A DNA stretch of 64,000 nt from Pseudomonadota bacterium (GTDB lineage Bacteria > Pseudomonadota > Gammaproteobacteria > QQUJ01). The notes below the pieces were generated by a model, which made no database searches, was not told the origin of the DNA, and saw nothing but the letters and a program-made list of their open reading frames with translations. Within the stretch, counting starts at the first letter, position 1; each line of letters begins with the position of its first letter. This document shows, piece after piece, positions 1-64,000 of this stretch. The DNA lies in the NCBI GenBank assembly GCA_008501635.1, contig QQUJ01000016.1:62001-126000 (forward strand), in the 5' to 3' direction. Position numbers and translations under genes: made by a program.

Positions 1-943
1 AGGGGCTCATGGTGGCATCCCCGACAAAGATCAACTTGTAATCGCCGCCATAGGCGTTGAGCACCTCCCACGTTGGAATGGTCTCGTCATGACGTCGGCG
101 ATTGTCGCGCCACACCCGTTCATAGACACAATTGTGAAAGTAGTAGTACTCGAGATGCTTGAATTCGCTACGACATGCCGAGAAAAGCTCTTCGCAGACC
201 CGCACATGATCATCCATTGATCCGCCCACATCAAGAAACAGCAATACCTTGACCGCGTTGTGTCGCTCGGGAACCATCTTCAGGTCCAACATGCCGCCAC
301 GATCAGCCGTCGAGCGGATGGTATCATCGAGATCCAACTCCTCCACCGCTCCCGTGCGCGCAAACTGCCGCAATCTGCGCAGCGCCACCTTGATGTTCCG
401 GGTTCCCAATTCTACGGAGTCGTCGAAATTGCGAAATTCCCGCTTGTCCCAGACTTTTACCGCGCTGCGGTTGCGTGATTCCTTCTGCCCGATGCGTACT
501 CCCTCGGGATGATAGCCATACGCACCAAACGGTGAAGTGCCACCCGTGCCGATCCATTTGCTGCCACCGTGATGGGCGCCGTCCTGTTCTTGAAGCCGCT
601 CCCTGAGCGTCTCCATCAGTTTGTCCCAGCCCATTTTCTCCAGTTTACGTTTGTCCTCATCGCTCAGATGACGCTCAATCATCTTGCGTAACCATTCGGC
701 GGGAATGTCCGCCTCGATCGCCTCCTGCAGATCGGGAACCCCGTTGAAGAACGCTCCAAAGGCGCGATCGAAGCGGTCATAGAAACGCTCGTCCTTGATC
801 AGCACGGTACGCGTCAGATAATAGAATTCATTGAGGTTGGGCGCAGCCACCCGTTGTTCCATGGTGCCGAGCAGATCCAGATACTCGCGAATCGTGACCG
901 GCAGTTGCGCTGCCTTCAAGTGATAAAAAAAATCGATCAACAT
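1..943 (-). CDS. VWA domain protein (CoxE-like), partner of MoxR; C-terminus outside window
   Basis: The minus-strand frame is open from the ATG at 943 to the window edge, so about 314 residues are seen and the C-terminus is missing. The N-terminal half is helical and rich in charged residues. A von Willebrand factor A domain follows, with an MIDAS-like metal-binding motif (LLFLDVGGSMDDH, about residues 242-254). Bacterial proteins of this CoxE-like type are usually encoded beside a MoxR AAA+ ATPase, and the two are thought to act together as a metal-dependent chaperone or cofactor-insertion machine. Here the moxR gene lies immediately upstream (23 bp gap, same strand), so co-transcription is very likely. 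The MIDAS has a glycine (DVGGSM) where DxSxS is usual. The client protein is not visible. Confidence 0.85.
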   Translation of the reverse strand, partial: MLIDFFYHLKAAQLPVTIREYLDLLGTMEQRVAAPNLNEFYYLTRTVLIKDERFYDRFDRAFGAFFNGVPDLQEAIEADIPAEWLRKMIERHLSDEDKRKLEKMGWDKLMETLRERLQEQDGAHHGGSKWIGTGGTSPFGAYGYHPEGVRIGQKESRNRSAVKVWDKREFRNFDDSVELGTRNIKVALRRLRQFARTGAVEELDLDDTIRSTADRGGMLDLKMVPERHNAVKVLLFLDVGGSMDDHVRVCEELFSACRSEFKHLEYYYFHNCVYERVWRDNRRRHDETIPTWEVLNAYGGDYKLIFVGDATMSP

Positions 944-966
944 GACCTGGTCTCGGGAATGGTGGA

Positions 967-1809
967 TCAGCCACGCCGCGCCATGAAGGCCAATCGTTCA
1001 AAGAGATGCACATCCTGTTCGTTCTTCAACAGAGCGCCGTGCAGCGGCGGTATCGCCTTGCGCGTATCCTTGCCCCGCAACACTTCCGGCGGAATATCTT
1101 CGGCCATCAGCAGTTTCAGCCAGTCCAGCAGCTCGGATGTGGAGGGTTTCTTCTTCAGGCCGGGCACTTCCCGCAGTTCAAAGAATACCTCCATCGCCTC
1201 GCGCAGCAGCTCCTTTTTCAGATCGGGATAGTGCACATTCACGATTCGCGCCATGGTCTCTTTGTCGGGAAACCGGATGTAATGAAAGAAACAACGGCGC
1301 AAGAAGGCATCGGGGAGTTCTTTTTCATTGTTGCTGGTGATGATCATCAAGGGTCGATGCTGCGCCTTGATCAGCTGTTGGGTCTCGTAGACGTAGAACT
1401 CCATACGATCGAGTTCGCGCAGCAGGTCATTGGGGAACTCGATATCTGCTTTATCGACCTCGTCTATCAGTACCACCGTCGGTACTTCCGCCGCAAAGGC
1501 CTCCCACAGTGCACCATGCTTGATGTAGTTGGCGATATCGTGGACACGATCGTCGCCCAACTGAGAATCCCGCAAGCGGGATACGGCATCATACTCGTAC
1601 AGACCATGCTGAGCCTTGGTGGTGGATTTTATGTGCCACTGGATCAACGGCCATTCAAGCGCCTTTGCGACCTCCAGAGCCAGCATTGTCTTCCCTGTTC
1701 CCGGCTCGCCTTTGATCAGTAGCGGACGCTGCAATGATATGGCCGCATTCACTGCCAACATCAGATCATCCGTGGCAACATAGCTCTCGGTTCCGGCAAA
1801 TCGATTCAT
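967..1809 (-). CDS. MoxR-family AAA+ ATPase
   Basis: About 280 residues. A Walker A motif (GEPGTGKTML) lies near residue 34 and a Walker B segment (VVLIDEVDKAD) near residue 114. A sensor-1 region (IITSNNEKELPDAFLRRC) and a C-terminal lid domain follow. MoxR ATPases remodel or activate partner proteins using ATP, generally together with a VWA protein, and such a gene follows directly. The ATG at 1809 is preferred because it falls at the usual MoxR N-terminus. An in-frame ATG at 1851 would add 14 residues but lies inside the EAL-domain remnant. The predicted location is the cytoplasm. Confidence 0.9.
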   Translation of the reverse strand: MNRFAGTESYVATDDLMLAVNAAISLQRPLLIKGEPGTGKTMLALEVAKALEWPLIQWHIKSTTKAQHGLYEYDAVSRLRDSQLGDDRVHDIANYIKHGALWEAFAAEVPTVVLIDEVDKADIEFPNDLLRELDRMEFYVYETQQLIKAQHRPLMIITSNNEKELPDAFLRRCFFHYIRFPDKETMARIVNVHYPDLKKELLREAMEVFFELREVPGLKKKPSTSELLDWLKLLMAEDIPPEVLRGKDTRKAIPPLHGALLKNEQDVHLFERLAFMARRG

Positions 1810-1816
1810 GACTTTC

Positions 1817-2035
1817 TCACTCAGCCTTCGTTGTGACGTCGTTATGCTCAACCAGTGACAGGAACTCAGGACGTTGTCTCATCAGATCCTGCACCTCCTG
1901 CTCCGGCATGGGTTTTGCCAAATAATACCCCTGGGCGAACTGACACTCCTGTTCAATCAGAAACTGCAGCTGAGTATCGGTTTCGGCGCCTTCGGCGATC
2001 ACTTTCATACCCGGACTTAACGAAGAATCATTCCG
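1817..2035 (-). pseudogene. Remnant of an EAL (c-di-GMP phosphodiesterase) domain C-terminus
   Basis: A minus-strand frame ending at 1817 reads GMKVIAEGAETDTQLQFL and then CQFAQGYYLAKPMP. These are the last two conserved blocks of EAL phosphodiesterase domains (K-V-I-A-E-G-V-E-T and A-Q-G-Y-x-x-x-K-P). Only about 65 residues remain, and the EAL signature, the metal ligands and the rest of the barrel are absent. Upstream of about 2035 no EAL-like sequence is recognisable. The fragment cannot be an active phosphodiesterase. It sits between the enoyl-CoA hydratase-like gene and moxR and overlaps one possible moxR start, so it looks like the scar of a deletion that removed a larger signalling gene. 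Confidence 0.7.
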
Positions 2036-2095
2036 TTGAGTCTCTAAGGAATTCGCGGGGAGCGCGGTGAACCGCGGTATGACAATTGCCAGAAT

Positions 2096-2893
2096 CTATT
2101 CACCTCTCCACGCAGGTTGCCGTTTGGCGAGAAACGCATCGATGCCTTCTTCGGCATCGCGCGCCAACATGTTGCGGGTCATCACCTCGCTGCAATACCG
2201 GTAGGCCTCCTCCAAACCCAACTCAGCCTGTCGATAGAAAGCTTCCTTGCCGATAGCAAGGGTCAGGGGTGATTTGGAGGCGATACCTTGCACCAATTCG
2301 GCAACGGTGGTGTCCAGATTTTCAGCCGCAACGACACGATTGACCAAACCCATCTGAAAGGCGCGTTGGGCGCTGATCATCTCACCGGTCAGCAACATCT
2401 CTAAAGCGTGCTTGCGCCCCACTGCGCGGCTCAAGGCTACCATCGGTGTCGAACAAAAAAGGCCTATATTGACACCGGGTGTGGCGAACCGCACTGAATC
2501 GGCAGCCACGGCCAAATCACACGTTGCCACCAGCTGGCATCCTGCGGCGGTGGCAATACCATGAATGCGGGCAATCACCGGTTGCGGCATCTTGATGATG
2601 CTGGTCATCAAGTGTCCGCATTGCGTAAAGAGTTTCTCGTAAAAGGCGCGCTCGGGATTGGCGCGCATCTCCTTGAGGTCATGGCCCGCGCAAAAAGCCG
2701 GTCCGTTGGCCGCCAACACCACAACGCGTACCGCACGGTCTTCGCGGATCGCATCCAATTCGGCCTGCAGCTCGGTAATCAACGCCACCGACAGCGCGTT
2801 GCGCGCCTGTGGGCGGTTGAGCGTCAGTGTACAAACGCCATCCTGGTCGGTGCGCAGAACAAGTGCCTCATCGTTCACAGGATTCATACTCAT
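2096..2893 (-). CDS. Enoyl-CoA hydratase/isomerase family protein, ECHDC3-like, catalytic glutamates absent
   Basis: About 265 residues with a complete crotonase fold: N-terminal LTLNRPQARNALS, the oxyanion-hole segment AFCAGHDLKEM, and the second block ATAAGCQLVATCDLAVA. The two catalytic glutamates of enoyl-CoA hydratases are missing. The first position is Gln (GCQLVATCD) and the second is Gly (FATPGVNIGLF). The same replacements and the segment GVNIGLFCSTP characterise the ECHDC3 subgroup, whose reaction is not established. It should therefore not be called a hydratase. The start is one of two adjacent ATGs (2896 or 2893) behind AGGAGAGAG. It lies 52 bp downstream of a thioesterase gene on the same strand and may share its transcript. 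Confidence 0.88.
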   Translation of the reverse strand: MSMNPVNDEALVLRTDQDGVCTLTLNRPQARNALSVALITELQAELDAIREDRAVRVVVLAANGPAFCAGHDLKEMRANPERAFYEKLFTQCGHLMTSIIKMPQPVIARIHGIATAAGCQLVATCDLAVAADSVRFATPGVNIGLFCSTPMVALSRAVGRKHALEMLLTGEMISAQRAFQMGLVNRVVAAENLDTTVAELVQGIASKSPLTLAIGKEAFYRQAELGLEEAYRYCSEVMTRNMLARDAEEGIDAFLAKRQPAWRGE

Positions 2894-2945
2894 CATCTCT
2901 CTCCTCTCAGCACTACGGATTGCCGGCCGAGTTGCCTCGGATTAC

Positions 2946-3359
2946 TCATTTCGCGTTGACCTCATCAGCCGCTGGTATCGGACGCGGCCGGCCGTTGCCA
3001 TCGATCGCGACGTAGACGAAGGTGCCCTCCGTGACCTTGATGAGTTCACGCGTTCGCGCCCTTCGCACCCAGGTTTCCACCCGAATACTGATTGACGTAT
3101 TGCCCACCCGCTCGATCCGGGTGTAGCAACTCACCTCATCACCGACGAAAACGGGCTTGTGGAAAGTCATGGCGTCCACGGCCACGGTCGCAACGCGTCC
3201 TTGCGCCCGCTGAATCGCGGTGCTGCCACCGGCAATGTCCATCTGCCCCATCAACCAGCCGCCGAAAATATCGCCGTTGGGATTGGTATCGGCCGGCATC
3301 GCGGTGGTGCGTATCGTAAGCTGCCCCAATTCGGCGAGCTCTGCATAGTCGGTACCCAT
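2946..3359 (-). CDS. YciA-like acyl-CoA thioesterase (hotdog fold)
   Basis: 137 residues, the usual size of YciA-type thioesterases. The family motif NPNGDIFGGWLMGQMD contains the catalytic Asp and the hotdog helix. The next block, DAMTFHKPVFVGDEV, is also typical. These enzymes hydrolyse acyl-CoA to free acid and CoA in the cytoplasm with broad chain-length range. The ATG at 3359 is supported by an excellent ribosome-binding site (TAGGAGAG). The gene starts 7 bp after the isochorismatase-type gene on the same strand, so the two probably form an operon with the ECHDC3-like gene. The physiological substrate cannot be read from sequence. Confidence 0.9.
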   Translation of the reverse strand: MGTDYAELAELGQLTIRTTAMPADTNPNGDIFGGWLMGQMDIAGGSTAIQRAQGRVATVAVDAMTFHKPVFVGDEVSCYTRIERVGNTSISIRVETWVRRARTRELIKVTEGTFVYVAIDGNGRPRPIPAADEVNAK

Positions 3360-3366
3360 AACTCTC

Positions 3367-3912
3367 CTAACGCAGGAAGGTTTTGCTGAGGCGGCGAAAC
3401 TGATCGGTGCCCGCTTTGTGTGCCCACTCGAAGAGCACCATTTCACAACTGACGGCCTGTACTCCGGCCTGGCGCATGCGCGCAACGGCCAGCTCGGCAT
3501 TGCGCGGATCGCGCGAGGAGACGGCATCGGCCACGACAAAGAGGGATTTCCCAAGCTCGACCAGGTCAAGCACCGTTTGCAGGACGCATACGTGAGCCTC
3601 GACACCCGCCACTATGATCTGATCACGTCCTGTTTCAAGGATGGCTTCGCGGCAACTCTCCTCAGCCGAGCACGAGAAATGGACCTTTTCCATCAACTCC
3701 GACGGCTGCAGGAGCTCCATCAGCTCCGGCACCGTGGGCCCAAGCCCCTTGGGATACTGCTCCGATGCCCGTACCGGTACCCCGATCTCGCGGGCAACCC
3801 GGATCAACCACGTGCAGTTTTCCACCACACGCCGTTGCTCGTGGATCGCAGGCACCAGCTTTTCCTGTACATCGACGATCAGCAGCAGCGAACGATCTGC
3901 CTGCAACAGCAT
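3367..3912 (-). CDS. Isochorismatase-family cysteine hydrolase
   Basis: 181 residues with the family triad positions visible: Asp in LLLIVDVQEKL, Lys in LMEKVHFSC, and the nucleophile Cys in VAGVEAHVCVLQT. The family hydrolyses amide or ester bonds in small molecules (for example nicotinamidase and the YcaC group). The short length and the GVEAHVC motif place this with the YcaC-like hydrolases of unknown substrate. The start at 3912 follows GGAGAAGG at good spacing and is preferred over an upstream ATG at 3945. It is the first gene of the minus-strand group and is divergent from liuR, so the LiuR operator at 4008-4023 could also influence it. Confidence 0.88.
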   Translation of the reverse strand: MLLQADRSLLLIVDVQEKLVPAIHEQRRVVENCTWLIRVAREIGVPVRASEQYPKGLGPTVPELMELLQPSELMEKVHFSCSAEESCREAILETGRDQIIVAGVEAHVCVLQTVLDLVELGKSLFVVADAVSSRDPRNAELAVARMRQAGVQAVSCEMVLFEWAHKAGTDQFRRLSKTFLR

Positions 3913-4007
3913 TGTTGTCACCTTCTCCGTTTCCGGGTAATGCAATCGACCACCGCGACACTATCGCACACCTCGGTACGCAGTATCGTGTACCACCCTG
4001 CTTTATC

Positions 4008-4034
4008 TTTACGTTTACGTCAATTGTATATAAT
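4008..4034 (+). promoter_or_regulatory. LiuR operator and promoter of liuR
   Basis: TTTACGTTTACGTCAA (4008-4023) is an imperfect palindrome of the type described for LiuR (TTGACG-N4-CGTCAA) in gammaproteobacteria. It is one base different from a perfect copy at 45421-45436. A perfect -10 box TATAAT lies at 4029-4034, so the operator covers the -35 region, as expected for autorepression of liuR. Confidence 0.75.
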
Positions 4035-4075
4035 CTGCAGACATACGACGTCGATCCAGAGCCTCAGTACCGCTA

Positions 4076-4492
4076 ATGACCCAGAACCTCGCAGTGGCCA
4101 AAGCCAAGACCTACAGCATCACCGATCTCTCCCGCGAGTATGACGTCACCACCCGTGCCATTCGCTTCTATGAGGATCAGGGTTTGCTTCAGCCGACCCG
4201 TCGCGGCCGCACCCGTGTCTATACCAATCGCGACCGGGTGCGCCTGAAGCTGATTCTGCGCGGCAAGCGTCTGGGTTTCAGTCTGCAGGAATCACGTGAA
4301 CTTTTTGATCTCTACGATTCTTCATCCGGCGGTATCGGGCAGATGCAGCACTTTCTCAAAAAAATCCGCGAACGCCGCGCGATTCTTCAACAACAACAGC
4401 AAGATATCGAGAATTTGCTGCACGAACTCGATACCATTGAGGAGCAGTGTGAGAGCCAGTTGGAACAGGTTACCGCCACCGCGGAAAGCTAA
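4076..4492 (+). CDS. liuR: MerR-family transcriptional regulator LiuR
   Basis: 138 residues. The N-terminal MerR winged helix reads YSITDLSREYDVTTRAIRFYEDQGLL in two adjoining blocks, and the basic wing RRGRTRVYTNRDRVRL follows. A long coiled coil at about residues 85-125 provides dimerisation. The absence of a cysteine-rich effector pocket fits an acyl-CoA-sensing rather than a metal-sensing MerR. LiuR represses branched-chain amino acid degradation genes, and the linkage to liuABCDE and the LiuR box over its own promoter support the name. It does not run directly into the liu operon: a tetR gene on the opposite strand lies between, and the two stop codons overlap by 3 bp. Confidence 0.85.
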   Translation: MTQNLAVAKAKTYSITDLSREYDVTTRAIRFYEDQGLLQPTRRGRTRVYTNRDRVRLKLILRGKRLGFSLQESRELFDLYDSSSGGIGQMQHFLKKIRERRAILQQQQQDIENLLHELDTIEEQCESQLEQVTATAES

Positions 4493-5094
4493 GCTTCGTC
4501 TGTTTCCCGGGGCTGCTCCAGTTCATCGATCATAAACCGCGCACAGTCGCTGCGCACCGCGGCGTGACCCTCCGGACCCAGCCTCGGCACCAGCAGACTC
4601 TCGCCAAACACATAAGCGTAGAACAGGTAGGCGCGGGCCAACGACTCGTCAGTGCCGCAACCCAACGCGCGAAACAGCCCGCCGACACGGTCGAGACGGT
4701 ATTCGTCCACCTGAGCGACCACGGCTGCAGCCTGAGTGTCGCGTCGCGCCCAGTCACGGATCGCCAACTCGATCCCCCGCCCCTTTTCGTTGCGCGCACC
4801 TGCATAAAGCGACAACAAACCCTTGAGCACGATGCGCGGGTCACTGCCCGCCTCTTTGCGGGTTTGACGCTCGATGACCGCCATGCGTCCGACTCGCCAA
4901 TGCTCCAAAACAGCGCTGAAAAGATCCGATCGGTCGCGAAAATGCCAATAAAATCCACCTTTTGTCACTTTTAGGCGTTTCGCCAGGGCCTCCACACGTA
5001 TCGCCTCTATGCCGCCCTCCGCCAAGGCGTCCAACGCCGCTTCGATCCACTCCTGACGCGATAGTTTAGGAACCTTACCCGTCTTCATCGTCAT
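4489..5094 (-). CDS. TetR/AcrR-family transcriptional regulator
   Basis: About 201 residues. The N-terminal helix-turn-helix is clear: WIEAALDALAEGGIEAIRV, then LAKRLKVTKGGFYWHFRDR, which is the classic TetR recognition helix. The C-terminal ligand domain is diverged. Candidate starts are ATGs at 5109, 5094 and 5088; 5094 is chosen because GTGGG lies just upstream, but the choice is uncertain. The gene is divergent from the thioesterase/liuA operon, and a perfect palindrome at 5142-5159 lies between them. The likely role is a local repressor of the operon, with an acyl-CoA or related metabolite as ligand; the ligand is inferred from context only. Confidence 0.85.
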   Translation of the reverse strand: MTMKTGKVPKLSRQEWIEAALDALAEGGIEAIRVEALAKRLKVTKGGFYWHFRDRSDLFSAVLEHWRVGRMAVIERQTRKEAGSDPRIVLKGLLSLYAGARNEKGRGIELAIRDWARRDTQAAAVVAQVDEYRLDRVGGLFRALGCGTDESLARAYLFYAYVFGESLLVPRLGPEGHAAVRSDCARFMIDELEQPRETDEA

Positions 5095-5120
5095 GCCCAC
5101 TATTTCCATACGGCTGCGTA

Positions 5121-5159
5121 TTGACAGCGCCTGAATAGTTACTATACGGTAACGTATAG
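5121..5159 (+). promoter_or_regulatory. liu operon promoter overlapped by TetR operator palindrome
   Basis: TTGACA at 5121-5126 is followed after 16 bp by TATACG (5143-5148), a plausible sigma-70 promoter for the plus-strand operon. The palindrome CTATACG-GTAA-CGTATAG (5142-5159, perfect 7-bp arms) covers the -10 box. TetR-family regulators commonly bind such palindromes between their own gene and the target operon. A LiuR-type box is not seen in this intergenic region. Confidence 0.65.
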
Positions 5160-5228
5160 TCTGGCGACAGACCAGCCAAAACGACCTAGACTCTTCCATA
5201 TCATCGAACCCGGAATCCTACGGCGCCA

Positions 5229-5687
5229 ATGACCGATTTCAAGGCACACGACGAGCACTTCGCCAAGCGGGTTCGCGAAAGCTTTTCCCGCCAGGGCGTG
5301 ATGGGCTACCTGGGTGCCGTTCTGGCAGATGTCGGTGCCGGGCATTGCGAGATTCACCTCCCCTATCACGACGGCCTCAGTCAGCAGCACGGATTCTTCC
5401 ATGGCGGCATTGTCGGGACCATCGCCGACTCGGCCGCGGGCTATGCAGGGTACTCGTTGATGCCCGCCGACTCGAGTGTGTTGACCGTCGAATACAAAAT
5501 GAATCTGTTGGCCCCCGCCGATGGCGAGCTGCTGATCGCGCGCGGTGCCGTGATCAAGGCAGGCCGCAATCTCGTCATTGCCAAAGCCGATGTGGGCGTT
5601 GTCAAGGCGGGTCGCGAGAAACCCTGCGCTACGCTGTTACAGACATTAATGACCGCCCTCAATCGCCCGGATCTCAGCCCGGGCTGA
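5229..5687 (+). CDS. PaaI-family thioesterase (hotdog fold)
   Basis: 152 residues. The PaaI-type signature [19 protein letters not shown] contains the His-Gly-Gly-x-x motif and the acidic residue of the active site helix. The later block [16 protein letters not shown] is the conserved hotdog strand. The family hydrolyses acyl- or aryl-CoA thioesters. It is the first gene of the leucine-catabolism operon, 25 bp before liuA, and is under the TetR-operator promoter. A role in rescuing CoA from stalled branched-chain acyl-CoA intermediates is plausible but is inference. No strong ribosome-binding site precedes the ATG. Confidence 0.88.
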
Positions 5688-5712
5688 CACCACGATCAAT
5701 GCGAGGTCCAGC

Positions 5713-6885
5713 ATGCAAGGAATGAGTTATCCGACCCTCGACTTCCAGCTCTCCGAGACATCGGAGATGATGCGCCAGTCGGTCTACGATTTTGCCCAGA
5801 CCGAGATCGCGCCGCAGGCGGCTGAGATCGACCGCAGCAACGAGTTCCCCAATACTCTGTGGTCGCGGATGGGTGATCTCGGCCTGCTGGGTGTCACCGT
5901 CGAGGAGGACTTTGGCGGCGCCGGCATGACATACCTGGATCACGTCATTGCCATGGAAGAGATCAGCCGCGCCTCGGCTTCCGTAGGGCTCTCCTACGGC
6001 GCCCACTCCAACCTGTGCGTCAATCAGATTCGTCGTAACGGCAACCTCGAGCAAAAACAGAAATACCTGCCCAGACTGATCCGCGGCGAACACATCGGAG
6101 CGCTGGCGATGAGCGAACCCGGGGCAGGTTCCGATGTGGTAAGTATGCGACTGCGCGCCGAGAAAAAGGGTGACCGCTACCTCCTCAATGGCAATAAAAT
6201 GTGGATCACTAATGGCCCCGACGCCGACACGCTGGTGGTCTACGCCAAGACCGATCCCGATCTCAAGCAGCATGGCATAACGGCCTTTATCGTCGAGAAA
6301 GGCTACCCGGGCTTTTCCACAGCCCAGAAGCTGGACAAGCTCGGTATGCGCGGGTCGAACACCGGCGAACTGGTGTTTCAGGATTGCGAAGTCCCCGAAG
6401 AAAATATCCTTGGCGGACTCAACAAAGGCGTAGCGGTCCTGATGAGCGGACTCGATTACGAACGCGCGGTGCTCGCAGGCGGACCCGTCGGCATCATGCA
6501 GGCGTGTATGGATGTGGTGGTGCCCTACGTACACGAGCGCGAGCAGTTCGGCAAACCGATCGGCACTTTTCAACTCATGCAGGGCAAGCTGGCCGATATG
6601 TACACCACACTGAACGCGTGCCGCGCCTATACCTACGCTGTAGCGCGCGCCTGCGACGCGGGCAAGACCAGTCGCAAAGACTGCGCGGGCGCCATCCTCT
6701 ATGCTTCTGAAAAAGCAACCCAAATGGCTCTGGATGCCATCCAATGCCTGGGCGGAAACGGTTACATCAACGAATATTCCACCGGACGCCTGCTGCGCGA
6801 TGCAAAGCTCTACGAAATCGGGGCCGGCACCAGCGAGATCCGCCGCATGCTGATCGGGCGCGAGCTGTTCCAGGAATCGGCCTGA
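5713..6885 (+). CDS. liuA: Isovaleryl-CoA dehydrogenase
   Basis: 390 residues, the normal acyl-CoA dehydrogenase length. The N-terminal helical, middle beta ([23 protein letters not shown]) and C-terminal helical domains are all present. The catalytic base is diagnostic: Glu250 in [13 protein letters not shown] is at the isovaleryl-CoA dehydrogenase position, while the site used by most other family members reads [12 protein letters not shown] with no Glu there. The enzyme oxidises isovaleryl-CoA to 3-methylcrotonyl-CoA with FAD and passes electrons to ETF. Linkage to liuB, liuC, liuD and liuE confirms the assignment. GAGG lies about 7 bp before the ATG. Confidence 0.95.
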
Positions 6886-6889
6886 GGCG

Positions 6890-7345
6890 ATGAGCGTTCT
6901 TGGGACAGACCTGCTTCTCACGTACCGCGGCGCCGTCTACCCCTGGCATTGCGATCACGTCGGCCACATGAACGTGATGTGGTACGTGGGCAAGTTCGAC
7001 GAGGCGACCTGGAACCTGTTCTCTGCGTTGGGGATCACACCGTCCTACCTGCGCAACGAAAAGCGTGGCATGGCTGCCGTGCAGCAGAACATCACCTACC
7101 GCCGTGAACTGCATGCCGGCGATACCGTCACCGTGCATACCGGCGTACTGGAGATGCGCGAACGGGTGATTCGTTTTGTCCACGAAATGCGCAACGCCGA
7201 AACAGGCGAGGTAACCGCCATCTCCATCTTGACGGGAGTACATCTCGATACGGAGGAGCGCAAATCGTGCCCCTTCCCGACGTCGATCGTTGAGAACGGC
7301 CGCGGGATGACCGTCAGTTATGAACTGGATGGTGTCGCGCAGTAG
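6890..7345 (+). CDS. 4-hydroxybenzoyl-CoA thioesterase-like protein (hotdog fold)
   Basis: 151 residues. The motif YPWHCDHVGHMNVMWYVGKFDEA is the YbgC/4HBT-type active-site block, with DHVGHMN in place of the usual D-x-x-G-H-V-N. A second conserved part, YRRELHAGDTVTVHTGVLE, follows. It starts 4 bp after liuA and is translationally close-coupled. The function would be acyl-CoA hydrolysis in the cytoplasm. The substrate is unknown; its place between liuA and another thioesterase suggests a branched short-chain acyl-CoA. Confidence 0.87.
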   Translation: MSVLGTDLLLTYRGAVYPWHCDHVGHMNVMWYVGKFDEATWNLFSALGITPSYLRNEKRGMAAVQQNITYRRELHAGDTVTVHTGVLEMRERVIRFVHEMRNAETGEVTAISILTGVHLDTEERKSCPFPTSIVENGRGMTVSYELDGVAQ

Positions 7346-7393
7346 CTGTATCCATGGCCAAGCCGTTGCCTGCGGTCAGTTCGAGGAGTTTTC

Positions 7394-7954
7394 ATGAACA
7401 CCGATCATGTTGCCACCACCCACGCCGCCCGCACTCCCAAAGCGCTTGAGGAGGAGTGGCATTCTGCAGCGCGGACCATACGCGAGCGCGGCCTGCCCCC
7501 CGATATACTCCCCGTCGAGGCATTGCGCGAGAACAGCGGACTGGAGTTGTTCCAGAAGATGCTGCGCGGCGAACTGCCGCCACCGCCCATCGCCAAGACC
7601 CTGGATTTCTCCTTAGTCGAGGCGGAGAAGGGGCGTGTAGTCTTCCAAGGCCATCCCGCTCGCACACACTACAACCCCATCAACTCGGTGCATGGCGGCT
7701 ACCACGCCACGCTGCTCGACTCCTGTGTGGCCTGCGCGGTGCAGTCGATGCTCGAGGCCGGCCAGGGCTACACCACTTTGGAGTTGAAGGTGAACTACCT
7801 GCGCGCCCTGACCGATCAGGTGGGACCCGTGCGCGCCGAAGGCAAGGTGATCCATGTCGGCAAGCAGATCGGGACCGCCGCCGGCCAGCTCTACGATGCG
7901 GCTGGGCGCCTCTATGCCCATGCCACCACCACCTGTCTGATATTCACTGTTTAA
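7394..7954 (+). CDS. PaaI-family thioesterase with N-terminal extension
   Basis: 186 residues. About 70 residues of helical, proline-containing sequence precede a standard hotdog domain with the signature NSVHGGYHATLLDSCVACAV and the strand YTTLELKVNYLRALTDQVG. The ATG is supported by GAGGAG seven bases upstream. It is the third hotdog enzyme in this operon and lies 15 bp before the thiolase gene. Hydrolysis of an acyl-CoA thioester is expected. The N-terminal extension is shared by a subgroup of PaaI-like proteins and has no assigned role here. Confidence 0.87.
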   Translation: MNTDHVATTHAARTPKALEEEWHSAARTIRERGLPPDILPVEALRENSGLELFQKMLRGELPPPPIAKTLDFSLVEAEKGRVVFQGHPARTHYNPINSVHGGYHATLLDSCVACAVQSMLEAGQGYTTLELKVNYLRALTDQVGPVRAEGKVIHVGKQIGTAAGQLYDAAGRLYAHATTTCLIFTV

Positions 7955-7969
7955 GTTAGGAATAAGGTA

Positions 7970-9151
7970 ATGAAAGATCCTATCGTCATCGTCGGCGCCG
8001 CCCGTACCCCCATGGGAGGTTTCCAGGGCAGTCTGGCCCCTCTTGCCGCACCCGAGCTGGGCGCCCACGCCATCCGCGCTGCCTTGCAACGCGCCGGCTT
8101 GGGGGTCGAAAGCGTGGAAGAGGTGATCATGGGCTGCGTGCTGCCGGCGGGATTGGGGCAAGCGCCCGCGCGCCAGGCGGCATTGGGCGCCGGATTGCCG
8201 CTCGCAGCAGGCTGCACGACGGTTAACAAGATGTGCGGTTCGGGGATGAAGGCGACGATGTTGGCACATGATCTGTTGCTGGCCGGCAGCAACCGCGTAA
8301 TGGTCGCCGGCGGCATGGAGAGCATGAGCAATGCACCTTATCTGTTGCCCAAGGCGCGGGCCGGTCTGCGCATGGGTCACAGCCAGGTGATGGATCATAT
8401 GTTTCTGGACGGCCTGGAGGATGCTTACGACAAGGGCAAGCTGATGGGCGTCTTCGCCGAACAATGCGCTGAGAAGTACGCCTTCTCACGTCAGGAGCAG
8501 GACGACTTTGCCATCGCCTCGTTGCAGCGCGCCCAGCAGGCCATCACCGACGGCACCTTTGCCAGGGAGATCGAGGCCATCGCCGTACCGACACGCAAAG
8601 GCGAGGTGATTGTCAGTATCGACGAACAACCCGGCAACGCCAACATCGAGAAAATCCCCACTCTCAAACCCGCTTTCAAAAAAGACGGTACGGTCACGCC
8701 GGCCAACGCCAGCTCCATCTCCGACGGCGGTGCCGCACTGGTATTGATGCGACAGTCCGAGGCGGAACACCACGGCCTCACTCCCCTGGTGGTGATCAAA
8801 GGCCACGCCACCCATGCCCAGGAACCGGGCTGGTTCACCACGGCCCCGGTGGGCTCGATCCAAAAGGTTTTGGATAAGGTAGGTTGGGACATAGGAGCGG
8901 TCGATCTCTTCGAAGTCAACGAGGCTTTCGCCGTCGTGACCCTGGCTGCGATGCGTGAATTTAAGATCCCGCACGACAAGATCAACGTGCACGGTGGCGC
9001 CTGCGCCCTGGGTCACCCCATCGGCGCCAGCGGTGCGCGTATCATCGTCACGTTACTAAACGCTCTGCAAAAATACGACCTGAAACGCGGCGTGGCTTCG
9101 CTCTGCATCGGCGGTGGCGAGGCAACGGCAATTGCGATTGAAAGGCTTTAG
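7970..9151 (+). CDS. Acetyl-CoA C-acyltransferase (thiolase)
   Basis: 393 residues, full-length thiolase. The acyl-accepting Cys89 lies in TTVNKMCGSGMKA. The C-terminal His motif GGACALGHPIGASGAR and the second Cys in ASLCIGGGEATA complete the active site. Biosynthetic-type thiolases interconvert two acetyl-CoA with acetoacetyl-CoA. In this operon the natural role is cleavage of acetoacetyl-CoA produced after HMG-CoA lyase, although the acetoacetate-activating enzyme is not in the window. It is followed by about 150 bp containing a degenerate inverted repeat before the next operon gene. Confidence 0.93.
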   Translation: MKDPIVIVGAARTPMGGFQGSLAPLAAPELGAHAIRAALQRAGLGVESVEEVIMGCVLPAGLGQAPARQAALGAGLPLAAGCTTVNKMCGSGMKATMLAHDLLLAGSNRVMVAGGMESMSNAPYLLPKARAGLRMGHSQVMDHMFLDGLEDAYDKGKLMGVFAEQCAEKYAFSRQEQDDFAIASLQRAQQAITDGTFAREIEAIAVPTRKGEVIVSIDEQPGNANIEKIPTLKPAFKKDGTVTPANASSISDGGAALVLMRQSEAEHHGLTPLVVIKGHATHAQEPGWFTTAPVGSIQKVLDKVGWDIGAVDLFEVNEAFAVVTLAAMREFKIPHDKINVHGGACALGHPIGASGARIIVTLLNALQKYDLKRGVASLCIGGGEATAIAIERL

Positions 9152-9156
9152 GCGAT

Positions 9157-9290
9157 TTTTCTCCCGCAAAGATGCGGAGAGCGCAAAGGAAAATCGTCGG
9201 TTTTGACAATCCAGCGGCTGGCAGGACAACGTATTCAGGTATTGACTTGGCGAACTTTGCGTCTTGGCGAGAAACAGCGTTTTAACAAAC
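9157..9290. repeat. Degenerate inverted-repeat element between thiolase and acyl-CoA dehydrogenase genes
   Basis: The left end contains TTTCTCCCGCAAAG and GAGCGCAAAGG. The right end, read on the opposite strand, gives TTTCTCGCCAAGACGCAAAG. These imperfect inverted ends of about 30 bp enclose about 70 bp of unrelated sequence. The same motif family (TCTCGCCAAGGCGCCAAG) recurs near 60625-60650. It resembles dispersed extragenic elements built on CGCAAAG/CTTGGCGAGA seen in many gammaproteobacteria. It lies inside an operon, so it would be transcribed and could fold as RNA. Confidence 0.5.
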
Positions 9291-9303
9291 AAAGCAGACA
9301 ATT

Positions 9304-10437
9304 ATGCTGACCGAAGAACAACAGATGATCCGCGACATGGCGCGAACCTTCGCCCGCGAGCAGTTGGCGCCCAAGGCGGCGGAACGCGATCGCACGCATG
9401 AATTTCCTAAAGCTGAACTTGCGGCGATGGCGAAACTCGGTCTTTTTGGCGTCCTGATTCCCGACGAGTGGGACGGCGCCGGTGCTGATCACGTCTCGTT
9501 GGCTTTGGCGTTGGAGGAGATCGCGGCGGGCGAAGGTGCCGTCTCCACCATCATGAGCGTGACCAACTCGCTGGTGACCGTTCCCATCCTCAAATTCGGC
9601 ACCGTGGCACAAAAAGAGCGTTTCCTGCGCCCACTCGCGCAGGGGAAGATGCTCGGCACCTTCTGCCTCACCGAGCCGCACACCGGCTCCGATGCCAGCG
9701 CCATACGCACCCGCGCGATACGTGAAGGGGATCACTACATACTGAGCGGCACCAAGCAGTTCATCACCTCGGGCAAGAACGCGGACGTTGCGATCGTCTT
9801 TGCGGTGACCGCTCCCGAGAAGGGCGGCAAGGGAATCAGCGCCTTCATCGTGCCAACGGATACGCCCGGCTACACTGTTGCGCGCATCGAGGACAAATTG
9901 GGGCAGAACGCATCCGACACGGCACAGATCCTGTTCGACAACATGCGCCTGCCGGCGGACCTGTTGCTCGGCGAGGAAGGACAGGGTTACAGGATCGCCC
10001 TCGGCAACCTCGAGGGAGGGCGTATCGGGGTCGCCTCCCAATCCGTCGGCATGGCGCGCGCTGCCTTCGAGGCTGCCGTAGCCTATGCCAAGGAACGCGA
10101 GACCTTCGGCAAACCCATCATTGAACATCAGGTCATCGCTTTTAAACTCGCCGACATGGCCACCCAGATCGAGGCGGCGCACCAACTGGTGCTTAACGCA
10201 GCGCGGCTGCGTGATGCCGGCGAGCCGTGTCTGAAGGAGGCTTCGATGGCGAAACTGTTTGCCTCGGAAATGGCCGAACGGGTCTGTTCTGAGGCGATTC
10301 AGATCCACGGCGGCTATGGTTATACCCAGGATTTCCCGGTGGAGCGTATCTATCGCGACGTGCGCATCGCCCAGATATATGAAGGTACCAGCGAAATTCA
10401 GCGCCTGGTGATAGCGCGTCAGATCGCCAACGCCTAA
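9304..10437 (+). CDS. Short-chain acyl-CoA dehydrogenase (butyryl-CoA dehydrogenase-like)
   Basis: 377 residues with all three family domains. The flavin-binding signature [13 protein letters not shown] and the segment [15 protein letters not shown] are clear. The catalytic base is at the usual C-terminal position (Glu360 in [12 protein letters not shown]), unlike the neighbouring LiuA. This pattern fits short-chain or 2-methyl-branched acyl-CoA dehydrogenases, which use ETF as electron acceptor. Its place in the liu operon suggests it oxidises a second branched or short acyl-CoA, for example from isoleucine or valine, but the substrate is not proven. Confidence 0.9.
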
Positions 10438-10486
10438 TCTGTAGCCTCCGACTGTTCGGATTCAAGGGAAGAACGAGGGGAAAACC

Positions 10487-11089
10487 ATGGCACAACCGGT
10501 CGAGTTCTTTTTCGATTTCTATTCGCCCTATGGCTATCTGGCAAGTCTGCAGATCGACAAGATCGCGGCGCGACGGCATCGCACCGTCACCTGGAGACCT
10601 ATCATGCTGGGTGTCATCTTCAAGCAGGAAGGAATGACGCCGCTGACCGATATCCCACTGGTCGGACCCTACTCGCTTCACGACTTCAAACGCAGCGCGC
10701 GGCTGATCAATGCCGATTTCTCCTTCCCCAGGGATTTTCCCAAAGCCGCCCTGGCACCCAGCCGCGCTTACTACTGGTTGCTTGAGCGTGACGTCACAAC
10801 CGCCCACATGCTGGCGCAGAAGGTCTATCACGCGATTTTTGCCGAGGGGCTTGACGGTAGCGACGCGCAGGTAGTCGCACGCCTCGCCGAGCCGCTTGGT
10901 GTAAAGCGCGATGAATTGCTCAAGGCGATTCAGCAACCGAAGGTCAAGGAGCGTCTGAAACAAGAGACCGAACTCGCCATACAACGTGGAGTATGCGGTT
11001 CGCCTTTCTTTTTCGTTGACGACGAGCCTTTCTGGGGCAACGACCGCCTCTGGCAGGTGGAGAAGTGGCTGGAAACAGGTGGCTGGTAG
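10487..11089 (+). CDS. 2-hydroxychromene-2-carboxylate isomerase-like / DsbA-family thioredoxin-fold protein
   Basis: 200 residues. The start [15 protein letters not shown] and the end [21 protein letters not shown] match the HCCA isomerase/kappa-class GST branch of the DsbA fold. The CxxC motif of oxidoreductases is absent; SPY replaces it, as in HCCA isomerases, which bind glutathione. HCCA isomerase acts in naphthalene catabolism, but no aromatic-degradation genes are nearby. In this leucine operon the reaction is unknown; a glutathione-dependent isomerisation or CoA-adduct detoxification is conceivable. GAGGGG six bases upstream supports the ATG. Confidence 0.85.
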
Positions 11090-11142
11090 CAGCACATTTG
11101 CCTGCGAAGGCAGTAGTTAACGACGACAGACGCCCGAAATCG

Positions 11143-12750
11143 ATGACGACGATAAAAACAACGCTCAATACCCGCAGCGATGAGTTCAAAGCCAACAGCG
11201 CGCACAACCAGAATCTGGTTAACGAGTTACGCGAACGCGTTGCGCAAGCGGCTTTGGGCGGACCCGAGCGCGCTCGTCAGAAACACCTGCAGCGAGGAAA
11301 GCTGCTGCCGCGCGAACGTATCCGGCAATTGCTGGATCCGGGAACGCCGTTCCTCGAATTCTCCCAACTCGCCGCGCTGGGCATGTACAACGACGAAGTA
11401 CCGGGCGCAGGCATCATCACGGGTATCGGCCGGGTTTCGGGACAGGAGTGTGTCATCGTCTGCAACGACGGTACCGTCAAGGGTGGGACTTATTACCCGT
11501 TGACGGTGAAGAAACATCTGCGTGCCCAGGAGATCGCAAGCGACAATAGTCTGCCGTGCATCTATTTGGTGGAATCGGGCGGCGCGAACCTGCCGGAGCA
11601 GGATGAGGTGTTTCCTGACCGCTTTCATTTCGGACGTATTTTCTACAACCAGGCCAATCTCTCCGCTGCGCGCATTCCTCAGATCGCCATCGTACACGGC
11701 TCCTGTACCGCGGGAGGGGCGTACATACCCGCCATGTCCGACGAGAGCATCATCGTGCGCAACCAGGGCACGATCTTCCTCGGTGGGCCGCCGCTGGTCA
11801 AAGCGGCAACCGGCGAGGTGGTCAGCGCTGAAGATCTGGGGGGTGCCGATATCCACTGCCGCACCTCGGGCGTCACCGATCACTATGCCGATAACGACGC
11901 ACATGCCCTGGCCATCGGGCGGCGCGTGGCCGCCAATCTCAACCGCATCAAACCGGCGCAACTCAACTGCCGCGAGCCGCGCGAACCCGTTCATGACGCG
12001 AACGAATTGTATGGCCTGATTCCCAGCGATGTGCGCAAGCCCTTCGACGTGCGTGAGATCATTGCCCGCATCGTCGACGGCTCGGAATTCGATGAATTCA
12101 AGAAACTTTACGGCACTACACTGGTTTGCGGTTTCTCCCATGTTTTCGGCTATCCGGTCGGCATCATCGCCAACAGTGGAATCCTCTTTTCCGAGTCTGC
12201 TTTGAAAGGCGCTCACTTCGTTCAACTGTGCAGCCAACGCGGCATTCCGCTGATCTTCCTGCAGAACATCACCGGTTTCATGGTGGGCAGCAAATACGAG
12301 GCGGGTGGCATAGCCAAAGACGGAGCGAAAATGGTAACGGCGGTGGCCTGCGCGCAAGTACCGCGACTGACCGTGATCATCGGCGGCAGTTTCGGCGCCG
12401 GTAACTACGCCATGTGCGGTCGCGGCTACGATCCCCGCTTTCTGTGGATGTGGCCCAACGCGCGGATTTCGGTAATGGGCGGTGAACAGGCGGCCAACGT
12501 CCTGGCAACGGTAAAACGCGATGGCATGGAAGTGCGCGGCGAAGCGTGGAGTGTCGAAGACGAGGAGACCTTCAAGGCTCCAATTCGCGAGCAGTACGAC
12601 TCCCAGGGCAGCCCCTATTTCGCGACTGCGCGTTTATGGGACGACGGCATCATCGACCCGGTCGATACCCGTATGGTGCTCGGGCTTGGCCTCTCGGCAG
12701 CGCTCAATCGCCCCATTGAGAAGACCGATCACGGCATCTTCAGGATGTGA
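11143..12750 (+). CDS. liuB: Methylcrotonyl-CoA carboxylase, carboxyltransferase (beta) subunit
   Basis: 535 residues, the usual length, with two crotonase-like carboxyltransferase domains. Conserved parts are [36 protein letters not shown], and in the C-terminal half [20 protein letters not shown] with [18 protein letters not shown]. These distinguish MCC beta from propionyl-CoA carboxylase beta. The subunit transfers CO2 from biotin to 3-methylcrotonyl-CoA, giving 3-methylglutaconyl-CoA. The ATG at 11143 is chosen because it gives the standard N-terminus, though its ribosome-binding site is weak. It is followed within 2 bp by liuC and later by the biotin-carrying subunit liuD. Confidence 0.95.
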
Positions 12751-12752
12751 CC

Positions 12753-13544
12753 ATGTCGACCAATCCCTTGCTGTGCGAAATCGATACGGACGGTACCGCC
12801 ACCGTTACGTTGAACCGTCCCGAAGTGCATAACGCCTTTGACGACGATCTCATCGCCCGCATGAGCACGTTGTTCCACGAGTTGGGACGCAATGACCAGG
12901 TACGCGTGGTGTTGCTCACAGCAAACGGCAAGAGCTTTTCCGCGGGAGCCGATCTCAACTGGATGCGACGCATGGCCGACTACTCCGAGGAAGAGAACTA
13001 TCAGGACGCCATGCGCCTTGCCGATATGCTTCGAACGCTCAACGAGTTACCCAAACCCACGCTGGCGCTGGTGAATGGCGCGGCATTCGGTGGCGGTGTC
13101 GGTTTAGCCGCATGCTGCGATATCGTGTTGGCCGCGCCGACAGTCAGTTTCAGCCTATCCGAGGTCAAACTGGGAATAGTTCCCGCCGTTATCAGTCCCT
13201 ACGTCGTCGCCGCCATCGGCGCACGCGCCGCGCGCCGCTACATGTTGACGGCAGAGCGGTTCAGCGCTGAGGAGGGACAGCGCATCGGTCTGGTGAGCGA
13301 GATCGTACCTGCCGATGTAATGCGCCGTCGTGGCAACGAAATTGCCAACCTCCTGATACGCAACGGCCCCAAGGCCCTGCACGAATGCAAGGTGCTGATC
13401 CGCACCGTTTCAGGCGGTCCACTCGACCAGGCCATGATCGAGGATACGGCTCGACGGATCGCGCGCATCAGGGCCAGTGCCGAGGGGAAAGAGGGTCTGG
13501 GCGCGTTTCTCGAAAAACGCCAACCCCTTTGGATCAGCAAATAG
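12753..13544 (+). CDS. liuC: Methylglutaconyl-CoA hydratase
   Basis: 263 residues, crotonase fold: VTLNRPEVHNAF, the oxyanion-hole region SFSAGADLNWMRRMADYS, and GGGVGLAACCDIVLA. The retained catalytic glutamate lies in FSLSEVKLGIVPAVISPY, a block typical of the Pseudomonas-type LiuC, in which the first glutamate of classic enoyl-CoA hydratases is Gly. The enzyme hydrates 3-methylglutaconyl-CoA to HMG-CoA. The ATG at 12753 has AGGA at good spacing; a GTG at 12747 overlapping the liuB stop is an alternative. Confidence 0.93.
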   Translation: MSTNPLLCEIDTDGTATVTLNRPEVHNAFDDDLIARMSTLFHELGRNDQVRVVLLTANGKSFSAGADLNWMRRMADYSEEENYQDAMRLADMLRTLNELPKPTLALVNGAAFGGGVGLAACCDIVLAAPTVSFSLSEVKLGIVPAVISPYVVAAIGARAARRYMLTAERFSAEEGQRIGLVSEIVPADVMRRRGNEIANLLIRNGPKALHECKVLIRTVSGGPLDQAMIEDTARRIARIRASAEGKEGLGAFLEKRQPLWISK

Positions 13545-13619
13545 CGCGCGGGAATCGATGCTTGGCTTCTCGCCAGGCGCGGGAGCGGGACCCAGGGTGA
13601 CTGAGATAAAAGAAACGAT

Positions 13620-15620
13620 ATGTTCAAAAAGATACTGATCGCCAACCGCGGTGAGATTGCCTGCCGCGTCATCCGTACCGCGCGTCTGATGGGTATTCAA
13701 ACCGTTGCCGTCTACTCCGAAGCGGATGCGCATGCCCTGCACCGCGAACTTGCCGACGAAAGCTATTGCCTGGGACCTCCCGAGGCCGGCGCCAGCTATC
13801 TCAACGGCACCGCCATACTCGAAGCCGCGCGCAAAAGTGGTGCCGCGGCCATCCATCCCGGATACGGATTTCTCTCGGAGAACGCCCCCTTTGCTCAGGC
13901 CTGCGCCGATGCGGGTATCACTTTCATCGGCCCCCCGGTTCAGGCCATCGAAGCGATGGGTTCAAAAATGGCTGCCAAGGCCTTGATGGCCGACGCGGGA
14001 GTACCCTTGGTCCCCGGCTACCATGGTGCGGACCAGGATCTCGCAACACTCGCCCGGGAAGCGGAGCGCATTGGATACCCGCTACTTCTCAAGGCCTCCG
14101 CCGGTGGTGGTGGACGCGGTATGCGCATCGTCGAACGATCTGGCGATCTCGAGGAAGGTATCAGAGCCGCAAAGCGCGAGTCGGAAGCCGCTTTTGGTGA
14201 TGGGCGACTGCTGATCGAAAGTCTCGTGGCCCGGCCCCGCCACGTCGAAATCCAGGTATTCGCCGATACCCACGGCAATGGCGTTTTTCTCTTCGAACGC
14301 GATTGTTCGATACAACGTCGGCATCAAAAGGTGTTGGAGGAAGCGCCCGCGCCGGGAATGTCGCGCGAGCTGCGCCAGCGTATGGGCGACGCCGCGCTCG
14401 CCGCCGCGAAAGCCATCGATTACGTTGGCGCCGGCACGGTGGAGTTTCTGCTGGAACCGGACGGAAACTTCTATTTCATGGAGATGAACACCCGGCTTCA
14501 GGTGGAGCACCCTGTTACCGAGCTGATCACGGGAACAGATCTGGTCGAGTGGCAACTACGCGTGGCAGCAGGCGAAGCGCTGCCGTGCGATCAAACCCAA
14601 CTGTCCATCAATGGCCACGCCATAGAGGCGCGGATATATGCGGAAGATCCGGCACGCGGTTTCCTGCCCGCAAGCGGCCGCCTCGATCACCTGCTGATGC
14701 CCATCGACGGCAAACATGTTCGCGTCGATACCGGTGTTCGCGCCGGGGATGTCATCTCGCCCTATTACGATGCGATGATCGCCAAGCTGATCGTGTGGGA
14801 TACAACACGCGAAAAAGCGGTCGAGCGGTTACGCGAGGCGCTTGCGCAATGCGAGATCATCGGCATCGCCAACAACATCGAGTTTCTGGCGCGTTGCGCA
14901 GCTCATCCCGCCTATGCGGCGGCAAAAATCGACACAGATTTTATTGCCCGACATGAAACCGATCTGCTCCCACAGCCATTGCCTGCCCCGGATGACGTAT
15001 TGGCCTTCGCCGCGCTCCAGATTCTGTTGACACATCAGCGCACCGCCCTGCAACGAGCCGCGAACTCCCCTGATCCCAACTCACCCTGGCACATGACCAC
15101 GGGTTGGCGTCTCAATGCCGATACCTACCATCTCGTTCACCTCGCCGAGGCAGACCGCAAGCTGGTCATCACTGCGCACTATCGCGACGACGGGTATCTG
15201 TTGGAACTTCCCAACGGAGAGCTGCGGGCGCACGGCGAATTGTTGGAAGACAATCGCGTACAGGCGCACCTGGGTGACCGCCGCATGATCGCAACCGTCG
15301 TCCCACAGAGCGACTATCTGACCGTATTGTTTAACGGACACAACTACCTCCTGGGTATCGTCGATCCCGCGCTGCTGGCCATGGAACATGAAAGCGAGTC
15401 GGGAGAGATAACCGCTCCTATGCCAGGGCGTATCGTCGACATCAAAGTCAAGCCTGGACAACTGGTGAATCGTGGTGAACCGCTACTGGTGATGGAGGCG
15501 ATGAAGATGGAGCACACTCTCTATGCGCCCGATCAATGTCGCGTAGAAACCATCTACTACGCAGTGGGTGACTCCGTCGAAGAGGGCAAAGAGTTGGTTA
15601 GCCTGGTGCCCGAAGCGTGA
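13620..15620 (+). CDS. liuD: Methylcrotonyl-CoA carboxylase, biotin carboxylase/carrier (alpha) subunit
   Basis: 666 residues. The N-terminal biotin carboxylase (about 1-450) begins [20 protein letters not shown] and has the ATP-grasp glycine-rich loop [12 protein letters not shown] and the [16 protein letters not shown] block. A linker domain follows, and the C-terminal carrier domain carries the biotinyl motif EAMKMEHT with Lys629 as the attachment site. The enzyme carboxylates its biotin with ATP and bicarbonate and works with LiuB. The stop overlaps the GTG start proposed for liuE by 4 bp, indicating translational coupling. Confidence 0.95.
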
Positions 15621-16543
15621 GCATCGCTCCGATGAACCTGCCCGGCAGAGTCAAAATCGTCGAGGTGGGACCTCGCGACGGTCTGCAAAACGAGCAATCT
15701 CCCGTCACTACCGGGATCAAACTTGAACTGATCCACCGGTTGGCCGACTGCGGATTGCCGGCGGTGGAAGCAACGAGTTTCGTGTCCCCGAAATGGGTGC
15801 CACAGATGGCTGATCACCGCGAGGTGATGCATGGTATCCGGAGAAAACCCGGGGTTCGGTATCCGGCGCTGGTTCCCAACCTCAAAGGTTTTGAGAGCGC
15901 ACTGGAGTGTGGTGTCAGGGAGATCGCTGTATTCGCCGCGGCATCGGAGAGCTTCTCACAAAAGAACATCAACTGCTCGATCACCGAGAGCATCAAACGC
16001 TTTACACCGGTCATCGAAGCCGCCCAGCGCAACGACATCATGGTGCGTGGCTATGTCTCCTGTGTGCTGGGATGTCCTTACGAAGGTGAGATCTCAACCA
16101 CGTCGGTAGCCGATGTTGCTCATCGACTGTACGATCTTGGCTGTTATGAGATTTCGTTGGGAGACACCATTGGCGTCGGCACCCCCAGTAAAGCTCAGCG
16201 CATGATAGACGCGGTGAACGAACGGGTACCCATCGAGTTTCTTGCCGCGCACTTCCACGACACCTATGGTCAGGCGTTGGCGAATCTTTTTGCAGTATTG
16301 CAGCTCGGTATCGCCACCATAGACAGTTCTGTCTCAGGATTGGGCGGTTGTCCCTACGCCCCGGGCGCGGCAGGCAACGTAGCAACGGAAGACGTGGTCT
16401 ACATGCTCGATGGGTTGGGTATCGAATCGGGTGTTGACCTGGGGTGCTTGATCCTTACGGGTCTTTGGATCTGCAGGATCCTCGGACGCGACTCCGCGTC
16501 GCGAGTGGCGCAGGCACGTGCAGCGATCAACACGGCTGATTGA
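15617..16543 (+). CDS. liuE: Hydroxymethylglutaryl-CoA lyase
   Basis: 308 residues from a GTG that overlaps the liuD stop; an ATG at 15632 is an alternative. The HMGL signature is complete: [13 protein letters not shown] at the start, [16 protein letters not shown], the metal-ligand histidines in [14 protein letters not shown], and the active-site cysteine loop [21 protein letters not shown]. It cleaves HMG-CoA to acetoacetate and acetyl-CoA, the last step of leucine catabolism encoded here. It appears to be the last gene of the operon, and glutathione peroxidase converges 37 bp downstream. No clear terminator is seen. Confidence 0.95.
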
Positions 16544-16580
16544 CTACTTACCGCCGCAGAGAATCTCTTTCGCTCCCGGA

Positions 16581-17066
16581 TCAGGCGGCAAGCTCCTTTT
16601 CAATCGCTTCCGCCACCTCCGGCGCATCCGGTGTCACCTTGGGCGAGAATCGCTGCAATACCTGACCCCGCTTGCCAATTAGAAATTTCTCGAAGTTCCA
16701 GGTGATATCGCCGGGAAATGCCGCGTTCTGTCCGGCCAGAAATTCGTAGAGCGGGTGACGATCCGCACCATTGACTTCAACCTTGGCCGTCATGGGAAAG
16801 GTGACGTGGTAGTTCATGTCGCAGAACTGTTGAATCTCCGCTTCGCTACCGGGCTCTTGATTGGCGAATTGGTTGCAGGGTAGACCAACCACATTAAAAC
16901 CCCGCTTGCCGTATTTTTCATGCAGCGCCTGCAGGCCGGCGTACTGTGGCGTCAGCCCGCACTCGCTGGCAACGTTGACCAGTAGCAGCACTTTACCTTG
17001 GAAATTCGCCAACGGCAGCGGTTTTCCATCGATGGCTTTGAGGTCGAAATCATGGACAGAGGACAT
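16581..17066 (-). CDS. Glutathione peroxidase (cysteine type)
   Basis: About 161 residues. The peroxidatic Cys lies in LLVNVASECGLTPQY, the Gln in GLPCNQFANQEPG, and the Trp-Asn pair in ITWNFEKFLIGK, so the full catalytic tetrad is present with Cys in place of selenocysteine. Bacterial members (BtuE type) reduce hydroperoxides with glutathione or thioredoxin. The start is uncertain between the ATG at 17066 and a GTG at 17078. It is a monocistronic gene convergent with liuE. Confidence 0.92.
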   Translation of the reverse strand: MSSVHDFDLKAIDGKPLPLANFQGKVLLLVNVASECGLTPQYAGLQALHEKYGKRGFNVVGLPCNQFANQEPGSEAEIQQFCDMNYHVTFPMTAKVEVNGADRHPLYEFLAGQNAAFPGDITWNFEKFLIGKRGQVLQRFSPKVTPDAPEVAEAIEKELAA

Positions 17067-17379
17067 AGGATAACTCACGTGGGTGAAGGGGGTATTATGC
17101 CGGCCTCACGGAATAGAAAGCGTGACGCCATAAAAGCATAGAAGCTGGTTGGTCGGTTTTCCACCATTCGTGCAACGATGGTTAGGGTTGAGTAGCGGAA
17201 TCGCTTTTGACGACCACCCTCTCCCAAGCCGCGTCGCTGTGCAGTCCACCGGCCGGCAACCACGACGAGTCCCGGTATTGATGGCCATTTCCTTGTTCGA
17301 TCACCTGCAACTGGCAGAAAGTCCAGCCGCCAAACAAAGCACCATGAACTTGCATCAGTGAATCGGCCCACATGGAAAA
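17067..17379. other. Intergenic region without a supported gene
   Basis: About 310 bp between glutathione peroxidase and the isocitrate lyase terminator. Short open frames exist on both strands, but none has a convincing ribosome-binding site. One minus-strand frame (17182-17400) includes VHGALFGGWTFCQLQVIEQG, which reads like real protein and may be a relic; I do not recognise a family. The promoter of the glutathione peroxidase gene must lie here. Confidence 0.4.
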
Positions 17380-17405
17380 AGGCCGTACCCTGATGGGCAC
17401 GGCCT
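17376..17405 (-). terminator. Rho-independent terminator of aceA
   Basis: On the minus strand GGCCGTGCCC-ATCA-GGGTACGGCC forms a 10-bp stem (one G-U pair) followed by TTTTT. It begins about 30 bp after the isocitrate lyase stop codon. Confidence 0.85.
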
Positions 17406-17434
17406 CTCTGTACCGCTTCTACAATCGGTTCAGC

Positions 17435-18769
17435 CTAGGCGTGAGCCGGCGCATCCGAAAATTGCTCTTCTTCGGTGGAACCCGCCAGTGCTGTAACGGA
17501 TGAGACTCCGCCTTGGATAGTGGTGGTGACATCATCGAAATAGCCGGCGCCCACCTCCTGCTGGTGCGAGACGAAGGTATAACCTTTGTCGCGCGCTGCA
17601 AACTCGGGCTCCTGCACCTTCTCGACGTAGTGCTTCATGCCCTCGCCACGCGCGTAGTCGTAGGCAAGGTCGAACATGTTGTACCACATGTTATGGATGC
17701 CAGCGAGAGTGATGAACTGGTACTTGTAGCCCATGGCGGAGAGCTCGTCCTGGAACTTGGCGATGGTGGCATCGTCGAGATTTTTCTTCCAGTTGAACGA
17801 GGGTGAACAGTTGTAGGCCAGCAGCTTGTTGGGGCTGGTTGCCAACACCGCCTCCGCGAACTCACGCGCAAATCCCAGATCCGGGGTACCCGTTTCGCAC
17901 CACACCAGATCGGCGTACGGCGCATAGGCGATGCCGCGTGAAATGGCTTGCTCCAGACCGTTTTTGACGCGGTAAAAACCTTCGGCGGTGCGTTCGCCAC
18001 TGACGAAAGGTTTATCATTTTCGTCGACATCGGAGGTCAGCAGGTTCGCCGCTTCGGCGTCGGTGCGGGCCAGCACCAGCGTTGGTACCCCGCAGACATC
18101 GGAAGCAAGGCGCGCCGCAACCAGCTTCTGCACCGCTTCCTGCGTCGGAACCAGCACCTTGCCGCCCATATGACCGCATTTCTTCACGGCGGCCAACTGA
18201 TCTTCATAGTGCACACCCGCAGCGCCGTTGGCGATCATGTTCTTCATCAACTCGAAGGCGTTGAGCACACCACCGAATCCCGCCTCCGCGTCCGCGACGA
18301 TCGGCAGGAAGTAATCGACGTAACCCTTGTCGCCCGGACCGACGCCGCGTGACCATTGAATCTCATCGGCGCGCTTGAACGCGTTGTTGATGCGCCGAAC
18401 CATGGTCGGCACCGAGTCGTAGGCGTAGAGCGACTGATCGGGGTACATGGTCTCGGAGGTATTGCCATCAGCCGCCACCTGCCAGCCGGAGAGGTAAATC
18501 GCCTCGATCCCTGCCTTGGCCTGCTGCATCGCCTGACCACCGGTGATGGCACCCATGCTGTTGACATAGCCCTTCTTGGCACCACCACGAATCAACTTCC
18601 ACAGCTTCTCGGCGCCGTTCCTGGCGTAAGTGAATTCGGGCTGCACCGAGCCACGCAGGCGCACCACATCCTCAGCCTTGTACCCACGCGCCACATCCTT
18701 CCAACGCGGGTTCTCGGTCCAGTCCTTTCGGATTTCGGCAATCTGCTGCTCTCGGGTCTTGAGTTTCAT
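17435..18769 (-). CDS. aceA: Isocitrate lyase
   Basis: 444 residues, the size of the shorter proteobacterial enzymes. The catalytic loop [17 protein letters not shown] with the active-site Cys is intact, as are [19 protein letters not shown] (metal binding) and [17 protein letters not shown]. The enzyme splits isocitrate to succinate and glyoxylate, the entry step of the glyoxylate shunt needed when acetyl-CoA from leucine or fatty acids is the carbon source. The ATG at 18769 has GAGGA seven bases upstream. A LysR-type gene is divergent 102 bp away and aceK lies about 6 kb further on. Malate synthase G is separate, with the glycolate genes. Confidence 0.96.
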
Positions 18770-18871
18770 GTATCTGTCCTCGGAAAAAGCATTGAAAGGG
18801 CGTGCCCCTGAGTCTATAAGCATCTGCTACAATTCACGTAATTTATTGTCTTTATTCCCAGCATTCTCCTT

Positions 18872-19840
18872 ATGAATATAGGTAAAATCGATCTTAATCT
18901 ATTGATTTACCTCGATGTTCTGCTACGAGAACGCAGCGTTACGCGGGCTGCGGATCAGCTCAAGATCACCCAACCGGCTATGAGCAACAGCCTCAAGCGT
19001 TTACGTTTGCTGCTCAATGATCCGGTGCTGGTGAGAACTTCCGAAGGCATGGTTCCCACCGAACGTGCCCTGGAGCTGGAACCCGTTGTACGGGGTGTAT
19101 TGCTCACGCTGGAAGAGCATCTTCAACCCGATCGCGATTTCGAGCCGCGCGAAAGCCAGAAGGTCTTCCGCATCATGACCAGCGACTATGCTGCCTCGAC
19201 ACTGATTCCCCCGCTGCTCGCCAAACTGCGTTACCTGGCCCCACTTGCCACGCTGGATATCATGACCCCCAGCGATGTCACCTTCCACGACGTGGAGAAC
19301 GGCAAAGTCGATATGGCCATCAACCGATTCGAGGAGTTGCCGCAGTCGTTTCATCAAACCACAATCTGGCGCGACGATTTTGCCTGCCTGCTCAGTTCAC
19401 GCAATCCGATTCGCGACGAATTCACACTGGCCAATTACCTCAGTGGGCGCCATGTCTGGGTAAGCAAAACCGGCTTTGGCGTCGGGGTAGGGATGAATCC
19501 GGAAGACGTTCAAAAGCTGGGTTGGGTCGATGAGGCGCTGGCGAAAATGGGTGAACAACGCAACATCTGCGTATTCACCCGCAACTACCACGTCGCACTC
19601 CATCTGGCGAAAGAGCAGGATCTCATCGCCACGCTACCAACCCGTGCCGCCTTTCTCTACAAAGACGATCCCAATGTGGTGATTCTGCCACCCCCCTTCC
19701 CGATACCGCCCATTGATCTGCAGATGATCTGGAGCCCCTTACTGAACAAAGACGCGAGTCACATCTGGTTGCGCCGGCTGATAAGCGAAACGGCCACGAC
19801 ACTCAACGCCCAGCGCATGGTACTGCCGATTCAAGGTTAA
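18872..19840 (+). CDS. LysR-family regulator (NodD/NahR-like subgroup), probably of aceA
   Basis: 322 residues. The N-terminal winged helix reads LNLLIYLDVLLRERSVTRAA and then LKITQPAMSNSLKRLR. The remainder is a PBP2-type effector domain with FRIMTSDYAASTLIPPLL, the arrangement seen in the NodD/NahR/LinR branch. Divergent orientation to isocitrate lyase across 102 bp suggests it controls aceA and itself. That interval contains an AT-rich patch with TACAAT (18828-18833) as a possible -10 box. The effector is unknown; glyoxylate or an acyl-CoA product are guesses from context. Confidence 0.85.
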   Translation: MNIGKIDLNLLIYLDVLLRERSVTRAADQLKITQPAMSNSLKRLRLLLNDPVLVRTSEGMVPTERALELEPVVRGVLLTLEEHLQPDRDFEPRESQKVFRIMTSDYAASTLIPPLLAKLRYLAPLATLDIMTPSDVTFHDVENGKVDMAINRFEELPQSFHQTTIWRDDFACLLSSRNPIRDEFTLANYLSGRHVWVSKTGFGVGVGMNPEDVQKLGWVDEALAKMGEQRNICVFTRNYHVALHLAKEQDLIATLPTRAAFLYKDDPNVVILPPPFPIPPIDLQMIWSPLLNKDASHIWLRRLISETATTLNAQRMVLPIQG

Positions 19841-20003
19841 TGCCGCGGTCGATAATCGCGAGTGATGTCAATCGCTCGCAACTGCACCGGATTTCAATCT
19901 CCCTGATCGTCCTATCAGACTATCCGCGCACCTCGAGCCCAGCGGCTCATAGCCAACACAGACTGCATTCGAAGCCTACACAATTCTCCGAGTATAGACG
20001 CAA

Positions 20004-20028
20004 ACGGCGGAGCCAATGGCTCCGCCGT
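20004..20028. terminator. Strong hairpin between convergent LysR and small membrane protein genes
   Basis: ACGGCGGAGCC-AAT-GGCTCCGCCGT is a perfect 11-bp stem with a 3-base loop. On the minus strand it is followed by TTTGC, so it is more likely to end the gene at 20062-20484. Lying between convergent genes, it may act in both directions. Confidence 0.65.
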
Positions 20029-20061
20029 CGCTGATACCTCTATTGTTGGAACAGGGAGCTG

Positions 20062-20484
20062 CTACTGACTGCGCAGCCTCTCAATCGTACTCATCAGGCG
20101 CTCGCGCGCATCCTTCTGTTTCCCAGATTCCGCTTCCAGTTCCAGTACATCTTTTCGTGCGAGGATATTTTCGGCTTCCCGATAAGTCATTCTGCCATCA
20201 ACCATTGCCGCTTCGAAAACGGTGGTCAGCTGCGGAAAATCATTCAAAACCTGCTGCAGAATGCCATACTCGTCGGCCGCTATCTCGTCATCGCCAGCCG
20301 GATGGGACACGCTATCCAGTACAGCACGCTTCTCTTCGACATTCGCATCGTGCGTTGCCGGGATAGCCACTAGCGGCAATGGAATTTCGACGCCGGTACG
20401 CATGGCTATCAACATGGTGGCCCAGAGGGCTACCATGACAATCAAAACCAATGTTGCAGGCTTTGAACTATCGGATTCTGACAT
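20062..20484 (-). CDS. Hypothetical small membrane-anchored protein
   Basis: 140 residues. One N-terminal transmembrane segment (ATLVLIVMVALWATMLIAM, about residues 10-28) is followed by a soluble, acidic, mostly helical domain of about 110 residues containing DGRMTYREAENIL. The C-terminal part is likely coiled coil. I do not recognise the family. The start is firm because a perfect ribosome-binding site (GGAGG) lies seven bases before the ATG. It would expose its helical domain either to the periplasm or the cytoplasm depending on orientation. It is monocistronic, with a strong hairpin after the stop. Confidence 0.7.
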   Translation of the reverse strand: MSESDSSKPATLVLIVMVALWATMLIAMRTGVEIPLPLVAIPATHDANVEEKRAVLDSVSHPAGDDEIAADEYGILQQVLNDFPQLTTVFEAAMVDGRMTYREAENILARKDVLELEAESGKQKDARERLMSTIERLRSQ

Positions 20485-20641
20485 TCTTTACCTCCCTCTT
20501 GGGTATTCCTTGGTTTGTATGCTTTGCGACAGGCACGAGGCACCCGCAGTCATCATAATAGCTCAGATGTAGTGGGGGAGGATATGCGGCGCGGTGAACG
20601 GGCGCCCGCCCATTCCTTCTCACCGCTTGCGCGGCCGTCTG

Positions 20642-21706
20642 CTAACCGTGGGTCGCGACCTGAGTCGGATTGACCTGCTGGAATCGATAGTTGCCATCCG
20701 CATCGAGCGTGCGGCTCAGTCGCCCATCCGCGTGTAAATAATTGAGGTGGGCGATCGCCTCCCCCATGGCAAAGCTTAACTGATGGATATCGAGCTCGCG
20801 GCGGAAAATGACTTCAAGGAGTTCAGCGGCGCACTTCGCCTCCACGCAGGCATCCACCACCTCATCGAAGCGTTCATCGTGATGATGGATCAGCATCTCA
20901 ATACGCTGCGCCAGGCCTCTGAAAGGTCGTCCGTGCGATGGCAGAACCAGCACCTCATCGGACAATGATCGAAACTTCGCCAATGAATCAAGGTAATAGC
21001 GGATCGGATTGCCATCGGGTTCGATATGCCACACGCTGACATTGGGTGTGATTCGCGGCAGTATCTGATCACCTGAGATCAGAACATTGAGCGATGGGCA
21101 GTAGAGTGCGGCGTGTTCCGGAGAATGTCCGTGGGCCGTTATGATCCGCCACTCTCGACCGTTGACGGTGATACCCTGCCCATCAAACAACCGATGGAAT
21201 TGAGCCGGCAGACCCGGCACTCCCCGACGGTAGTAGTTGCCGCGAGCCGCTAGCGATTTCGAGCGTCCGTTACGCAATCCGTGTTGGCGAAAAAAAGCGA
21301 CCCGGGCCTCAATATCACCAATCCCGATATCGTTGCGGGCGAGGTTAGCCATCAGATATTCACCTTCGGTCATCCACAGCTCGCAGTCAAAACGCTCGGT
21401 CAACCATTCGGACATGCCAACGTGATCCGGATGACAGTGGGTCACGATCACCCGCTTTACCGGTCGCCCCCCCATGACGCCAGCAAACATCTGCTCCCAT
21501 TGCTCGCGCACCTCATCGCGGCTATAGCCGGTGTCCACGACGGTCCAGCCTTCACCATCTTCCAAGAGCCAGAGATTGATGTGATCGAGTTGGAAAGGCA
21601 GCGGCATGCGGATCCAATGCACGCCGGGTGCGACTTCAATAGCATTCGCAGGCGCGGGGGGATCCGCATAGGGATAGATAAGACCTTGAGTCACTTTGGC
21701 GTCCAC
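20642..21706 (-). CDS. Metallo-beta-lactamase-fold hydrolase
   Basis: 354 residues. The zinc-binding motif THCHPDHVGMSEWL is intact, with a further His in TAHGHSPEHAALYCP and an Asp in VLISGDQILPRITPN. The C-terminal winged-helix-like part resembles LACTB2-type proteins. The start appears to be the GTG at 21706, with GCGGA upstream and no better ATG. Members near acyl-CoA dehydrogenase genes have been annotated as hydrolases of thioesters or lactones, but the substrate here is unknown. It lies downstream of a thioesterase/acyl-CoA dehydrogenase pair on the same strand, separated by 357 bp. Confidence 0.87.
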   Translation of the reverse strand: MDAKVTQGLIYPYADPPAPANAIEVAPGVHWIRMPLPFQLDHINLWLLEDGEGWTVVDTGYSRDEVREQWEQMFAGVMGGRPVKRVIVTHCHPDHVGMSEWLTERFDCELWMTEGEYLMANLARNDIGIGDIEARVAFFRQHGLRNGRSKSLAARGNYYRRGVPGLPAQFHRLFDGQGITVNGREWRIITAHGHSPEHAALYCPSLNVLISGDQILPRITPNVSVWHIEPDGNPIRYYLDSLAKFRSLSDEVLVLPSHGRPFRGLAQRIEMLIHHHDERFDEVVDACVEAKCAAELLEVIFRRELDIHQLSFAMGEAIAHLNYLHADGRLSRTLDADGNYRFQQVNPTQVATHG

Positions 21707-22063
21707 GGCATTCCGCCCTACAAACCGATGTTAGGACATTCCTATGCCTAATCAGCGGATACATTGGAGTATGCCTCGCGGGTAGGTTCGCGCCACAACC
21801 GCCTGATCGAGCCGACCCGTCTCCTGGCTGGGGCGTAACACTAGACCTTTCTTGGTTATGTTGCAAGGCACAATTTCTGTGTCAATACCCGAATCAAGCT
21901 CACAATTTTCCAAGAAACTGGGGGCATTTACGTGATTTCGCGATGCACCATTTCGAGCACCAGGTCTAATTGTTTGAATTCCAATCGTTATCCGGATATT
22001 TTGGCCAGCCTGGCGGGTATTCACCCACCCCCTGGTGCAGCCAGGGCACTGCAAGGCCAGAAG
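21707..22063. other. Intergenic region without a supported gene
   Basis: 357 bp between the metallo-hydrolase and the PaaI thioesterase genes, with lower GC in the middle than the flanking genes. A small hairpin CCCTGG-TGCAG-CCAGGG lies at about 22030-22046 without a T-run. It should hold the promoter of the metallo-hydrolase gene. No coding frame with a credible start is visible. Confidence 0.45.
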
Positions 22064-22486
22064 CTACGCGCGTTCGGGGGGGATGGAATAGGTCGCTGTT
22101 ACATGGGCAACCATATCATCATCACCCTCCGAATAGATCGCCACCTCCCCGACCGCAAGTCGCCGGCCGAGCTTCAGCATCTTTCCCTTCGCAATAACCG
22201 CGACGGGTCGCGGACGACGCAAAAAGTTGCAGTTGAGACTGGTCGTCACTGCCAATTCGACGCGGCCGATCATACTCAGAACCAAGGCATACATCGCCAG
22301 ATCCGCCAAACCCATCAGCACCGGCCCGGAGACGGTACCTCCGGGGCGCAGGAATTTATCGTTGAACGGAAGGCGCACAACGACTTCTCCGCCACCCAGT
22401 TCGACAACCTTGGGCCCGAGGGTGCCCACGTAGGGAACATGTTCATAGGCAAGTTCCTCGAACTCTTCGGGAGTGATTTTCGACAC
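22064..22486 (-). CDS. PaaI-family thioesterase (hotdog fold)
   Basis: 140 residues from a GTG start supported by GAGAGAGGTG. The hotdog helix block FLRPGGTVSGPVLMGLADLA lacks the usual His-Gly-Gly and has Pro-Gly-Gly instead, with the acidic residue retained in LADLAMYAL. Conserved strands TTSLNCNFLRRPRPVAVIA follow. It begins 44 bp after the DmdC-type acyl-CoA dehydrogenase, so the two are probably co-transcribed and act on related acyl-CoA. Substrate unknown. Confidence 0.85.
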   Translation of the reverse strand: MSKITPEEFEELAYEHVPYVGTLGPKVVELGGGEVVVRLPFNDKFLRPGGTVSGPVLMGLADLAMYALVLSMIGRVELAVTTSLNCNFLRRPRPVAVIAKGKMLKLGRRLAVGEVAIYSEGDDDMVAHVTATYSIPPERA

Positions 22487-22530
22487 CGCAACACCTCTCT
22501 CACTGGCCTGCCAGAGGCCATTGCGTCGCC

Positions 22531-24318
22531 TCAGAATGCCGCCTCATCCAGCTCCATCACTGCCTCGCTGCCAGCCTTGATGGTCTCGCTCAGGGCGCCA
22601 GTCGCGGGCAGCAGCCGCTGAAAATAGAACCGCGCAGTCGCCAGTTTGGCCCGGTAGAAATCGGCTTCCGCCCCTCCTACCTGTTCCAGCGCAACCCGCG
22701 CACTTTGGGACCACATGTATCCCAATGCAACCAGCCCGAAGAGACGGAGATAGTCGACAGCTGCTGCACCCGGCTCATTGGGGTCAGCGGCATTGCGTTG
22801 GACGATCAACCGTGTAACGTCACGCAGCCTGTTCAACGCCGACTCAAGAGGAATGAGGTACGGCTCCATTCCCGTAGTGCCTCGTTCTTGCTCGACGAAC
22901 TCCGATACCATATCGAAAAAACGGGTGGCCAGTCGTCCGCCATGCAGAAAGAGCTTGCGGCGCACCAGGTCCATCGCCTGCACTCCGTTGGTTCCTTCGT
23001 AGATCTGCGCAATGCGCGCGTCGCGCACATATTGCTCCATACCCCATTCGCGGATATAGCCATGCCCACCGTAAACCTGCAGCATTTGATTGCAATTTTC
23101 GAAGCCTAAATCGCTGAAGAAGGCCTTCACGATTGGCGTCAGCAAGGCCACCAGATCATCCGCTCGCTCGCGCTCCGAAGGCTCGGGATGCCTGTGTGCC
23201 CGATCGATCTGAAGCGCAACCCAGCCCGCCAGGGCTCGGCACCCTTCATTGTAGGCGCGTACGGTCAGCAGCATACGGCGCACATCGGCGTGGACAATGA
23301 TCGGATCCGCCGGCTTTTCGGGATAGCGAGGACCTTCAGGAGCCCTGCCCTGCAACCGCTCCCGAGCATAAACAACCGCATTCTGATAAGCGATTTCTGC
23401 CAATCCCAATCCTTGTAGTCCGATCGCCAGACGTTCTGTGTTCATCATGGTGAACATGCACGCCATACCCTTGCCAGGAGCACCAACCAAAAATCCTTCT
23501 GCGTTATCGAAATTGATGACGCAGGTTGCCGCGCCCTTGATTCCCATCTTGTGCTCTATTGATCCGCAGTGCACACCGTTGCTCTCGCCCGGCTGGCTGG
23601 CAGCATTCAGTTTGAACTTCGGGACTATGAAAAGACTGATTCCTTTGATGCCGGGAGGAGCATCCGGCAACCTGGCGAGCACGAGATGGATGATGTTCTC
23701 GGTAAGATCCTGCTCACCGCCGGTGATGAAAATCTTGCTGCCCGTAATTCGATAGCTGCCATCCGCAGCGACTTCCGCCTTGGTGCGTATCAGACCCAGA
23801 TCGGTGCCGGAATGGGGTTCGGTAAGACACATGGTCCCCGTCCAGCGCCCTTCCACCATCGCGGGCAGAAACCGTTGTTTGAGTTCATCCGACGCGTGAG
23901 CGGCAAGCGCCCGGTAAGCACCATTGGTGAGCACCGGATAGAGGCTGAATGCGACATTGGCGGCACACCACATCTCTTCAACCATAAACTCCAGGATTGC
24001 CGGTAGCCCCTGCCCACCGTAGCGGGGATCGCACCCAAGTCCGTTCCAGCCACTCTCAATGAAGGTTTGATACGCCTGCTTGAATCCCTCTGGCGTCGTC
24101 ACGGCACCACGCTCGTATCGGCACCCCTGCTCGTCCCCAGTCTGGTTGAGAGGCAGCAACAAACCCTCCGCCAGCTTTCCCGCCTCTTCCAGCACGGCAT
24201 CGATCAGATCAGCGCTCAGCTCTTCGAAACCGGGCAAAGCATTCAGTAGATGCTCTGCCCCAAATAGTTCATGGATTACGAAGCGCATATCGCGCAGGGG
24301 TGCTTGGTAGATTGGCAT
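22531..24318 (-). CDS. Acyl-CoA dehydrogenase, DmdC/large-subunit type
   Basis: 595 residues, about 200 longer than classical family members because of N- and C-terminal extensions typical of the DmdC (3-methylmercaptopropionyl-CoA dehydrogenase) branch. The flavin and substrate motifs MCLTEPHSGTDLGLI and IFITGGEQDLTENI are clear, and the catalytic Glu lies in AQIYEGTNGVQAMDL. Members oxidise medium- or long-chain and sulfur-containing acyl-CoA; which one applies here cannot be told. GGAGGA lies upstream of the ATG. It probably forms an operon with the following thioesterase. Confidence 0.9.
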   Translation of the reverse strand: MPIYQAPLRDMRFVIHELFGAEHLLNALPGFEELSADLIDAVLEEAGKLAEGLLLPLNQTGDEQGCRYERGAVTTPEGFKQAYQTFIESGWNGLGCDPRYGGQGLPAILEFMVEEMWCAANVAFSLYPVLTNGAYRALAAHASDELKQRFLPAMVEGRWTGTMCLTEPHSGTDLGLIRTKAEVAADGSYRITGSKIFITGGEQDLTENIIHLVLARLPDAPPGIKGISLFIVPKFKLNAASQPGESNGVHCGSIEHKMGIKGAATCVINFDNAEGFLVGAPGKGMACMFTMMNTERLAIGLQGLGLAEIAYQNAVVYARERLQGRAPEGPRYPEKPADPIIVHADVRRMLLTVRAYNEGCRALAGWVALQIDRAHRHPEPSERERADDLVALLTPIVKAFFSDLGFENCNQMLQVYGGHGYIREWGMEQYVRDARIAQIYEGTNGVQAMDLVRRKLFLHGGRLATRFFDMVSEFVEQERGTTGMEPYLIPLESALNRLRDVTRLIVQRNAADPNEPGAAAVDYLRLFGLVALGYMWSQSARVALEQVGGAEADFYRAKLATARFYFQRLLPATGALSETIKAGSEAVMELDEAAF

Positions 24319-24643
24319 AGAGTCCTCCGAAAACCTGGCAACTATCTGTTTTTTATACTGTTATCTCTTTGATACGATGATTCGGCCTGAACCAACGGTT
24401 GGAGCTGCTTCGACATCTCCCCTGAGAGCCGCGCTCTGGGAAAAGGGCAAATCCATCGGTTTCCTAAACATAGCACCAAGGCGTTCAGGACTCTGTCTTC
24501 GAACCGACAAAATCTGATCACACCAGACATGCGCCGCCCAACTTTTTGATGCGAATCAAACCCTTGTCTGTTGACAGATCACACCACAGGACAATGATGG
24601 TATAAACCCCCTGAAAGCGAATTTGTCGGTCTCAGGAGCCCCG
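24319..24643. other. Divergent intergenic region between acyl-CoA dehydrogenase and aceK
   Basis: About 325 bp, AT-rich near 24335-24380. It must hold two divergent promoters. A partial CAAAC...GTCTG resemblance to fatty-acid regulator sites near 24558 is too weak to call. No coding frame is supported. Confidence 0.5.
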
Positions 24644-26440
24644 ATGGAGATTCCAGCAGGACAAGACGCCGTCGCGCAGGGCATTGCTCAGGCGATGATC
24701 GATGGCTTCGACAAGCACTACCGAATCTTTCGCGAATGCGGCGTAAAAGCCAAATCGCTGTTTGAAGCGGGGGATTGGCATGGTATCCAGCAACTGGTAA
24801 GGAACCGCATCCAGTTCTATGACGATCGCGTTCGCGAGGTAGTCGATCGAATAAACTACGAGTTCAACGCCTCCGAACAGGATGACGACGCCTGGCAAAA
24901 AGCCAAATTCCTCTATGTGGGATTATTGATAAACCATAAACAGCCTGAGTGCGCAGAGACATTCTTCAATTCGGTTTGCTGCAATATTTTGCATCGAACC
25001 TACTTTCACAACGGCTTTATATTTTTCCGTCCGGGTATCTCCACAGAATATCTGGAATCAGATCCGCCGACCTATCGGGTCTACTACCCGCAGGACCCCA
25101 CCATGCGGGGGTCCATGCGGCAGATGTTTCTCGATTTCTGCTGGAATCAGCCCTTTGAGGATCTCGATCGCGATATCACGTTTGTACGCGAGGTCGTCAG
25201 ATGTTTTTTCGTAAACAACGGAGGGCGCCCCTCGCCCGAGACCAATCTTCAATTGCAGGTGCTTCACTCACCTTTTTATCGCAATAAAGCGGCCTACGTA
25301 GTTGGCAAAGTGGTTAATGGATTCGTTGAATATCCATTTGTCATTCCGGTACTCCGCAAAGACGACGGCCAACTCTTCCTGGACACCATCCTCCTTGACG
25401 AAGAGTGCATAAACTTACTGTTCAGTTTGAATCGCGCCTATTTTCTGGTGGATATGGATGTTCCCTCCGCGTACGTCCAGTTTCTCAGGAGCATCATGCC
25501 GACCAAAGCCAAGGCAGAGCTATACACCATGATCGGCTTGCAGAAACAAGGCAAAACACTTTTCTATCGTGACCTCTACTATCACCTGTATCACTCACGG
25601 GACAATTTCGTAGTCGCCCCAGGCATCAAAGGTATGGTGATGTTGGTATTCACACTACCGTCATATCCTTACGTTTTTAAAGTTATCAGGGATGTGATTT
25701 CACCGCCTAAAGAGGTGGATCGCGCGACCGTAATGGCCAAATACCTCCTCGTAAAGCAGCACGATCGTGTCGGCCGCATGTCTGACACACTCGAGTTTTC
25801 CGATGTTGCATTGCCTGTAGAACGATTCGATGACGAACTGCTCGCAGAGATCAAAGAGCTTGCCCCATCGCAATTCGAGAGAGAGGGAGACTCAATAATT
25901 ATCCATCACGTCTATATTGAACGACGAATGACCCCACTCAATATATACCTCGATACGGCCACGGATAGAGAAGCGGAAAATGCCGTGAAAGAGTTTGGTA
26001 ATGCCATCAAGGAGCTTGCCAGTGCCAACATATTTCCAGGAGATCTGCTGTGGAAAAATTTTGGTGTCACACGCAATAGGCATGTGGTTTTTTATGATTA
26101 CGACGAAATCGAGTATCTAACGGATTGCAATTTTCGTCGCATACCACCCGCTCCCTCCCCAGAATTCGAGATGGCCTCGGAGCCATGGTACCCGGTAAGA
26201 AAGAACGATGTGTTCCCTGAAGAGTTTGAGCACTTTTTGCTTGGGGAGCGCCGAGTAAGAAACTGGTTCATGAAATATCATTCCGATCTGTTGACACCTG
26301 ATTTCTGGCAACGCATGCAAGAACAGATCAAGGAGGGATATCTTGTGGATTTCTTTCCGTATCCTGTTTCTTTACGTTTCTGCCACTTGTTCCCGAATGA
26401 CTCCCTCGAAGCTCTCTCAACAGCCAGCAACGAATGCTGA
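24644..26440 (+). CDS. aceK: Isocitrate dehydrogenase kinase/phosphatase
   Basis: 598 residues, normal AceK size. The atypical ATP loop APGIKGMVMLVFTLPSYP and the following lysine segment FKVIRDVI are intact, as are the C-terminal kinase blocks FPGDLLWKNFGVT and FYDYDEIEYLTDCNFR with the metal-binding Asp. AceK phosphorylates isocitrate dehydrogenase to shut it off and also reverses this, controlling the branch point between the TCA cycle and the glyoxylate shunt. The ATG at 24644 has AGGAG five bases upstream. Base composition is visibly more AT-rich than the catabolic genes around it. It is unlinked from aceA by about 6 kb, unlike the enterobacterial aceBAK operon. Confidence 0.96.
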   Translation: MEIPAGQDAVAQGIAQAMIDGFDKHYRIFRECGVKAKSLFEAGDWHGIQQLVRNRIQFYDDRVREVVDRINYEFNASEQDDDAWQKAKFLYVGLLINHKQPECAETFFNSVCCNILHRTYFHNGFIFFRPGISTEYLESDPPTYRVYYPQDPTMRGSMRQMFLDFCWNQPFEDLDRDITFVREVVRCFFVNNGGRPSPETNLQLQVLHSPFYRNKAAYVVGKVVNGFVEYPFVIPVLRKDDGQLFLDTILLDEECINLLFSLNRAYFLVDMDVPSAYVQFLRSIMPTKAKAELYTMIGLQKQGKTLFYRDLYYHLYHSRDNFVVAPGIKGMVMLVFTLPSYPYVFKVIRDVISPPKEVDRATVMAKYLLVKQHDRVGRMSDTLEFSDVALPVERFDDELLAEIKELAPSQFEREGDSIIIHHVYIERRMTPLNIYLDTATDREAENAVKEFGNAIKELASANIFPGDLLWKNFGVTRNRHVVFYDYDEIEYLTDCNFRRIPPAPSPEFEMASEPWYPVRKNDVFPEEFEHFLLGERRVRNWFMKYHSDLLTPDFWQRMQEQIKEGYLVDFFPYPVSLRFCHLFPNDSLEALSTASNEC

Positions 26441-26520
26441 TACCTGGCTTTCAAACCTATAGCGGGTAAGCAGCGCGGCACATGGACCAGCTTTGAGATT
26501 CACCAACTGCACGCCGACCA

Positions 26521-27528
26521 ATGCCGAAACTAACCCACCCCGAACAGGCCCTCTTCGACGGATTGGCACCCCCGCCCGTACTTGCGGCATGCGAACATTT
26601 TGCGGGCAAGCGGAAACTGATGGAAAAAGCGTTGCTCATCCAACAAGAGATGGGGCCTGTTTTCGATGTCACATGCGATTGCGAGGATGGAGCCCCCACC
26701 GGGAAAGAGCGCGAGCATGCCCAAATGATCGCCGGGCTACTGAACGGACCACTGAATCGTTTCAAAAGGGCCGGGGTGCGCATCCACGATTATTCACACC
26801 CAAACTGGAGAAGTGATGTAGATATCCTGGTGGGTACGAGCGGACATCTACTTTCCCATATAACGATTCCAAAGCCCACTTCCGCGAAACAAGTGGCTGC
26901 GATGATCGACTATATACGGCATATCGCGGAACGCCACGGTATTGAGCGGCCGATCCCAATCCACATTCTTATAGAGACACAAGGCAGCTTACGCGAGATC
27001 TGGGATATTGCATCCATCGATGCAGTAAAAGTTATCGACTTCGGCCTTATGGATTTCATCAGTGATCACCATGGCACAATACCGGCACGATGCATGCGCA
27101 GCCCCGGACAGTTTGAACATCGACTCCTGATTCGGGCTAAAAGCGAGATTGTCGCGGCTGCGCTCGCCAATGGCTGTGTTCCGTCACACAATGTCACTCT
27201 GGAACTGCGGGACAGCCGTACAGTTTATAACGATGCACTAAGTGCCCGGTACGATTACGGCTTCTTGCGTATGTGGAGCATCCATCCGATGCAAATCCAA
27301 CCTATCATCAATGCAATGAAACCTGATCTGACGGATGTGCACAATGCGGCAGCTATTCTGCTATCCGCTCAGCGGGTTGAATGGGCCCCCATTCAATATG
27401 AAGGAGAGCTGCACGATCGTGCCTCATATCGTTACTACTGGCAGCTACTCAAAAGGGCCCACGCAACCGGCATCAGCCTGCCCCTGCAGGCGCATCAGGC
27501 ATTCTTTACTTCGATCAGACAACCTTGA
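26521..27528 (+). CDS. HpcH/HpaI-family CoA-ester lyase (CitE/malyl-CoA lyase-like)
   Basis: 335 residues with the TIM-barrel pattern of the citrate lyase beta/malyl-CoA lyase family. The segment VFDVTCDCEDGAPTG carries acidic metal-site residues, and IHILIETQGSLREIWDIA holds the conserved Glu, followed by Asp in VIDFGLMDF. The family cleaves or forms malyl-CoA, beta-methylmalyl-CoA or citramalyl-CoA. It lies 80 bp after aceK on the same strand, so it is probably co-transcribed with the regulator of the glyoxylate branch. A reaction joining glyoxylate with acetyl- or propionyl-CoA would fit that position, but the direction and substrate are inference. Confidence 0.85.
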   Translation: MPKLTHPEQALFDGLAPPPVLAACEHFAGKRKLMEKALLIQQEMGPVFDVTCDCEDGAPTGKEREHAQMIAGLLNGPLNRFKRAGVRIHDYSHPNWRSDVDILVGTSGHLLSHITIPKPTSAKQVAAMIDYIRHIAERHGIERPIPIHILIETQGSLREIWDIASIDAVKVIDFGLMDFISDHHGTIPARCMRSPGQFEHRLLIRAKSEIVAAALANGCVPSHNVTLELRDSRTVYNDALSARYDYGFLRMWSIHPMQIQPIINAMKPDLTDVHNAAAILLSAQRVEWAPIQYEGELHDRASYRYYWQLLKRAHATGISLPLQAHQAFFTSIRQP

Positions 27529-27596
27529 AGCAAGTTCAACCATAAACAGTTCGAGCGGCCGAAAGCGTGTCCGCGAACCTGTTCAGGTGCGCTGGT

Positions 27597-28034
27597 TCAG
27601 GCCAGCTTGTATACCCCGCGCCCGGCGGAACTGATTTTTCCCTGACGCTTTAGGCTTGCCAGAGTTTGGGGCAAGTATTTTGTCGCAATCCCTTCACTAT
27701 CCAATTGCGCCTTGATCTCTTTGCTGCTGACCGACTTGGACCGACCTATTATCTCCAGCACACGCGCGGTGGTAGATCCCTGCCGCACCCCGCCACCGGA
27801 TCCGCCGCTGCGTTTTACCACTCCCGCTTTTTTGCGGAGCCTGCGCAGTAATTTATCCAATTCGGAAATAGCTGCCTTGTACTCGACATTGAGTTCCTTC
27901 TTTTGGGCCTCGAGTTCAGCAATTTCCTCGCGCACAGATTCCTTTTCCAAGTCTTTTTCCTGTTTTTCTCGCAGACGCGCCAATTCAAAAAGTTCTTCAG
28001 CGCTCATCTCGGATAGATCACGTTTCTTTGCCAT
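27597..28034 (-). CDS. Hypothetical coiled-coil protein with C-terminal winged helix
   Basis: 145 residues. Residues about 8-70 are strongly charged and predicted coiled coil (EEIAELEAQKKELNVEYKAA). A Gly/Ser-rich linker (SGGSGGGVRQGS) leads to a winged-helix-like domain, about residues 88-145, with VSSKEIKAQLDSEGIATKYL and LASLKRQGKISSAGRGVYKL. The combination suggests a dimeric DNA-binding protein, but I do not recognise the family. It lies at the edge of an AT-rich gap, is monocistronic and converges with the CoA-ester lyase gene. Confidence 0.72.
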   Translation of the reverse strand: MAKKRDLSEMSAEELFELARLREKQEKDLEKESVREEIAELEAQKKELNVEYKAAISELDKLLRRLRKKAGVVKRSGGSGGGVRQGSTTARVLEIIGRSKSVSSKEIKAQLDSEGIATKYLPQTLASLKRQGKISSAGRGVYKLA

Positions 28035-28588
28035 GTAATAGTCTCTTTATGATGATTGATAAATCGCTGTGCATCCGCTGCGACGGCTTACTCTTCCTTG
28101 TGAACACTATAACATATATGTCTAATACCGATAGTAAGCTCTGCTTTAAAATTGGGCAAACAGGTTCAATATTCTATATCAACGATCTGCTGCTGAAGGT
28201 TAACCATCCGCGCTATCGGTAACTATTTTCTGCAAACGCTATATTTTCGAATTACCTCATTTATCTTTATTCGAGGAAAACATAATCAGCCGGTATATAT
28301 ATTCACCCGTATCACTCGCAGAATACCCGGTTTTATCTGCTGCACCGTATTGCTTGAGTTCCCTTGCCGCGAATCGGATTGCTCGTGGGATCAGAGCGCC
28401 ATCGATCAGGTGCTCAGAACCTCCCATTCTCAAAAAGGACCTGTCTCGCGACCATCCTGCTCGTACATCGCCTGTGCCGAAAGCAGCCGGCCAGGACAAT
28501 CCCTTACAATCCTGCCAATACCGGAGACTGGCTGGGTGATAGCAGCCGGGAAGGAAACTAAAAACTTGTCATGCGAGTCCAAACCGTC
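28035..28588. other. AT-rich gap without a supported protein gene; candidate for an untranslated RNA
   Basis: More than 550 bp. The part 28040-28330 is clearly AT-rich against the rest of the window. It offers only short frames with poor starts, for example a plus-strand 64-codon frame at 28028-28222 and a minus-strand 80-codon frame at 28257-28499 that starts with TTG. A strong rho-independent terminator on the plus strand closes the region at 28589-28618 although no plus-strand protein gene is credible before it. A plus-strand small RNA is therefore possible. Confidence 0.4.
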
Positions 28589-28618
28589 AACCGCTATAAC
28601 ATAGCGGTTCATTTTTTT
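28589..28618 (+). terminator. Strong rho-independent terminator
   Basis: AACCGCTAT-AAC-ATAGCGGTT is a perfect 9-bp stem with a 3-base loop, followed after C by A and seven T. It points along the plus strand. The upstream transcript is unexplained. Confidence 0.85.
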
Positions 28619-28671
28619 ACCCGATTATGGTTATGATTAAGACTTGTAGCGCAGGCAATGGTAGTGGATCG

Positions 28672-29271
28672 ATGAGCGGAGACCGCCCACCCAACCCCAA
28701 AATTTTACGCCTCGACAGCTCGGGCTTACCGGTGCGTTGGCTCAATTGGCAGCAAGCCACGATTCTCTACTCACTGGACAGGATAGCCTGGACGTTGGGC
28801 AACCACGAGTTCGAATTCCACGGCGGTTACAACCGGGTTACCGGGATTCGCTCAACGATCAGGGTCAATTCGATTGTCGCCGTCAAAGGCCATACGCATC
28901 GTAAGGGACTTCACCGAAAGGTGCCCCCACTGACCAATCGCGCGCTTTTCCTTCGCGACGAGCATTTTTGCATGTACTGCGGTGGACAGTTCGATACATC
29001 TTTGCTGACACGCGACCACATCATTCCGGTTTCCCGTGGAGGAAAGGACAGTTGGTGTAACGTGGTTTCGGCTTGCCGCGCCTGCAATACCCGCAAGGGG
29101 GGGCGAACCACCGATGAAGCCCACATGCCCTTGCTTGCGGTTCCTTTCGTTCCCAATTTTGCAGAGTATCTGGCGTTGTCGAATCGGCGCATCCTGGCCG
29201 ATCAGATGGATTTCCTACGTGCGCAGTTCGGCAACAACAGCCGTCTGTTCATGAATCGTCGCTTGGCCTGA
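28672..29271 (+). CDS. HNH endonuclease domain protein
   Basis: About 199 residues from the ATG at 28672; an earlier ATG at 28627 is less likely. The C-terminal half holds a complete HNH module: CMYCGG as the first zinc knuckle, DHIIPVSRGGKDSWCNVV with the His-Asn residues, and CRACNTRKGGR as the second knuckle. The N-terminal half (WLNWQQATILY, with a beta-rich RSTIRVNSIVAVKG segment) is conserved in a widespread group of stand-alone bacterial HNH proteins of unknown role. They are not part of restriction systems and none is present here. It runs 1 bp before slyX and is probably co-transcribed with it. Confidence 0.88.
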   Translation: MSGDRPPNPKILRLDSSGLPVRWLNWQQATILYSLDRIAWTLGNHEFEFHGGYNRVTGIRSTIRVNSIVAVKGHTHRKGLHRKVPPLTNRALFLRDEHFCMYCGGQFDTSLLTRDHIIPVSRGGKDSWCNVVSACRACNTRKGGRTTDEAHMPLLAVPFVPNFAEYLALSNRRILADQMDFLRAQFGNNSRLFMNRRLA

Positions 29272-29272
29272 C

Positions 29273-29497
29273 ATGGATTCATCGCCCGCTGAACTGACGG
29301 CTCGACTTGTCGATCTGGAAATACGGCTCTCCCACCAGGAGGTCGCAATCGAACAAATTACCAGGCAAGCGCTTGATCGCGATAGGGAAATCCATCTCAT
29401 GGCAGCACGCTTACACACCCTCGAGCAACACTTGCGGGCACTTTCTCCGCCCGATCCGGCCACCTCGGAGGAGGAAACACCACCGCCTCACTACTAG
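29273..29497 (+). CDS. slyX: SlyX family protein
   Basis: 74 residues, typical size. Two heptad-rich helices (LTARLVDLEIRLSHQEVAIE and IHLMAARLHTLEQHLRAL) form a coiled coil. The C-terminus ends in the characteristic PPPHY. The function of SlyX is not known. It starts one base after the stop of the HNH gene and converges with dxs. Confidence 0.92.
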   Translation: MDSSPAELTARLVDLEIRLSHQEVAIEQITRQALDRDREIHLMAARLHTLEQHLRALSPPDPATSEEETPPPHY

Positions 29498-29515
29498 AAC
29501 CTATCTCAGAATCCC

Positions 29516-29541
29516 CCGCGAGCTGTGCCGGTCGCTCGCGG
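29516..29541. terminator. Hairpin between convergent slyX and dxs
   Basis: CCGCGAGC and GCTCGCGG are perfect 8-bp arms with a 10-base loop in the 59-bp convergent gap. There is no T-run on either side, so termination efficiency is uncertain. Confidence 0.4.
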
Positions 29542-29556
29542 AGGCAGACGGTGCCT

Positions 29557-31440
29557 TTATCCCTGCCCTACGACGACGGGTCGTGGCGATTTCGTTCCTT
29601 CGCTTCTGCAGCGTACCGCATGGATGATCCCCGCGGCGTCCAACCCCAGTTCGGCCATTACGTCCCCGCGTTCTCCATGCTCGACAAAGTGGTCGGGTAA
29701 ACCGAGATGGGCAATGGGAATCGTGACACCGCGACAGGCGAGCAACTCGGCGACTGCGCTCCCCGCTCCGCCAGCGATGACATTATCCTCAATGGTGACC
29801 AAAAATTGGTGCTTCTCCGCCACCTCAAGTATCAGTGCTTCATCCAGTGGCTTGACGAACCGCATGTTGATGACCGTGGCGTTCAGCTGTGCCCCTGCCT
29901 CCAATGCAGGCGACAACATCGCCCCAAACGCCAGCAGCGCCACGTCAGCCCCCTCGCGACGGATTTCCGCCCTGCCAATGGGTAGCGCCGACATTGCAGA
30001 CTGGATCTCTACACCCATACCCGTGCCGCGGGGATAGCGCACGGCTGCGCAACCATTGTGCTGGAACCCGGTATAGAGCATCTGCCGGCATTCGTTCTCA
30101 TCGGCGGGCGCCATAATCACGAGATTGGGAACGGCGCGCAGGTAGCTCAGATCGAAACTGCCGGCGTGCGTCGCGCCATCCGGTCCCACTATTCCCGCAC
30201 GATCGATCGCCAGAAGCACCGGCAGATTCTGCAGGGCCACATCGTGGATCAGTTGATCGTAGGCGCGTTGCAGGAATGTGGAATAAATCGCCACCACCGG
30301 TTTCAATCCCTCGCAGGCCAAACCGGCGGCGAAGGTCACGGAATGCTGCTCGGCGATGGCAACGTCGTAGTAACGATCAGGGTACTGCTGCGAAAAGGCT
30401 ACCAATCCGGAGCCCTCGCGCATCGCAGGGGTGATACCTACCAGCCGTTTGTCCCGGGCGGCCATATCGCACAACCATTGGCCGAAAACTTCGGTATAGG
30501 TAGCTCCTTTGGATCGGGCGGTATGAGATTTGGGTGGGCTCAAGGCATGGTACTTCACCGGATCCGATTCGGCGGCCTCGAATCCCTTGCCCTTACGCGT
30601 GACAACGTGCAGCAAACGCGGTCGTTTCATGCGCCGCAACCCGCGCAACGTTGCCAGCAAAGTCGGCAGATCATGCCCGTCCACCGGCCCAAAATACTCG
30701 AAGCCCAATTCCTCGAATACCGTCCCGGGTACCAGCATGCCCTTGGCATGACGTTTCGCCAACTTGGTAAATTCGAACACCGGCGGCACATACCGCAGCA
30801 GCTGTTCGCTTCCTTCCCTCATCGTGGTGTAAAAACGACTCGACAACAGCCGCGACAGCGATGTCGACAACGCTCCCACATTGGGCGAGATCGACATCTC
30901 ATTGTCGTTGAGAATTACCAGTAGATCGACATCCAGATCCCCGGCATGGTTCAAAGCCTCGTAGGCCATCCCGCCGGTGAGTCCGCCATCGCCGATGATG
31001 GCAACTGCCTTGCGTTCGATACCCTGCTGTTTCGCGGCTATCGCCATGCCCAGCGCGGCACTGATCGAGGTGCTGGAATGCCCCACACCAAAGGCATCGT
31101 AAGGGCTCTCCTCGCGGCGTGGAAAGCCCGACAATCCATCCTTTTGCCGCAGTGAGGCCATAGCGTCGCGCCGGCCGGTCAGAATTTTGTGGGGGTACGC
31201 CTGGTGCCCCACATCCCAAATCAATCGGTCATCCGGAGTATCAAAGATGTAGTGCAGCGCGATGGCGAGCTCCACCGCCCCCAGCCCGCCGGCAAAATGG
31301 CCGCCGGAAGCGCTCACCGACTCCACGAGAAAAGCGCGCAACTCCTTGGCCAACGCGGCCAGGCGTGATTCGGGCAGGCGCCGCAACGCCTCGGGTGAGT
31401 CCGCCAGACTGAGCAGGGAATAGTGATTTGCGTCGGACAT
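29557..31440 (-). CDS. dxs: 1-deoxy-D-xylulose-5-phosphate synthase
   Basis: 627 residues, normal for DXS. The N-terminal part has [19 protein letters not shown], the thiamine diphosphate motif [19 protein letters not shown] with [15 protein letters not shown], and the C-terminal half has the transketolase-like [19 protein letters not shown]. The enzyme condenses pyruvate and glyceraldehyde-3-phosphate to start the MEP isoprenoid pathway. It is divergent from squalene synthase across 117 bp, so early and late isoprenoid steps share a promoter region. Confidence 0.97.
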
Positions 31441-31557
31441 CGTTCGCGGGAGAGCGGCTTGCTGGAGTGGTCTACTTTAGCACGGATAACTCACTCCTGC
31501 CCTGCCCGGATACGCCGAATGGTGTAGCATTGGAGCGCAACTCCTTAAGTTCAGCCT

Positions 31558-32649
31558 ATGCTCCAAGCAGACTCCCCAATTCCACCCGGTGACGGTGATC
31601 TCGCCTTTCAAGCGAAAAGCCTCGAAGCGGTATCGCGCACCTTTGCCCTGACCATTCCGCAGCTCCCCGCGGCGCTTGGTCAGGTCATCGGCAACGCCTA
31701 TCTGCTATGCCGTATCGCCGATACCATAGAGGATGACAGCGGCTTGTCGGCCCGGCAGAAACGTGAATTTTCCAATCGCTTTATCGCCCTGCTCAACGGA
31801 CACGGCGATGCGGCTGCGTTTGCAGCGGAACTCCACCCGCTGCTGACCTCGGCGACACTTCCCGCCGAACATGAACTGGTCCACCGGACCGAGCGCGTCC
31901 TGCGGATCACCCGCAGCTTTACACCCACGCAACAGGCGCACCTGGAACGTTGCGTTCGAATCATGTCGCAGGGGATGGTGGAGTTTCAGAATCGCAGCGA
32001 TCACTCGGGACTCCCTGATCTCGCGGCCTTTGATCGCTACTGCTACAGGGTGGCGGGTGTGGTGGGCGAGATGCTCACTGAGGTTTTCTGTGAATATTCA
32101 CCCGAGATTGCCCGCCATCACAATCAGCTTGGCGCGCTCGCCATCTCGTTCGGCGCGGCGCTACAGATGACCAATATCCTCAAAGATGTCTGGGAAGACC
32201 AGCAGCGCGGCGCCTGTTGGTTGCCGCGTGATCTTTTCTCCGCGCACGGCTGCGATCTACACCAGTTGAATCGCGAGCGATCCAATCCTGCTTTCCAGGC
32301 TGGTATGCAAAAGATGATCAGTCTTGCGCATGGTCACCTGCGCAACTCGATGTCCTATCTGCTCTTGATCCCCGCGCACGAATCCGGCATCCGCCGTTTC
32401 TGTCTGTGGGCACTGGGCATGGCCGTGCTCACCCTGCGCAAGATCAACAACAATCTTCACTTCACCTCCGGCCAGCGCGTCAAGATCTCGCGCGATGCCG
32501 TACGCTGGACCATCGCTCTCAGCAACCGGTTCTCGGAAAACGACGCCATGCTGCGCGCGCTATTCTGGCTGAGCACACGCGGACTGCCAGCTGCAACAAT
32601 GCCGACTCCCGAGTCGATGAGCGCCTGCCGCGGCGAACCTGCCGTCTAG
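31558..32649 (+). CDS. Squalene synthase family protein (farnesyl-diphosphate farnesyltransferase-like)
   Basis: 363 residues, one family domain. The first Asp-rich motif is in RIADTIEDDSGLS and the second in NILKDVWEDQQRG. The segment YCYRVAGVVGEMLTEVFCEY and RGACWLPRDLF are typical of the one-enzyme, eukaryote-like squalene synthases rather than of the HpnC/HpnD pair. Such enzymes occur in Methylococcus-type gammaproteobacteria and convert two farnesyl diphosphates to squalene with NADPH. Presqualene, dehydrosqualene or phytoene formation cannot be excluded. No squalene-hopene cyclase is in the window. It is divergent from dxs. Confidence 0.85.
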   Translation: MLQADSPIPPGDGDLAFQAKSLEAVSRTFALTIPQLPAALGQVIGNAYLLCRIADTIEDDSGLSARQKREFSNRFIALLNGHGDAAAFAAELHPLLTSATLPAEHELVHRTERVLRITRSFTPTQQAHLERCVRIMSQGMVEFQNRSDHSGLPDLAAFDRYCYRVAGVVGEMLTEVFCEYSPEIARHHNQLGALAISFGAALQMTNILKDVWEDQQRGACWLPRDLFSAHGCDLHQLNRERSNPAFQAGMQKMISLAHGHLRNSMSYLLLIPAHESGIRRFCLWALGMAVLTLRKINNNLHFTSGQRVKISRDAVRWTIALSNRFSENDAMLRALFWLSTRGLPAATMPTPESMSACRGEPAV

Positions 32650-32729
32650 ATCCGAAGCTACTTCGCGCGCGGGGATCGAGGCTCAAGACATGGCTTTCGA
32701 CGCCCGCCCTGTCTGTCGAACAATCGGAA

Positions 32730-32764
32730 ACGAAAGGGGTGCGGACCTCCTATTTCCGCACCCC
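32730..32764 (-). terminator. Terminator of glcB, possibly bidirectional
   Basis: GGGGTGCGG and CCGCACCCC are perfect 9-bp arms with an 11-base loop (32736-32764). On the minus strand the stem is followed by TTTCGTTT. The hairpin begins 22 bp after the malate synthase stop codon. Confidence 0.75.
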
Positions 32765-32786
32765 CCATACAGGAATTTGCAAAAGC

Positions 32787-34958
32787 TTATCGCGCGCCTG
32801 CCTTGGCCTCGAGTCGCATTTTGTGCAGCGTAGGCTCCGTGTAGCCGTTGGGAACCTCTCTGCCCTTGAAAACCAGATCGCAGGCAGTCCTAAAGGCAAC
32901 ACCGTCAAAACCAGGAGCCATGGCGACATACGCGGGATCACCCGCATTTTGACGATCGACCACCTCGGCCATGCGCTTCAGCGTCGCCAGTATCTGGTCT
33001 TTGGTGACAATGCCGTGATGCAACCAATTGGCCAAATGCTGACTGGAGATACGCAGTGTTGCGCGGTCCTCCATCAGGCCGACATCATGGATGTCCGGCA
33101 CCTTGGAGCAACCCACACCCTGATCGATCCAGCGCACCACATAGCCGAGAATTCCCTGGCAGTTGTTATCCATCTCCTGCTGAATCTCTTCCGCCGACCA
33201 ACTGGGTTCCGCGGTCACGGGAATGGTGAGGATATCGTCCAGACTCGCCGGCTTGCGGGTCGCCAGATTGCGCTGGCGGGCGGCGACGTCGACCTTGTGG
33301 TAGTGCATGGCGTGCAGCGTCGCGGCGGTGGGTGAGGGAACCCATGCGGTATTGGCGCCGGCCATGGGATGCCCGACCTTGGCCTCGACCATTGCCTTCA
33401 TCTCGTCCGGCATCGCCCACATCCCCTTGCCGATCTGCGCCTTGCCGATGAAGCCCGTGGCCAGTCCTTGATCCACATTCCAGTCCTCGTAGGCGAGTAT
33501 CCACGGTGCGCTCTTCATGTCACCTTTGCGGATCATCGGGCCGGCTTCCATCGAGGTGTGGATCTCGTCACCGGTGCGGTCGAGAAATCCGGTATTGATA
33601 AAGATCACACGCTCCCTGGCGGCACGGATGCACTCTTTCAGATTCACGGTGGTGCGCCGCTCCTCATCCATGATACCGACCTTGAGTGTGTTGCGCGGCA
33701 GATCCAGCGCCTGCTCGACACGACCGAACAGTTCCACCGTAAATGCGACCTCCTCGGGACCGTGCATCTTGGGCTTGACGATATACAGGCTGCCTGTGCG
33801 GCTGTTGCCGTGCAGCCCGGTTCCCTTGATGTCGTAGAGCGCTACCAGCGCGGTGACCATCGCGTCCAGCAGTCCCTCAAAGATCTCCTCCCCGTCGCCG
33901 GTCAGCACGGCGGGATTGGTCATCAGATGACCAACATTACGCACCAGCATGAGGCTGCGCCCAGGCAGGGTAACCTCACCCCCATCGGGAGCAAGGTAGC
34001 TGCGATCCGATTCCAGAGTGCGGACCAACGGTTTCCCTCCCTTCTCCAGGGTTGCCTGCAGATCACCGCGCATCAGACCCAGCCAGTTGCGATAGACCAG
34101 CACCTTGTCCTCGGCATCGACCGCTGCCACCGAATCCTCACAATCCTGAATGGTCGTCAGCGCGGACTCCATCACCACATCCTTGATCCCGCCTGGACTA
34201 TCTTTGCCGACCGGGTGCGCAGGATCGATGTACAGTTCAATGTGCAGACCATGGTGACGCAGCAAGATGACCGCAAGGCGTCCCTCTTCCTCGCGGTAGC
34301 CGACAAAGCGCTGAGGCTCGCTTAACGTCGTGGTTTCGCCATCCGTCAAGGTAACGGTAAGCGCGCCGTCAGCCACTGCGTAACCGGCGACCTTGGCATA
34401 CTTCCCTTTGGCCAACGGGACCGCGGAATCGAGAAACTCGTTGGCATAGGCCACGACTTTGGCGCCACGCACCGGATTGTAGCCGCCGCTCTTTTCAGCC
34501 CCGTCCGACTCGGGGATCACGTTGGTGCCATAGAGGGCGTCGTAGAGGCTCCCCCATCGGGCATTGGCCGCATTGAGTGCATAGCGGGCATTGCTCACCG
34601 GGACCACCAATTGCGGCCCGGCCATGGTGGCGATCTCGCGATCGACATTTTTGGTGGTGATTTCAAAGGCATCGCCTTCGGGCACCAGATAGCCGATCTC
34701 CACCAGCATCGCTTTGTAAGCCGCCGCATCGTGGGGCTGGCCCCGGTGAGCCAGATGCCAGGCATCGATCTTGGCCTGCAGTTCATCGCGTCGTTTCAGC
34801 AACGCCTTGTTCCGCGGCATGAGGTCACTGACGATCTCGCCGAACGAGGCCCAGAATTCATCGGCATCTATTCCGATCCCCGGCGTGATCTCGTCCTTCA
34901 CCAAGTCGTAAAGCGGCCTGGCGACCTGCAGACCGCCGATTGTGATCCGATTGGTCAT
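32787..34958 (-). CDS. glcB: Malate synthase G
   Basis: 723 residues, the exact E. coli GlcB size. The TIM-barrel and long inserted domain of the G isoform are present, including [27 protein letters not shown] and the catalytic region [20 protein letters not shown], plus [13 protein letters not shown] near the end. It condenses glyoxylate with acetyl-CoA to malate. The start at 34958 follows GAGGAG at ideal spacing. It is downstream of glcDEF on the same strand (53 bp after glcF), so glyoxylate from glycolate is consumed by a co-transcribed enzyme. It is probably also the malate synthase of the glyoxylate shunt, as no aceB is seen here. Confidence 0.97.
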
Positions 34959-35011
34959 GATTTCTCCTCGTCGTCGTAAGCTATGATTCTTGGTCGATAC
35001 CCGAGTCGGTG

Positions 35012-36226
35012 TCAAACCGAGGGGTCGAGCAGTTCGATCCAGTGGTGAACCGGAACCGCTGCCCGAGATTGCAGGTGCAGTTGGCAGCCGATGTTGGCGG
35101 TCGTGATCAGCTCTGGTGAACCCGCCTCCAGATGGTCAACCTTGTTGGCAAGCAGCTGTTGTGACAGCTCTTCCTGCAACAGCGAGTAGGTGCCGGCCGA
35201 GCCGCAACAGAGATGGGCGTCGGCGACCGGCGTCAATTCAAACCCAAGTCGCCGGAGAATATCCGGCACCGTGTTCGGCAGCTTTTGCGTATGTTGCAGG
35301 CTGCAGGGCACATGACAGGCCACCTTGCGTCCGCGACCATCGACCTGCAGTCGCTCCAGCTCCTCGTTGTCCAGCACCTCGCTTGCATCACGCGTCAGCG
35401 TCGAAATACGGCGCGCCCGATCCGCATAGTCCGGATCGTTGCGCAGCAGATGGCCGTAGTCCTTGAGCATTGCGCCGCACCCGCTGGCACTGGCAATGAT
35501 CGCCTCAACGCCCGCCTCCACATGCGGCCACCATACATCGACATTGTGACGGGCGGCGGCCAATCCCGCCTGGTGTGCGGCAAGATGATAATCCACCGCA
35601 CCGCAACAGCCCGCTTCGGGAGCACTGACCAGGGAGATCCCCAAGCGATCGAGTACCCGTGTCAATGCGTTATTGGTGGCCGGCGTGGCGACCGACTGAG
35701 CACACCCCTCCAGCACCAGCATGCGACGGGAATGTGTCGCGGGCGGTCTGCTGCCGATCGCTTGCACCGCCGGGATGCGCCGTTGCAGGCTCGCGGATAA
35801 CAGCGGTCGTAACGCACGGGCAACGCTCAGCACTAGCTTGAAGCGTTCGGGACGTGCCAACACCGCACGCAGCAGGCGACGCTTGAACCGTTCACCGAGG
35901 GGCCGTTTGACCTCGCGTTCGACGATACCGCGACCGATATCCAACAGATGGTGATAACGCACGCCGGAGGGGCAGGTCGTCTCGCAGGCGGTGCAGGTGA
36001 GGCAGCAGTCCAGATGCAATTGAGTCAGACGCGAAACAGCCCGCCCTTCCAGCACCTGCTTGATCTGATAGATTCGCCCGCGCGGGCCATCCAACTCATC
36101 GCCCAGCAGTTGATAGGTGGGGCACGTCGCGTTGCAAAACCCGCAATGCACGCAGGTACGCAGAATTGCGTCGGCTTCCCGACCCTCCGGCGTATTGCGG
36201 TATTGGGGTGCGAGGGCAGTTTCCAT
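35012..36226 (-). CDS. glcF: Glycolate oxidase iron-sulfur subunit
   Basis: 404 residues. Two [4Fe-4S] ferredoxin motifs are present near the N-terminus ([12 protein letters not shown] and [15 protein letters not shown]). Two cysteine-rich CCG domains follow, seen as [14 protein letters not shown] and [15 protein letters not shown], as in GlcF and related heterodisulfide-reductase-type subunits. It passes electrons from GlcD/GlcE to the membrane quinone pool. It begins 5 bp after glcE and is translationally close to it. Confidence 0.95.
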
Positions 36227-36231
36227 AACGT

Positions 36232-37293
36232 TTAAAGCGTCGCGTAGAGGCGTCCGGGATTAAACAAACGCTGCGGATCGAAGGCCTGCTTCAGCCGACT
36301 ATGAATCAATGCCAGCGCCGGCGACAATGGATGAAATACTGCACTGCCGCGATCACCGCCACTGAACACCAGGGCATGCCCTCCGGCAGCGGTCGCCGCC
36401 TCTCTCACCGTTTCCGAATCGCTGTCCGTGCGCAACCAACGCTGTGCGCCACCCCAATCGATCCACTCTTCACCCATGCCCAGGGGAGGCGTGGTCGATC
36501 GCACCGCGACGCGCCACAGGGGATCGGCAGCCGGCTGGAGGAAGGGATGCGCCAGTTCACGCAAATCACGCCAGAATCGTTCGCCCGCACCGTCCTCCGA
36601 GCCGCCCAACTCGCGGCTCGCTGCGGCTACGGCGCGGCTGGTGCCCGAGAGCCGTAGCCGCAGCACCGTGCCGTCGTGACACGCCCCGGAGACCGGCAAG
36701 GGCTTGGCAGCGGTAGTGTTCATGAACTCGACCGCCGTCCCGGCATCGCACTCGCGGAGCAGAGTCAGTTCCTGTTCCGGCTTGGGCAGCACCTTGAGAC
36801 TCACCTCGAGTATGATGCCGAGTATCCCCAACGATCCGGTCATCAGGCGGGACAGGTCGTAACCCGCAACATTCTTCATCACCTCACCGCCGAAACGCAG
36901 CTGTTCGCCCTGGCCGTTCAGCATCCGCACACCGAGGACGTAATCACGCACCGATCCCGTATACGGGCGTCGCGGTCCCGAAAGCCCCGTCGCCACCATG
37001 CCGCCGATGGTCGCACCGGACCCAAAGTGAGGCGGCTCGAAGGGCAACATCTGACCCTGCGCCGCCAGGGTTTCCTCCACCTCGCGCAGCGAGGTACCGG
37101 CCCGCGCGGTGATAACCAACTCCTTGGGTTCGTAAGCGACGATACCGCAGTGCCCGCTGATACCGATGGGCGTCCCCGTACTGGCACGTCCATAGAAACC
37201 TTTGCTGCCGCCCCCCATGATCGCCAGAGGAGTTCGATCGGCAGCCGCGGCGACCACGCGCTCCTGCAGTGCCCGGGTCAGATCCGTCGTCAT
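36232..37293 (-). CDS. glcE: Glycolate oxidase FAD-binding subunit
   Basis: 353 residues from the ATG that overlaps the glcD stop by 4 bp. The FAD-binding motif FGSGATIGGMVATGLSGPRR and the preceding VITARAGTSLREVEETLAA are typical of GlcE, a shorter paralogue of GlcD. A 14-bp perfect inverted repeat (36620-36633 and 36651-36664) lies within the coding sequence near VLRLRLSGTSRAVAAAS; it does not interrupt the frame. The protein forms the GlcDEF complex oxidising glycolate to glyoxylate. Confidence 0.93.
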   Translation of the reverse strand: MTTDLTRALQERVVAAAADRTPLAIMGGGSKGFYGRASTGTPIGISGHCGIVAYEPKELVITARAGTSLREVEETLAAQGQMLPFEPPHFGSGATIGGMVATGLSGPRRPYTGSVRDYVLGVRMLNGQGEQLRFGGEVMKNVAGYDLSRLMTGSLGILGIILEVSLKVLPKPEQELTLLRECDAGTAVEFMNTTAAKPLPVSGACHDGTVLRLRLSGTSRAVAAASRELGGSEDGAGERFWRDLRELAHPFLQPAADPLWRVAVRSTTPPLGMGEEWIDWGGAQRWLRTDSDSETVREAATAAGGHALVFSGGDRGSAVFHPLSPALALIHSRLKQAFDPQRLFNPGRLYATL

Positions 37294-38744
37294 GATCTGA
37301 CAGCCTGTGTCGGCAATGTGCGGTACTCGGAACAGCGCCGTGGCGTCGGGATCCCCTTGCCCGGATTCAGCAGTTCCTGCGGATCGAAGGCGCGCTTTAC
37401 GCGCCGGAACTGCTCCAGTTCTTCCGGCGTGAACTGCACACACATCTGATTGATCTTTTCGATGCCCACGCCGTGTTCGCCGGTAATGGTTCCACCCACC
37501 GCCACGCACAGTTCGAGAATCGCCCCGCCGAGCGCCTCGGTACGCTCCAGTTCACCGGGGTTATTGGCGTCATAAAGAATCAACGGATGCAGGTTGCCGT
37601 CGCCGGCATGAAAGACATTGGCGACGCGCAGCCCGTATTGCTGTGAAAGTTCGGCTGTGCGCTGCAGCACCTCGGGCAGACGACGGCGCGGGATAGTGCC
37701 ATCCATGCAGTAGTAATCGGGAGAGATACGGCCCACCGCGGGAAATGCCGCCTTGCGGCCCTTCCAGAACCCCAGGCGCTCTTCCTCGTTGCGTGCAGCG
37801 CGCACCGCCGTGGCGCCGCAGTCACTCAGCAGGGCGGAAACCCGCGCGATCTGCTCGATCACCTCTTCCTCGATACCATCCACCTCACAGAGCAGGATGG
37901 CGGCGGCATCCACCGGATAACCGGCATGGACGAAATCCTCCGCCGCTTTGATGGCGGGACCGTCCATCATCTCCAATCCGGCCGGAATGATGCCGGCGGC
38001 GATGATCTCGCCTACCGCGCCGCCCGCCTTGCCCACATCATCGAAGGCAGCCAGCACGACCTGGGCGCTGCGCGGCAGCGGCAACAGTTTCACCGTTACC
38101 TCCACCACCACGCCCAACATCCCTTCCGAGCCAATCATCAACGCCATCAGATCCAAACCGGGCGCATCGAGGGCATCGGCACCGATCTCGATCAGCTCGC
38201 CTTCCATGGTTACCACTTTGAGCTTGAGGACGTTGTGAACCGTCAATCCATACTTGAGGCAGTGCACACCCCCGGAGTTTTCCGCCACATTGCCACCGAT
38301 GGTGCAGGCGATCTGCGACGAGGGATCCGGGGCATAGTAGAGCCCCAACGGAGCCACCGCCTCGGAGATGGCCTGATTACGCACCCCGGGCTGCAGGCGC
38401 GCGGTGCGGGTATCGGGATCGATCTCGAGGATCGCCTGGAAGCGTGCCAGACTCAGCAGTACGCCCGTCTCATGCGGCAGCGCGCCCCCGGACAGACCGG
38501 TCCCCGCCCCGCGCGCAACCACAGGCACCCCCCGCTCGTGGCACAGGCGGAGTATCGCCTGCACTTCGGCGACGGTACGCGGGAGAACGACCACCATGGG
38601 CAGCTGCCGGTAAGCGGAAAGGCCATCGCACTCGTAGGGACGGCGCTCTTCCTCGGCTTCCAGCACGGCGTCTGCGGCAACCAGAGTGCGCAGGGCGCTC
38701 AGCAGGTCCGTGCGCTTCGGGTCCGAGGGGGTTTGGGTCCGCAT
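37290..38744 (-). CDS. glcD: Glycolate oxidase FAD-linked subunit
   Basis: 484 residues, FAD-linked oxidase of the GlcD/lactate dehydrogenase type. The FAD motifs VVARGAGTGLSGGALP and CTIGGNVAENSGGVHCLKYG, and the C-terminal VFHAGDGNLHPLILYD and GTITGEHGVGIEK, are all intact. The catalytic subunit oxidises glycolate (or D-lactate in close relatives) to the 2-oxo acid. The ATG at 38744 is preferred over an upstream TTG. It is the first gene of glcDEF-glcB and is divergent from iclR, with a palindrome 72 bp upstream of its start. Confidence 0.94.
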   Translation of the reverse strand: MRTQTPSDPKRTDLLSALRTLVAADAVLEAEEERRPYECDGLSAYRQLPMVVVLPRTVAEVQAILRLCHERGVPVVARGAGTGLSGGALPHETGVLLSLARFQAILEIDPDTRTARLQPGVRNQAISEAVAPLGLYYAPDPSSQIACTIGGNVAENSGGVHCLKYGLTVHNVLKLKVVTMEGELIEIGADALDAPGLDLMALMIGSEGMLGVVVEVTVKLLPLPRSAQVVLAAFDDVGKAGGAVGEIIAAGIIPAGLEMMDGPAIKAAEDFVHAGYPVDAAAILLCEVDGIEEEVIEQIARVSALLSDCGATAVRAARNEEERLGFWKGRKAAFPAVGRISPDYYCMDGTIPRRRLPEVLQRTAELSQQYGLRVANVFHAGDGNLHPLILYDANNPGELERTEALGGAILELCVAVGGTITGEHGVGIEKINQMCVQFTPEELEQFRRVKRAFDPQELLNPGKGIPTPRRCSEYRTLPTQAVRS

Positions 38745-38797
38745 CGACGATTTTTTCCGGAAAAATTGCTGGCCTTCAGGATAGACTTTGCCTACAC

Positions 38798-38834
38798 TTT
38801 TCACAATACACAACTCATTTCATATAGTGAAATG
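38798..38834. promoter_or_regulatory. Predicted IclR operator between glcD and iclR
   Basis: CATTTCA-TATAG-TGAAATG (38816-38834) is a perfect palindrome with 7-bp arms that includes the iclR start codon. TTTTCACAAT lies just upstream (38798-38807). A near-identical copy on the other strand, TTTTCA-CGATA-TGAAAT, lies at 43548-43564 upstream of the TRAP transporter genes. The TTTCA-N5-TGAAA form fits operators of IclR-family regulators. Confidence 0.65.
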
Positions 38835-39584
38835 GCATCCATACAGGTCATTCAACGCGCCGGTGCGCTGCTCGATGCGATTGTCAGCCAGGGCGACACG
38901 GCTACGCTGAAAATCCTGGCCGCCGAGACGGGTCTTCACCCCTCCACCGCGTTCCGCATCCTCGCATCGCTGAGTGACGTAGGCCTTGTCGAGCGTGATA
39001 CCCGGGGAGGCTACCTGCTGGGCGCGAAACTGCGTCAGCTCGCCTCGCGCATCCCGCTCGACTTCGACCTGCGCACCTGCGCGCTGCCCTATATGGAGCG
39101 CCTGCGCAACACCGTCGGCGAGACGGTCAATCTCACGCTGCGCGCCGGTGATGAGATCATCTACATCGAGCGCGTCATCTCCAAGCGAATGATGCGCGTC
39201 GAACAGATCATCGGCAGTCGTGCCCCGTTGCATATCACGGCTGTCGGCAAACTGATGCTGGGTGAAAGCGGTGAGCGCGGCGTTCGCGATTACGCCGAAC
39301 GCACCGGTCTCCCCGCCTACACGCCCAACACCCTAACCGGTGTTCGCACGCTGTTGGATCACATCCACCAAAGCCGGCAGCAAGGGTACGCTTACGATAA
39401 TGAAGAGGCCGAGATCGGTGTGGGGTGCATAGGCGTACTGCTGCGTGATGCCACGGGCGCGGCCGTCGGCGGGCTCTCCATCTCATCACCCATCGAGCGC
39501 CGTCGCAGCGAGTGGATTCCACTACTGATCGCAGCCGGCGAGGAGGTTACCGCGCACATCGCCCACCGTCACGGTACGGTGTAA
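38832..39584 (+). CDS. IclR-family transcriptional regulator, probable regulator of glycolate genes
   Basis: 250 residues. The N-terminal winged helix contains TLKILAAETGLHPSTAFRIL and VGLVERDTRGGYLLG. The C-terminal IclR effector domain includes GETVNLTLRAGDEIIYIERV and the loop GVGCIGVLLRDATGAAVGGLS. IclR regulators sense small metabolites, often glyoxylate, pyruvate or related acids. Divergent placement from glcD with an operator over its own start codon suggests autoregulation and control of glcDEF-glcB. The same operator form upstream of the TRAP operon, which converges on this gene, suggests a wider role. Confidence 0.88.
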   Translation: MASIQVIQRAGALLDAIVSQGDTATLKILAAETGLHPSTAFRILASLSDVGLVERDTRGGYLLGAKLRQLASRIPLDFDLRTCALPYMERLRNTVGETVNLTLRAGDEIIYIERVISKRMMRVEQIIGSRAPLHITAVGKLMLGESGERGVRDYAERTGLPAYTPNTLTGVRTLLDHIHQSRQQGYAYDNEEAEIGVGCIGVLLRDATGAAVGGLSISSPIERRRSEWIPLLIAAGEEVTAHIAHRHGTV

Positions 39585-39601
39585 GTCGCGCTACCATATA
39601 C

Positions 39602-40972
39602 CTACCCCGTTCCGTAAATCTGCCGCGGCAGCCAAAGTATCACCTCGGGAAAGACGATGCAGATCCCCAATCCCAACGCTTGCAGGCCGAGAAACGGAAT
39701 CGAGGAGCGGAAGATCATCGCCATCGTCACTTCGGGTGGCGCCACGCTCTTGAGATAGAAGAGCGCGTAACCAAACGGTGGACTGAGAAACGACATCTGC
39801 ATATTCACCATATAGACCACGGCGAACCAGAGCGAGATCTCATGGGGTGCAACCCCGGGCAGCCCGAACACACCATCGAAGCTGAGCCCTCTGACGATGG
39901 GCATAAAGATCGGCACCGCCAGCAGCAGGATGCCCACCCAGTCGAGAAACATGCCGAGGATCACCAGCAACACCATCATTACGAACAGGATTCCGTAAGA
40001 TCCGAAGCCGGTGGCGAGCAACGCTTCACTGACGAACTGCTGGCCACCGTTAACGATATAGAAACCGACAAACATCGTGGCACCGAATACGATCCACAGC
40101 ACCATGGCCGTTGCCTTGAGGGTCTGGACCGCTGCCTCATGGACGGCGCGCAGATTGAGCCGCCGCGACATCGCCGCCACCACGATTGCGCCGAAGGTAC
40201 CGATACCCGCCGCCTCTACCGGTGTCGCAATTCCGGTGAAGATCACACCGAGCACCAGCACAATGAGGATCAGCGGGGCGATGATCCCGCGTAGCAAACG
40301 GATCTTTTCCCGGGTATCCACACGCTCCTCGATGGAGAGGGCCGGACCCACTGCCGGATTGATGTAGGAACGTGCTGTCACGTAAACGATATAGAGACCC
40401 GATAGCAGCAGGCCCGGAATCACTGCACCGACGAACAACTCGCCCACCGATTGTTGCGCGACCACAGCAAAGAGGATCGCCAGTATCGAGGGTGGAATCA
40501 GAATGCCCAGGGTACCGCCGGCCAGGATCGATCCGCAGGCGATGGTCGGATGATAGCCACGCTTGAGCATGGCGGGCAGGGCGATGATGCCCATGGTCAC
40601 CTCCGTCGCTCCGATCACGCCCGCCATTGCGGCAAGTATGGTGGAAGCGATGATGGTCGCCGTCGCCAGCCCTCCATTCAGACCACCCAGAATCTTGTAG
40701 ATGACATCAAACAGTTCCTCAATGATCCCCGCCCGCTCCAGCATCGACGCCATGAAGATAAAGAGCGGAATGGCCGACAACTGGTAGTCGGTCATCATGG
40801 GGAAGATGCGCGAAGGCAGAATGTTCAGCATCTGCGCGTCGCCAAACAGGAACAGGAACACGCACGCCAGACCGCCGGTCACAAACGCGAGCGGGAGTCC
40901 CGCCATGAGCAGCACGGCAAGCGAACCGAACATGAAGAAGGTCAGCCAGCCGATCTCGATCTCAAGACCCAT
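39602..40972 (-). CDS. dctM: TRAP transporter large permease (DctM)
   Basis: 456 residues with about twelve hydrophobic segments, as expected for DctM. Conserved family segments include GGTLGILIPPSILAILF, the DctM signature around the first discontinuous helix, and GVIGATEVTMGIIALPAML. It forms the sodium-driven channel of a tripartite ATP-independent periplasmic transporter in the inner membrane. It starts 3 bp after the small permease gene. It converges on iclR with a 17-bp gap. Confidence 0.93.
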   Translation of the reverse strand: MGLEIEIGWLTFFMFGSLAVLLMAGLPLAFVTGGLACVFLFLFGDAQMLNILPSRIFPMMTDYQLSAIPLFIFMASMLERAGIIEELFDVIYKILGGLNGGLATATIIASTILAAMAGVIGATEVTMGIIALPAMLKRGYHPTIACGSILAGGTLGILIPPSILAILFAVVAQQSVGELFVGAVIPGLLLSGLYIVYVTARSYINPAVGPALSIEERVDTREKIRLLRGIIAPLILIVLVLGVIFTGIATPVEAAGIGTFGAIVVAAMSRRLNLRAVHEAAVQTLKATAMVLWIVFGATMFVGFYIVNGGQQFVSEALLATGFGSYGILFVMMVLLVILGMFLDWVGILLLAVPIFMPIVRGLSFDGVFGLPGVAPHEISLWFAVVYMVNMQMSFLSPPFGYALFYLKSVAPPEVTMAMIFRSSIPFLGLQALGLGICIVFPEVILWLPRQIYGTG

Positions 40973-40975
40973 GCC

Positions 40976-42085
40976 TCAACCCTCCCCCGCCGGTTGCGAC
41001 ATATGGCGACGGAGCAACACGATATCCTTGACCAGCTTGGCAATTCCCTGCAGCACCAACAGCGCCGCCCCGAGGGGCAGGGCCAGCTTTATCGGCCAGT
41101 ACTGGATGGCCCACTCGGTGAACGACACCTCGCTCACGGCATACGAATCGCTGAAGAAGGTCCACCCTGTCCACAGCAGTGCGCCTGCAAAGATAAAAAA
41201 GAAGACCGAGGTGATCACATCCACCAGCACTTTCAGACGATCGGAAAAGAGCAGATAGACCACATCCACCCGCACATGCGCGTCTTCGCGCAACGCAAAC
41301 CCCCCGGCCAGCAGGTACTGCATACCAAACATGAGAAACATGCTCTCGTGGGCCCAGTTGGTGGGGGAATTGAAGACGTAACGGGCGATCACCTCGTAGT
41401 AGTAAACGAAAACCGCAATCACCGCCCAGAAGGCGACGAACTCACCCGCAAAACCGTTGATGCGGTCGATCCAATCGGTAAAGCGGGTGTGAACCCGGTA
41501 CGCGGGATCGTGGTGCACCTCGGCCTGGGCCCTGGTCCAGTCCCCGGGATCCTCGGTATCGCGCTCCGCCTCGCGCGCCTCGCAGCGCCTGACAAGTCCG
41601 GGCAACAGCGCCGCATCGATCAGCAACAGAATCAGGATGGCGATACCCGCCCAGCGGGCAATCCCGGACCACTCCTCGTGGTTGACCTGTGCCGCCACCA
41701 TTGCGCGGCGGGCGTTGTCGAGATCGATCCCCGCCTTTTGCTGTTCGGTGACCGACTGCTTCGCGGCACGTTCGACCATGAACACCGCCACGCTGACCTC
41801 GTTGCGGGCTGCGGAGACTGCATTGCGCGCATCACGCTCATGCGCGTTGGCGTAGAGAATGGCGATGAACAGTGGGATAAAGAGCAGCCCCCACACGCTA
41901 CGGACATAGAAACGATGCAGTCCCACAAATCCGCCGCTGATCCAGAGCATGTAAGCAATGCCCTTCGATACCCGGGCGCGACGGCTGGCGATTTGACGAC
42001 GAGTGAGATAAAGCGCGATCAGAGGGAGCAGCAGCAGCCCCGCCCAGTAAACCCAGTGTGGCAGTACAAAAGTCAGACTTGGCAT
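40976..42085 (-). CDS. dctQ: TRAP transporter small permease (DctQ) with N-terminal TM2 domain
   Basis: 369 residues, about twice the normal DctQ length. The C-terminal part, about residues 205-355, is a standard four-helix DctQ domain with VFNSPTNWAHE and DAHVRVDVVYLLFSDRLKV. The N-terminal part has a TM2-type segment, GIAYMLWISGGFVGLHRFYV, between two hydrophobic stretches, then a charged coiled-coil-like region and another membrane helix (IARWAGIAILILLLIDAALL). TM2 domains are usually stand-alone or fused to signalling parts. The extra module could tune assembly or gating but its role is unknown. Related DctQ proteins with long N-termini exist, so the fusion may be a family trait. Confidence 0.87.
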   Translation of the reverse strand: MPSLTFVLPHWVYWAGLLLLPLIALYLTRRQIASRRARVSKGIAYMLWISGGFVGLHRFYVRSVWGLLFIPLFIAILYANAHERDARNAVSAARNEVSVAVFMVERAAKQSVTEQQKAGIDLDNARRAMVAAQVNHEEWSGIARWAGIAILILLLIDAALLPGLVRRCEAREAERDTEDPGDWTRAQAEVHHDPAYRVHTRFTDWIDRINGFAGEFVAFWAVIAVFVYYYEVIARYVFNSPTNWAHESMFLMFGMQYLLAGGFALREDAHVRVDVVYLLFSDRLKVLVDVITSVFFFIFAGALLWTGWTFFSDSYAVSEVSFTEWAIQYWPIKLALPLGAALLVLQGIAKLVKDIVLLRRHMSQPAGEG

Positions 42086-42119
42086 AGCGGTTTCCAGCGA
42101 TCGACAGAGCCCACACAGT

Positions 42120-42145
42120 GCTGGGGCGCCTGTCGACGCCCCAGC
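42120..42145 (-). promoter_or_regulatory. Intercistronic stem-loop between dctP and dctQ
   Basis: GCTGGGGCG and CGCCCCAGC are perfect 9-bp arms with an 8-base loop, in the 103-bp gap after the binding-protein gene. No T-run follows, so it is more likely an mRNA-stabilising or partial-termination structure that raises the level of DctP over the membrane subunits, as is common after solute-binding-protein genes. Confidence 0.55.
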
Positions 42146-42188
42146 CCCCTTCCTGTGCTGCGATGGCCCATAAAAGGCCTGCCCGCAA

Positions 42189-43331
42189 CTACATCTGCAG
42201 CGTGTGGCCCTTGATCATGTCCGGTGTGACGTAGCCGAGACTGCCCGACATCATGTAGTCGAGCTGGATCTTGAAGACCCGCGCCGCGGCCTTGTCCTTG
42301 TTGGCCCATGCAAACCAGCGCGGCACCGCGAGTGCAGTGAACTTCTCCACGTCTTCCTGACCGAGACGCGTCACGATGGTGCCGGCCTCCTCGAACTTCT
42401 TCCACGACTCCTGATCGGCTTTCTGGATCCTGGCGTGATGCAGATCGGAATAGACATGAACCTCCATCTCGACGAACTGTTTCATCTGCGGCGAAAGCGC
42501 GTTCCAGGATTTCATACCAACCGTCAGATCCATCAAGTCCACCGGCTGATAGAGCGACATGAATCCCGGCGGCCCCATGGAGATGAACTTGGTCACCTGA
42601 TGGAAGCCGAGGGCGTAGTTGATCGCTGGCCCCACGTAATCGGCGACATCGATCGTCCCCTTCTCCAGCGCGGGAAAGATCTCGCTGCCGGGCAGCAGCG
42701 TGGTTTTGGCGCCCGCCGCCTGGAAGACCTCCGCCACCATACCGCCCGGTAAGCGCATCTTGCGCCCGCGGAAATCCTCAATGGAGCGTATCGGCACCTT
42801 GGAGTGGATGATATTCGGACCATGATGAATCGGGCCCACGTAATACAGCCCCTGCTGCGCAAACAGATCGCGCGCCAACTCCAGGCCACCGAGTGCATAG
42901 TAGAAGACATCCCACTCGTGGGGATTGCGCGGTCCCAATGGGTAGGAGCTGAGGAACACCGCCGCCGGCATTCTCCCCGCCCAGTACAGCGTGAAGGGAT
43001 TCATGGCATCGAGCACACCGTTTTTCACCGCATCGAAGAGCTGAAAGTCACCGACGACATCCTTGGCACCAAACGGCGTGAAAGCCAATTCGCCACCGGT
43101 CTTTTCCTTGATGCTATTGCACCACTCCTTGAAGACGTCCAACCCGATACCCCCGGGCCACGAGGTTTGAATTTTCCAGTTTGTGGTCTGCGCAGCCGCC
43201 GCGTTACGGACGTAAGGTGCTCCGAGGATGGCCGCACCACCCACCGCCGCCCCTTTTATGAACTTGCGCCGCCCTGCCGCCGTTGTGTCTAAAGCATCGC
43301 TATCGCTGACTTCGGATTTATGCGTTGTCAT
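42189..43331 (-). CDS. dctP: TRAP transporter substrate-binding protein (DctP family, TakP-like), Tat-exported
   Basis: 380 residues. The N-terminus has a twin-arginine signal (AAGRRKFIKGAAVGGAAILG, Arg21-Arg22), so the protein is probably exported folded by Tat. The mature part, starting near QTTNWKIQTSWPGGIGLDVF, belongs to the DctP family branch that includes TakP, which binds 2-oxo acids, and lactate-binding relatives. Key segments are HHGPNIIHSKVPIRSIEDF and GRKMRLPGGMVAEVFQ. The start at 43331 follows GAGGAGGAGAG. The ligand is not proven; a 2-hydroxy or 2-oxo acid fits the linkage to glycolate oxidation. Confidence 0.92.
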   Translation of the reverse strand: MTTHKSEVSDSDALDTTAAGRRKFIKGAAVGGAAILGAPYVRNAAAAQTTNWKIQTSWPGGIGLDVFKEWCNSIKEKTGGELAFTPFGAKDVVGDFQLFDAVKNGVLDAMNPFTLYWAGRMPAAVFLSSYPLGPRNPHEWDVFYYALGGLELARDLFAQQGLYYVGPIHHGPNIIHSKVPIRSIEDFRGRKMRLPGGMVAEVFQAAGAKTTLLPGSEIFPALEKGTIDVADYVGPAINYALGFHQVTKFISMGPPGFMSLYQPVDLMDLTVGMKSWNALSPQMKQFVEMEVHVYSDLHHARIQKADQESWKKFEEAGTIVTRLGQEDVEKFTALAVPRWFAWANKDKAAARVFKIQLDYMMSGSLGYVTPDMIKGHTLQM

Positions 43332-43726
43332 TCCAACTCTCCTCCTCGGTTTGTACCTGATCACTCAGTTTTATTTTGGGGGCGCAGCCCGCGTGGGTTG
43401 ATGCGCGCACGCGGCTGTCGCACAGCCTGTTGCCGCTCTCCTCATCGGGAAGGATCGGTCATACCGCCTGATATCCCTCCCCGACACTGACTCTGCCGAC
43501 GGTTTACTGAGCTTAGTCAAGGGTTGTATTTTCACAATGAAATGCAGTTTTCACGATATGAAATTGGTGAATTTCTTATTTTGATAGAGAGAGTTATGGA
43601 CATCCACAGAATACGGAATTGGTCATTACCGGGAAGGAATACAGCTGAACGGCACGCCTGGCGGCGATCGATTACGGTCAGACCAGTTGGGAGAACTACG
43701 CTGCGTACGCGACGACCGGGGGTGTT
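43332..43726. other. Upstream region of the TRAP operon
   Basis: 395 bp between dctP and the 5'-nucleotidase gene. It contains the predicted IclR operators at 43529-43564 and a lower-GC stretch around 43520-43640. No coding frame is supported. The dctP promoter is expected near the operators on the minus strand, but its boxes cannot be assigned with confidence. Confidence 0.5.
43529..43564. promoter_or_regulatory. Predicted IclR operators upstream of the TRAP operon
   Basis: Two sites: TTTTCA-CAA-TGAAATG (43529-43544, 3-base spacer) and TTTTCA-CGATA-TGAAAT (43548-43564, 5-base spacer). The second differs at one base over the core TTTCA-N5-TGAAA region from the reverse complement of the glcD/iclR palindrome at 38816-38834. 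They lie about 200 bp upstream of dctP. Confidence 0.6.
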
Positions 43727-44626
43727 TCAGCGGCCTTCATTGGCCACGCCATGGGGCACATGTCCGGTCGCCACATGCTGGGCAGCGGAATCGCAATGCA
43801 GCTCTTGATCATCGAAGAAGATATCGGCACCGAATGCCTTGAGAAATGCGCCTTTCTCGAGCCCACCCAGGAAGATGGCCTCGTCGATACGGATGTTCCA
43901 GGCACGCAGGGTGCGGATGACCCGCTCGTGGGCCGGAGCCGAACGCGCGGTGACCAGTGCAGTGCGGATGGGTGAGCGCTCGGCGCCAAAATCCTTTTGA
44001 ATCTGGTGGAGTGCCGCGAGAAATCCCTGGAAGGGCCCGCCCGGCAAGGGCCGCTTCGCCGACTCCACCTCCGAAGTCTGGAAGGCGTCCAATCCCCTGG
44101 ATTTGTAGACTCGTTCGGCTTCGTCGGAAAACAGCACCGCATCGCCATCGAAGGCAATACGCAATTCGTCGCTGGGATTGCTCCCCTTCATCGAAGGCAG
44201 AATGGTTGCGGCCGCGTAGCCGGCCTCGAGCGCCGCCCGCACGTCCTCGGCATGGGAGGAGAGAAAAAGATGCGCTCCGAAGGGCGCTACATACCGGTAG
44301 GGGGAGGCGCCGCCGCTGAACACCGCGCGACTGATCGTCAGTCGGTGATGGTGAATCGAATTGAACACCCGCAGACCGGTATCGGCGCTGTTGCGCGACA
44401 TCAGCACGATCTCGACCCGTTCGCGACCCGCCTCGTTCAAAGCGAGCAATTTGCGAACCATGCCGAAGGCAACGCCGGGATCGAGGATGTCCTCCTCGTG
44501 TTCGATCTGATAGCGGCAATAGGCCTCGATCCCCTGCTCGTCAAAGACCCGGTGACTCTCCTCCAGATCGAAGAGCGCCCGTGAAGAGATGGCGACCACA
44601 AGTTTTCCGTCGAAGGTCATCGGCAT
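43727..44626 (-). CDS. 5'-nucleotidase (cytosolic cN-I family)
   Basis: About 299 residues. The family hallmark is a HAD-like architecture with VVAISSRALFDLEESHRVF, the motif RIAFDGDAVLFSDEAERVY (metal and nucleophile region) and GADIFFDDQELHCDSAAQ near the C-terminus. The GDAVLFSDE block matches the PF06189 type of bacterial 5'-nucleotidase related to eukaryotic cN-I. It would dephosphorylate nucleoside monophosphates. The start is uncertain between ATGs at 44626 and 44620. It lies 53 bp after alaX on the same strand and may be co-transcribed. Confidence 0.85.
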   Translation of the reverse strand: MPMTFDGKLVVAISSRALFDLEESHRVFDEQGIEAYCRYQIEHEEDILDPGVAFGMVRKLLALNEAGRERVEIVLMSRNSADTGLRVFNSIHHHRLTISRAVFSGGASPYRYVAPFGAHLFLSSHAEDVRAALEAGYAAATILPSMKGSNPSDELRIAFDGDAVLFSDEAERVYKSRGLDAFQTSEVESAKRPLPGGPFQGFLAALHQIQKDFGAERSPIRTALVTARSAPAHERVIRTLRAWNIRIDEAIFLGGLEKGAFLKAFGADIFFDDQELHCDSAAQHVATGHVPHGVANEGR

Positions 44627-44679
44627 ACGGAGAGTATAAGGGTTTTGGCTGCGCGCTATCGGTTTGCACCTTTGTGCTG

Positions 44680-45381
44680 TTACCGATCGGCCACGGGGCA
44701 TTCGGAAGGCCGGTCGGCACGACACGGCAAGACTCCCTGGTCCGCGGCCAATCGGATCTCGACCCGCTCCTTACCCTTGCCGGGGTTCCGGCGTTTCAGT
44801 TCGATCGCACCCAATTCACCGGTTCTGCGCAGATGCGTGCCGCCGCAAGGCACCCGCGCAAACCCGGGCACCTCCCAATAACGTCGTTCACCGGCTTCGT
44901 CACTGTAGGCGCTGACGATCTTGGAGTCGGCAGCGACTATCGCGCGCACGCGCTGATCGATCTCGGGAAACAGTGTCGAGATATTGCCCGCCCATTCGAA
45001 ATCGATCCGTGCCTTGTCCTCAGCGATGTGCGCACCGATCTTGGTCGGAAAATCGAGCATCGTATAGACCAGCTCCAGCACCAGTTCCGCGGCAAAATGC
45101 AGGCGCATCAGACGGTAGCGCCGCTCCCAATCGATCTCCACCGTCACCCGCTGTCCCGGTTGCAGCCCATGCCCCTCGGCGAGCCGATAATAGATCTCCG
45201 AACCCTGGTTGCGCGCCTCTATCACAGGGTATCCGCCGAGAGTGCCCGAGTCGCTCTCCTGGCCACCGGAGAGGGCATAGAAAATGGTCTGTGCCAGGGT
45301 GACCTCGTTTCCAACGACGGTCTCAACCCGCGTATCCAGGCGAGTTTGATAGGGATCCTGCCAAAAAAGCTTCTGCGTCAT
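44680..45381 (-). CDS. Alanyl-tRNA editing protein AlaX-like
   Basis: 233 residues. The N-terminal part has QTIFYALSGGQESDSGTL, the editing-domain start shared with AlaRS. The zinc-binding half has RLHFAAELVLELVY and the second motif PCGGTHLRRTGELG. The second motif is normal (Cys179-x3-His183), but the first reads His95-x3-Glu99 rather than His-x3-His, so one zinc ligand is replaced. AlaX proteins hydrolyse mischarged Ser- or Gly-tRNA(Ala). A LiuR-type palindrome lies 40 bp upstream of the start, between this gene and the divergent ferritin-like gene. Confidence 0.85.
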   Translation of the reverse strand: MTQKLFWQDPYQTRLDTRVETVVGNEVTLAQTIFYALSGGQESDSGTLGGYPVIEARNQGSEIYYRLAEGHGLQPGQRVTVEIDWERRYRLMRLHFAAELVLELVYTMLDFPTKIGAHIAEDKARIDFEWAGNISTLFPEIDQRVRAIVAADSKIVSAYSDEAGERRYWEVPGFARVPCGGTHLRRTGELGAIELKRRNPGKGKERVEIRLAADQGVLPCRADRPSECPVADR

Positions 45382-45420
45382 TGCCGTACTCGAATACCCG
45401 GTTTTCCAGATGCTGTTTTG

Positions 45421-45436
45421 TTGACGTTTACGTCAA
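45421..45436. promoter_or_regulatory. LiuR-type operator between alaX and ferritin-like gene
   Basis: TTGACG-TTTA-CGTCAA is a perfect 6-bp-arm palindrome. It is one base different from the liuR promoter site at 4008-4023 (TTTACGTTTACGTCAA). It lies 40 bp from the alaX start and 79 bp from the ferritin-like start, the position of a shared operator. Confidence 0.65.
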
Positions 45437-45514
45437 CGTTACCTATAGTCGATAGCCAGAGACCCGGTCCGACCCCTGCCCGTCTTCCACAGAATCACAA
45501 TGAAGGAAGCTCCC

Positions 45515-45970
45515 ATGAAATATACCTTACCCGATTTCCTTGCCCACTCCATCGCCATGGAGGATGAGGCCGCCGAACGTTACCTGGAACTGGCGGACAT
45601 GATGGAGGCGCACAACAACCTGGAGGTGGCCACCGTATTCCGTGACATGTGCCGCTTCTCGCAATTGCATCGTGACTCGATCAGGGAGCGCGCGGGCTCC
45701 ACGGAACTGCCCAAACCCCACTCGTGGCAGTTTCGTTGGTCGGCGCCGCCCGAGGTCTGCGATGAAGATGCCTTCGACTACACTTTGACGCCGTACCAGG
45801 CCCTGCAATATGCCCGCGAGAACGAGCAGCGCGCCATGGAATTCTACCGTTCCGTCACGGGCAATACCGACGATGCCGAGGTGAAACGGCTCTCCAGCGA
45901 GTTTGCCGAAGAGGAGCAGGAACACACCGAGGCGCTCGACAAATGGCTGGAGAAGACTCCACCCGACTGA
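45515..45970 (+). CDS. Ferritin-like (rubrerythrin-type) protein
   Basis: 151 residues from the ATG at 45515, which has AAGGAAG upstream; an ATG at 45500 is less likely. A four-helix bundle is seen: helix 1 with AHSIAMEDEAAERYLELAD, helix 2 with CRFSQLHRDSIRERA, helix 3 with ALQYARENEQRAMEFYRSV and helix 4 with EFAEEEQEHTEALDKWL. The ExxH metal motif is intact in helix 4 (Glu134, His137), but helix 2 has SxxH (Ser49, His52), so one iron ligand is changed. No rubredoxin domain is present. The function is unknown; oxidative-stress or iron-related roles are usual for the fold. It is preceded by a LiuR-type operator. Confidence 0.82.
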   Translation: MKYTLPDFLAHSIAMEDEAAERYLELADMMEAHNNLEVATVFRDMCRFSQLHRDSIRERAGSTELPKPHSWQFRWSAPPEVCDEDAFDYTLTPYQALQYARENEQRAMEFYRSVTGNTDDAEVKRLSSEFAEEEQEHTEALDKWLEKTPPD

Positions 45971-45990
45971 GTCTCGCGCTCAGGCGAACA

Positions 45991-46758
45991 CTACCCGCTC
46001 AAATGGCGGTGCTGCTTGACGAGCAGCATCGCCCCCCATGCCAACGCCAGCACCATCAGCACCATCCCGAGACCGTTCGCCACCCCGCCCAGGATGCGGT
46101 CGTAATCGAGCAGCCCCAGGCGCCCCAGGATATTTTCCCAGTCGTGGATTCCCAGGCGATCCGCTCCGGTTCCACCGCCCAACATGGGCAGCCGCAGCGC
46201 CCGGGCGTCAGCAATGTAGGGTGAAAGATCCGCGAGACTCTGACCCGTCCACCACATCCCGACACTGGCTCCGAAAGGATCGCTGCGTTTGAACAGAAAC
46301 GCCCCGCAGACCAGAAGGGGCACGAGCAGTTGCATCAGCGATCCGCCTGTCACCACCATGAAATCGCCCAGCACGGAAAAAATCACATGCCCCGCCTCGT
46401 GGAACACCAAATCAATACGGTGCAGGAATGCTACAGCGCCCGGCATTGTACCCTCAACCACGTCCTCGTAGCTTGTCGTCACTGTCGCCAGCCCCAAGCC
46501 CGCAAGCAATAGCCAGATCAATACCCTCCCCGACCATTCCTTGCGACCATCGTCGCGCGGCGTGAGGACTGCCACCGCAAGTCGCGAGCATGCTGTGACC
46601 CAAGGACGCGTCACTCTCTGCGACGACTGGAAATGCGCCGATCGATAGCGCTGCTTCAGCCACTTGTCGTAACGCAATCCACAAGCGGGACAGACGTTGG
46701 TCGACCTGGACTCCTGCGCGCGGCATGAATGACCACATTTCGGACAGGTTTGATACAT
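45991..46758 (-). CDS. Membrane protein with N-terminal zinc ribbon and HEAGH metalloprotease-like motif
   Basis: 255 residues. The N-terminus is a zinc ribbon (CPKCGHSC, then CPACGLRYDKWL; Cys5, Cys8, Cys23, Cys26). A membrane helix (WLLLAGLGLATVTT) follows, then VFHEAGHVIFSVLGDFM with the HExxH motif (residues 120-124), and two or three further hydrophobic segments. The motif in a membrane setting recalls site-2-type metalloproteases, but the NxxPxxxLDG motif of M50 enzymes is not seen, so protease activity is not certain. It lies 14 bp after an LRAT-like gene on the same strand, suggesting joint function. Confidence 0.8.
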   Translation of the reverse strand: MYQTCPKCGHSCRAQESRSTNVCPACGLRYDKWLKQRYRSAHFQSSQRVTRPWVTACSRLAVAVLTPRDDGRKEWSGRVLIWLLLAGLGLATVTTSYEDVVEGTMPGAVAFLHRIDLVFHEAGHVIFSVLGDFMVVTGGSLMQLLVPLLVCGAFLFKRSDPFGASVGMWWTGQSLADLSPYIADARALRLPMLGGGTGADRLGIHDWENILGRLGLLDYDRILGGVANGLGMVLMVLALAWGAMLLVKQHRHLSG

Positions 46759-46772
46759 TGCGAAAAACCGTA

Positions 46773-47219
46773 TTACCAGGTCCTGCGCGTATAGCGTCGC
46801 ACCAGCAGCGCGCCAATGAACACAACGACGCCAGCGGTGGTATGGAGCACCTGCGAACTGATGGAGTGATCGTTCATTGCCCGATTGGAGAACGACTCAC
46901 AGTTGTTGGAGATCAGATTGTAGGCACCGTCACCACCGACCATCAGCTCGTCCAGCGCACGCTGCGCCACCGCGATATCGGAGAACCTGCCCCGATTGGG
47001 TTGAACGGTGACCGCACCGTAGCGCGAATAGGCGGCGACGAATCGATCATAGGTGGTCAAACGATACCCCGCCTCGCGCGTGCTCTCGGCCACATAGGTC
47101 TGCCCGTCGGCGGTGCTGCGCCCCAGCACAATACCATGGTGCTTGGGTCCGAGGCGCCCCAATCGCGTCAGGGCACCGACGATACGGCATCCGGTGGTAT
47201 CGATCTGCTCAAATTCCAT
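46773..47219 (-). CDS. LRAT-like (NlpC/P60 superfamily) protein with C-terminal membrane anchor
   Basis: 148 residues from the ATG at 47219. The catalytic His lies in LGPKHHGIVLGRS (His27/28) and the Cys in YNLISNNCESFSNRAM (Cys107). The NCE[HS]F block is the signature of the LRAT family of acyltransferases and phospholipases. A C-terminal hydrophobic helix (TTAGVVVFIGALLVRRY) probably anchors the domain. Eukaryotic LRAT/HRASLS proteins act on lipids; the bacterial substrate is unknown. It is immediately upstream of the zinc-ribbon HEAGH protein. Confidence 0.8.
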   Translation of the reverse strand: MEFEQIDTTGCRIVGALTRLGRLGPKHHGIVLGRSTADGQTYVAESTREAGYRLTTYDRFVAAYSRYGAVTVQPNRGRFSDIAVAQRALDELMVGGDGAYNLISNNCESFSNRAMNDHSISSQVLHTTAGVVVFIGALLVRRYTRRTW

Positions 47220-47410
47220 CGTCTGTTCCCGTGTCTGCAACGCAGATCATGATAATCCTTGCCAGGCTGGAAGTTTTGTTTCGCTTCCCGTAATTATCTC
47301 GCTACCATCGGGATCGTCAAAACAAGGGTCAAACCAGCGACGCCATAAATCCGCAACAGACAACACGCGCCACTTAAGACCTTGATCGATTGACAACAAG
47401 AAAGCCTGCC

Positions 47411-48316
47411 ATGAGAGACGTCCTGTTCATAGTCAACCCGAGAGCGGCATCAGGACGCGCCTCGCGTGTCTGGGAGGATCTTCGCAACCGCGTGCGAAGC
47501 CTGCGCACGGCCATGGTTGTGCAGTGCGAAGAGCGGGGAACCGCGGCGAAGGCGATCATCGATGCACTGACGCCGCAGATTCGCCGCGTCGTCACCGTGG
47601 GCGGCGACGGCACGCTGAACCACGCACTCAACCTGATGTTGGCCGATGCGCCAGACATTGAGCGCAGTTTGGGACTCATTCCCGTCGGCACCGGCTCTGA
47701 TCTGGCTCGCGGCCTGGGGCTTGAGACGCGCCCGATGCAGGCATTGGAGCAGGCGCTCGAAGCGTTGCCATCACGCATGGATGCCCTGCGGCTCCACGCA
47801 GCCGGGCAGCACCGCTACCTCATCAATGTTGCCTCGCTTGGGCTCTCCGCCCCCGTGGCAGCGCGGGTCAATGCGCTACCCAAGCGCAATACCGCGACCT
47901 ACCTCACTGCCGCCCTGCGCGTTCTGCTGAGCTACCAACCGCAATGGGCGCGCATCCATCTTGATGGCAAGTTCTGGTGCCAGGGTCGCTTCTATATCGT
48001 AGTGGTCGCCAATGGCAGCTGTTTCGCCAAAGGGATGCGCATTGCGCCCAAGGCCGATCCCCACGACGGGCTGGCCGACGTGGTAGCTATCGAAGCCGCG
48101 TCAAAACCACTGGTGCTGGCGTGGTTGCCGAGCGTCTATCTGGGCAGGCATTTGGCCGCACCCTTCGTCCACTGGGCACGTGCCAAGACGATCGACATCG
48201 ACACCGGCTCTGAGCAACCGGCGTTTGAAGGTGACGGTGAGGTGTCGCTGCCGGCGCCCGGAAGCCTGACCGTGGAACAGGGCGCGGTGTTGTTCAGCGG
48301 ATTGACCAACAGCTGA
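47411..48316 (+). CDS. YegS/DagK-family lipid kinase
   Basis: 301 residues from the ATG at 47411. The N-terminal MRDVLFIVNPRAASGRA and the nucleotide-binding loop TVGGDGTLNHALN with IPVGTGSDLARGLGL are the hallmarks of the diacylglycerol kinase catalytic domain family. The C-terminal beta-rich domain is complete. Bacterial members phosphorylate diacylglycerol, phosphatidylglycerol or related lipids at the inner face of the membrane. It converges with a secreted protein gene. Lipid substrate not determined. Confidence 0.9.
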   Translation: MRDVLFIVNPRAASGRASRVWEDLRNRVRSLRTAMVVQCEERGTAAKAIIDALTPQIRRVVTVGGDGTLNHALNLMLADAPDIERSLGLIPVGTGSDLARGLGLETRPMQALEQALEALPSRMDALRLHAAGQHRYLINVASLGLSAPVAARVNALPKRNTATYLTAALRVLLSYQPQWARIHLDGKFWCQGRFYIVVVANGSCFAKGMRIAPKADPHDGLADVVAIEAASKPLVLAWLPSVYLGRHLAAPFVHWARAKTIDIDTGSEQPAFEGDGEVSLPAPGSLTVEQGAVLFSGLTNS

Positions 48317-48343
48317 TCGGTTTCACAGTCCAGCGTTACCCCG

Positions 48344-49237
48344 TCATTGCCTGCCCGCGACATCCTGAAGCGCGGCTTTGATCGCATCCGGTGCCTTTGA
48401 GATCTTCATGAAGGTGCCCATCGTCAGATCGGGAAAACTCTGTGCAATGCGGAATTTGCCGTGCAACGCGTAAACCTTTCCACCACTCACCAACATCTCA
48501 TAGGGGAGATGCGGAGTATGCTTCAGAGGCGCGATATCGGTCGTTGCCATAACCGCCTGGTCGGAACCCTCGCCCGCGGACAAAGCCACTCCGAACAAGG
48601 TCTCGTCTTTGCCCGGCAGATCGATGCGATACACCTTCTGAGTGCCGCTTCTTCCTGCTGCCAAGCCGCTTTCCACTGCCTGAACGGCGCTGTCGTAGCC
48701 ATCGTACTCGGCAAGGGCCAACTGATCGGTGAAGTACGGCATGAAGATCATGTAATGGTAGCTTTTGAGATCAAATTCGGGGGCACCGTATTCAGAACCG
48801 AACTCCTGCATCCTGCCCAATGCGCCTGCCATTGACGCGGTAACGCCCGCCAAAGAATCCGCCATCCGGTAAACGATCGCCATGTATTCTGGATTGGTGT
48901 AGGCGATCTGCACGCCCTCATCGGTTCTGGTCACACCCACGCGCAACGCAGCTCCGTACCCGCCGAGTTCGGATCGGGTCGCCGTCTGCTTCAACGCCTC
49001 ATTGGTGACTACCAGCGAATGCGCGCCGGGATAGGGGCTGTATTCCCCCACGATCGTCATACCGCCCTGTTTCAACGCGACGCGTGTCTGCTCGAGGATA
49101 TCGGCGAAGTCGCCAGTCGCTTGTTTTGCCAATACATAAGGCTTGTAGAATCGGGTCTCCGCCTGTGAATTTCCGACCAGAATCAATCCCGTGACGAGAA
49201 CTGCAAGTAGCGAGAAGTAACGTCTGAAGTGGTACAT
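48344..49237 (-). CDS. Secreted protein of unknown function (DUF302-like N-terminal half)
   Basis: 297 residues. A signal peptide (YFSLLAVLVTGLILVGNSQA) ends before ETRFYKP. The next part, residues about 25-130, contains DILEQTRVALKQGGMTIVGE and VGVTRTDEGVQIAYTNPEYM, an arrangement loosely like DUF302 domains, which bind small ligands or haem-like groups. No enzyme motif is visible in the C-terminal half. It is predicted periplasmic. The start at 49237 follows GGATTTGAG and is preferred over an upstream TTG. I do not recognise a named family. Confidence 0.78.
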   Translation of the reverse strand: MYHFRRYFSLLAVLVTGLILVGNSQAETRFYKPYVLAKQATGDFADILEQTRVALKQGGMTIVGEYSPYPGAHSLVVTNEALKQTATRSELGGYGAALRVGVTRTDEGVQIAYTNPEYMAIVYRMADSLAGVTASMAGALGRMQEFGSEYGAPEFDLKSYHYMIFMPYFTDQLALAEYDGYDSAVQAVESGLAAGRSGTQKVYRIDLPGKDETLFGVALSAGEGSDQAVMATTDIAPLKHTPHLPYEMLVSGGKVYALHGKFRIAQSFPDLTMGTFMKISKAPDAIKAALQDVAGRQ

Positions 49238-49563
49238 GCTCAAATCCAATACATGTGACTAAGGCCAGATGGAACTAGTAACACGCAGCCATGGAGCGCA
49301 ACCAATAAGGAGTCTTGATTCCGCCATAGAGAAAGAGTTATGGAACTGCAAAGAGTCTCCAGGGGCTCGTTGATTACCGCTGAGATAATCAACTGTCGAT
49401 TGACGCTTGCCTCCACGTTCTGCATCGATCTCAAGCGAATACGCTTTCGTTCAATCGACATACACTCATCGTTGAAACGCTCGGCCAACCCGCCGATCCT
49501 CTCCGAGGGTGCAAGAATTCTCGCTGGCGCGATCTCCTGACGAGCGAAGGCGATTGCATCAAA
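49238..49563. other. Intergenic region without a supported gene
   Basis: About 325 bp between the secreted protein and the terminator of the Cache-HAMP gene. A minus-strand frame across most of it (49240-49620) contains the sequence ERIGGLAERFNDECMSIERK but lacks a start with a ribosome-binding site and overlaps the terminator. It may be a relic. Nothing else is recognised. Confidence 0.4.
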
Positions 49564-49597
49564 GCGCCGGGTAGTCTCTACGGAGACTACCCGGCGC
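49564..49597 (-). terminator. 15-bp perfect inverted repeat terminating the Cache-HAMP gene
   Basis: GCGCCGGGTAGTCTC and GAGACTACCCGGCGC are perfect 15-bp arms with a 4-base loop, starting 19 bp after the stop codon. On the minus strand it is followed by TTTGAT, a weak T-run. The length is unusual for a simple terminator. Confidence 0.7.
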
Positions 49598-49616
49598 CCA
49601 AACCAGCCGCGACACG

Positions 49617-50792
49617 TCAACGGTTTGTCTTGCCCTGCTCGGCCCTTCGCGTCCTCAATTGCTTCATTGCAATCTGGAGGCTGACCACTATGCGCTGAAA
49701 AGCCTGTATCAACTTTCCGATTTCATCTTTTCGTTCGGTATCCCCAATCACAATGTCGAAATCACCGAGGCTGATCTTTTCCATTTGCTGAGTCAGTTTT
49801 CGGATTGGATCAACAATACGGTTGGAGAAGAAAACGGAGAAATACACAGCAATCGCGAGCGTGACGACGATACCGACGAGGAAAGTGGTTTGCAGTGAAT
49901 AGAGACTGTGAAAGGCCTCTTTGGCCTCGATTTCCGCAACAAGTATCCAAGGGTATTTCTCATGCTTGAGGTACAGGTCGATCACTTCGACGCCTTCCGC
50001 ATTGGTTCTCAGATCGGAAGAGAATCCCTTCGCCCGCGCTTCGGCGATACCCGGCGTACCCAGCGGCGCCTGCTTATCGATATCCTTATAGACAATCGGC
50101 ACGCCATCCGCCGTTGTCAGGAACACTTTACCGGTATCACCGAGCTTAAAGTTCTCAGTAAGAATTTTGGTTTCATGCGGTATTTGCAACTCAAAACCAA
50201 TAACCGCGCGCACAGTACCATCGGGTTGTTTCACCGGATAAAACAGCATTTGGTGACTGTGATCCGACTCAATCCAACTGGAATAGTCCGAGACACTGGT
50301 CGTACCATTCAATAATGTTTCGGTTACCCAAGCGTTGCGCGAGGTGTCTTCATTAAGATGGGAGGAAGGAGATCCTTTGACTTTCTCACCGTGATTGGGA
50401 CTGACAACAATTTTTCTGGTGCGGTCAATCAAAAAGATATGATGGTACTTTCCCCAATGCGCCTCCTGAAAACTGTAGAGCAGGTTGTCAACCTGCTTTC
50501 TCACTTCCTCGAATCGTTCCGCTTCCACCGAATTCAGACTCCGGTTTGAGCTCGCGATGAACTCCTGCATGACATCGGAGTTCGCCATCGCCTGTCCGAT
50601 GGTCTCTGTGGCATCAATATAGTTTTCCAGCGCGTCCTCTTTTGACTTCACGATCGTCAACAGGTATTCCTGGATCGATTTGGTAAATATATCCGTGGTT
50701 TGAAAATAACTGATTCCTCCCAGCGTTATCAGCGGGATCAAGGCCATCACATGCAACACAATCGATAGTTTCGTTTTAATCGAAGTCATCAT
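49617..50792 (-). CDS. Cache-HAMP membrane receptor lacking an output domain
   Basis: 391 residues. A first membrane helix (about 12-32) leads to a large periplasmic dCache sensor (about 33-300) with HHIFLIDRTRKIVVSPNHG and DTGKVFLTTADGVPIVYKD. A second membrane helix (LVGIVVTLAIAVYFSVFFS) follows, then a HAMP domain (NRIVDPIRKLTQQMEKISL) and a short helix, after which the protein ends. No kinase, GGDEF, EAL or methyl-accepting domain follows. The stop is followed at once by a strong hairpin, so this is the natural end of the gene. It lies 48 bp downstream of a small gene that could supply the missing cytoplasmic partner. The ligand is probably an amino acid or other small molecule, by fold only. 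Confidence 0.88.
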   Translation of the reverse strand: MMTSIKTKLSIVLHVMALIPLITLGGISYFQTTDIFTKSIQEYLLTIVKSKEDALENYIDATETIGQAMANSDVMQEFIASSNRSLNSVEAERFEEVRKQVDNLLYSFQEAHWGKYHHIFLIDRTRKIVVSPNHGEKVKGSPSSHLNEDTSRNAWVTETLLNGTTSVSDYSSWIESDHSHQMLFYPVKQPDGTVRAVIGFELQIPHETKILTENFKLGDTGKVFLTTADGVPIVYKDIDKQAPLGTPGIAEARAKGFSSDLRTNAEGVEVIDLYLKHEKYPWILVAEIEAKEAFHSLYSLQTTFLVGIVVTLAIAVYFSVFFSNRIVDPIRKLTQQMEKISLGDFDIVIGDTERKDEIGKLIQAFQRIVVSLQIAMKQLRTRRAEQGKTNR

Positions 50793-50840
50793 TTCCCCCA
50801 GGCATTTCGCCTTAATTCACAATCTCCATAGAACCGATTT

Positions 50841-51425
50841 TCAGCCACGCCTTATGCGCTCCAACGCCAGATCACGAAAGGTACCGGCATAAGCGCTGTC
50901 CGGGATCTGCATGGCCACGGCGTCGACAAGCTCTTCAAGATTTTCACTGCTTTCGATCGCCTGTTCGATGATCAGATCGGCCATCGGTCCGATGTGTTTT
51001 ACCGCCAGCTCAATCAGCACCTCTCGTACCAGTTCTTCTTTGAAATCTCCGAATGGTGTGCCTTTATCAGCCACCGGCTTGGTAGGAAGAACTGACCCCC
51101 CATCCTGGCGCACCACAGGCGTACCCGCTTCTATACGGTCGGCCAGTTCCTTGGCCGGCATGAGTTCCTTGCGGATTTCTCCCTTTGCCGCGACAAAGCC
51201 AAATCTCAGGGATTGAGATTGAGCGAGGAGTTGTATCGCTTCCCCAACATCTTTTCGCCGGGCGATGGTCTGAGTCAGTCGTCCTTCATAAAACCTCAAC
51301 ACAACCGACCGCTGCGCCTCGGTGACGATGGATAGAACCCCGGATTCACGATCGGCAACAATCTTTCGAATCTGATCGACCAAATGCTGCTTCGATACGA
51401 ACTGTGTAGTCACGCGATCAAGCAT
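50841..51425 (-). CDS. DUF4388-like cytosolic protein with helical C-terminal domain
   Basis: 194 residues. The N-terminal region, about residues 20-80, has GVLSIVTEAQRSVVLRFYEG then DVGEAIQLL, resembling the DUF4388 or PATAN-type fold linked to signalling. A linker (GTPVVRQDGGSVLPTKPVAD) leads to a helical domain, about residues 125-194, with EELVREVLIELAVKHIGPMA and LEELVDAVAMQI, of the type found at the end of bacterial two-component and type IV pilus-related proteins. No catalytic residues are seen. As first gene of the Cache-HAMP operon it is a candidate adaptor or output for the receptor. Confidence 0.75.
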   Translation of the reverse strand: MLDRVTTQFVSKQHLVDQIRKIVADRESGVLSIVTEAQRSVVLRFYEGRLTQTIARRKDVGEAIQLLAQSQSLRFGFVAAKGEIRKELMPAKELADRIEAGTPVVRQDGGSVLPTKPVADKGTPFGDFKEELVREVLIELAVKHIGPMADLIIEQAIESSENLEELVDAVAMQIPDSAYAGTFRDLALERIRRG

Positions 51426-51994
51426 CCCATCTCAGAATAGAACGATAGTCTTACGTTGTTGCGCACACGGCTACCATGGAAACGACAGTGGGCAATGCCA
51501 TGCAGTTGACTACCCCCGGCACCGGAGCGCGTCTGCCCGCAGCGTTTCCCGAACCAAGGTCCCTGACCTGGTCCGTACAGACAGCAAATATTCCAGCGAT
51601 TGCTGCCATTTTACAATTGAGGGGGGCACTGTTAGAAAATCAAACGGCCGCGAGGCCGAGCTACCCGGTGTTCTTGCTCTTTTTTCCGGGACCCTGTTGG
51701 CATAAATGCCATGTTGCAGACTGAGAGTCTAACAGTATTTATTTATTAACCGATTAGCGACTCTAATGTTCTTCAACGTCAAGCAGACAATCTTTCAGTC
51801 CCATTCTCCAACCATCCGCCACGAGAACCGGTTTTTATCACCACGCTGGGCAGTCGGCGAAAACGGACCTGTTGAAGACGCCGCCCTACCTGACACAATG
51901 TCAGTTCTGACAGCGTTTTGTAGCTCACTCGCCTCGATCGAACCCTGCGACCGGGCGCCGCCTCCTGCTACGCGGTGCGCGTAGCGAGCTGCTT
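51426..51994. other. Intergenic region without a supported gene
   Basis: About 570 bp, AT-rich at 51600-51800. Short frames on both strands have no credible start or similarity. CTGACA-CAA-TGTCAG (51890-51904) is a perfect 6-bp-arm palindrome and could be a regulator site. The region should contain the promoter of the DUF4388-like/Cache-HAMP operon. Confidence 0.45.
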
Positions 51995-52426
51995 TCATGC
52001 GCCTGCCGGCGGCGCGTACTTCGCAAATACCTCCGCCTCGGTCAGGTTTCTGGTTTCATTGGCGAAACTGTAATAGTCCGGTTTTCTGTCAACAAACACC
52101 TGATGGTCGAAGACGATACCGGCGCACTCTTCAAACAGCCCCACCGGCACGAAGTACTGCTGTGTTTCCTTAAGACGATAAAACAGATGGCTGCCACATT
52201 TCCTGCAGAACCCGCGTTCAGCCCAGGTAGATGAACCATAAATGGAGATGCTCTCTTCCCCGTCAAAGGAGACATCGCTACCGCAATCCACCGCAAGCAA
52301 TGGACCACCCGTCCAGCGCCGACACATACCGCAGTGGCAGGCCCCCACATGCGGGCTCATTTCCGCTGCCATGATTTTGATGGCACCGCACAGGCAGTGC
52401 CCCTGATTTCCCCTGGTTTCAGCCAT
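51995..52426 (-). CDS. GFA-family protein (CENP-V/GFA zinc domain)
   Basis: 143 residues. The zinc ligands are in HCLCGAIKI, GACHCGMCRRWTGGP and GFCRKCGSHLFYRL, the standard GFA pattern. The family includes glutathione-dependent formaldehyde-activating enzyme, but most members have unknown reactions. No formaldehyde dehydrogenase gene is adjacent, so that function is not supported here. It follows a VOC-family gene by 27 bp on the same strand, a frequent pairing of small detoxification-type genes. Confidence 0.9.
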   Translation of the reverse strand: MAETRGNQGHCLCGAIKIMAAEMSPHVGACHCGMCRRWTGGPLLAVDCGSDVSFDGEESISIYGSSTWAERGFCRKCGSHLFYRLKETQQYFVPVGLFEECAGIVFDHQVFVDRKPDYYSFANETRNLTEAEVFAKYAPPAGA

Positions 52427-52453
52427 ACCACTATCTCCCTCGCGCTGTACTCC

Positions 52454-52906
52454 CTACATCTGCGGGACTTTGCCTGGATCGAAATCCGCCACGTTGGTCG
52501 CGAAAGACCAGTCGTAGCCGTCGGGGTCCTGGACACTGCACATCCGGTCACCCCAAAACATTTCCTGAGGCTCCATGATGGGTTGCGCCCCCGCAGCGAG
52601 CGCCTGTCTGAAAAGCGCGTCCACATCATCGCAATAGAGGTATGGACCGATGGGACACTCAATGCCGGAACTGGCGGGTGTCTTTTTGGTCGCGCCCATG
52701 GCGCCTTCGACACCCATCATCAGATAGGCATCCCGGTAGCTCATTTCAGCGTGGACGATCTTGCCACTGCTGTCGCACAGAGGCTGGGAGCCAGGCTGAA
52801 AACCAAACGCGTGTTGATAGAAGTCCAGCGATTTTTCAGGATCGCGGACGGTGATATACGGGGTCAGCCAAGGCATATTGGCCGGTTTTGCAGCGCGCTT
52901 TGACAT
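52454..52906 (-). CDS. VOC-family protein (glyoxalase/bleomycin resistance fold)
   Basis: 150 residues from the second of two adjacent ATGs (52909, 52906); GGAGG lies six bases before the second. Two beta-alpha-beta-beta-beta units are seen: TPYITVRDPEKSLDFYQHAF, then VDALFRQALAAGAQPIMEPQ and GDRMCSVQDPDGYDWSFAT. This is the PhnB/YdcJ-like VOC type, with the Glu and His metal ligands partly replaced, so catalysis cannot be predicted. It is probably co-transcribed with the GFA gene. Confidence 0.88.
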   Translation of the reverse strand: MSKRAAKPANMPWLTPYITVRDPEKSLDFYQHAFGFQPGSQPLCDSSGKIVHAEMSYRDAYLMMGVEGAMGATKKTPASSGIECPIGPYLYCDDVDALFRQALAAGAQPIMEPQEMFWGDRMCSVQDPDGYDWSFATNVADFDPGKVPQM

Positions 52907-52991
52907 CATGCACCTCCGTGAGCATTGTGCGGGACTTGATCTTTGGGTATCCGTGCGAATTGCCGCCAACCGCTAGCGTCGCATGCTAAAG

Positions 52992-53624
52992 CTAGCCCGT
53001 CTTTTCGATTTCCTCAACCGCTTGGAATGTGTTGAATATTTCATCCATCTGTCTGCTGAGTTTATGGAAGGCGTTCAGCACCCGGGGGTCGAAATCGCTG
53101 GGATCGATCCTGTCATCGCCCCGGGAGATGATCTCCACGGCACGTTCGTGGCTGAACGCCGGTTTGTAAATGCGCTTCTGACGCAGGGCATCGTAGACGC
53201 CAGCCAATGCAACGATGCGTGCGCTGAGCGGAATCGCCTCTCCCTGCAACCACCTGCGCACCGCCCGGTTGGCATACAGGGGCAGGCCATCACGATCGAG
53301 CTTGATCACCAGATCGGGATTGGCGTCGGGAAACGCGGCACGCAACGCCGCACGGTTGATCCCGGCAAGATGGCGCCCGATACCCGTCACCAGCCACGGC
53401 ACGAGAAAAGGGATCAGAACCTGAACCACGCCATAGCCCGGCTGAATCCGAATCGCCAGCCAATGCGACGCAAAATAACTGCCGGCACCGGCAAACCATT
53501 GATTCATGATATTGAAACCGTGGATAGCGATACCAACCAGCAATGCCGCCAACCACGGACGCGTGAAGACCCGCCGCAACCCTCGTTCAATGCGTGTGGA
53601 GTTCCGTTGCAGGTGGCTGTCCAT
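52992..53624 (-). CDS. Membrane protein with C-terminal fragment of an HD-GYP domain; probable deletion derivative
   Basis: About 210 residues from the ATG at 53624, which has AGGAAGGGG upstream. The N-terminal third has two or more hydrophobic segments (WLAALLVGIAIHGFNIMNQW and QVLIPFLVPWLV). A short PAS-like start (NPDLVIKLDRDGLPLYAN) runs directly into SARIVALAGVYDALRQKRIY and KPAFSHERAVEIISRG, which is the final part of an HD-GYP c-di-GMP phosphodiesterase. The HD metal-binding residues and the HHExxxGxGYP motif are missing. The reading frame is intact, so it could still be made, but it cannot hydrolyse c-di-GMP. It looks like an internal deletion of a larger sensor gene. Confidence 0.75.
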   Translation of the reverse strand: MDSHLQRNSTRIERGLRRVFTRPWLAALLVGIAIHGFNIMNQWFAGAGSYFASHWLAIRIQPGYGVVQVLIPFLVPWLVTGIGRHLAGINRAALRAAFPDANPDLVIKLDRDGLPLYANRAVRRWLQGEAIPLSARIVALAGVYDALRQKRIYKPAFSHERAVEIISRGDDRIDPSDFDPRVLNAFHKLSRQMDEIFNTFQAVEEIEKTG

Positions 53625-53775
53625 CGGCCGGCCCCTTCCTGATTGAGAACCTGACTCACAATCCCCGCGTGAGGGATTGCGAGACGGGTTCCAGTGCATC
53701 TTGCTAAACAAGATCCACCGAACGGGCGAAACCGTACAGATAGTTATCGGATCAGGATGGCTTCAGTAGCCCGGC

Positions 53776-54423
53776 TCAGGCAACGAAATCAAAGGGATGC
53801 AACGGCAAGGCCGCGGGTTCGCGCCATTTGTGTTCGTTGCGCGACCAGCCCCAACCGCCGAGCGCCGCGCCGCATGCTGCGACATAGTGGTCGGTGGGTG
53901 CGCTTTGCGCGCTGACACCGGCGAGGCCCTGCCCCTCCAGCCACGCGAGCAGTTCTCCGCGGACGCCCGCGTCGCGTTTCATCACCATCAGCGCCTCGGG
54001 CGGGGCGCCGCGCAGCATCATCGCGGCCGCGGGATGCACCTCGGCCACCCGCGCCTTCTCCCGTCCCACTTCCACGATCCCGCGCGCCACGCCCATGCCG
54101 CGCAGGGTGAGATAGGCCATGCGCGTCATGGTCGGCGTCATCACCGATCCCGATGCGAGACCGTGTCGGGTCAGCAGTTTGCGCAGCGCTTTGTCCCCCG
54201 GACGATCGCCGCCGCCGGGATTGTAGGAGAGCGGTGCATCGATGCCCACCACAAAAGCATCATCGGCCGCGTAGCGCGCGATCAGCCTGAAGATCTCCGC
54301 ATCGCCCACGCCGTTGCACACCTCCTCCAGCGCCAGTTCGCGCGCATCGCCGCGCAGCACCACCACCACGGTGTCCGCGACGTTGGTGGGGCCGGAGAGA
54401 TCGATACCGATAACGACTGGCAT
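53776..54423 (-). CDS. DUF429 family protein
   Basis: 215 residues. The N-terminal VVIGIDLSGPTNVADT and FVVGIDAPLSYNPGGGDRPG, and the later APTDHYVAACGAALGGWGW, match the DUF429 family, a predicted RNase H-like fold with acidic residues at the strand ends. The function is unproven; nuclease activity has been suggested from the fold. It is 45 bp downstream of the AddA-like gene on the same strand and is probably part of that transcript. Confidence 0.85.
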   Translation of the reverse strand: MPVVIGIDLSGPTNVADTVVVVLRGDARELALEEVCNGVGDAEIFRLIARYAADDAFVVGIDAPLSYNPGGGDRPGDKALRKLLTRHGLASGSVMTPTMTRMAYLTLRGMGVARGIVEVGREKARVAEVHPAAAMMLRGAPPEALMVMKRDAGVRGELLAWLEGQGLAGVSAQSAPTDHYVAACGAALGGWGWSRNEHKWREPAALPLHPFDFVA

Positions 54424-54468
54424 AATGGGTTCCGTTGCGGGTTACGGCCTGTCAACGCCGCTTCAGGC

Positions 54469-57400
54469 TCAGGGTTCGAAGGGCCACTCGCGCCACCCGC
54501 CCAACAGCGGAAAGTAGAGCCCGAGGCGAATGGGGCGCTGCTCGCGCGCAGCGAGCAGCCGCGCATAGCGTTCGAGCTGCGGGCGATAGCGCATCTGTTC
54601 GGTGTCGAGAAATCCCTCGCGATCCTGCCCCAAGTGGGTGCCGGTCTTGTAGTCGATGATCCAGCGGGTACCCTTTTCGTCGATAAAGCTACGATCCAGC
54701 ACCACATGCACCACCTGGTCGCGATCGACACCTGCCAGCGGCCATTCGACGACTGCCTCGCTGTGGTGTCCATCGAGTATCCACCGACCGCGCTCATCGG
54801 CCAGACAACGCGACAGTGCCTCACTGACGCTGGCCCCCGCCTGCGCACGTTCATCGCGCGCCACACCCTGTCGCGCCAACTCGCGAGTGATCATCCTGCC
54901 AAGCCCCGCGATGCGCGCTGCCGGCCATGCCTCCAGACCGTCACGCCCGATGCGCTGCAGATAGTGGTGAACGACCACACCGACGCAGCGCACCGTGTCC
55001 CCCGCCCATTCAAACTCGACATCGCCCTCCTCCGTGGCAATCGGCACAGGAAACACGGCGATGCCGGTCGCAGGCGGGGGCGACGGGCACTGCCATGCCA
55101 ACGCCAGGCGCCGCAGCGGCTGATCGCCATTCACCGCCGCAGCGGACGGCAGGGCGGCGGCGCCCGCTCCGGCATCGAGCCGCGCCTGAAAGATCTGCCG
55201 TACCGCCGGCCACAATTGTTCCAGCAGTGATCCGGCCTCAGGCCGCCCCAGTTGCACCTCACCCCCGTTCTCGCGCAGCGGGCAGTGCCCCAGCAGGTGC
55301 AAGCGCTCGCGGGCGCGGGTCCCGGCCACGTAGAGTAACCGGGCATCCTCGTTACGGGCCCGCTCGCCATCGAGCCGCTTCAGTGTGCGTGAGATGGCAT
55401 CGGGCTCTTCGTGGCGCGCGCGTATCGGTGCCAACAGCAGATCGTCCTGTGCGTTGTCCCGCGCTACCTCCAGCCACCGCATCAGCGGTTCCGTACCCGC
55501 GTTGGGACGGCGCCCAAGCCCGGGCACAATCACCGTGTCGAACTCCAGACCCTTGGCCTTGTGGATGGTCATCACCTGCAGGCCAGCGTTGGCCTGGCTA
55601 TCCGGGGCGGCGAAGAGCTGCTCCACGCGTTCGGCCAGCGCTACCAATCCGGGGAGATCAGCGCCCACCTCCAGCGCCTCCAGCAAATCCAGATAAGCCT
55701 CTGCATCCGCCAGGTCGCTGGGCGCAGCGACGGTCGCCGGTCCGCCGAGCACCAGCCAGACACCCTCCACCCAGCGCCGCAACGGGCGGCTGCGACGTTC
55801 GGCCAACGCCGGTGCTACGGCCGTGCAAAGACGCGCCAACCGCTGCCGACCCTCGTCGCTGAGGTCCGCCCGCACCTCGCTATCGTTGATGCGCTGCCAC
55901 AGTATCGAGCGTGGATTCTCACCCGCCACCCGTGTGAGATCCGCCAACGTCAGGCCGCACCAGGGGGCACGCAGCAGCGCCAGCCAGGCGATGCGATCAG
56001 CGGGGTGCAGCAGCGCGTGGGTCAGCGAGAGCAGATCGCGCACCACCGGCCGTTCGCCCAGCTTTTCGATCTCCACCGCCTGATAACGCAACCCCGCCTG
56101 GCGCAGCGTCGGCAGGATGAGCGCCAGATGGGTACGGCTGCGGACCAGAATCGCCAACGTGCCTTCGGGGCGCTGGGCACGTGTTTCGGCGACGAGCTCG
56201 ACGACGCGCGCCGCCTCGGCACCGGGATCGCGCCCCAACTGCGCATGAACCTGCACTGCCTGATCTCCCTGGGGTTTTCGAAACGCCTGCGCCGGGCTGT
56301 AGGTCACGCCACCGCGCAACAGATCTTCCTGCGCCGGAAAGAGCTGGGGGAAGACTTCGTTGGCCCACGCCACCACGCCGGCCTGGGAGCGGAAATTGAC
56401 GCTGAGCGTGAGCGGTTCGAGACGCACGCCGGCCAGCCCCGCCTGGCGCGCGCGCAGATAGAGCCCGACCTCCGCTTCGCGAAAACGGTAGATCGATTGC
56501 ATCGGATCGCCGACCACGAACAGTGTCCGCCCGTCGTCGCGCTCCCAGCCGGCGGTCAGGCGCGCCAGCAGATCGTACTGGCGCAGCGAGGTGTCCTGGA
56601 ACTCATCCACCAGGATGTGGCGGATGCGGTAATCGAGCGCCAGGGCGAGATCGGTCGGCGCCTCCGATTCACCCAGGGCCCGGGTAGCGGCCATGGCGAG
56701 TTGCGCGAAGTCGATGCTGCCCTGCTCCTGAAACACCAGATCAAGCTGCGCCACGGCCATCGGCAGCAGGGTCAGCAGCGCATCGAGCGCTGCCCACTGG
56801 CGCGGGTCATAGCGGGGCGGCGGCAGTTCGCGCACCTGGTGCAGCAGTTCGGCCAGGGCGGCATCATCGCGCAGCCCTTCGAGCGCCGCCTTGAAACGCG
56901 CCTTGAAATTCTGGCGCCGCGTCTTCTCCTCCCCCCTGGCGCCGCTCGGGGCCGGAAATCCGATCGCTTCGTTGGCCTGAGCCCGCCAGCTGCCGTCCCG
57001 GGTCAGCACCAGTTCGGCAAGCCCCTGCCAGAGGGGAAGTCGATCGGCCAGCGCTTCCGGCCAGCCCCCCGCTTCGCTCCAGGCGCGGATGGGCGAGTCG
57101 CGGCCTGTGGCCGCCAATTGGCCGCTGGCGTAGCGGGCCAGCCCCAGCAGTTCATCGCTATGGCGAGCGGGCAGCCGCTCCGCGAAAGAGCCGATACGCT
57201 CCTCGACAATGTGGCTCAACGCGGCCTCCAACGCCGCGCGCTGCACCGACGCGCTGTTGCGATCGGCCACCAGGCGCAGCCAGTGATCGCGGCGCGCCAG
57301 CATGTCGGCGAGCAGACTCTCCAGATAGGGGAAGTCGTTATCCAGGTGGCGGGCCAGCTGCGCCACGGCCCCACCCCACGGCTCCCCCGAATCGAGCAGC

Positions 57401-57882
57401 GCCAAGGTCGCCCGTGCCGCCTCCCGATAGAGATCCTGCGCCTGCTCGACGATGGCGGGCGGTGCGCCGAAACCGGCCGCCAGCGGCAGCTGGCGGGTCA
57501 GCTCGGCGCAGAAGGAGTCGATGGTCTGCATCCGCAATCGCCCCGGGTGCGCCTCCAACTCCCAGCCCTGAGCCGCGTCGCGCGCCAGCGCCGCCTGCGC
57601 CAACTGCCAGGTGCGGTGTGCGTGCGGGTCGGCCGGTTCGGGATCACGGGCCCGATGCAGTGCCGCCAGCACGCGTTCGCGCATCTCGCCCGCGGCCTTG
57701 CGGGTGAAGGTGATGGCGAGGATCTCCTCGGGGCGCTCGACGGTTGCCAGCAGCGCCAGGTAACGCTGAATCAGCAGCCCGGTCTTGCCGGAGCCGGCCG
57801 GCGCCTGGACGATGAACGAAGCGTCGGGGGCCAATGCCCGATCGCGCTGTGCCTGATCGGCCACGTCGGGCCGTTCACTCAT
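54469..57882 (-). CDS. AddA/RecB-like UvrD-family helicase-nuclease
   Basis: 1137 residues. Superfamily 1A helicase motifs are in order: Walker A APAGSGKTGLLIQRY (about residue 27), ITFTRKAAGEMRERV, motif II LVDEFQDTSLRQYDLL, motif III FVVGDPMQSIYRFREAE, motif V TIHKAKGLEFDTVIVPGLG and motif VI YVAGTRARERLHLLG. The C-terminal nuclease domain has DEKGTRWIIDYKTGTH, the PD-(D/E)XK core. With the following AddB-like protein it probably processes double-strand DNA ends for recombination, in place of or beside RecBCD. The start overlaps the upstream gene by 8 bp, giving translational coupling. Confidence 0.92.
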   Translation of the reverse strand: MSERPDVADQAQRDRALAPDASFIVQAPAGSGKTGLLIQRYLALLATVERPEEILAITFTRKAAGEMRERVLAALHRARDPEPADPHAHRTWQLAQAALARDAAQGWELEAHPGRLRMQTIDSFCAELTRQLPLAAGFGAPPAIVEQAQDLYREAARATLALLDSGEPWGGAVAQLARHLDNDFPYLESLLADMLARRDHWLRLVADRNSASVQRAALEAALSHIVEERIGSFAERLPARHSDELLGLARYASGQLAATGRDSPIRAWSEAGGWPEALADRLPLWQGLAELVLTRDGSWRAQANEAIGFPAPSGARGEEKTRRQNFKARFKAALEGLRDDAALAELLHQVRELPPPRYDPRQWAALDALLTLLPMAVAQLDLVFQEQGSIDFAQLAMAATRALGESEAPTDLALALDYRIRHILVDEFQDTSLRQYDLLARLTAGWERDDGRTLFVVGDPMQSIYRFREAEVGLYLRARQAGLAGVRLEPLTLSVNFRSQAGVVAWANEVFPQLFPAQEDLLRGGVTYSPAQAFRKPQGDQAVQVHAQLGRDPGAEAARVVELVAETRAQRPEGTLAILVRSRTHLALILPTLRQAGLRYQAVEIEKLGERPVVRDLLSLTHALLHPADRIAWLALLRAPWCGLTLADLTRVAGENPRSILWQRINDSEVRADLSDEGRQRLARLCTAVAPALAERRSRPLRRWVEGVWLVLGGPATVAAPSDLADAEAYLDLLEALEVGADLPGLVALAERVEQLFAAPDSQANAGLQVMTIHKAKGLEFDTVIVPGLGRRPNAGTEPLMRWLEVARDNAQDDLLLAPIRARHEEPDAISRTLKRLDGERARNEDARLLYVAGTRARERLHLLGHCPLRENGGEVQLGRPEAGSLLEQLWPAVRQIFQARLDAGAGAAALPSAAAVNGDQPLRRLALAWQCPSPPPATGIAVFPVPIATEEGDVEFEWAGDTVRCVGVVVHHYLQRIGRDGLEAWPAARIAGLGRMITRELARQGVARDERAQAGASVSEALSRCLADERGRWILDGHHSEAVVEWPLAGVDRDQVVHVVLDRSFIDEKGTRWIIDYKTGTHLGQDREGFLDTEQMRYRPQLERYARLLAAREQRPIRLGLYFPLLGGWREWPFEP

Positions 57883-60544
57883 CGGTCTCACCCCCGTCCA
57901 GCGCCTCGGCCTCGACCCCGGTGACGATGCGACACAGCCCGGGCAGCTCGCAGTAGCGACAGGTCTGCAACCCGCGTTTGGGATCGACACGCGCATCGCC
58001 GGCGCGGAAGGCCTCGGCGAGTGTCGTCAGTGTTGCTGTCCATTCGGCCAGCAATTGCCCCCAGGTCCACTCCGGGCTGAGCCCGCGCGGCCGCATCTCC
58101 AGTTGCGGCAGCAAATCGTCTTCGCTGGCCAGGCCACGGAACCGCGACTGGCCGGCGCGCACCTCGGCGTAGGCCAGCGCTGCGGGAACCGCACCGTCGG
58201 AGACCGCATAGAGCGGTAGCTGCGGTTCGTCGGGGCGTGCGCCGAACCAGCGCTGCACCGAGGTCTGGCCGCTCTTGTAGTCGATGATGACGTGGCGGCC
58301 GTCGCCGAGTCGGTCAATACGATCGATGCGTGCCTGAATCTGCAGCCCACCGAGGGTGATCTCGCGTTTTTCCTCCGGCGCAATGACAGCAAAGGGTGCG
58401 CGTTGCGCCTCCAGTTCCAACCAGCTCGTCAACAGATCGGTCAGCCGGGCGCGCTCGATGGCGGTAAAACGCTCGGTGAAGGTAGCCGGACGCAAGCGCG
58501 CCTCCTCCGCCAGCGCCTTGTCCACGGCAGCCCCGGCCTGTTCGTGCCGCTGCTTCTCATCAAGCTTGGCGAGGGTCTGACTGTCTCCCAATCGCGCCCA
58601 GAGCGCCTCCAACGCGGCATGGAGCAGTGAGCCGCGGGTGGCCGCATCCAACCCCGGATGCGGGGCGCCCAGCGGCTCTGCACCCAGCCGAAAGCGGGCA
58701 AAGGCACGGAAGGGGCAGGCGGCCTGCTCGCGGAACAGCGCCGCACCGCCACGCACCCGCTCGCCCGCGGGCAACGCCGGGGCCCGCGGGTCATCCAAGG
58801 TCTCGAGGCTGGCACTTTGCTGGATGAGCCGGGCGTAGGACAGCTCCCCGTCCCCGCCGGACCCCTGGGTATCGGCGACGGGTAGCGAGGCAATCAGTGG
58901 GCTGGGACGCAGCTGTCGATCAGCCTCCTGCATCGGCCAACTGACGGTTACGGCGGGCGCGGCCGCCAGCAGACGTTGCGTAAGACGTCGCGCGAAGAGC
59001 AGCTCACGCTCGGCGGAGCTGTGGGGCATTGCACAACGGCGCTGCATCGACATGGGTAAAAACGGATTGGGCCGCGGCGTCGGCGGCCACACCTCATCGT
59101 GCAGCCCGAGCAACCATAGGTGATCGAACCGCAGGCCCGCCGCCTCCAACAGTCCCAGCACCTGGATCGGCAGATCCGCGGAGCGCGGCTGGAACAGCGT
59201 TTCCGCCGCGATCTGGCGCAACCGCCCCAGCGCCTGCTGCAGGGTGAGCGGCGTACCGAGCTCATCCAGCGTGGCAAGCTGGCCCAGCACGCCGCGCCAG
59301 GCCTCGACGGTCTGAAACTCCGCGCTGTCCAGAGCCCGCCCCTGGGGCCATCCGCCGCGGCGCAGCAATTCAGCGCAGTCCCGCGACCAGGCCGCGGGAC
59401 TCTGACGGGCGGGCAGCTCGCGACAATGGATCCACCAGGCTTCGAGCTGCGCGGCGAGCAGCGGGCAGGCGTGGCGCTCGTCGCGGGCATGAAACAACAG
59501 CGTGGTGACGCGGTAGCGCGGCTCGCCAATCTCGCGCAGCCGTGCATCGAGCCGCGCGCGCGGCCCCGATTCGCTGTCGCCCCCCATCAGATAGGGCGAG
59601 CGCAGCAGCACACCGATCCGTTCGGTATCGAGACCCTCGCGGGTCGCGCCCCATTCGAGCAGGGTCAGCGCATCCTCCACCACCGAGTACTCAGCGAGAC
59701 GCCGCCCCAGGCTGATGTTGAAGAGGGACGCTTCGCCACTCCCAGGCAGCACCGCGGCTGGCGTCAGACAATCCTGCAAAGTTCTTGCTATGGGCTCGCG
59801 CAGCGCGGCGAGATCGGGAACGACAATACCGATACGTGCCTGCGGTTCATCGCTGTGCAGGGTTCGCGCCCACCGGGCGGCGTGACGCAGTTCATCGGTG
59901 GTGTCGCGACAGGCGATGCGTCGGGCAACAATCGGGGTCTCTGCCGAGGTCTCTTCGATGACGGGGCAGCCGCGCTCCGCGCCGGCATCGAGCAGGCGCC
60001 GCTGGATCGGTGCCAACTCATCAAAGCCGGTCAACATCAGGGTCGTGGGCAGCGGCCACTCGTGGCTGCGCTTCAGCAACGCCGCTGCCAGGCCCGCCCG
60101 ATCCAGCCAGCCACCCTCCCGGCACAAGTGCTGGAATCGTTGCGCCCAGCCGACAAAGGCGCGCACCTCGTCGCTCATCAGATCACCACTCGCCGGCAGG
60201 TGCTGCTGATAGCTGTTCAGCAGCTGCCACGCCTCCTGGGCGCGCCGCGCGGCCGGTGCCGGCTGGAGCAGTCGTTCGCCCAGCGGCGACTCCCGGATGA
60301 CCCTCTCCCAAAGCAGCCGTTCCTGCAACGCGGTGAGCAGCAGCGGCGCAGCCTCGTCCACCAGGGTCACTTCGCCCCACAGGCGCTGCAGCCACGCCTC
60401 CCAGGGCAGGATATCGGGGCTTTCCCACACGCAGTTTGCCACCCGCTGTTGCCGATCGTGGCTGGCACGCAGCTGCGCCGCCTGACGCTGATTGGCGGTG
60501 AGCAGGGTGGTGCCGGGTGTGAGTTGTCGGAGCAGGCGATCCAT
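57875..60544 (-). CDS. AddB-like PD-(D/E)XK nuclease / DNA repair protein
   Basis: 889 residues. The N-terminal region is a degenerate helicase-like part (LLTANQRQAAQLRASHDRQQ). The C-terminal nuclease core is RHVIIDYKSGQTSVQRWFGA. The four iron-sulfur cysteines of AddB-type nucleases are suggested by CPFRAFARFRL and the terminal CRYCELPGLCRI. It matches the group annotated as probable DNA repair protein that is always encoded next to an AddA-like helicase, and the two genes overlap here. Canonical Walker A is absent, as in AddB variants. It is the first gene of the addB-addA-DUF429 transcript. Confidence 0.88.
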   Translation of the reverse strand: MDRLLRQLTPGTTLLTANQRQAAQLRASHDRQQRVANCVWESPDILPWEAWLQRLWGEVTLVDEAAPLLLTALQERLLWERVIRESPLGERLLQPAPAARRAQEAWQLLNSYQQHLPASGDLMSDEVRAFVGWAQRFQHLCREGGWLDRAGLAAALLKRSHEWPLPTTLMLTGFDELAPIQRRLLDAGAERGCPVIEETSAETPIVARRIACRDTTDELRHAARWARTLHSDEPQARIGIVVPDLAALREPIARTLQDCLTPAAVLPGSGEASLFNISLGRRLAEYSVVEDALTLLEWGATREGLDTERIGVLLRSPYLMGGDSESGPRARLDARLREIGEPRYRVTTLLFHARDERHACPLLAAQLEAWWIHCRELPARQSPAAWSRDCAELLRRGGWPQGRALDSAEFQTVEAWRGVLGQLATLDELGTPLTLQQALGRLRQIAAETLFQPRSADLPIQVLGLLEAAGLRFDHLWLLGLHDEVWPPTPRPNPFLPMSMQRRCAMPHSSAERELLFARRLTQRLLAAAPAVTVSWPMQEADRQLRPSPLIASLPVADTQGSGGDGELSYARLIQQSASLETLDDPRAPALPAGERVRGGAALFREQAACPFRAFARFRLGAEPLGAPHPGLDAATRGSLLHAALEALWARLGDSQTLAKLDEKQRHEQAGAAVDKALAEEARLRPATFTERFTAIERARLTDLLTSWLELEAQRAPFAVIAPEEKREITLGGLQIQARIDRIDRLGDGRHVIIDYKSGQTSVQRWFGARPDEPQLPLYAVSDGAVPAALAYAEVRAGQSRFRGLASEDDLLPQLEMRPRGLSPEWTWGQLLAEWTATLTTLAEAFRAGDARVDPKRGLQTCRYCELPGLCRIVTGVEAEALDGGETDE

Positions 60545-60602
60545 GCAGCAAGTCGCGATAGCAGGGCAGCGCGTAGTATTGCATAGAACCTTTTAAGACA
60601 GC

Positions 60603-60660
60603 GCCCCGCCCGGGACAGCGGCGATTACTCTCGCCAAGGCGCCAAGCGCGCAACCAACAC
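60603..60660. repeat. Second copy-like fragment of the CTTGGCGAGA dispersed repeat
   Basis: TTACTCTCGCCAAGGCGCCAAG at about 60626-60646 resembles the right end of the element at 9157-9290 read on the opposite strand (TTTCTCGCCAAGACGCAAAG). Only one end is seen. It lies in the 246-bp gap between the AddB-like and thioesterase genes, which holds no other recognisable feature. Confidence 0.4.
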
Positions 60661-60790
60661 CACCCCGATCATGACGTGCTGCACGACTTCACGAAAAAAA
60701 CCTTGGTGCATGATCAACACGATGGTGGATACCGTTGGCATTTTGACGGAAGATTGGGCGCCGTTACGCAAGCGATCTGGAAAGGTTCCG

Positions 60791-61201
60791 ATGAGTCAGC
60801 AGAAAAAGCCGGTATTCAGCATGGAGATGGACGTGCGCTGGGGCGACATGGACGCCATGGGCCATGTCAACAACACCGTCTACTTTCGCTACATGGAGCA
60901 GGCACGGGTGAGCTGGCTGGAGTCGCTGCACGGCAGTATCACCGACCTGACCACCGGACCCGTCATCGTCAACGCCCGTTGCACCTTTCTTGTCCCCATC
61001 CTCTACCCCGAGCGTATCGTCGTGGAGGTCGCCTGCGGTCCCCCGGGCCGCAGCAGCTTCGACACCTATTACGAAATCCGCCCCGCCGGCAAACCGGAGC
61101 CGCTCTATGCCGAGGGCCAATCAAAGGTGGTGTGGATCGGACATGCAGCCGGGCGCTCGGTCCCGGTCCCCGATGCCATCCGTGCACTGATCGAGACCTG
61201 A
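60791..61201 (+). CDS. Acyl-CoA thioesterase (4HBT/YbgC type, hotdog fold)
   Basis: 136 residues from the ATG at 60791, which has GGAAAGG upstream. The active-site block VRWGDMDAMGHVNNTVYFRY is the standard D-x-D-x-x-G-H-V-N-N signature of the YbgC/FadM-like group. The second block YPERIVVEVACGPPGRSSFD follows. It hydrolyses acyl-CoA in the cytoplasm, with no substrate assigned. It is monocistronic, divergent from the AddAB-like operon and convergent with the lipoprotein gene. Confidence 0.9.
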   Translation: MSQQKKPVFSMEMDVRWGDMDAMGHVNNTVYFRYMEQARVSWLESLHGSITDLTTGPVIVNARCTFLVPILYPERIVVEVACGPPGRSSFDTYYEIRPAGKPEPLYAEGQSKVVWIGHAAGRSVPVPDAIRALIET

Positions 61202-61297
61202 TTCGGCGATTGATACGGTGATGGAACACCCCGCCCTCGCGTTGACGCTGGTAGCACCCGACAAACCGGCTGACGAACCGGCCAACGACCAGTCCGC

Positions 61298-61624
61298 CTA
61301 GCGCGTCGGGCAGATATAAACCCCGAAGACCTGACGCCCGTCGCTCGGCTCCGATTCGGCCGACACCACGTTGCCGCCCATCTTGCCCCCCTCGTTGCGG
61401 GCCAGGGTAATCAATTCCAACTTAACCTTTTGCGCGCCTCGCGCAATGCCACCCACGGTATGGGCCGTCGTTACGGTCACCTTGCCTTTGCGTTCACAGT
61501 TGACCACATCAGCCTGAGGAAAAACCTGCACATCGCTGCCGCTGGAGTCCAGCGGCACCCAGGTGCAGCCGTTAAGCAGGGCGCTGAAACCCATGCCCGC
61601 AATGACCAACTTAGTCTTTTTCAT
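61298..61624 (-). CDS. DUF4156 lipoprotein
   Basis: 108 residues from the ATG at 61624; an ATG at 61636 is possible. The N-terminus is a lipoprotein signal peptide ending in the lipobox ALLNGC, so the Cys is lipidated. The mature domain with CTWVPLDSSGSDVQVF, KVKLELITLARNEGGKMGGN and DGRQVFGVYICP is typical of DUF4156. Function unknown; it is expected at the outer membrane or inner membrane, facing the periplasm. Confidence 0.85.
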   Translation of the reverse strand: MKKTKLVIAGMGFSALLNGCTWVPLDSSGSDVQVFPQADVVNCERKGKVTVTTAHTVGGIARGAQKVKLELITLARNEGGKMGGNVVSAESEPSDGRQVFGVYICPTR

Positions 61625-61713
61625 GATCGTCACCATTCCCTTCCTGCCTGTGGTTCGTTCCACCTGTCACCTACCGCCTTCGGGTTCGCTGCACAATTCC
61701 GGGGATAGATCCG

Positions 61714-63507
61714 CTACGAGGCTTCGAGTTCCTCCAGCCGCTGCGCCATGGCAGCGGTATCCCGACGCCGGGTGCGTAGCGCATAGTACAGGGCTCCCGG
61801 CACCAGCAACAGATTGATAACCCCGAAGCCGAGCCACCAGCGGCCTTCGATTCCATCGGCCATCACCGGACGCGGCGCCGGAACAGAGATGGGCGCCGGC
61901 TCGCTGACAGCCACCGGTTCGGGTTCAGGTGGCGGTGGCGGCGATACCTCCGGCTCAACGACCGCATCGACGGACACGGGCGGCAGGTGGATCAGGAGAC
62001 CGCGCCCGTCTGCGGAGATCCCCGCAACCGCCACCTGCGCCTGGTAGGCACCGGGCTGTGCAGGTGCGAACAGCAGCGACTGGCTACCCCCGACCGGCAG
62101 GCGTGTCTCCGATCCGTGACGCGCGGCACCCGGTCCGGTCCAGAGCACCGTCAGGCCAAGCTCATCAGAAGCGAAATCGGCGCTGCTCGCCTGCAGGGTG
62201 ATACGCCCCGCCTTGCCGACCCAGGAGGGACCCTCCCAGCGTGCGCTGAACGGACTCGGCGCCAGCGTCACCAGACGACGCGCGCTACGATGGAAGGTCG
62301 GCCCCTCGGCGACGAAGAGTATGCTGGAAAGCCCGGTCCGCCCGGCAAAACGCCCGTTCCCCTGAAAGTTGCCCGGATCGTCCGTGGGCTGCAGCGGCCA
62401 AAAGCTGGTTGCATCCTGTTCATGCTCGATCACTGCCTGCGTCTTCAGCAGCTGCAGAACGCCTGTGTCTTCAATAGGGGTCTCGCCGTCGACGAGTCGC
62501 GCCCGCAGTGTGAGCTCTTCCCCGGCGAAAAGAGTGTCCGGCAGCGCCTCGGGAAGCAGCTGCAAACGGCTGATTATGAAGACCCGGTTGTCCGGGTGCG
62601 GCTCGGTGAGTATCTGCCAGCGGCCCTCCTGAGGGTCGGGTACCGTGATCACCGCATACGGATTCTCCTCGAACCAGCGCACCGCCCTGGGGCGCGAATC
62701 ACGGGTCATCTCGGACCCCGCCGGGTCGCGCAGGGCGACCCGTCCGCCGTCGTTGCGGAACACCACGATATTCAGTTCATCGATCGCGGCGTCCACCTCA
62801 AAGCCTCCTTCGACAATGGGCAGCGTATTTACCTCGGTACTCTGCTCGAGGATGTTCATGAAAATCCGGTGCAGATCGTCGGCACGACGCGCGGTCTGGT
62901 GCAGCCCGCCCGTCTCGCGTGCCAGCGTCTCCAAGAGCTCCTGATCCGCATTGTCTGAGAGCCCCACCGGATAGAGGGTTACGCCGGCAGCAATCAGAGC
63001 AGGCAGGCGCACGCCAAGAATCTGCGCGCGCGCCCTGCCGTTGAGCTCGGGGTTCTTATCGATATCGACATGCCCGTCGGTAAGCAGAATGAGACTGCGC
63101 CGCTGTCCCTCCGCCGGCCCTTCCCAGCCGCGCGTCGCTCGCTGCAGGGCTTGCCCGATGTCGGTGAACAAGGCGACGGAGCTGATCTTCGCCGCCTCGA
63201 TGCGTGCCAGATCTTTCCATTTTTTTGTCACCTCCCCATGCGCGACGAGCATGTTGACCCATTGCCCGAAGGTCCAGACTCCGGCCTCGGTGTCCGGGGG
63301 CAGCAGTTCGCTCAGCAGCCGCAACGCCGGAACCCGCAGGTTCAGCGGGTCAGTCTGCTTCATGCTGCCGGAGATATCGATGACCACCCGCAGATCGTGA
63401 GCGGCTGCTGCGGTCGCCTCGGCAAGTGGCAGGCAAAGCACCGCGGCCAGCAGCAACCTGGCCGCAAACCTGGCGCAAACAGGGTGGTTTTGACCATGTC
63501 GAATCAT
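61714..63507 (-). CDS. VWA-domain membrane protein, secreted N-terminal part
   Basis: 597 residues. A signal peptide (LLLAAVLCLPLAEATAAA) is followed by a VWA domain with a good MIDAS (LRVVIDISGSMKQTDP). Two or three beta-sandwich-like parts without clear family follow, including EELTLRARLVDGETPIEDTG. A Pro/Glu-rich linker (about residues 520-550) leads to a single C-terminal membrane helix (WLGFGVINLLLVPGALYYA). The layout resembles the TIGR03503-type group of unknown role. Large periplasmic VWA with a cytoplasmic tail fits a scaffold. Its start overlaps the stop of the upstream coiled-coil gene by 4 bp. Confidence 0.85.
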   Translation of the reverse strand: MIRHGQNHPVCARFAARLLLAAVLCLPLAEATAAAAHDLRVVIDISGSMKQTDPLNLRVPALRLLSELLPPDTEAGVWTFGQWVNMLVAHGEVTKKWKDLARIEAAKISSVALFTDIGQALQRATRGWEGPAEGQRRSLILLTDGHVDIDKNPELNGRARAQILGVRLPALIAAGVTLYPVGLSDNADQELLETLARETGGLHQTARRADDLHRIFMNILEQSTEVNTLPIVEGGFEVDAAIDELNIVVFRNDGGRVALRDPAGSEMTRDSRPRAVRWFEENPYAVITVPDPQEGRWQILTEPHPDNRVFIISRLQLLPEALPDTLFAGEELTLRARLVDGETPIEDTGVLQLLKTQAVIEHEQDATSFWPLQPTDDPGNFQGNGRFAGRTGLSSILFVAEGPTFHRSARRLVTLAPSPFSARWEGPSWVGKAGRITLQASSADFASDELGLTVLWTGPGAARHGSETRLPVGGSQSLLFAPAQPGAYQAQVAVAGISADGRGLLIHLPPVSVDAVVEPEVSPPPPPEPEPVAVSEPAPISVPAPRPVMADGIEGRWWLGFGVINLLLVPGALYYALRTRRRDTAAMAQRLEELEAS

Positions 63508-64000
63508 GAGGGTGAGGGCTCCGCTTCGCTATCCTCCTGCGCTCCCTTGCCGGTCTCCGCCACGGGCTCCGCCATGCCCAACTGATCACGGAGAATGAAA
63601 TTGAGGTTCTTCTCTTGCTCCAACGCCTTGCGCAGCGCCGCCATCTCCTGTGACTGTTCTTCCGCTGCATGCTCCAGAGTCTTGATGGTAGCGGTGAGTT
63701 CCTTGACCTCACGAGGGGCTTCGGACGATTCCGGTGCCGCCGGTCCCGCCGCCAAACGTTCCCGCAGCGCGGCGACCTCCTGTTCCAGTTTCTTGGCACG
63801 GGCATGGGTGTCTTCGAGATCCATTTCCAGGGTTTTGATGCAGGTTTCCGATTCCCGCAGCATGCGCTCCAGCGCCATCAACTCGGGCGGCAGCTCCTCG
63901 CTGTCCGCACTCCCGGCAGCTTGACCCGGCTGGGCCATCTTGTACTTGAGCTTGGTCACCAGTTCATGCTGGCCGGCGAGGGCGTTGCGCAGAGTCTTCA
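63504..64000 (-). CDS. Coiled-coil protein, N-terminus outside window
   Basis: The frame is open from the right edge of the window to the stop at 63504; the 5' end is missing. The visible 164 or so residues begin KTLRNALAGQHELVTKLKYK and are then almost entirely coiled coil (ETCIKTLEMDLEDTHARAKK, LTATIKTLEHAAEEQSQEMA) with a tail rich in Glu, Pro and Ser. A GTG inside it is not needed as a start. The overlap with the VWA gene suggests the two proteins work together. Function unknown. Confidence 0.75.
   Translation of the reverse strand, partial: KTLRNALAGQHELVTKLKYKMAQPGQAAGSADSEELPPELMALERMLRESETCIKTLEMDLEDTHARAKKLEQEVAALRERLAAGPAAPESSEAPREVKELTATIKTLEHAAEEQSQEMAALRKALEQEKNLNFILRDQLGMAEPVAETGKGAQEDSEAEPSPS

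Follow-up and report, generated by a model that had tools for sequence, protein, structure and literature searches.

HAMP-terminated receptors and separate GP-domain proteins: a likely split transmembrane signalling unit in proteobacteria

A receptor gene that stops at its HAMP domain and a small gene beside it likely form a split unit for transmembrane signalling, a bacterial variant of the archaeal Af1503/Af1502 arrangement in which the partner is fused to effectors (probability about 0.72). The pair lies in the window, the 64,000-nucleotide stretch of gammaproteobacterial DNA analysed here (contig QQUJ01000016.1, assembly GCA_008501635.1). An earlier note, made from the sequence alone, had described it as a receptor without output and a separate adaptor. 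Going beyond that description, we find that the element common to such partners is a C-terminal helical domain and not the DUF4388-like part, and that most partners elsewhere are kinases or cyclases. The architecture, the recurrent pairing, the charge anticorrelation and the predicted fold are established by what follows; contact between the two proteins, the direction of the signal and the output of the adaptor are inferred, with no complex structure or experiment to support them.

HAMP-only receptors with STAC partners are already known in archaea. In Archaeoglobus fulgidus, the HAMP-only receptor Af1503, source of the prototype HAMP structure, is coupled to the STAC protein Af1502 (PDB 5A1Q; PMC4834066), and no recognizable effector is described for the Af1503 family (PMC4834066). 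The present pairs resemble this system in that HAMP is the only cytosolic part of the receptor and the coupled gene encodes a small four-helix protein with LGPx(x)A between helices 1 and 2. They differ in that the archaeal partner is a stand-alone protein of 60-90 aa without effector, in a transport-enriched gene environment, whereas the present pairs are proteobacterial and the partner carries enzyme or adaptor domains. Because the bacterial partners have a recognisable output (kinase, cyclase), the output of a HAMP-only receptor becomes testable. Within the open-access literature searched, no paper describes a HAMP-terminated receptor with such a partner, and four points are new in that scope: that the arrangement has a bacterial counterpart, that its docking domain is fused to effectors of recognisable type, that the charges mirror each other, and that haem-type sensors and kinases associated with type VI secretion (T6SS) are linked to it.

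The pair in the window

The receptor (Table 1) has the Af1503-like, HAMP-terminated layout, namely an extracytoplasmic sensor, membrane helices and HAMP as sole cytosolic domain. Its dCache_1 match (E 4.4e-15, 56.3 bits vs a cut-off of 45) and HAMP match (E 1.3e-11, 45.1 bits vs 25) are both firm in Pfam, and hydropathy maxima at residues 9-27 and 304-322 are consistent with two membrane helices. No further Pfam family exceeded its cut-off, downstream of HAMP or elsewhere; MCP signal, HisKA/HATPase and GGDEF domains were all absent after HAMP (Pfam), and NCBIfam receptor or kinase models matched near HAMP only, far below cut-off. The earlier claim that the receptor ends right after HAMP therefore held, with a tail of 18 aa and no output family. 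So did the claim that the layout is unlike that of a standard chemoreceptor, kinase or diguanylate cyclase, yet the archaeal precedent exists.

Table 1. Features of the receptor-partner pair in the window.
Feature	Position	Strand	Evidence
Cytosolic partner gene, 194 aa (DUF4388-like N-terminal part, linker, C-terminal GP domain)	50841..51425	minus	ORF list, GP profile
Partner N-terminal part, residues 1-100; resembles DUF4388 when aligned with relatives, modelled at low confidence	51126..51425	minus	alignment, pLDDT 35-66
GP domain of partner, residues 130-193; helices 130-145, 149-159, 163-171, 177-193	50847..51038	minus	AlphaFold2, alignment
Acidic stretch past GP motif, residues 148-161, MADLIIEQAIESSE, net charge -4; proposed docking helix	50943..50984	minus	charge anticorrelation with receptor tails
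dCache-HAMP receptor gene without output domain, 391 aa	49617..50792	minus	ORF list, Pfam
dCache_1 periplasmic sensor, residues 38-286	49935..50681	minus	Pfam PF02743 over cut-off
HAMP domain of receptor, residues 321-373	49674..49832	minus	Pfam PF00672 over cut-off
Receptor C-terminal tail past last HAMP S-L, QIAMKQLRTRRAEQGKTNR, net charge +5; proposed docking peptide	49620..49676	minus	tail comparison and charge analysis
Hairpin of 15 perfect bp 3' of receptor; may end or stabilise the transcript	49564..49597	minus	RNA fold; absent from terminator list

The hairpin claimed to follow the receptor stop is also real: starting 19 nt past it, two arms of 15 nt (49564-49578 and 49583-49597) are 100% complementary around a 4-nt loop. 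The RNA fold has a z-score of -5.35 vs shuffles, and the 28-nt core pattern (≤3 mismatches) occurs only once in the window. The further claim that the hairpin proves the gene end to be genuine failed as sole proof, because a terminator scan (rule: ≥5 T in the 8 bases after the stem) did not list it. The end is genuine; stronger proof comes from related receptors, which stop at the same point.

The partner gene lies upstream of the receptor gene on the same strand, at the 48 bp stated earlier (ORF list). Its protein had no meaningful Pfam match (best E 0.048, below cut-off), none in NCBIfam and none to DUF4388 (PF14332) up to E 1. Five relatives match DUF4388 at E 0.0054 to 0.21 (12.1-17.2 bits vs a cut-off of 25) and further relatives do not (Pfam), so that the claim of a DUF4388-like domain held only in part: the label is weakly supported and the Pfam cut-off is unmet. 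The claim of a helical domain without enzyme motif held, with four predicted helices and no enzyme domain found in Pfam.

Two other identities for the pair were rejected. An anti-phage system was discarded as PADLOC gave no match for either window protein, the kinase matches being to generic kinase models; a viral module was discarded as two pattern scans of viral contigs, whose reach is limited to close relatives, were without match. Genes nearby encode a YegS-type lipid kinase, a GFA-type protein and a glyoxalase-like protein, besides unassigned ORFs, and offer no clue to function.

The GP domain and its pairing with HAMP-terminated receptors

The C-terminal helical domain shared by the partner (its last 65 residues) and its relatives has the pattern LAxHVGPxAxxLV...LAxxIPDxxxRxxF, and we refer to it as the GP domain. 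No Pfam or NCBIfam model gave it a name. DUF8082 is a name used for C-terminal domains of such kind; it was absent from Pfam scans of the window proteins and their relatives, and nothing on it was found in the open-access literature searched.

Since the window's genome is the only representative of its order in our sample, the search was class-wide. With the whole 194-aa protein as query, matches were found in 10 of 369 class genomes. Part of these were whole-length and adjoined HAMP-terminated receptors; the remainder covered only the last 55-90 residues, within Ser/Thr kinases, one of which is adjoined by a class III cyclase with the same GP domain. This search mixed whole-length relatives with C-terminal-domain matches and was replaced by a GP profile built from 14 copies (alignment A1), which was positive in 34 of the 369 genomes. 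As a circularity check, a profile from 55 kinase- or cyclase-type copies was run against the 448 window ORFs (≥50 aa), and its sole match (E up to 10) was the 194-aa protein, at E 7.7e-10; the alignment of these copies had itself been made with the general GP profile. Against PDB sequences, the GP profile gave no match (best E 0.11, a Rab protein).

Classified by the part that precedes the domain, the 41 GP ORFs comprise 21 kinases with the catalytic motif, 2 kinase-like proteins with an altered motif, 6 cyclases, 10 DUF4388-like proteins, 1 Roadblock-like and 1 ACT-like protein (L082, a GP copy in a 62-aa frame at a contig end, is excluded). These labels rest on Pfam for some only and on motif or inspection by eye for others, the ACT-like label being a sub-threshold match. 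The classification bears on a rival reading, according to which the GP protein is upstream or structural: by binding the HAMP tail it would keep the receptor stable, clustered or inhibited, the real output being another protein. In its favour, the window partner has no enzyme domain and no output is known for the DUF4388-like part; besides, the role of STAC has been termed unknown or unclear, perhaps that of a regulatory linker (two papers, 2022 and 2026). Against it, 29 of the 41 ORFs (the 2 kinase-like ones included) join the GP domain to a kinase or cyclase, an enzyme likely to be the output, and we consider this reading unlikely. Under the preferred reading of a split signalling unit, a GP docking domain sits on Ser/Thr kinases and class III cyclases in other lineages, and therefore the receptor would control the enzyme in trans.

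For the forward test, all GP-profile loci of the class sample were taken with their flanks, and a HAMP profile was built from the receptors of nine loci (the window and eight others). In 37 of the 41 cases (window included), a same-strand neighbour ORF carried a HAMP match ending 3-17 aa before the stop. In two more (L066 and L073, seen with a lower ORF length limit), the receptor is cut at the contig start, and the end of its HAMP domain immediately precedes the GP gene, leaving tails of 4 and 14 aa; counting these, 39 of 41 GP genes adjoin a HAMP-terminated receptor. Co-occurrence elsewhere, which the earlier note had named beforehand as a check that could refute the pairing, was thus passed. 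Gaps are ≤105 bp in 33 of the 37 pairs; they reach 212 bp in L019, 164 bp in L063 and about 500 bp for the kinases of L020 and L053, where a cyclase lies on the opposite side of the receptor. Negative gaps (e.g. -520) arise from over-called starts.

A true exception among GP genes is L055, where no receptor lies beside the gene, although elsewhere the genome has two HAMP-terminated frames, of 299 and 97 aa. L072 is unpaired at a contig end, and its genome had no HAMP match at E 1e-6; conversely, a 132-aa HAMP-terminated ORF in L056 is an exception to the pairing. In the phylum sample, 6 of 398 genomes matched: the window's own, four with GP kinases, all four paired with a receptor, and one false positive (L104, E 5e-4), which was dropped as a GP protein, being transglycosylase-like by eye.

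The reverse test started from HAMP, with a profile built from seven of the receptors. The window's genome has 9 HAMP matches, of which 8 were measurable, 2 being C-terminal and 6 internal (the ninth, L089 in a 1226-aa frame, is outside the tail count). The two C-terminal ones are the window receptor and a protein on another contig, and 75 bp from the latter lies a 162-aa GP protein that the GP search had missed. This second pair, found via HAMP, is a blind confirmation of the pairing. Across 56 class genomes, 129 HAMP matches were found at E 1e-6, and 64 of them were read (30 loci, all others in open frames ≤620 aa and a few more; the 65 omitted are all in longer frames). The tail was measurable in 59, since 5 ran off the stretch: HAMP was internal in 45, 12 proteins ended ≤20 aa past it and 2 had 28-aa tails. 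A GP gene neighboured 11 of the 12 HAMP-terminated proteins and, within the stretch read, none of the 45 internal-HAMP loci. The twelfth (G020), a kinase, has an output of its own at the N-terminus; the two 28-aa cases (L140 and L150) have no GP neighbour, and L150 looks frameshifted. Three of the eleven had supplied the HAMP profile and all but one were already known from the GP search; because the rest were known beforehand, the informative part of this test is the blind case together with the absence of output-less counterexamples.

A search that started independently from the sensor domain (Pfam PF11845, Tll0287-like) was positive in 63 of 143 genomes. Among the places read (30 loci, every match in a frame of 279-400 aa and a few more, most longer frames being omitted), 10 were HAMP-terminated and all 10 had a GP neighbour; all ten were already known from the GP search.

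These counts all but exclude another reading, in which the receptor is what truncation has left of a chemoreceptor or kinase. Its lack of an output domain speaks for such a relic; against it, the 43 receptors with GP neighbours have a common end point and a similar helical tail, and no internal-HAMP locus had a GP gene nearby (0/45). A truncated chemoreceptor in particular was rejected as relatives end alike, and neither fused output nor recent truncation, which the earlier note had named as a possible refutation, was seen in the receptor's relatives, whose ends lie 3-17 aa past the HAMP match.

Predicted fold and relation to STAC

An AlphaFold2 model of the window GP domain has four helices at a pLDDT of about 90, the model of the N-terminal part being unreliable. 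In a modelled tandem GP fragment from the L177 cyclase, the first copy has four helices and the second a merged first helix. For both models, Af1502 ranked first among 350,542 PDB chains (Foldseek, VIA). Taken singly these matches are weak (Foldseek E 0.48 and 1.3, VIA Z 6.0 and 5.2), and a common helical arrangement may suffice to produce them; moreover, the alignments behind the two models have rows in common.

The predicted GP model fulfils two STAC criteria. It is a four-helix bundle of two hairpins, and the motif LGPx(x)A between helices 1 and 2 is present as IGPMA (residues 145-149, between helices 130-145 and 149-159). In alignment A1, the motif G is invariant (14/14) and the P nearly so, while the first residue is I or V oftener than L. 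A third criterion, placement, is unmet: STAC is a stand-alone protein of 60-90 aa or a linker between SLC5 and a two-component system, and GP forms the C-terminus of kinases, cyclases, DUF4388-like and other proteins. Because its placement differs, we call the domain STAC-like and not STAC.

Compared directly by hhalign with nine SLC5/STAC regions (taken as STAC by their position between SLC5 and kinase, without database label), the GP profile scored 15.3, which is at chance (null maximum 15.4 of 40). When the two hairpins of the profile were swapped, a step prompted by this direct comparison, the score rose to 24.8 over 61 columns vs a null maximum of 15.0 in 100 column-shuffled profiles. As the swapped profile scores above its nulls, GP may possibly be a circularly permuted relative of STAC, although the sequence relation is suggestive at most. 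The SLC5/STAC histidine kinases (CbrA, CrbS, RpuS; PMC13022988, PMC9100948) are comparable in that a four-helix bundle connects a membrane input to a signalling output; they differ in that STAC covalently links the SLC5 transporter to the histidine kinase and that no HAMP-terminated receptor is involved, besides the direct profile match being at chance.

Charge mirror, proposed mechanism and sensor types

The net charge of the receptor tail is anticorrelated with that of the 14 residues past the GP motif, with r -0.78 for a fixed 13-residue tail (45 pairs), -0.85 for the residues past the last HAMP S-L (45 pairs; this rule started some tails too early, e.g. in L019, L070, L071, L081 and L105) and -0.85 for the tail taken from the end of the HAMP match (43 receptors). 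The tests omit L021 (GP frame open at the contig end), L055, L066, L072, L073, the 132-aa ORF of L056, L213 and L214. They are post hoc, devised with the sequences in view and run with three tail definitions, and relatedness was only roughly handled: with relatives collapsed (HAMP-match-end tail), r was -0.85 over 36 clusters and -0.82 over 10, 3 clusters being too few.

Much of this correlation lies between classes: tails are basic with DUF4388-type partners and mostly near-neutral or acidic with kinases and cyclases. With the S-L tail, a within-class permutation gave p 0.00025 (20,000 permutations), kinases alone gave r -0.65 (Spearman -0.41, 28 pairs), cyclases r -0.84 (p 0.08, 5 pairs) and other partners r -0.48 (p 0.11, Spearman -0.03, 12 pairs); for kinases alone with the fixed 13-residue tail, the association was not significant (Spearman -0.26, p 0.18). 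The charge of the whole GP protein correlates with the tail at r -0.50, and a partial r of -0.62 remains after removal of class and whole-protein charge. In a positional scan the signal peaks in the tail (-0.66, -0.71) and past the GP motif (-0.83 to -0.89), with a second signal near the last GP helix (-0.61 to -0.71), and the receptor residues immediately before the tail show the opposite trend (+0.64). In two kinase pairs (L064, L071) both signs are reversed, while 5 of 43 receptors (L018, L063, L068, L070, L076) have the same sign in tail and partner helix.

That tail charge mirrors GP-helix charge hints at docking, a tentative inference from a post hoc test without contact data. The earlier suggestion that the signal passes by protein contact to a separate adaptor is supported to the extent that the charge mirror fits it; contact was not shown directly. 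The contrary reading is that receptor and GP protein are co-regulated neighbours in a pathway, without physical contact, the operon being kept as both are needed. In favour of this, adjacency of genes cannot prove contact, and the charge test has the weaknesses stated above. Against it, the HAMP tail and the GP domain persist across pairs that differ in sensor family (dCache, haem-type DUF3365, others) and in effector type, and their charges mirror each other, the effect being strongest for the tail and the stretch past the GP motif. We hold the no-contact reading to be very unlikely.

Under the preferred reading, that of a split unit, dCache would sense a periplasmic ligand and the dimer state of HAMP would change; ligand binding changes the HAMP dimer state in receptors at large. 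This change would reach the short, exposed helical tail, which may dock onto the GP domain of the separate protein, partly via opposite charges: a basic tail on an acidic helix in the window pair, and a near-neutral or acidic tail on a basic helix in most kinase or cyclase pairs. The docked partner would thereby be switched or localised, and tandem GP copies could, by inference, fill both halves of the HAMP dimer. In the window, the partner would be a DUF4388-like adaptor and would probably pass the signal on to a third protein, an output that is itself inferred. A bolder version, as likely in our judgement to fail as to hold, sees HAMP tail and portable STAC-like domain as a general, charge-coded plug and socket through which HAMP-terminated receptors are connected in trans with a variety of effectors (Ser/Thr kinases, class III cyclases, adaptors and perhaps a DNA-binding protein). 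If true, it would be the bacterial counterpart of Af1503/Af1502, and the function of STAC-like domains would be to read the HAMP state. The energy taxis pair CetA/CetB of Campylobacter is also a bipartite receptor made of a separate protein and a HAMP-bearing one. There, sensing falls to the separate protein and the signalling domain belongs to the HAMP protein, whereas in the present pairs the output sits on the separate protein.

A CxxCH motif occurs in 29 of the 43 GP-paired receptors, and all 29 are among the 31 paired with kinases or cyclases; the CxxCH receptors that were tested belong to the DUF3365/Tll0287 (sCache_heme) family. As a HAMP-bearing Pseudomonas azotoformans member of this family is reported to bind NO (PMC12889525), NO or redox is, by analogy, a plausible input for the CxxCH (Tll0287-like) receptors. 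We do not extend this to the window receptor, whose sensor is dCache and lacks CxxCH. No partner protein is named in the relevant sections of PMC12889525, and the pairing predicts that haem-type sensors which carry HAMP and are of the NO-binding kind have partners.

The pairing also predicts a sensory input to the kinase of several T6SS clusters of environmental bacteria. Among the T6SS kinases PpkA, TssW and RtkS, PpkA is described with a periplasmic domain, and a receptor-GP pair is unmentioned in the relevant sections. On plasmids, eight records match a DUF3365-HAMP receptor over ≥80% of its length. Among cyanobacterial plasmids, the Kovacikia receptor continues for 223 aa past HAMP and the Rippkaea one (L215), the cyanobacterial exception, is HAMP-terminated without GP neighbour. 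In the six proteobacterial records (three Caballeronia, Paraburkholderia aromaticivorans, Skermanella rosea and Rhodovulum sp. P5), the receptor is HAMP-terminated (tails of 4-18 aa) and adjoins a kinase with two GP copies in every case (6/6), and five of these six pairs lie in or beside type VI secretion clusters.

A second receptor and GP protein in the same genome

The genome that holds the window carries a second such pair (L105), in which the receptor has a CxxC/CxxC zinc-ribbon-like stretch at its N-terminus and a HAMP domain at its end. The N-terminus of its partner, a protein with the four-helix GP domain, has a winged-helix look when judged by eye, for which no match was found in NCBIfam.

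Coordinates of the features discussed
Feature	Location	Positions	Strand
Receptor of second pair	L105 (G000:C26)	287-1393	minus
GP protein of second pair	L105 (G000:C26)	1469-1957	minus
DUF3365-HAMP receptor	L215	4974-5894	
Kinase-sensor-HAMP chain	L168 (G020)	1516-3213	
301-aa protein	window	48344-49249	minus
Solute-binding-type protein	L016	5261-6022	

DUF3365-HAMP receptors beside GP enzymes

At two loci (L020 and L053), a single DUF3365-HAMP receptor lies between two GP enzymes, a kinase on one side and a class III cyclase on the other; this gene layout suggests, as a possibility, a single sensor with two outputs. On plasmids (L179, L180, L182, L213 and L214), a DUF3365-HAMP receptor and a GP kinase lie inside or adjoining type VI secretion clusters, marked by tagF, tssM, tssB, tssC, hcp or tssH, and a PP2C phosphatase gene is present in two of these loci (L179 and L182). 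Conceivably, receptor and kinase could feed sensory input into T6SS phosphorylation.

Other surroundings and neighbouring genes

On a plasmid of the cyanobacterium Rippkaea orientalis (L215), the DUF3365-HAMP receptor is short-tailed and has no neighbouring GP gene. In another genome of the class, one chain (L168) has the reversed order, with an N-terminal Ser/Thr kinase, a membrane sensor and a C-terminal HAMP; no GP gene was seen within the flanking stretch examined. Downstream of the window receptor, the 301-aa protein likely has a signal peptide, as judged by eye, and matches no Pfam family at E-values up to 1. At L016, a gene for a solute-binding-type protein, recognised by eye, immediately precedes a short sensor-HAMP receptor, and its product may be the ligand-binding partner of that receptor.
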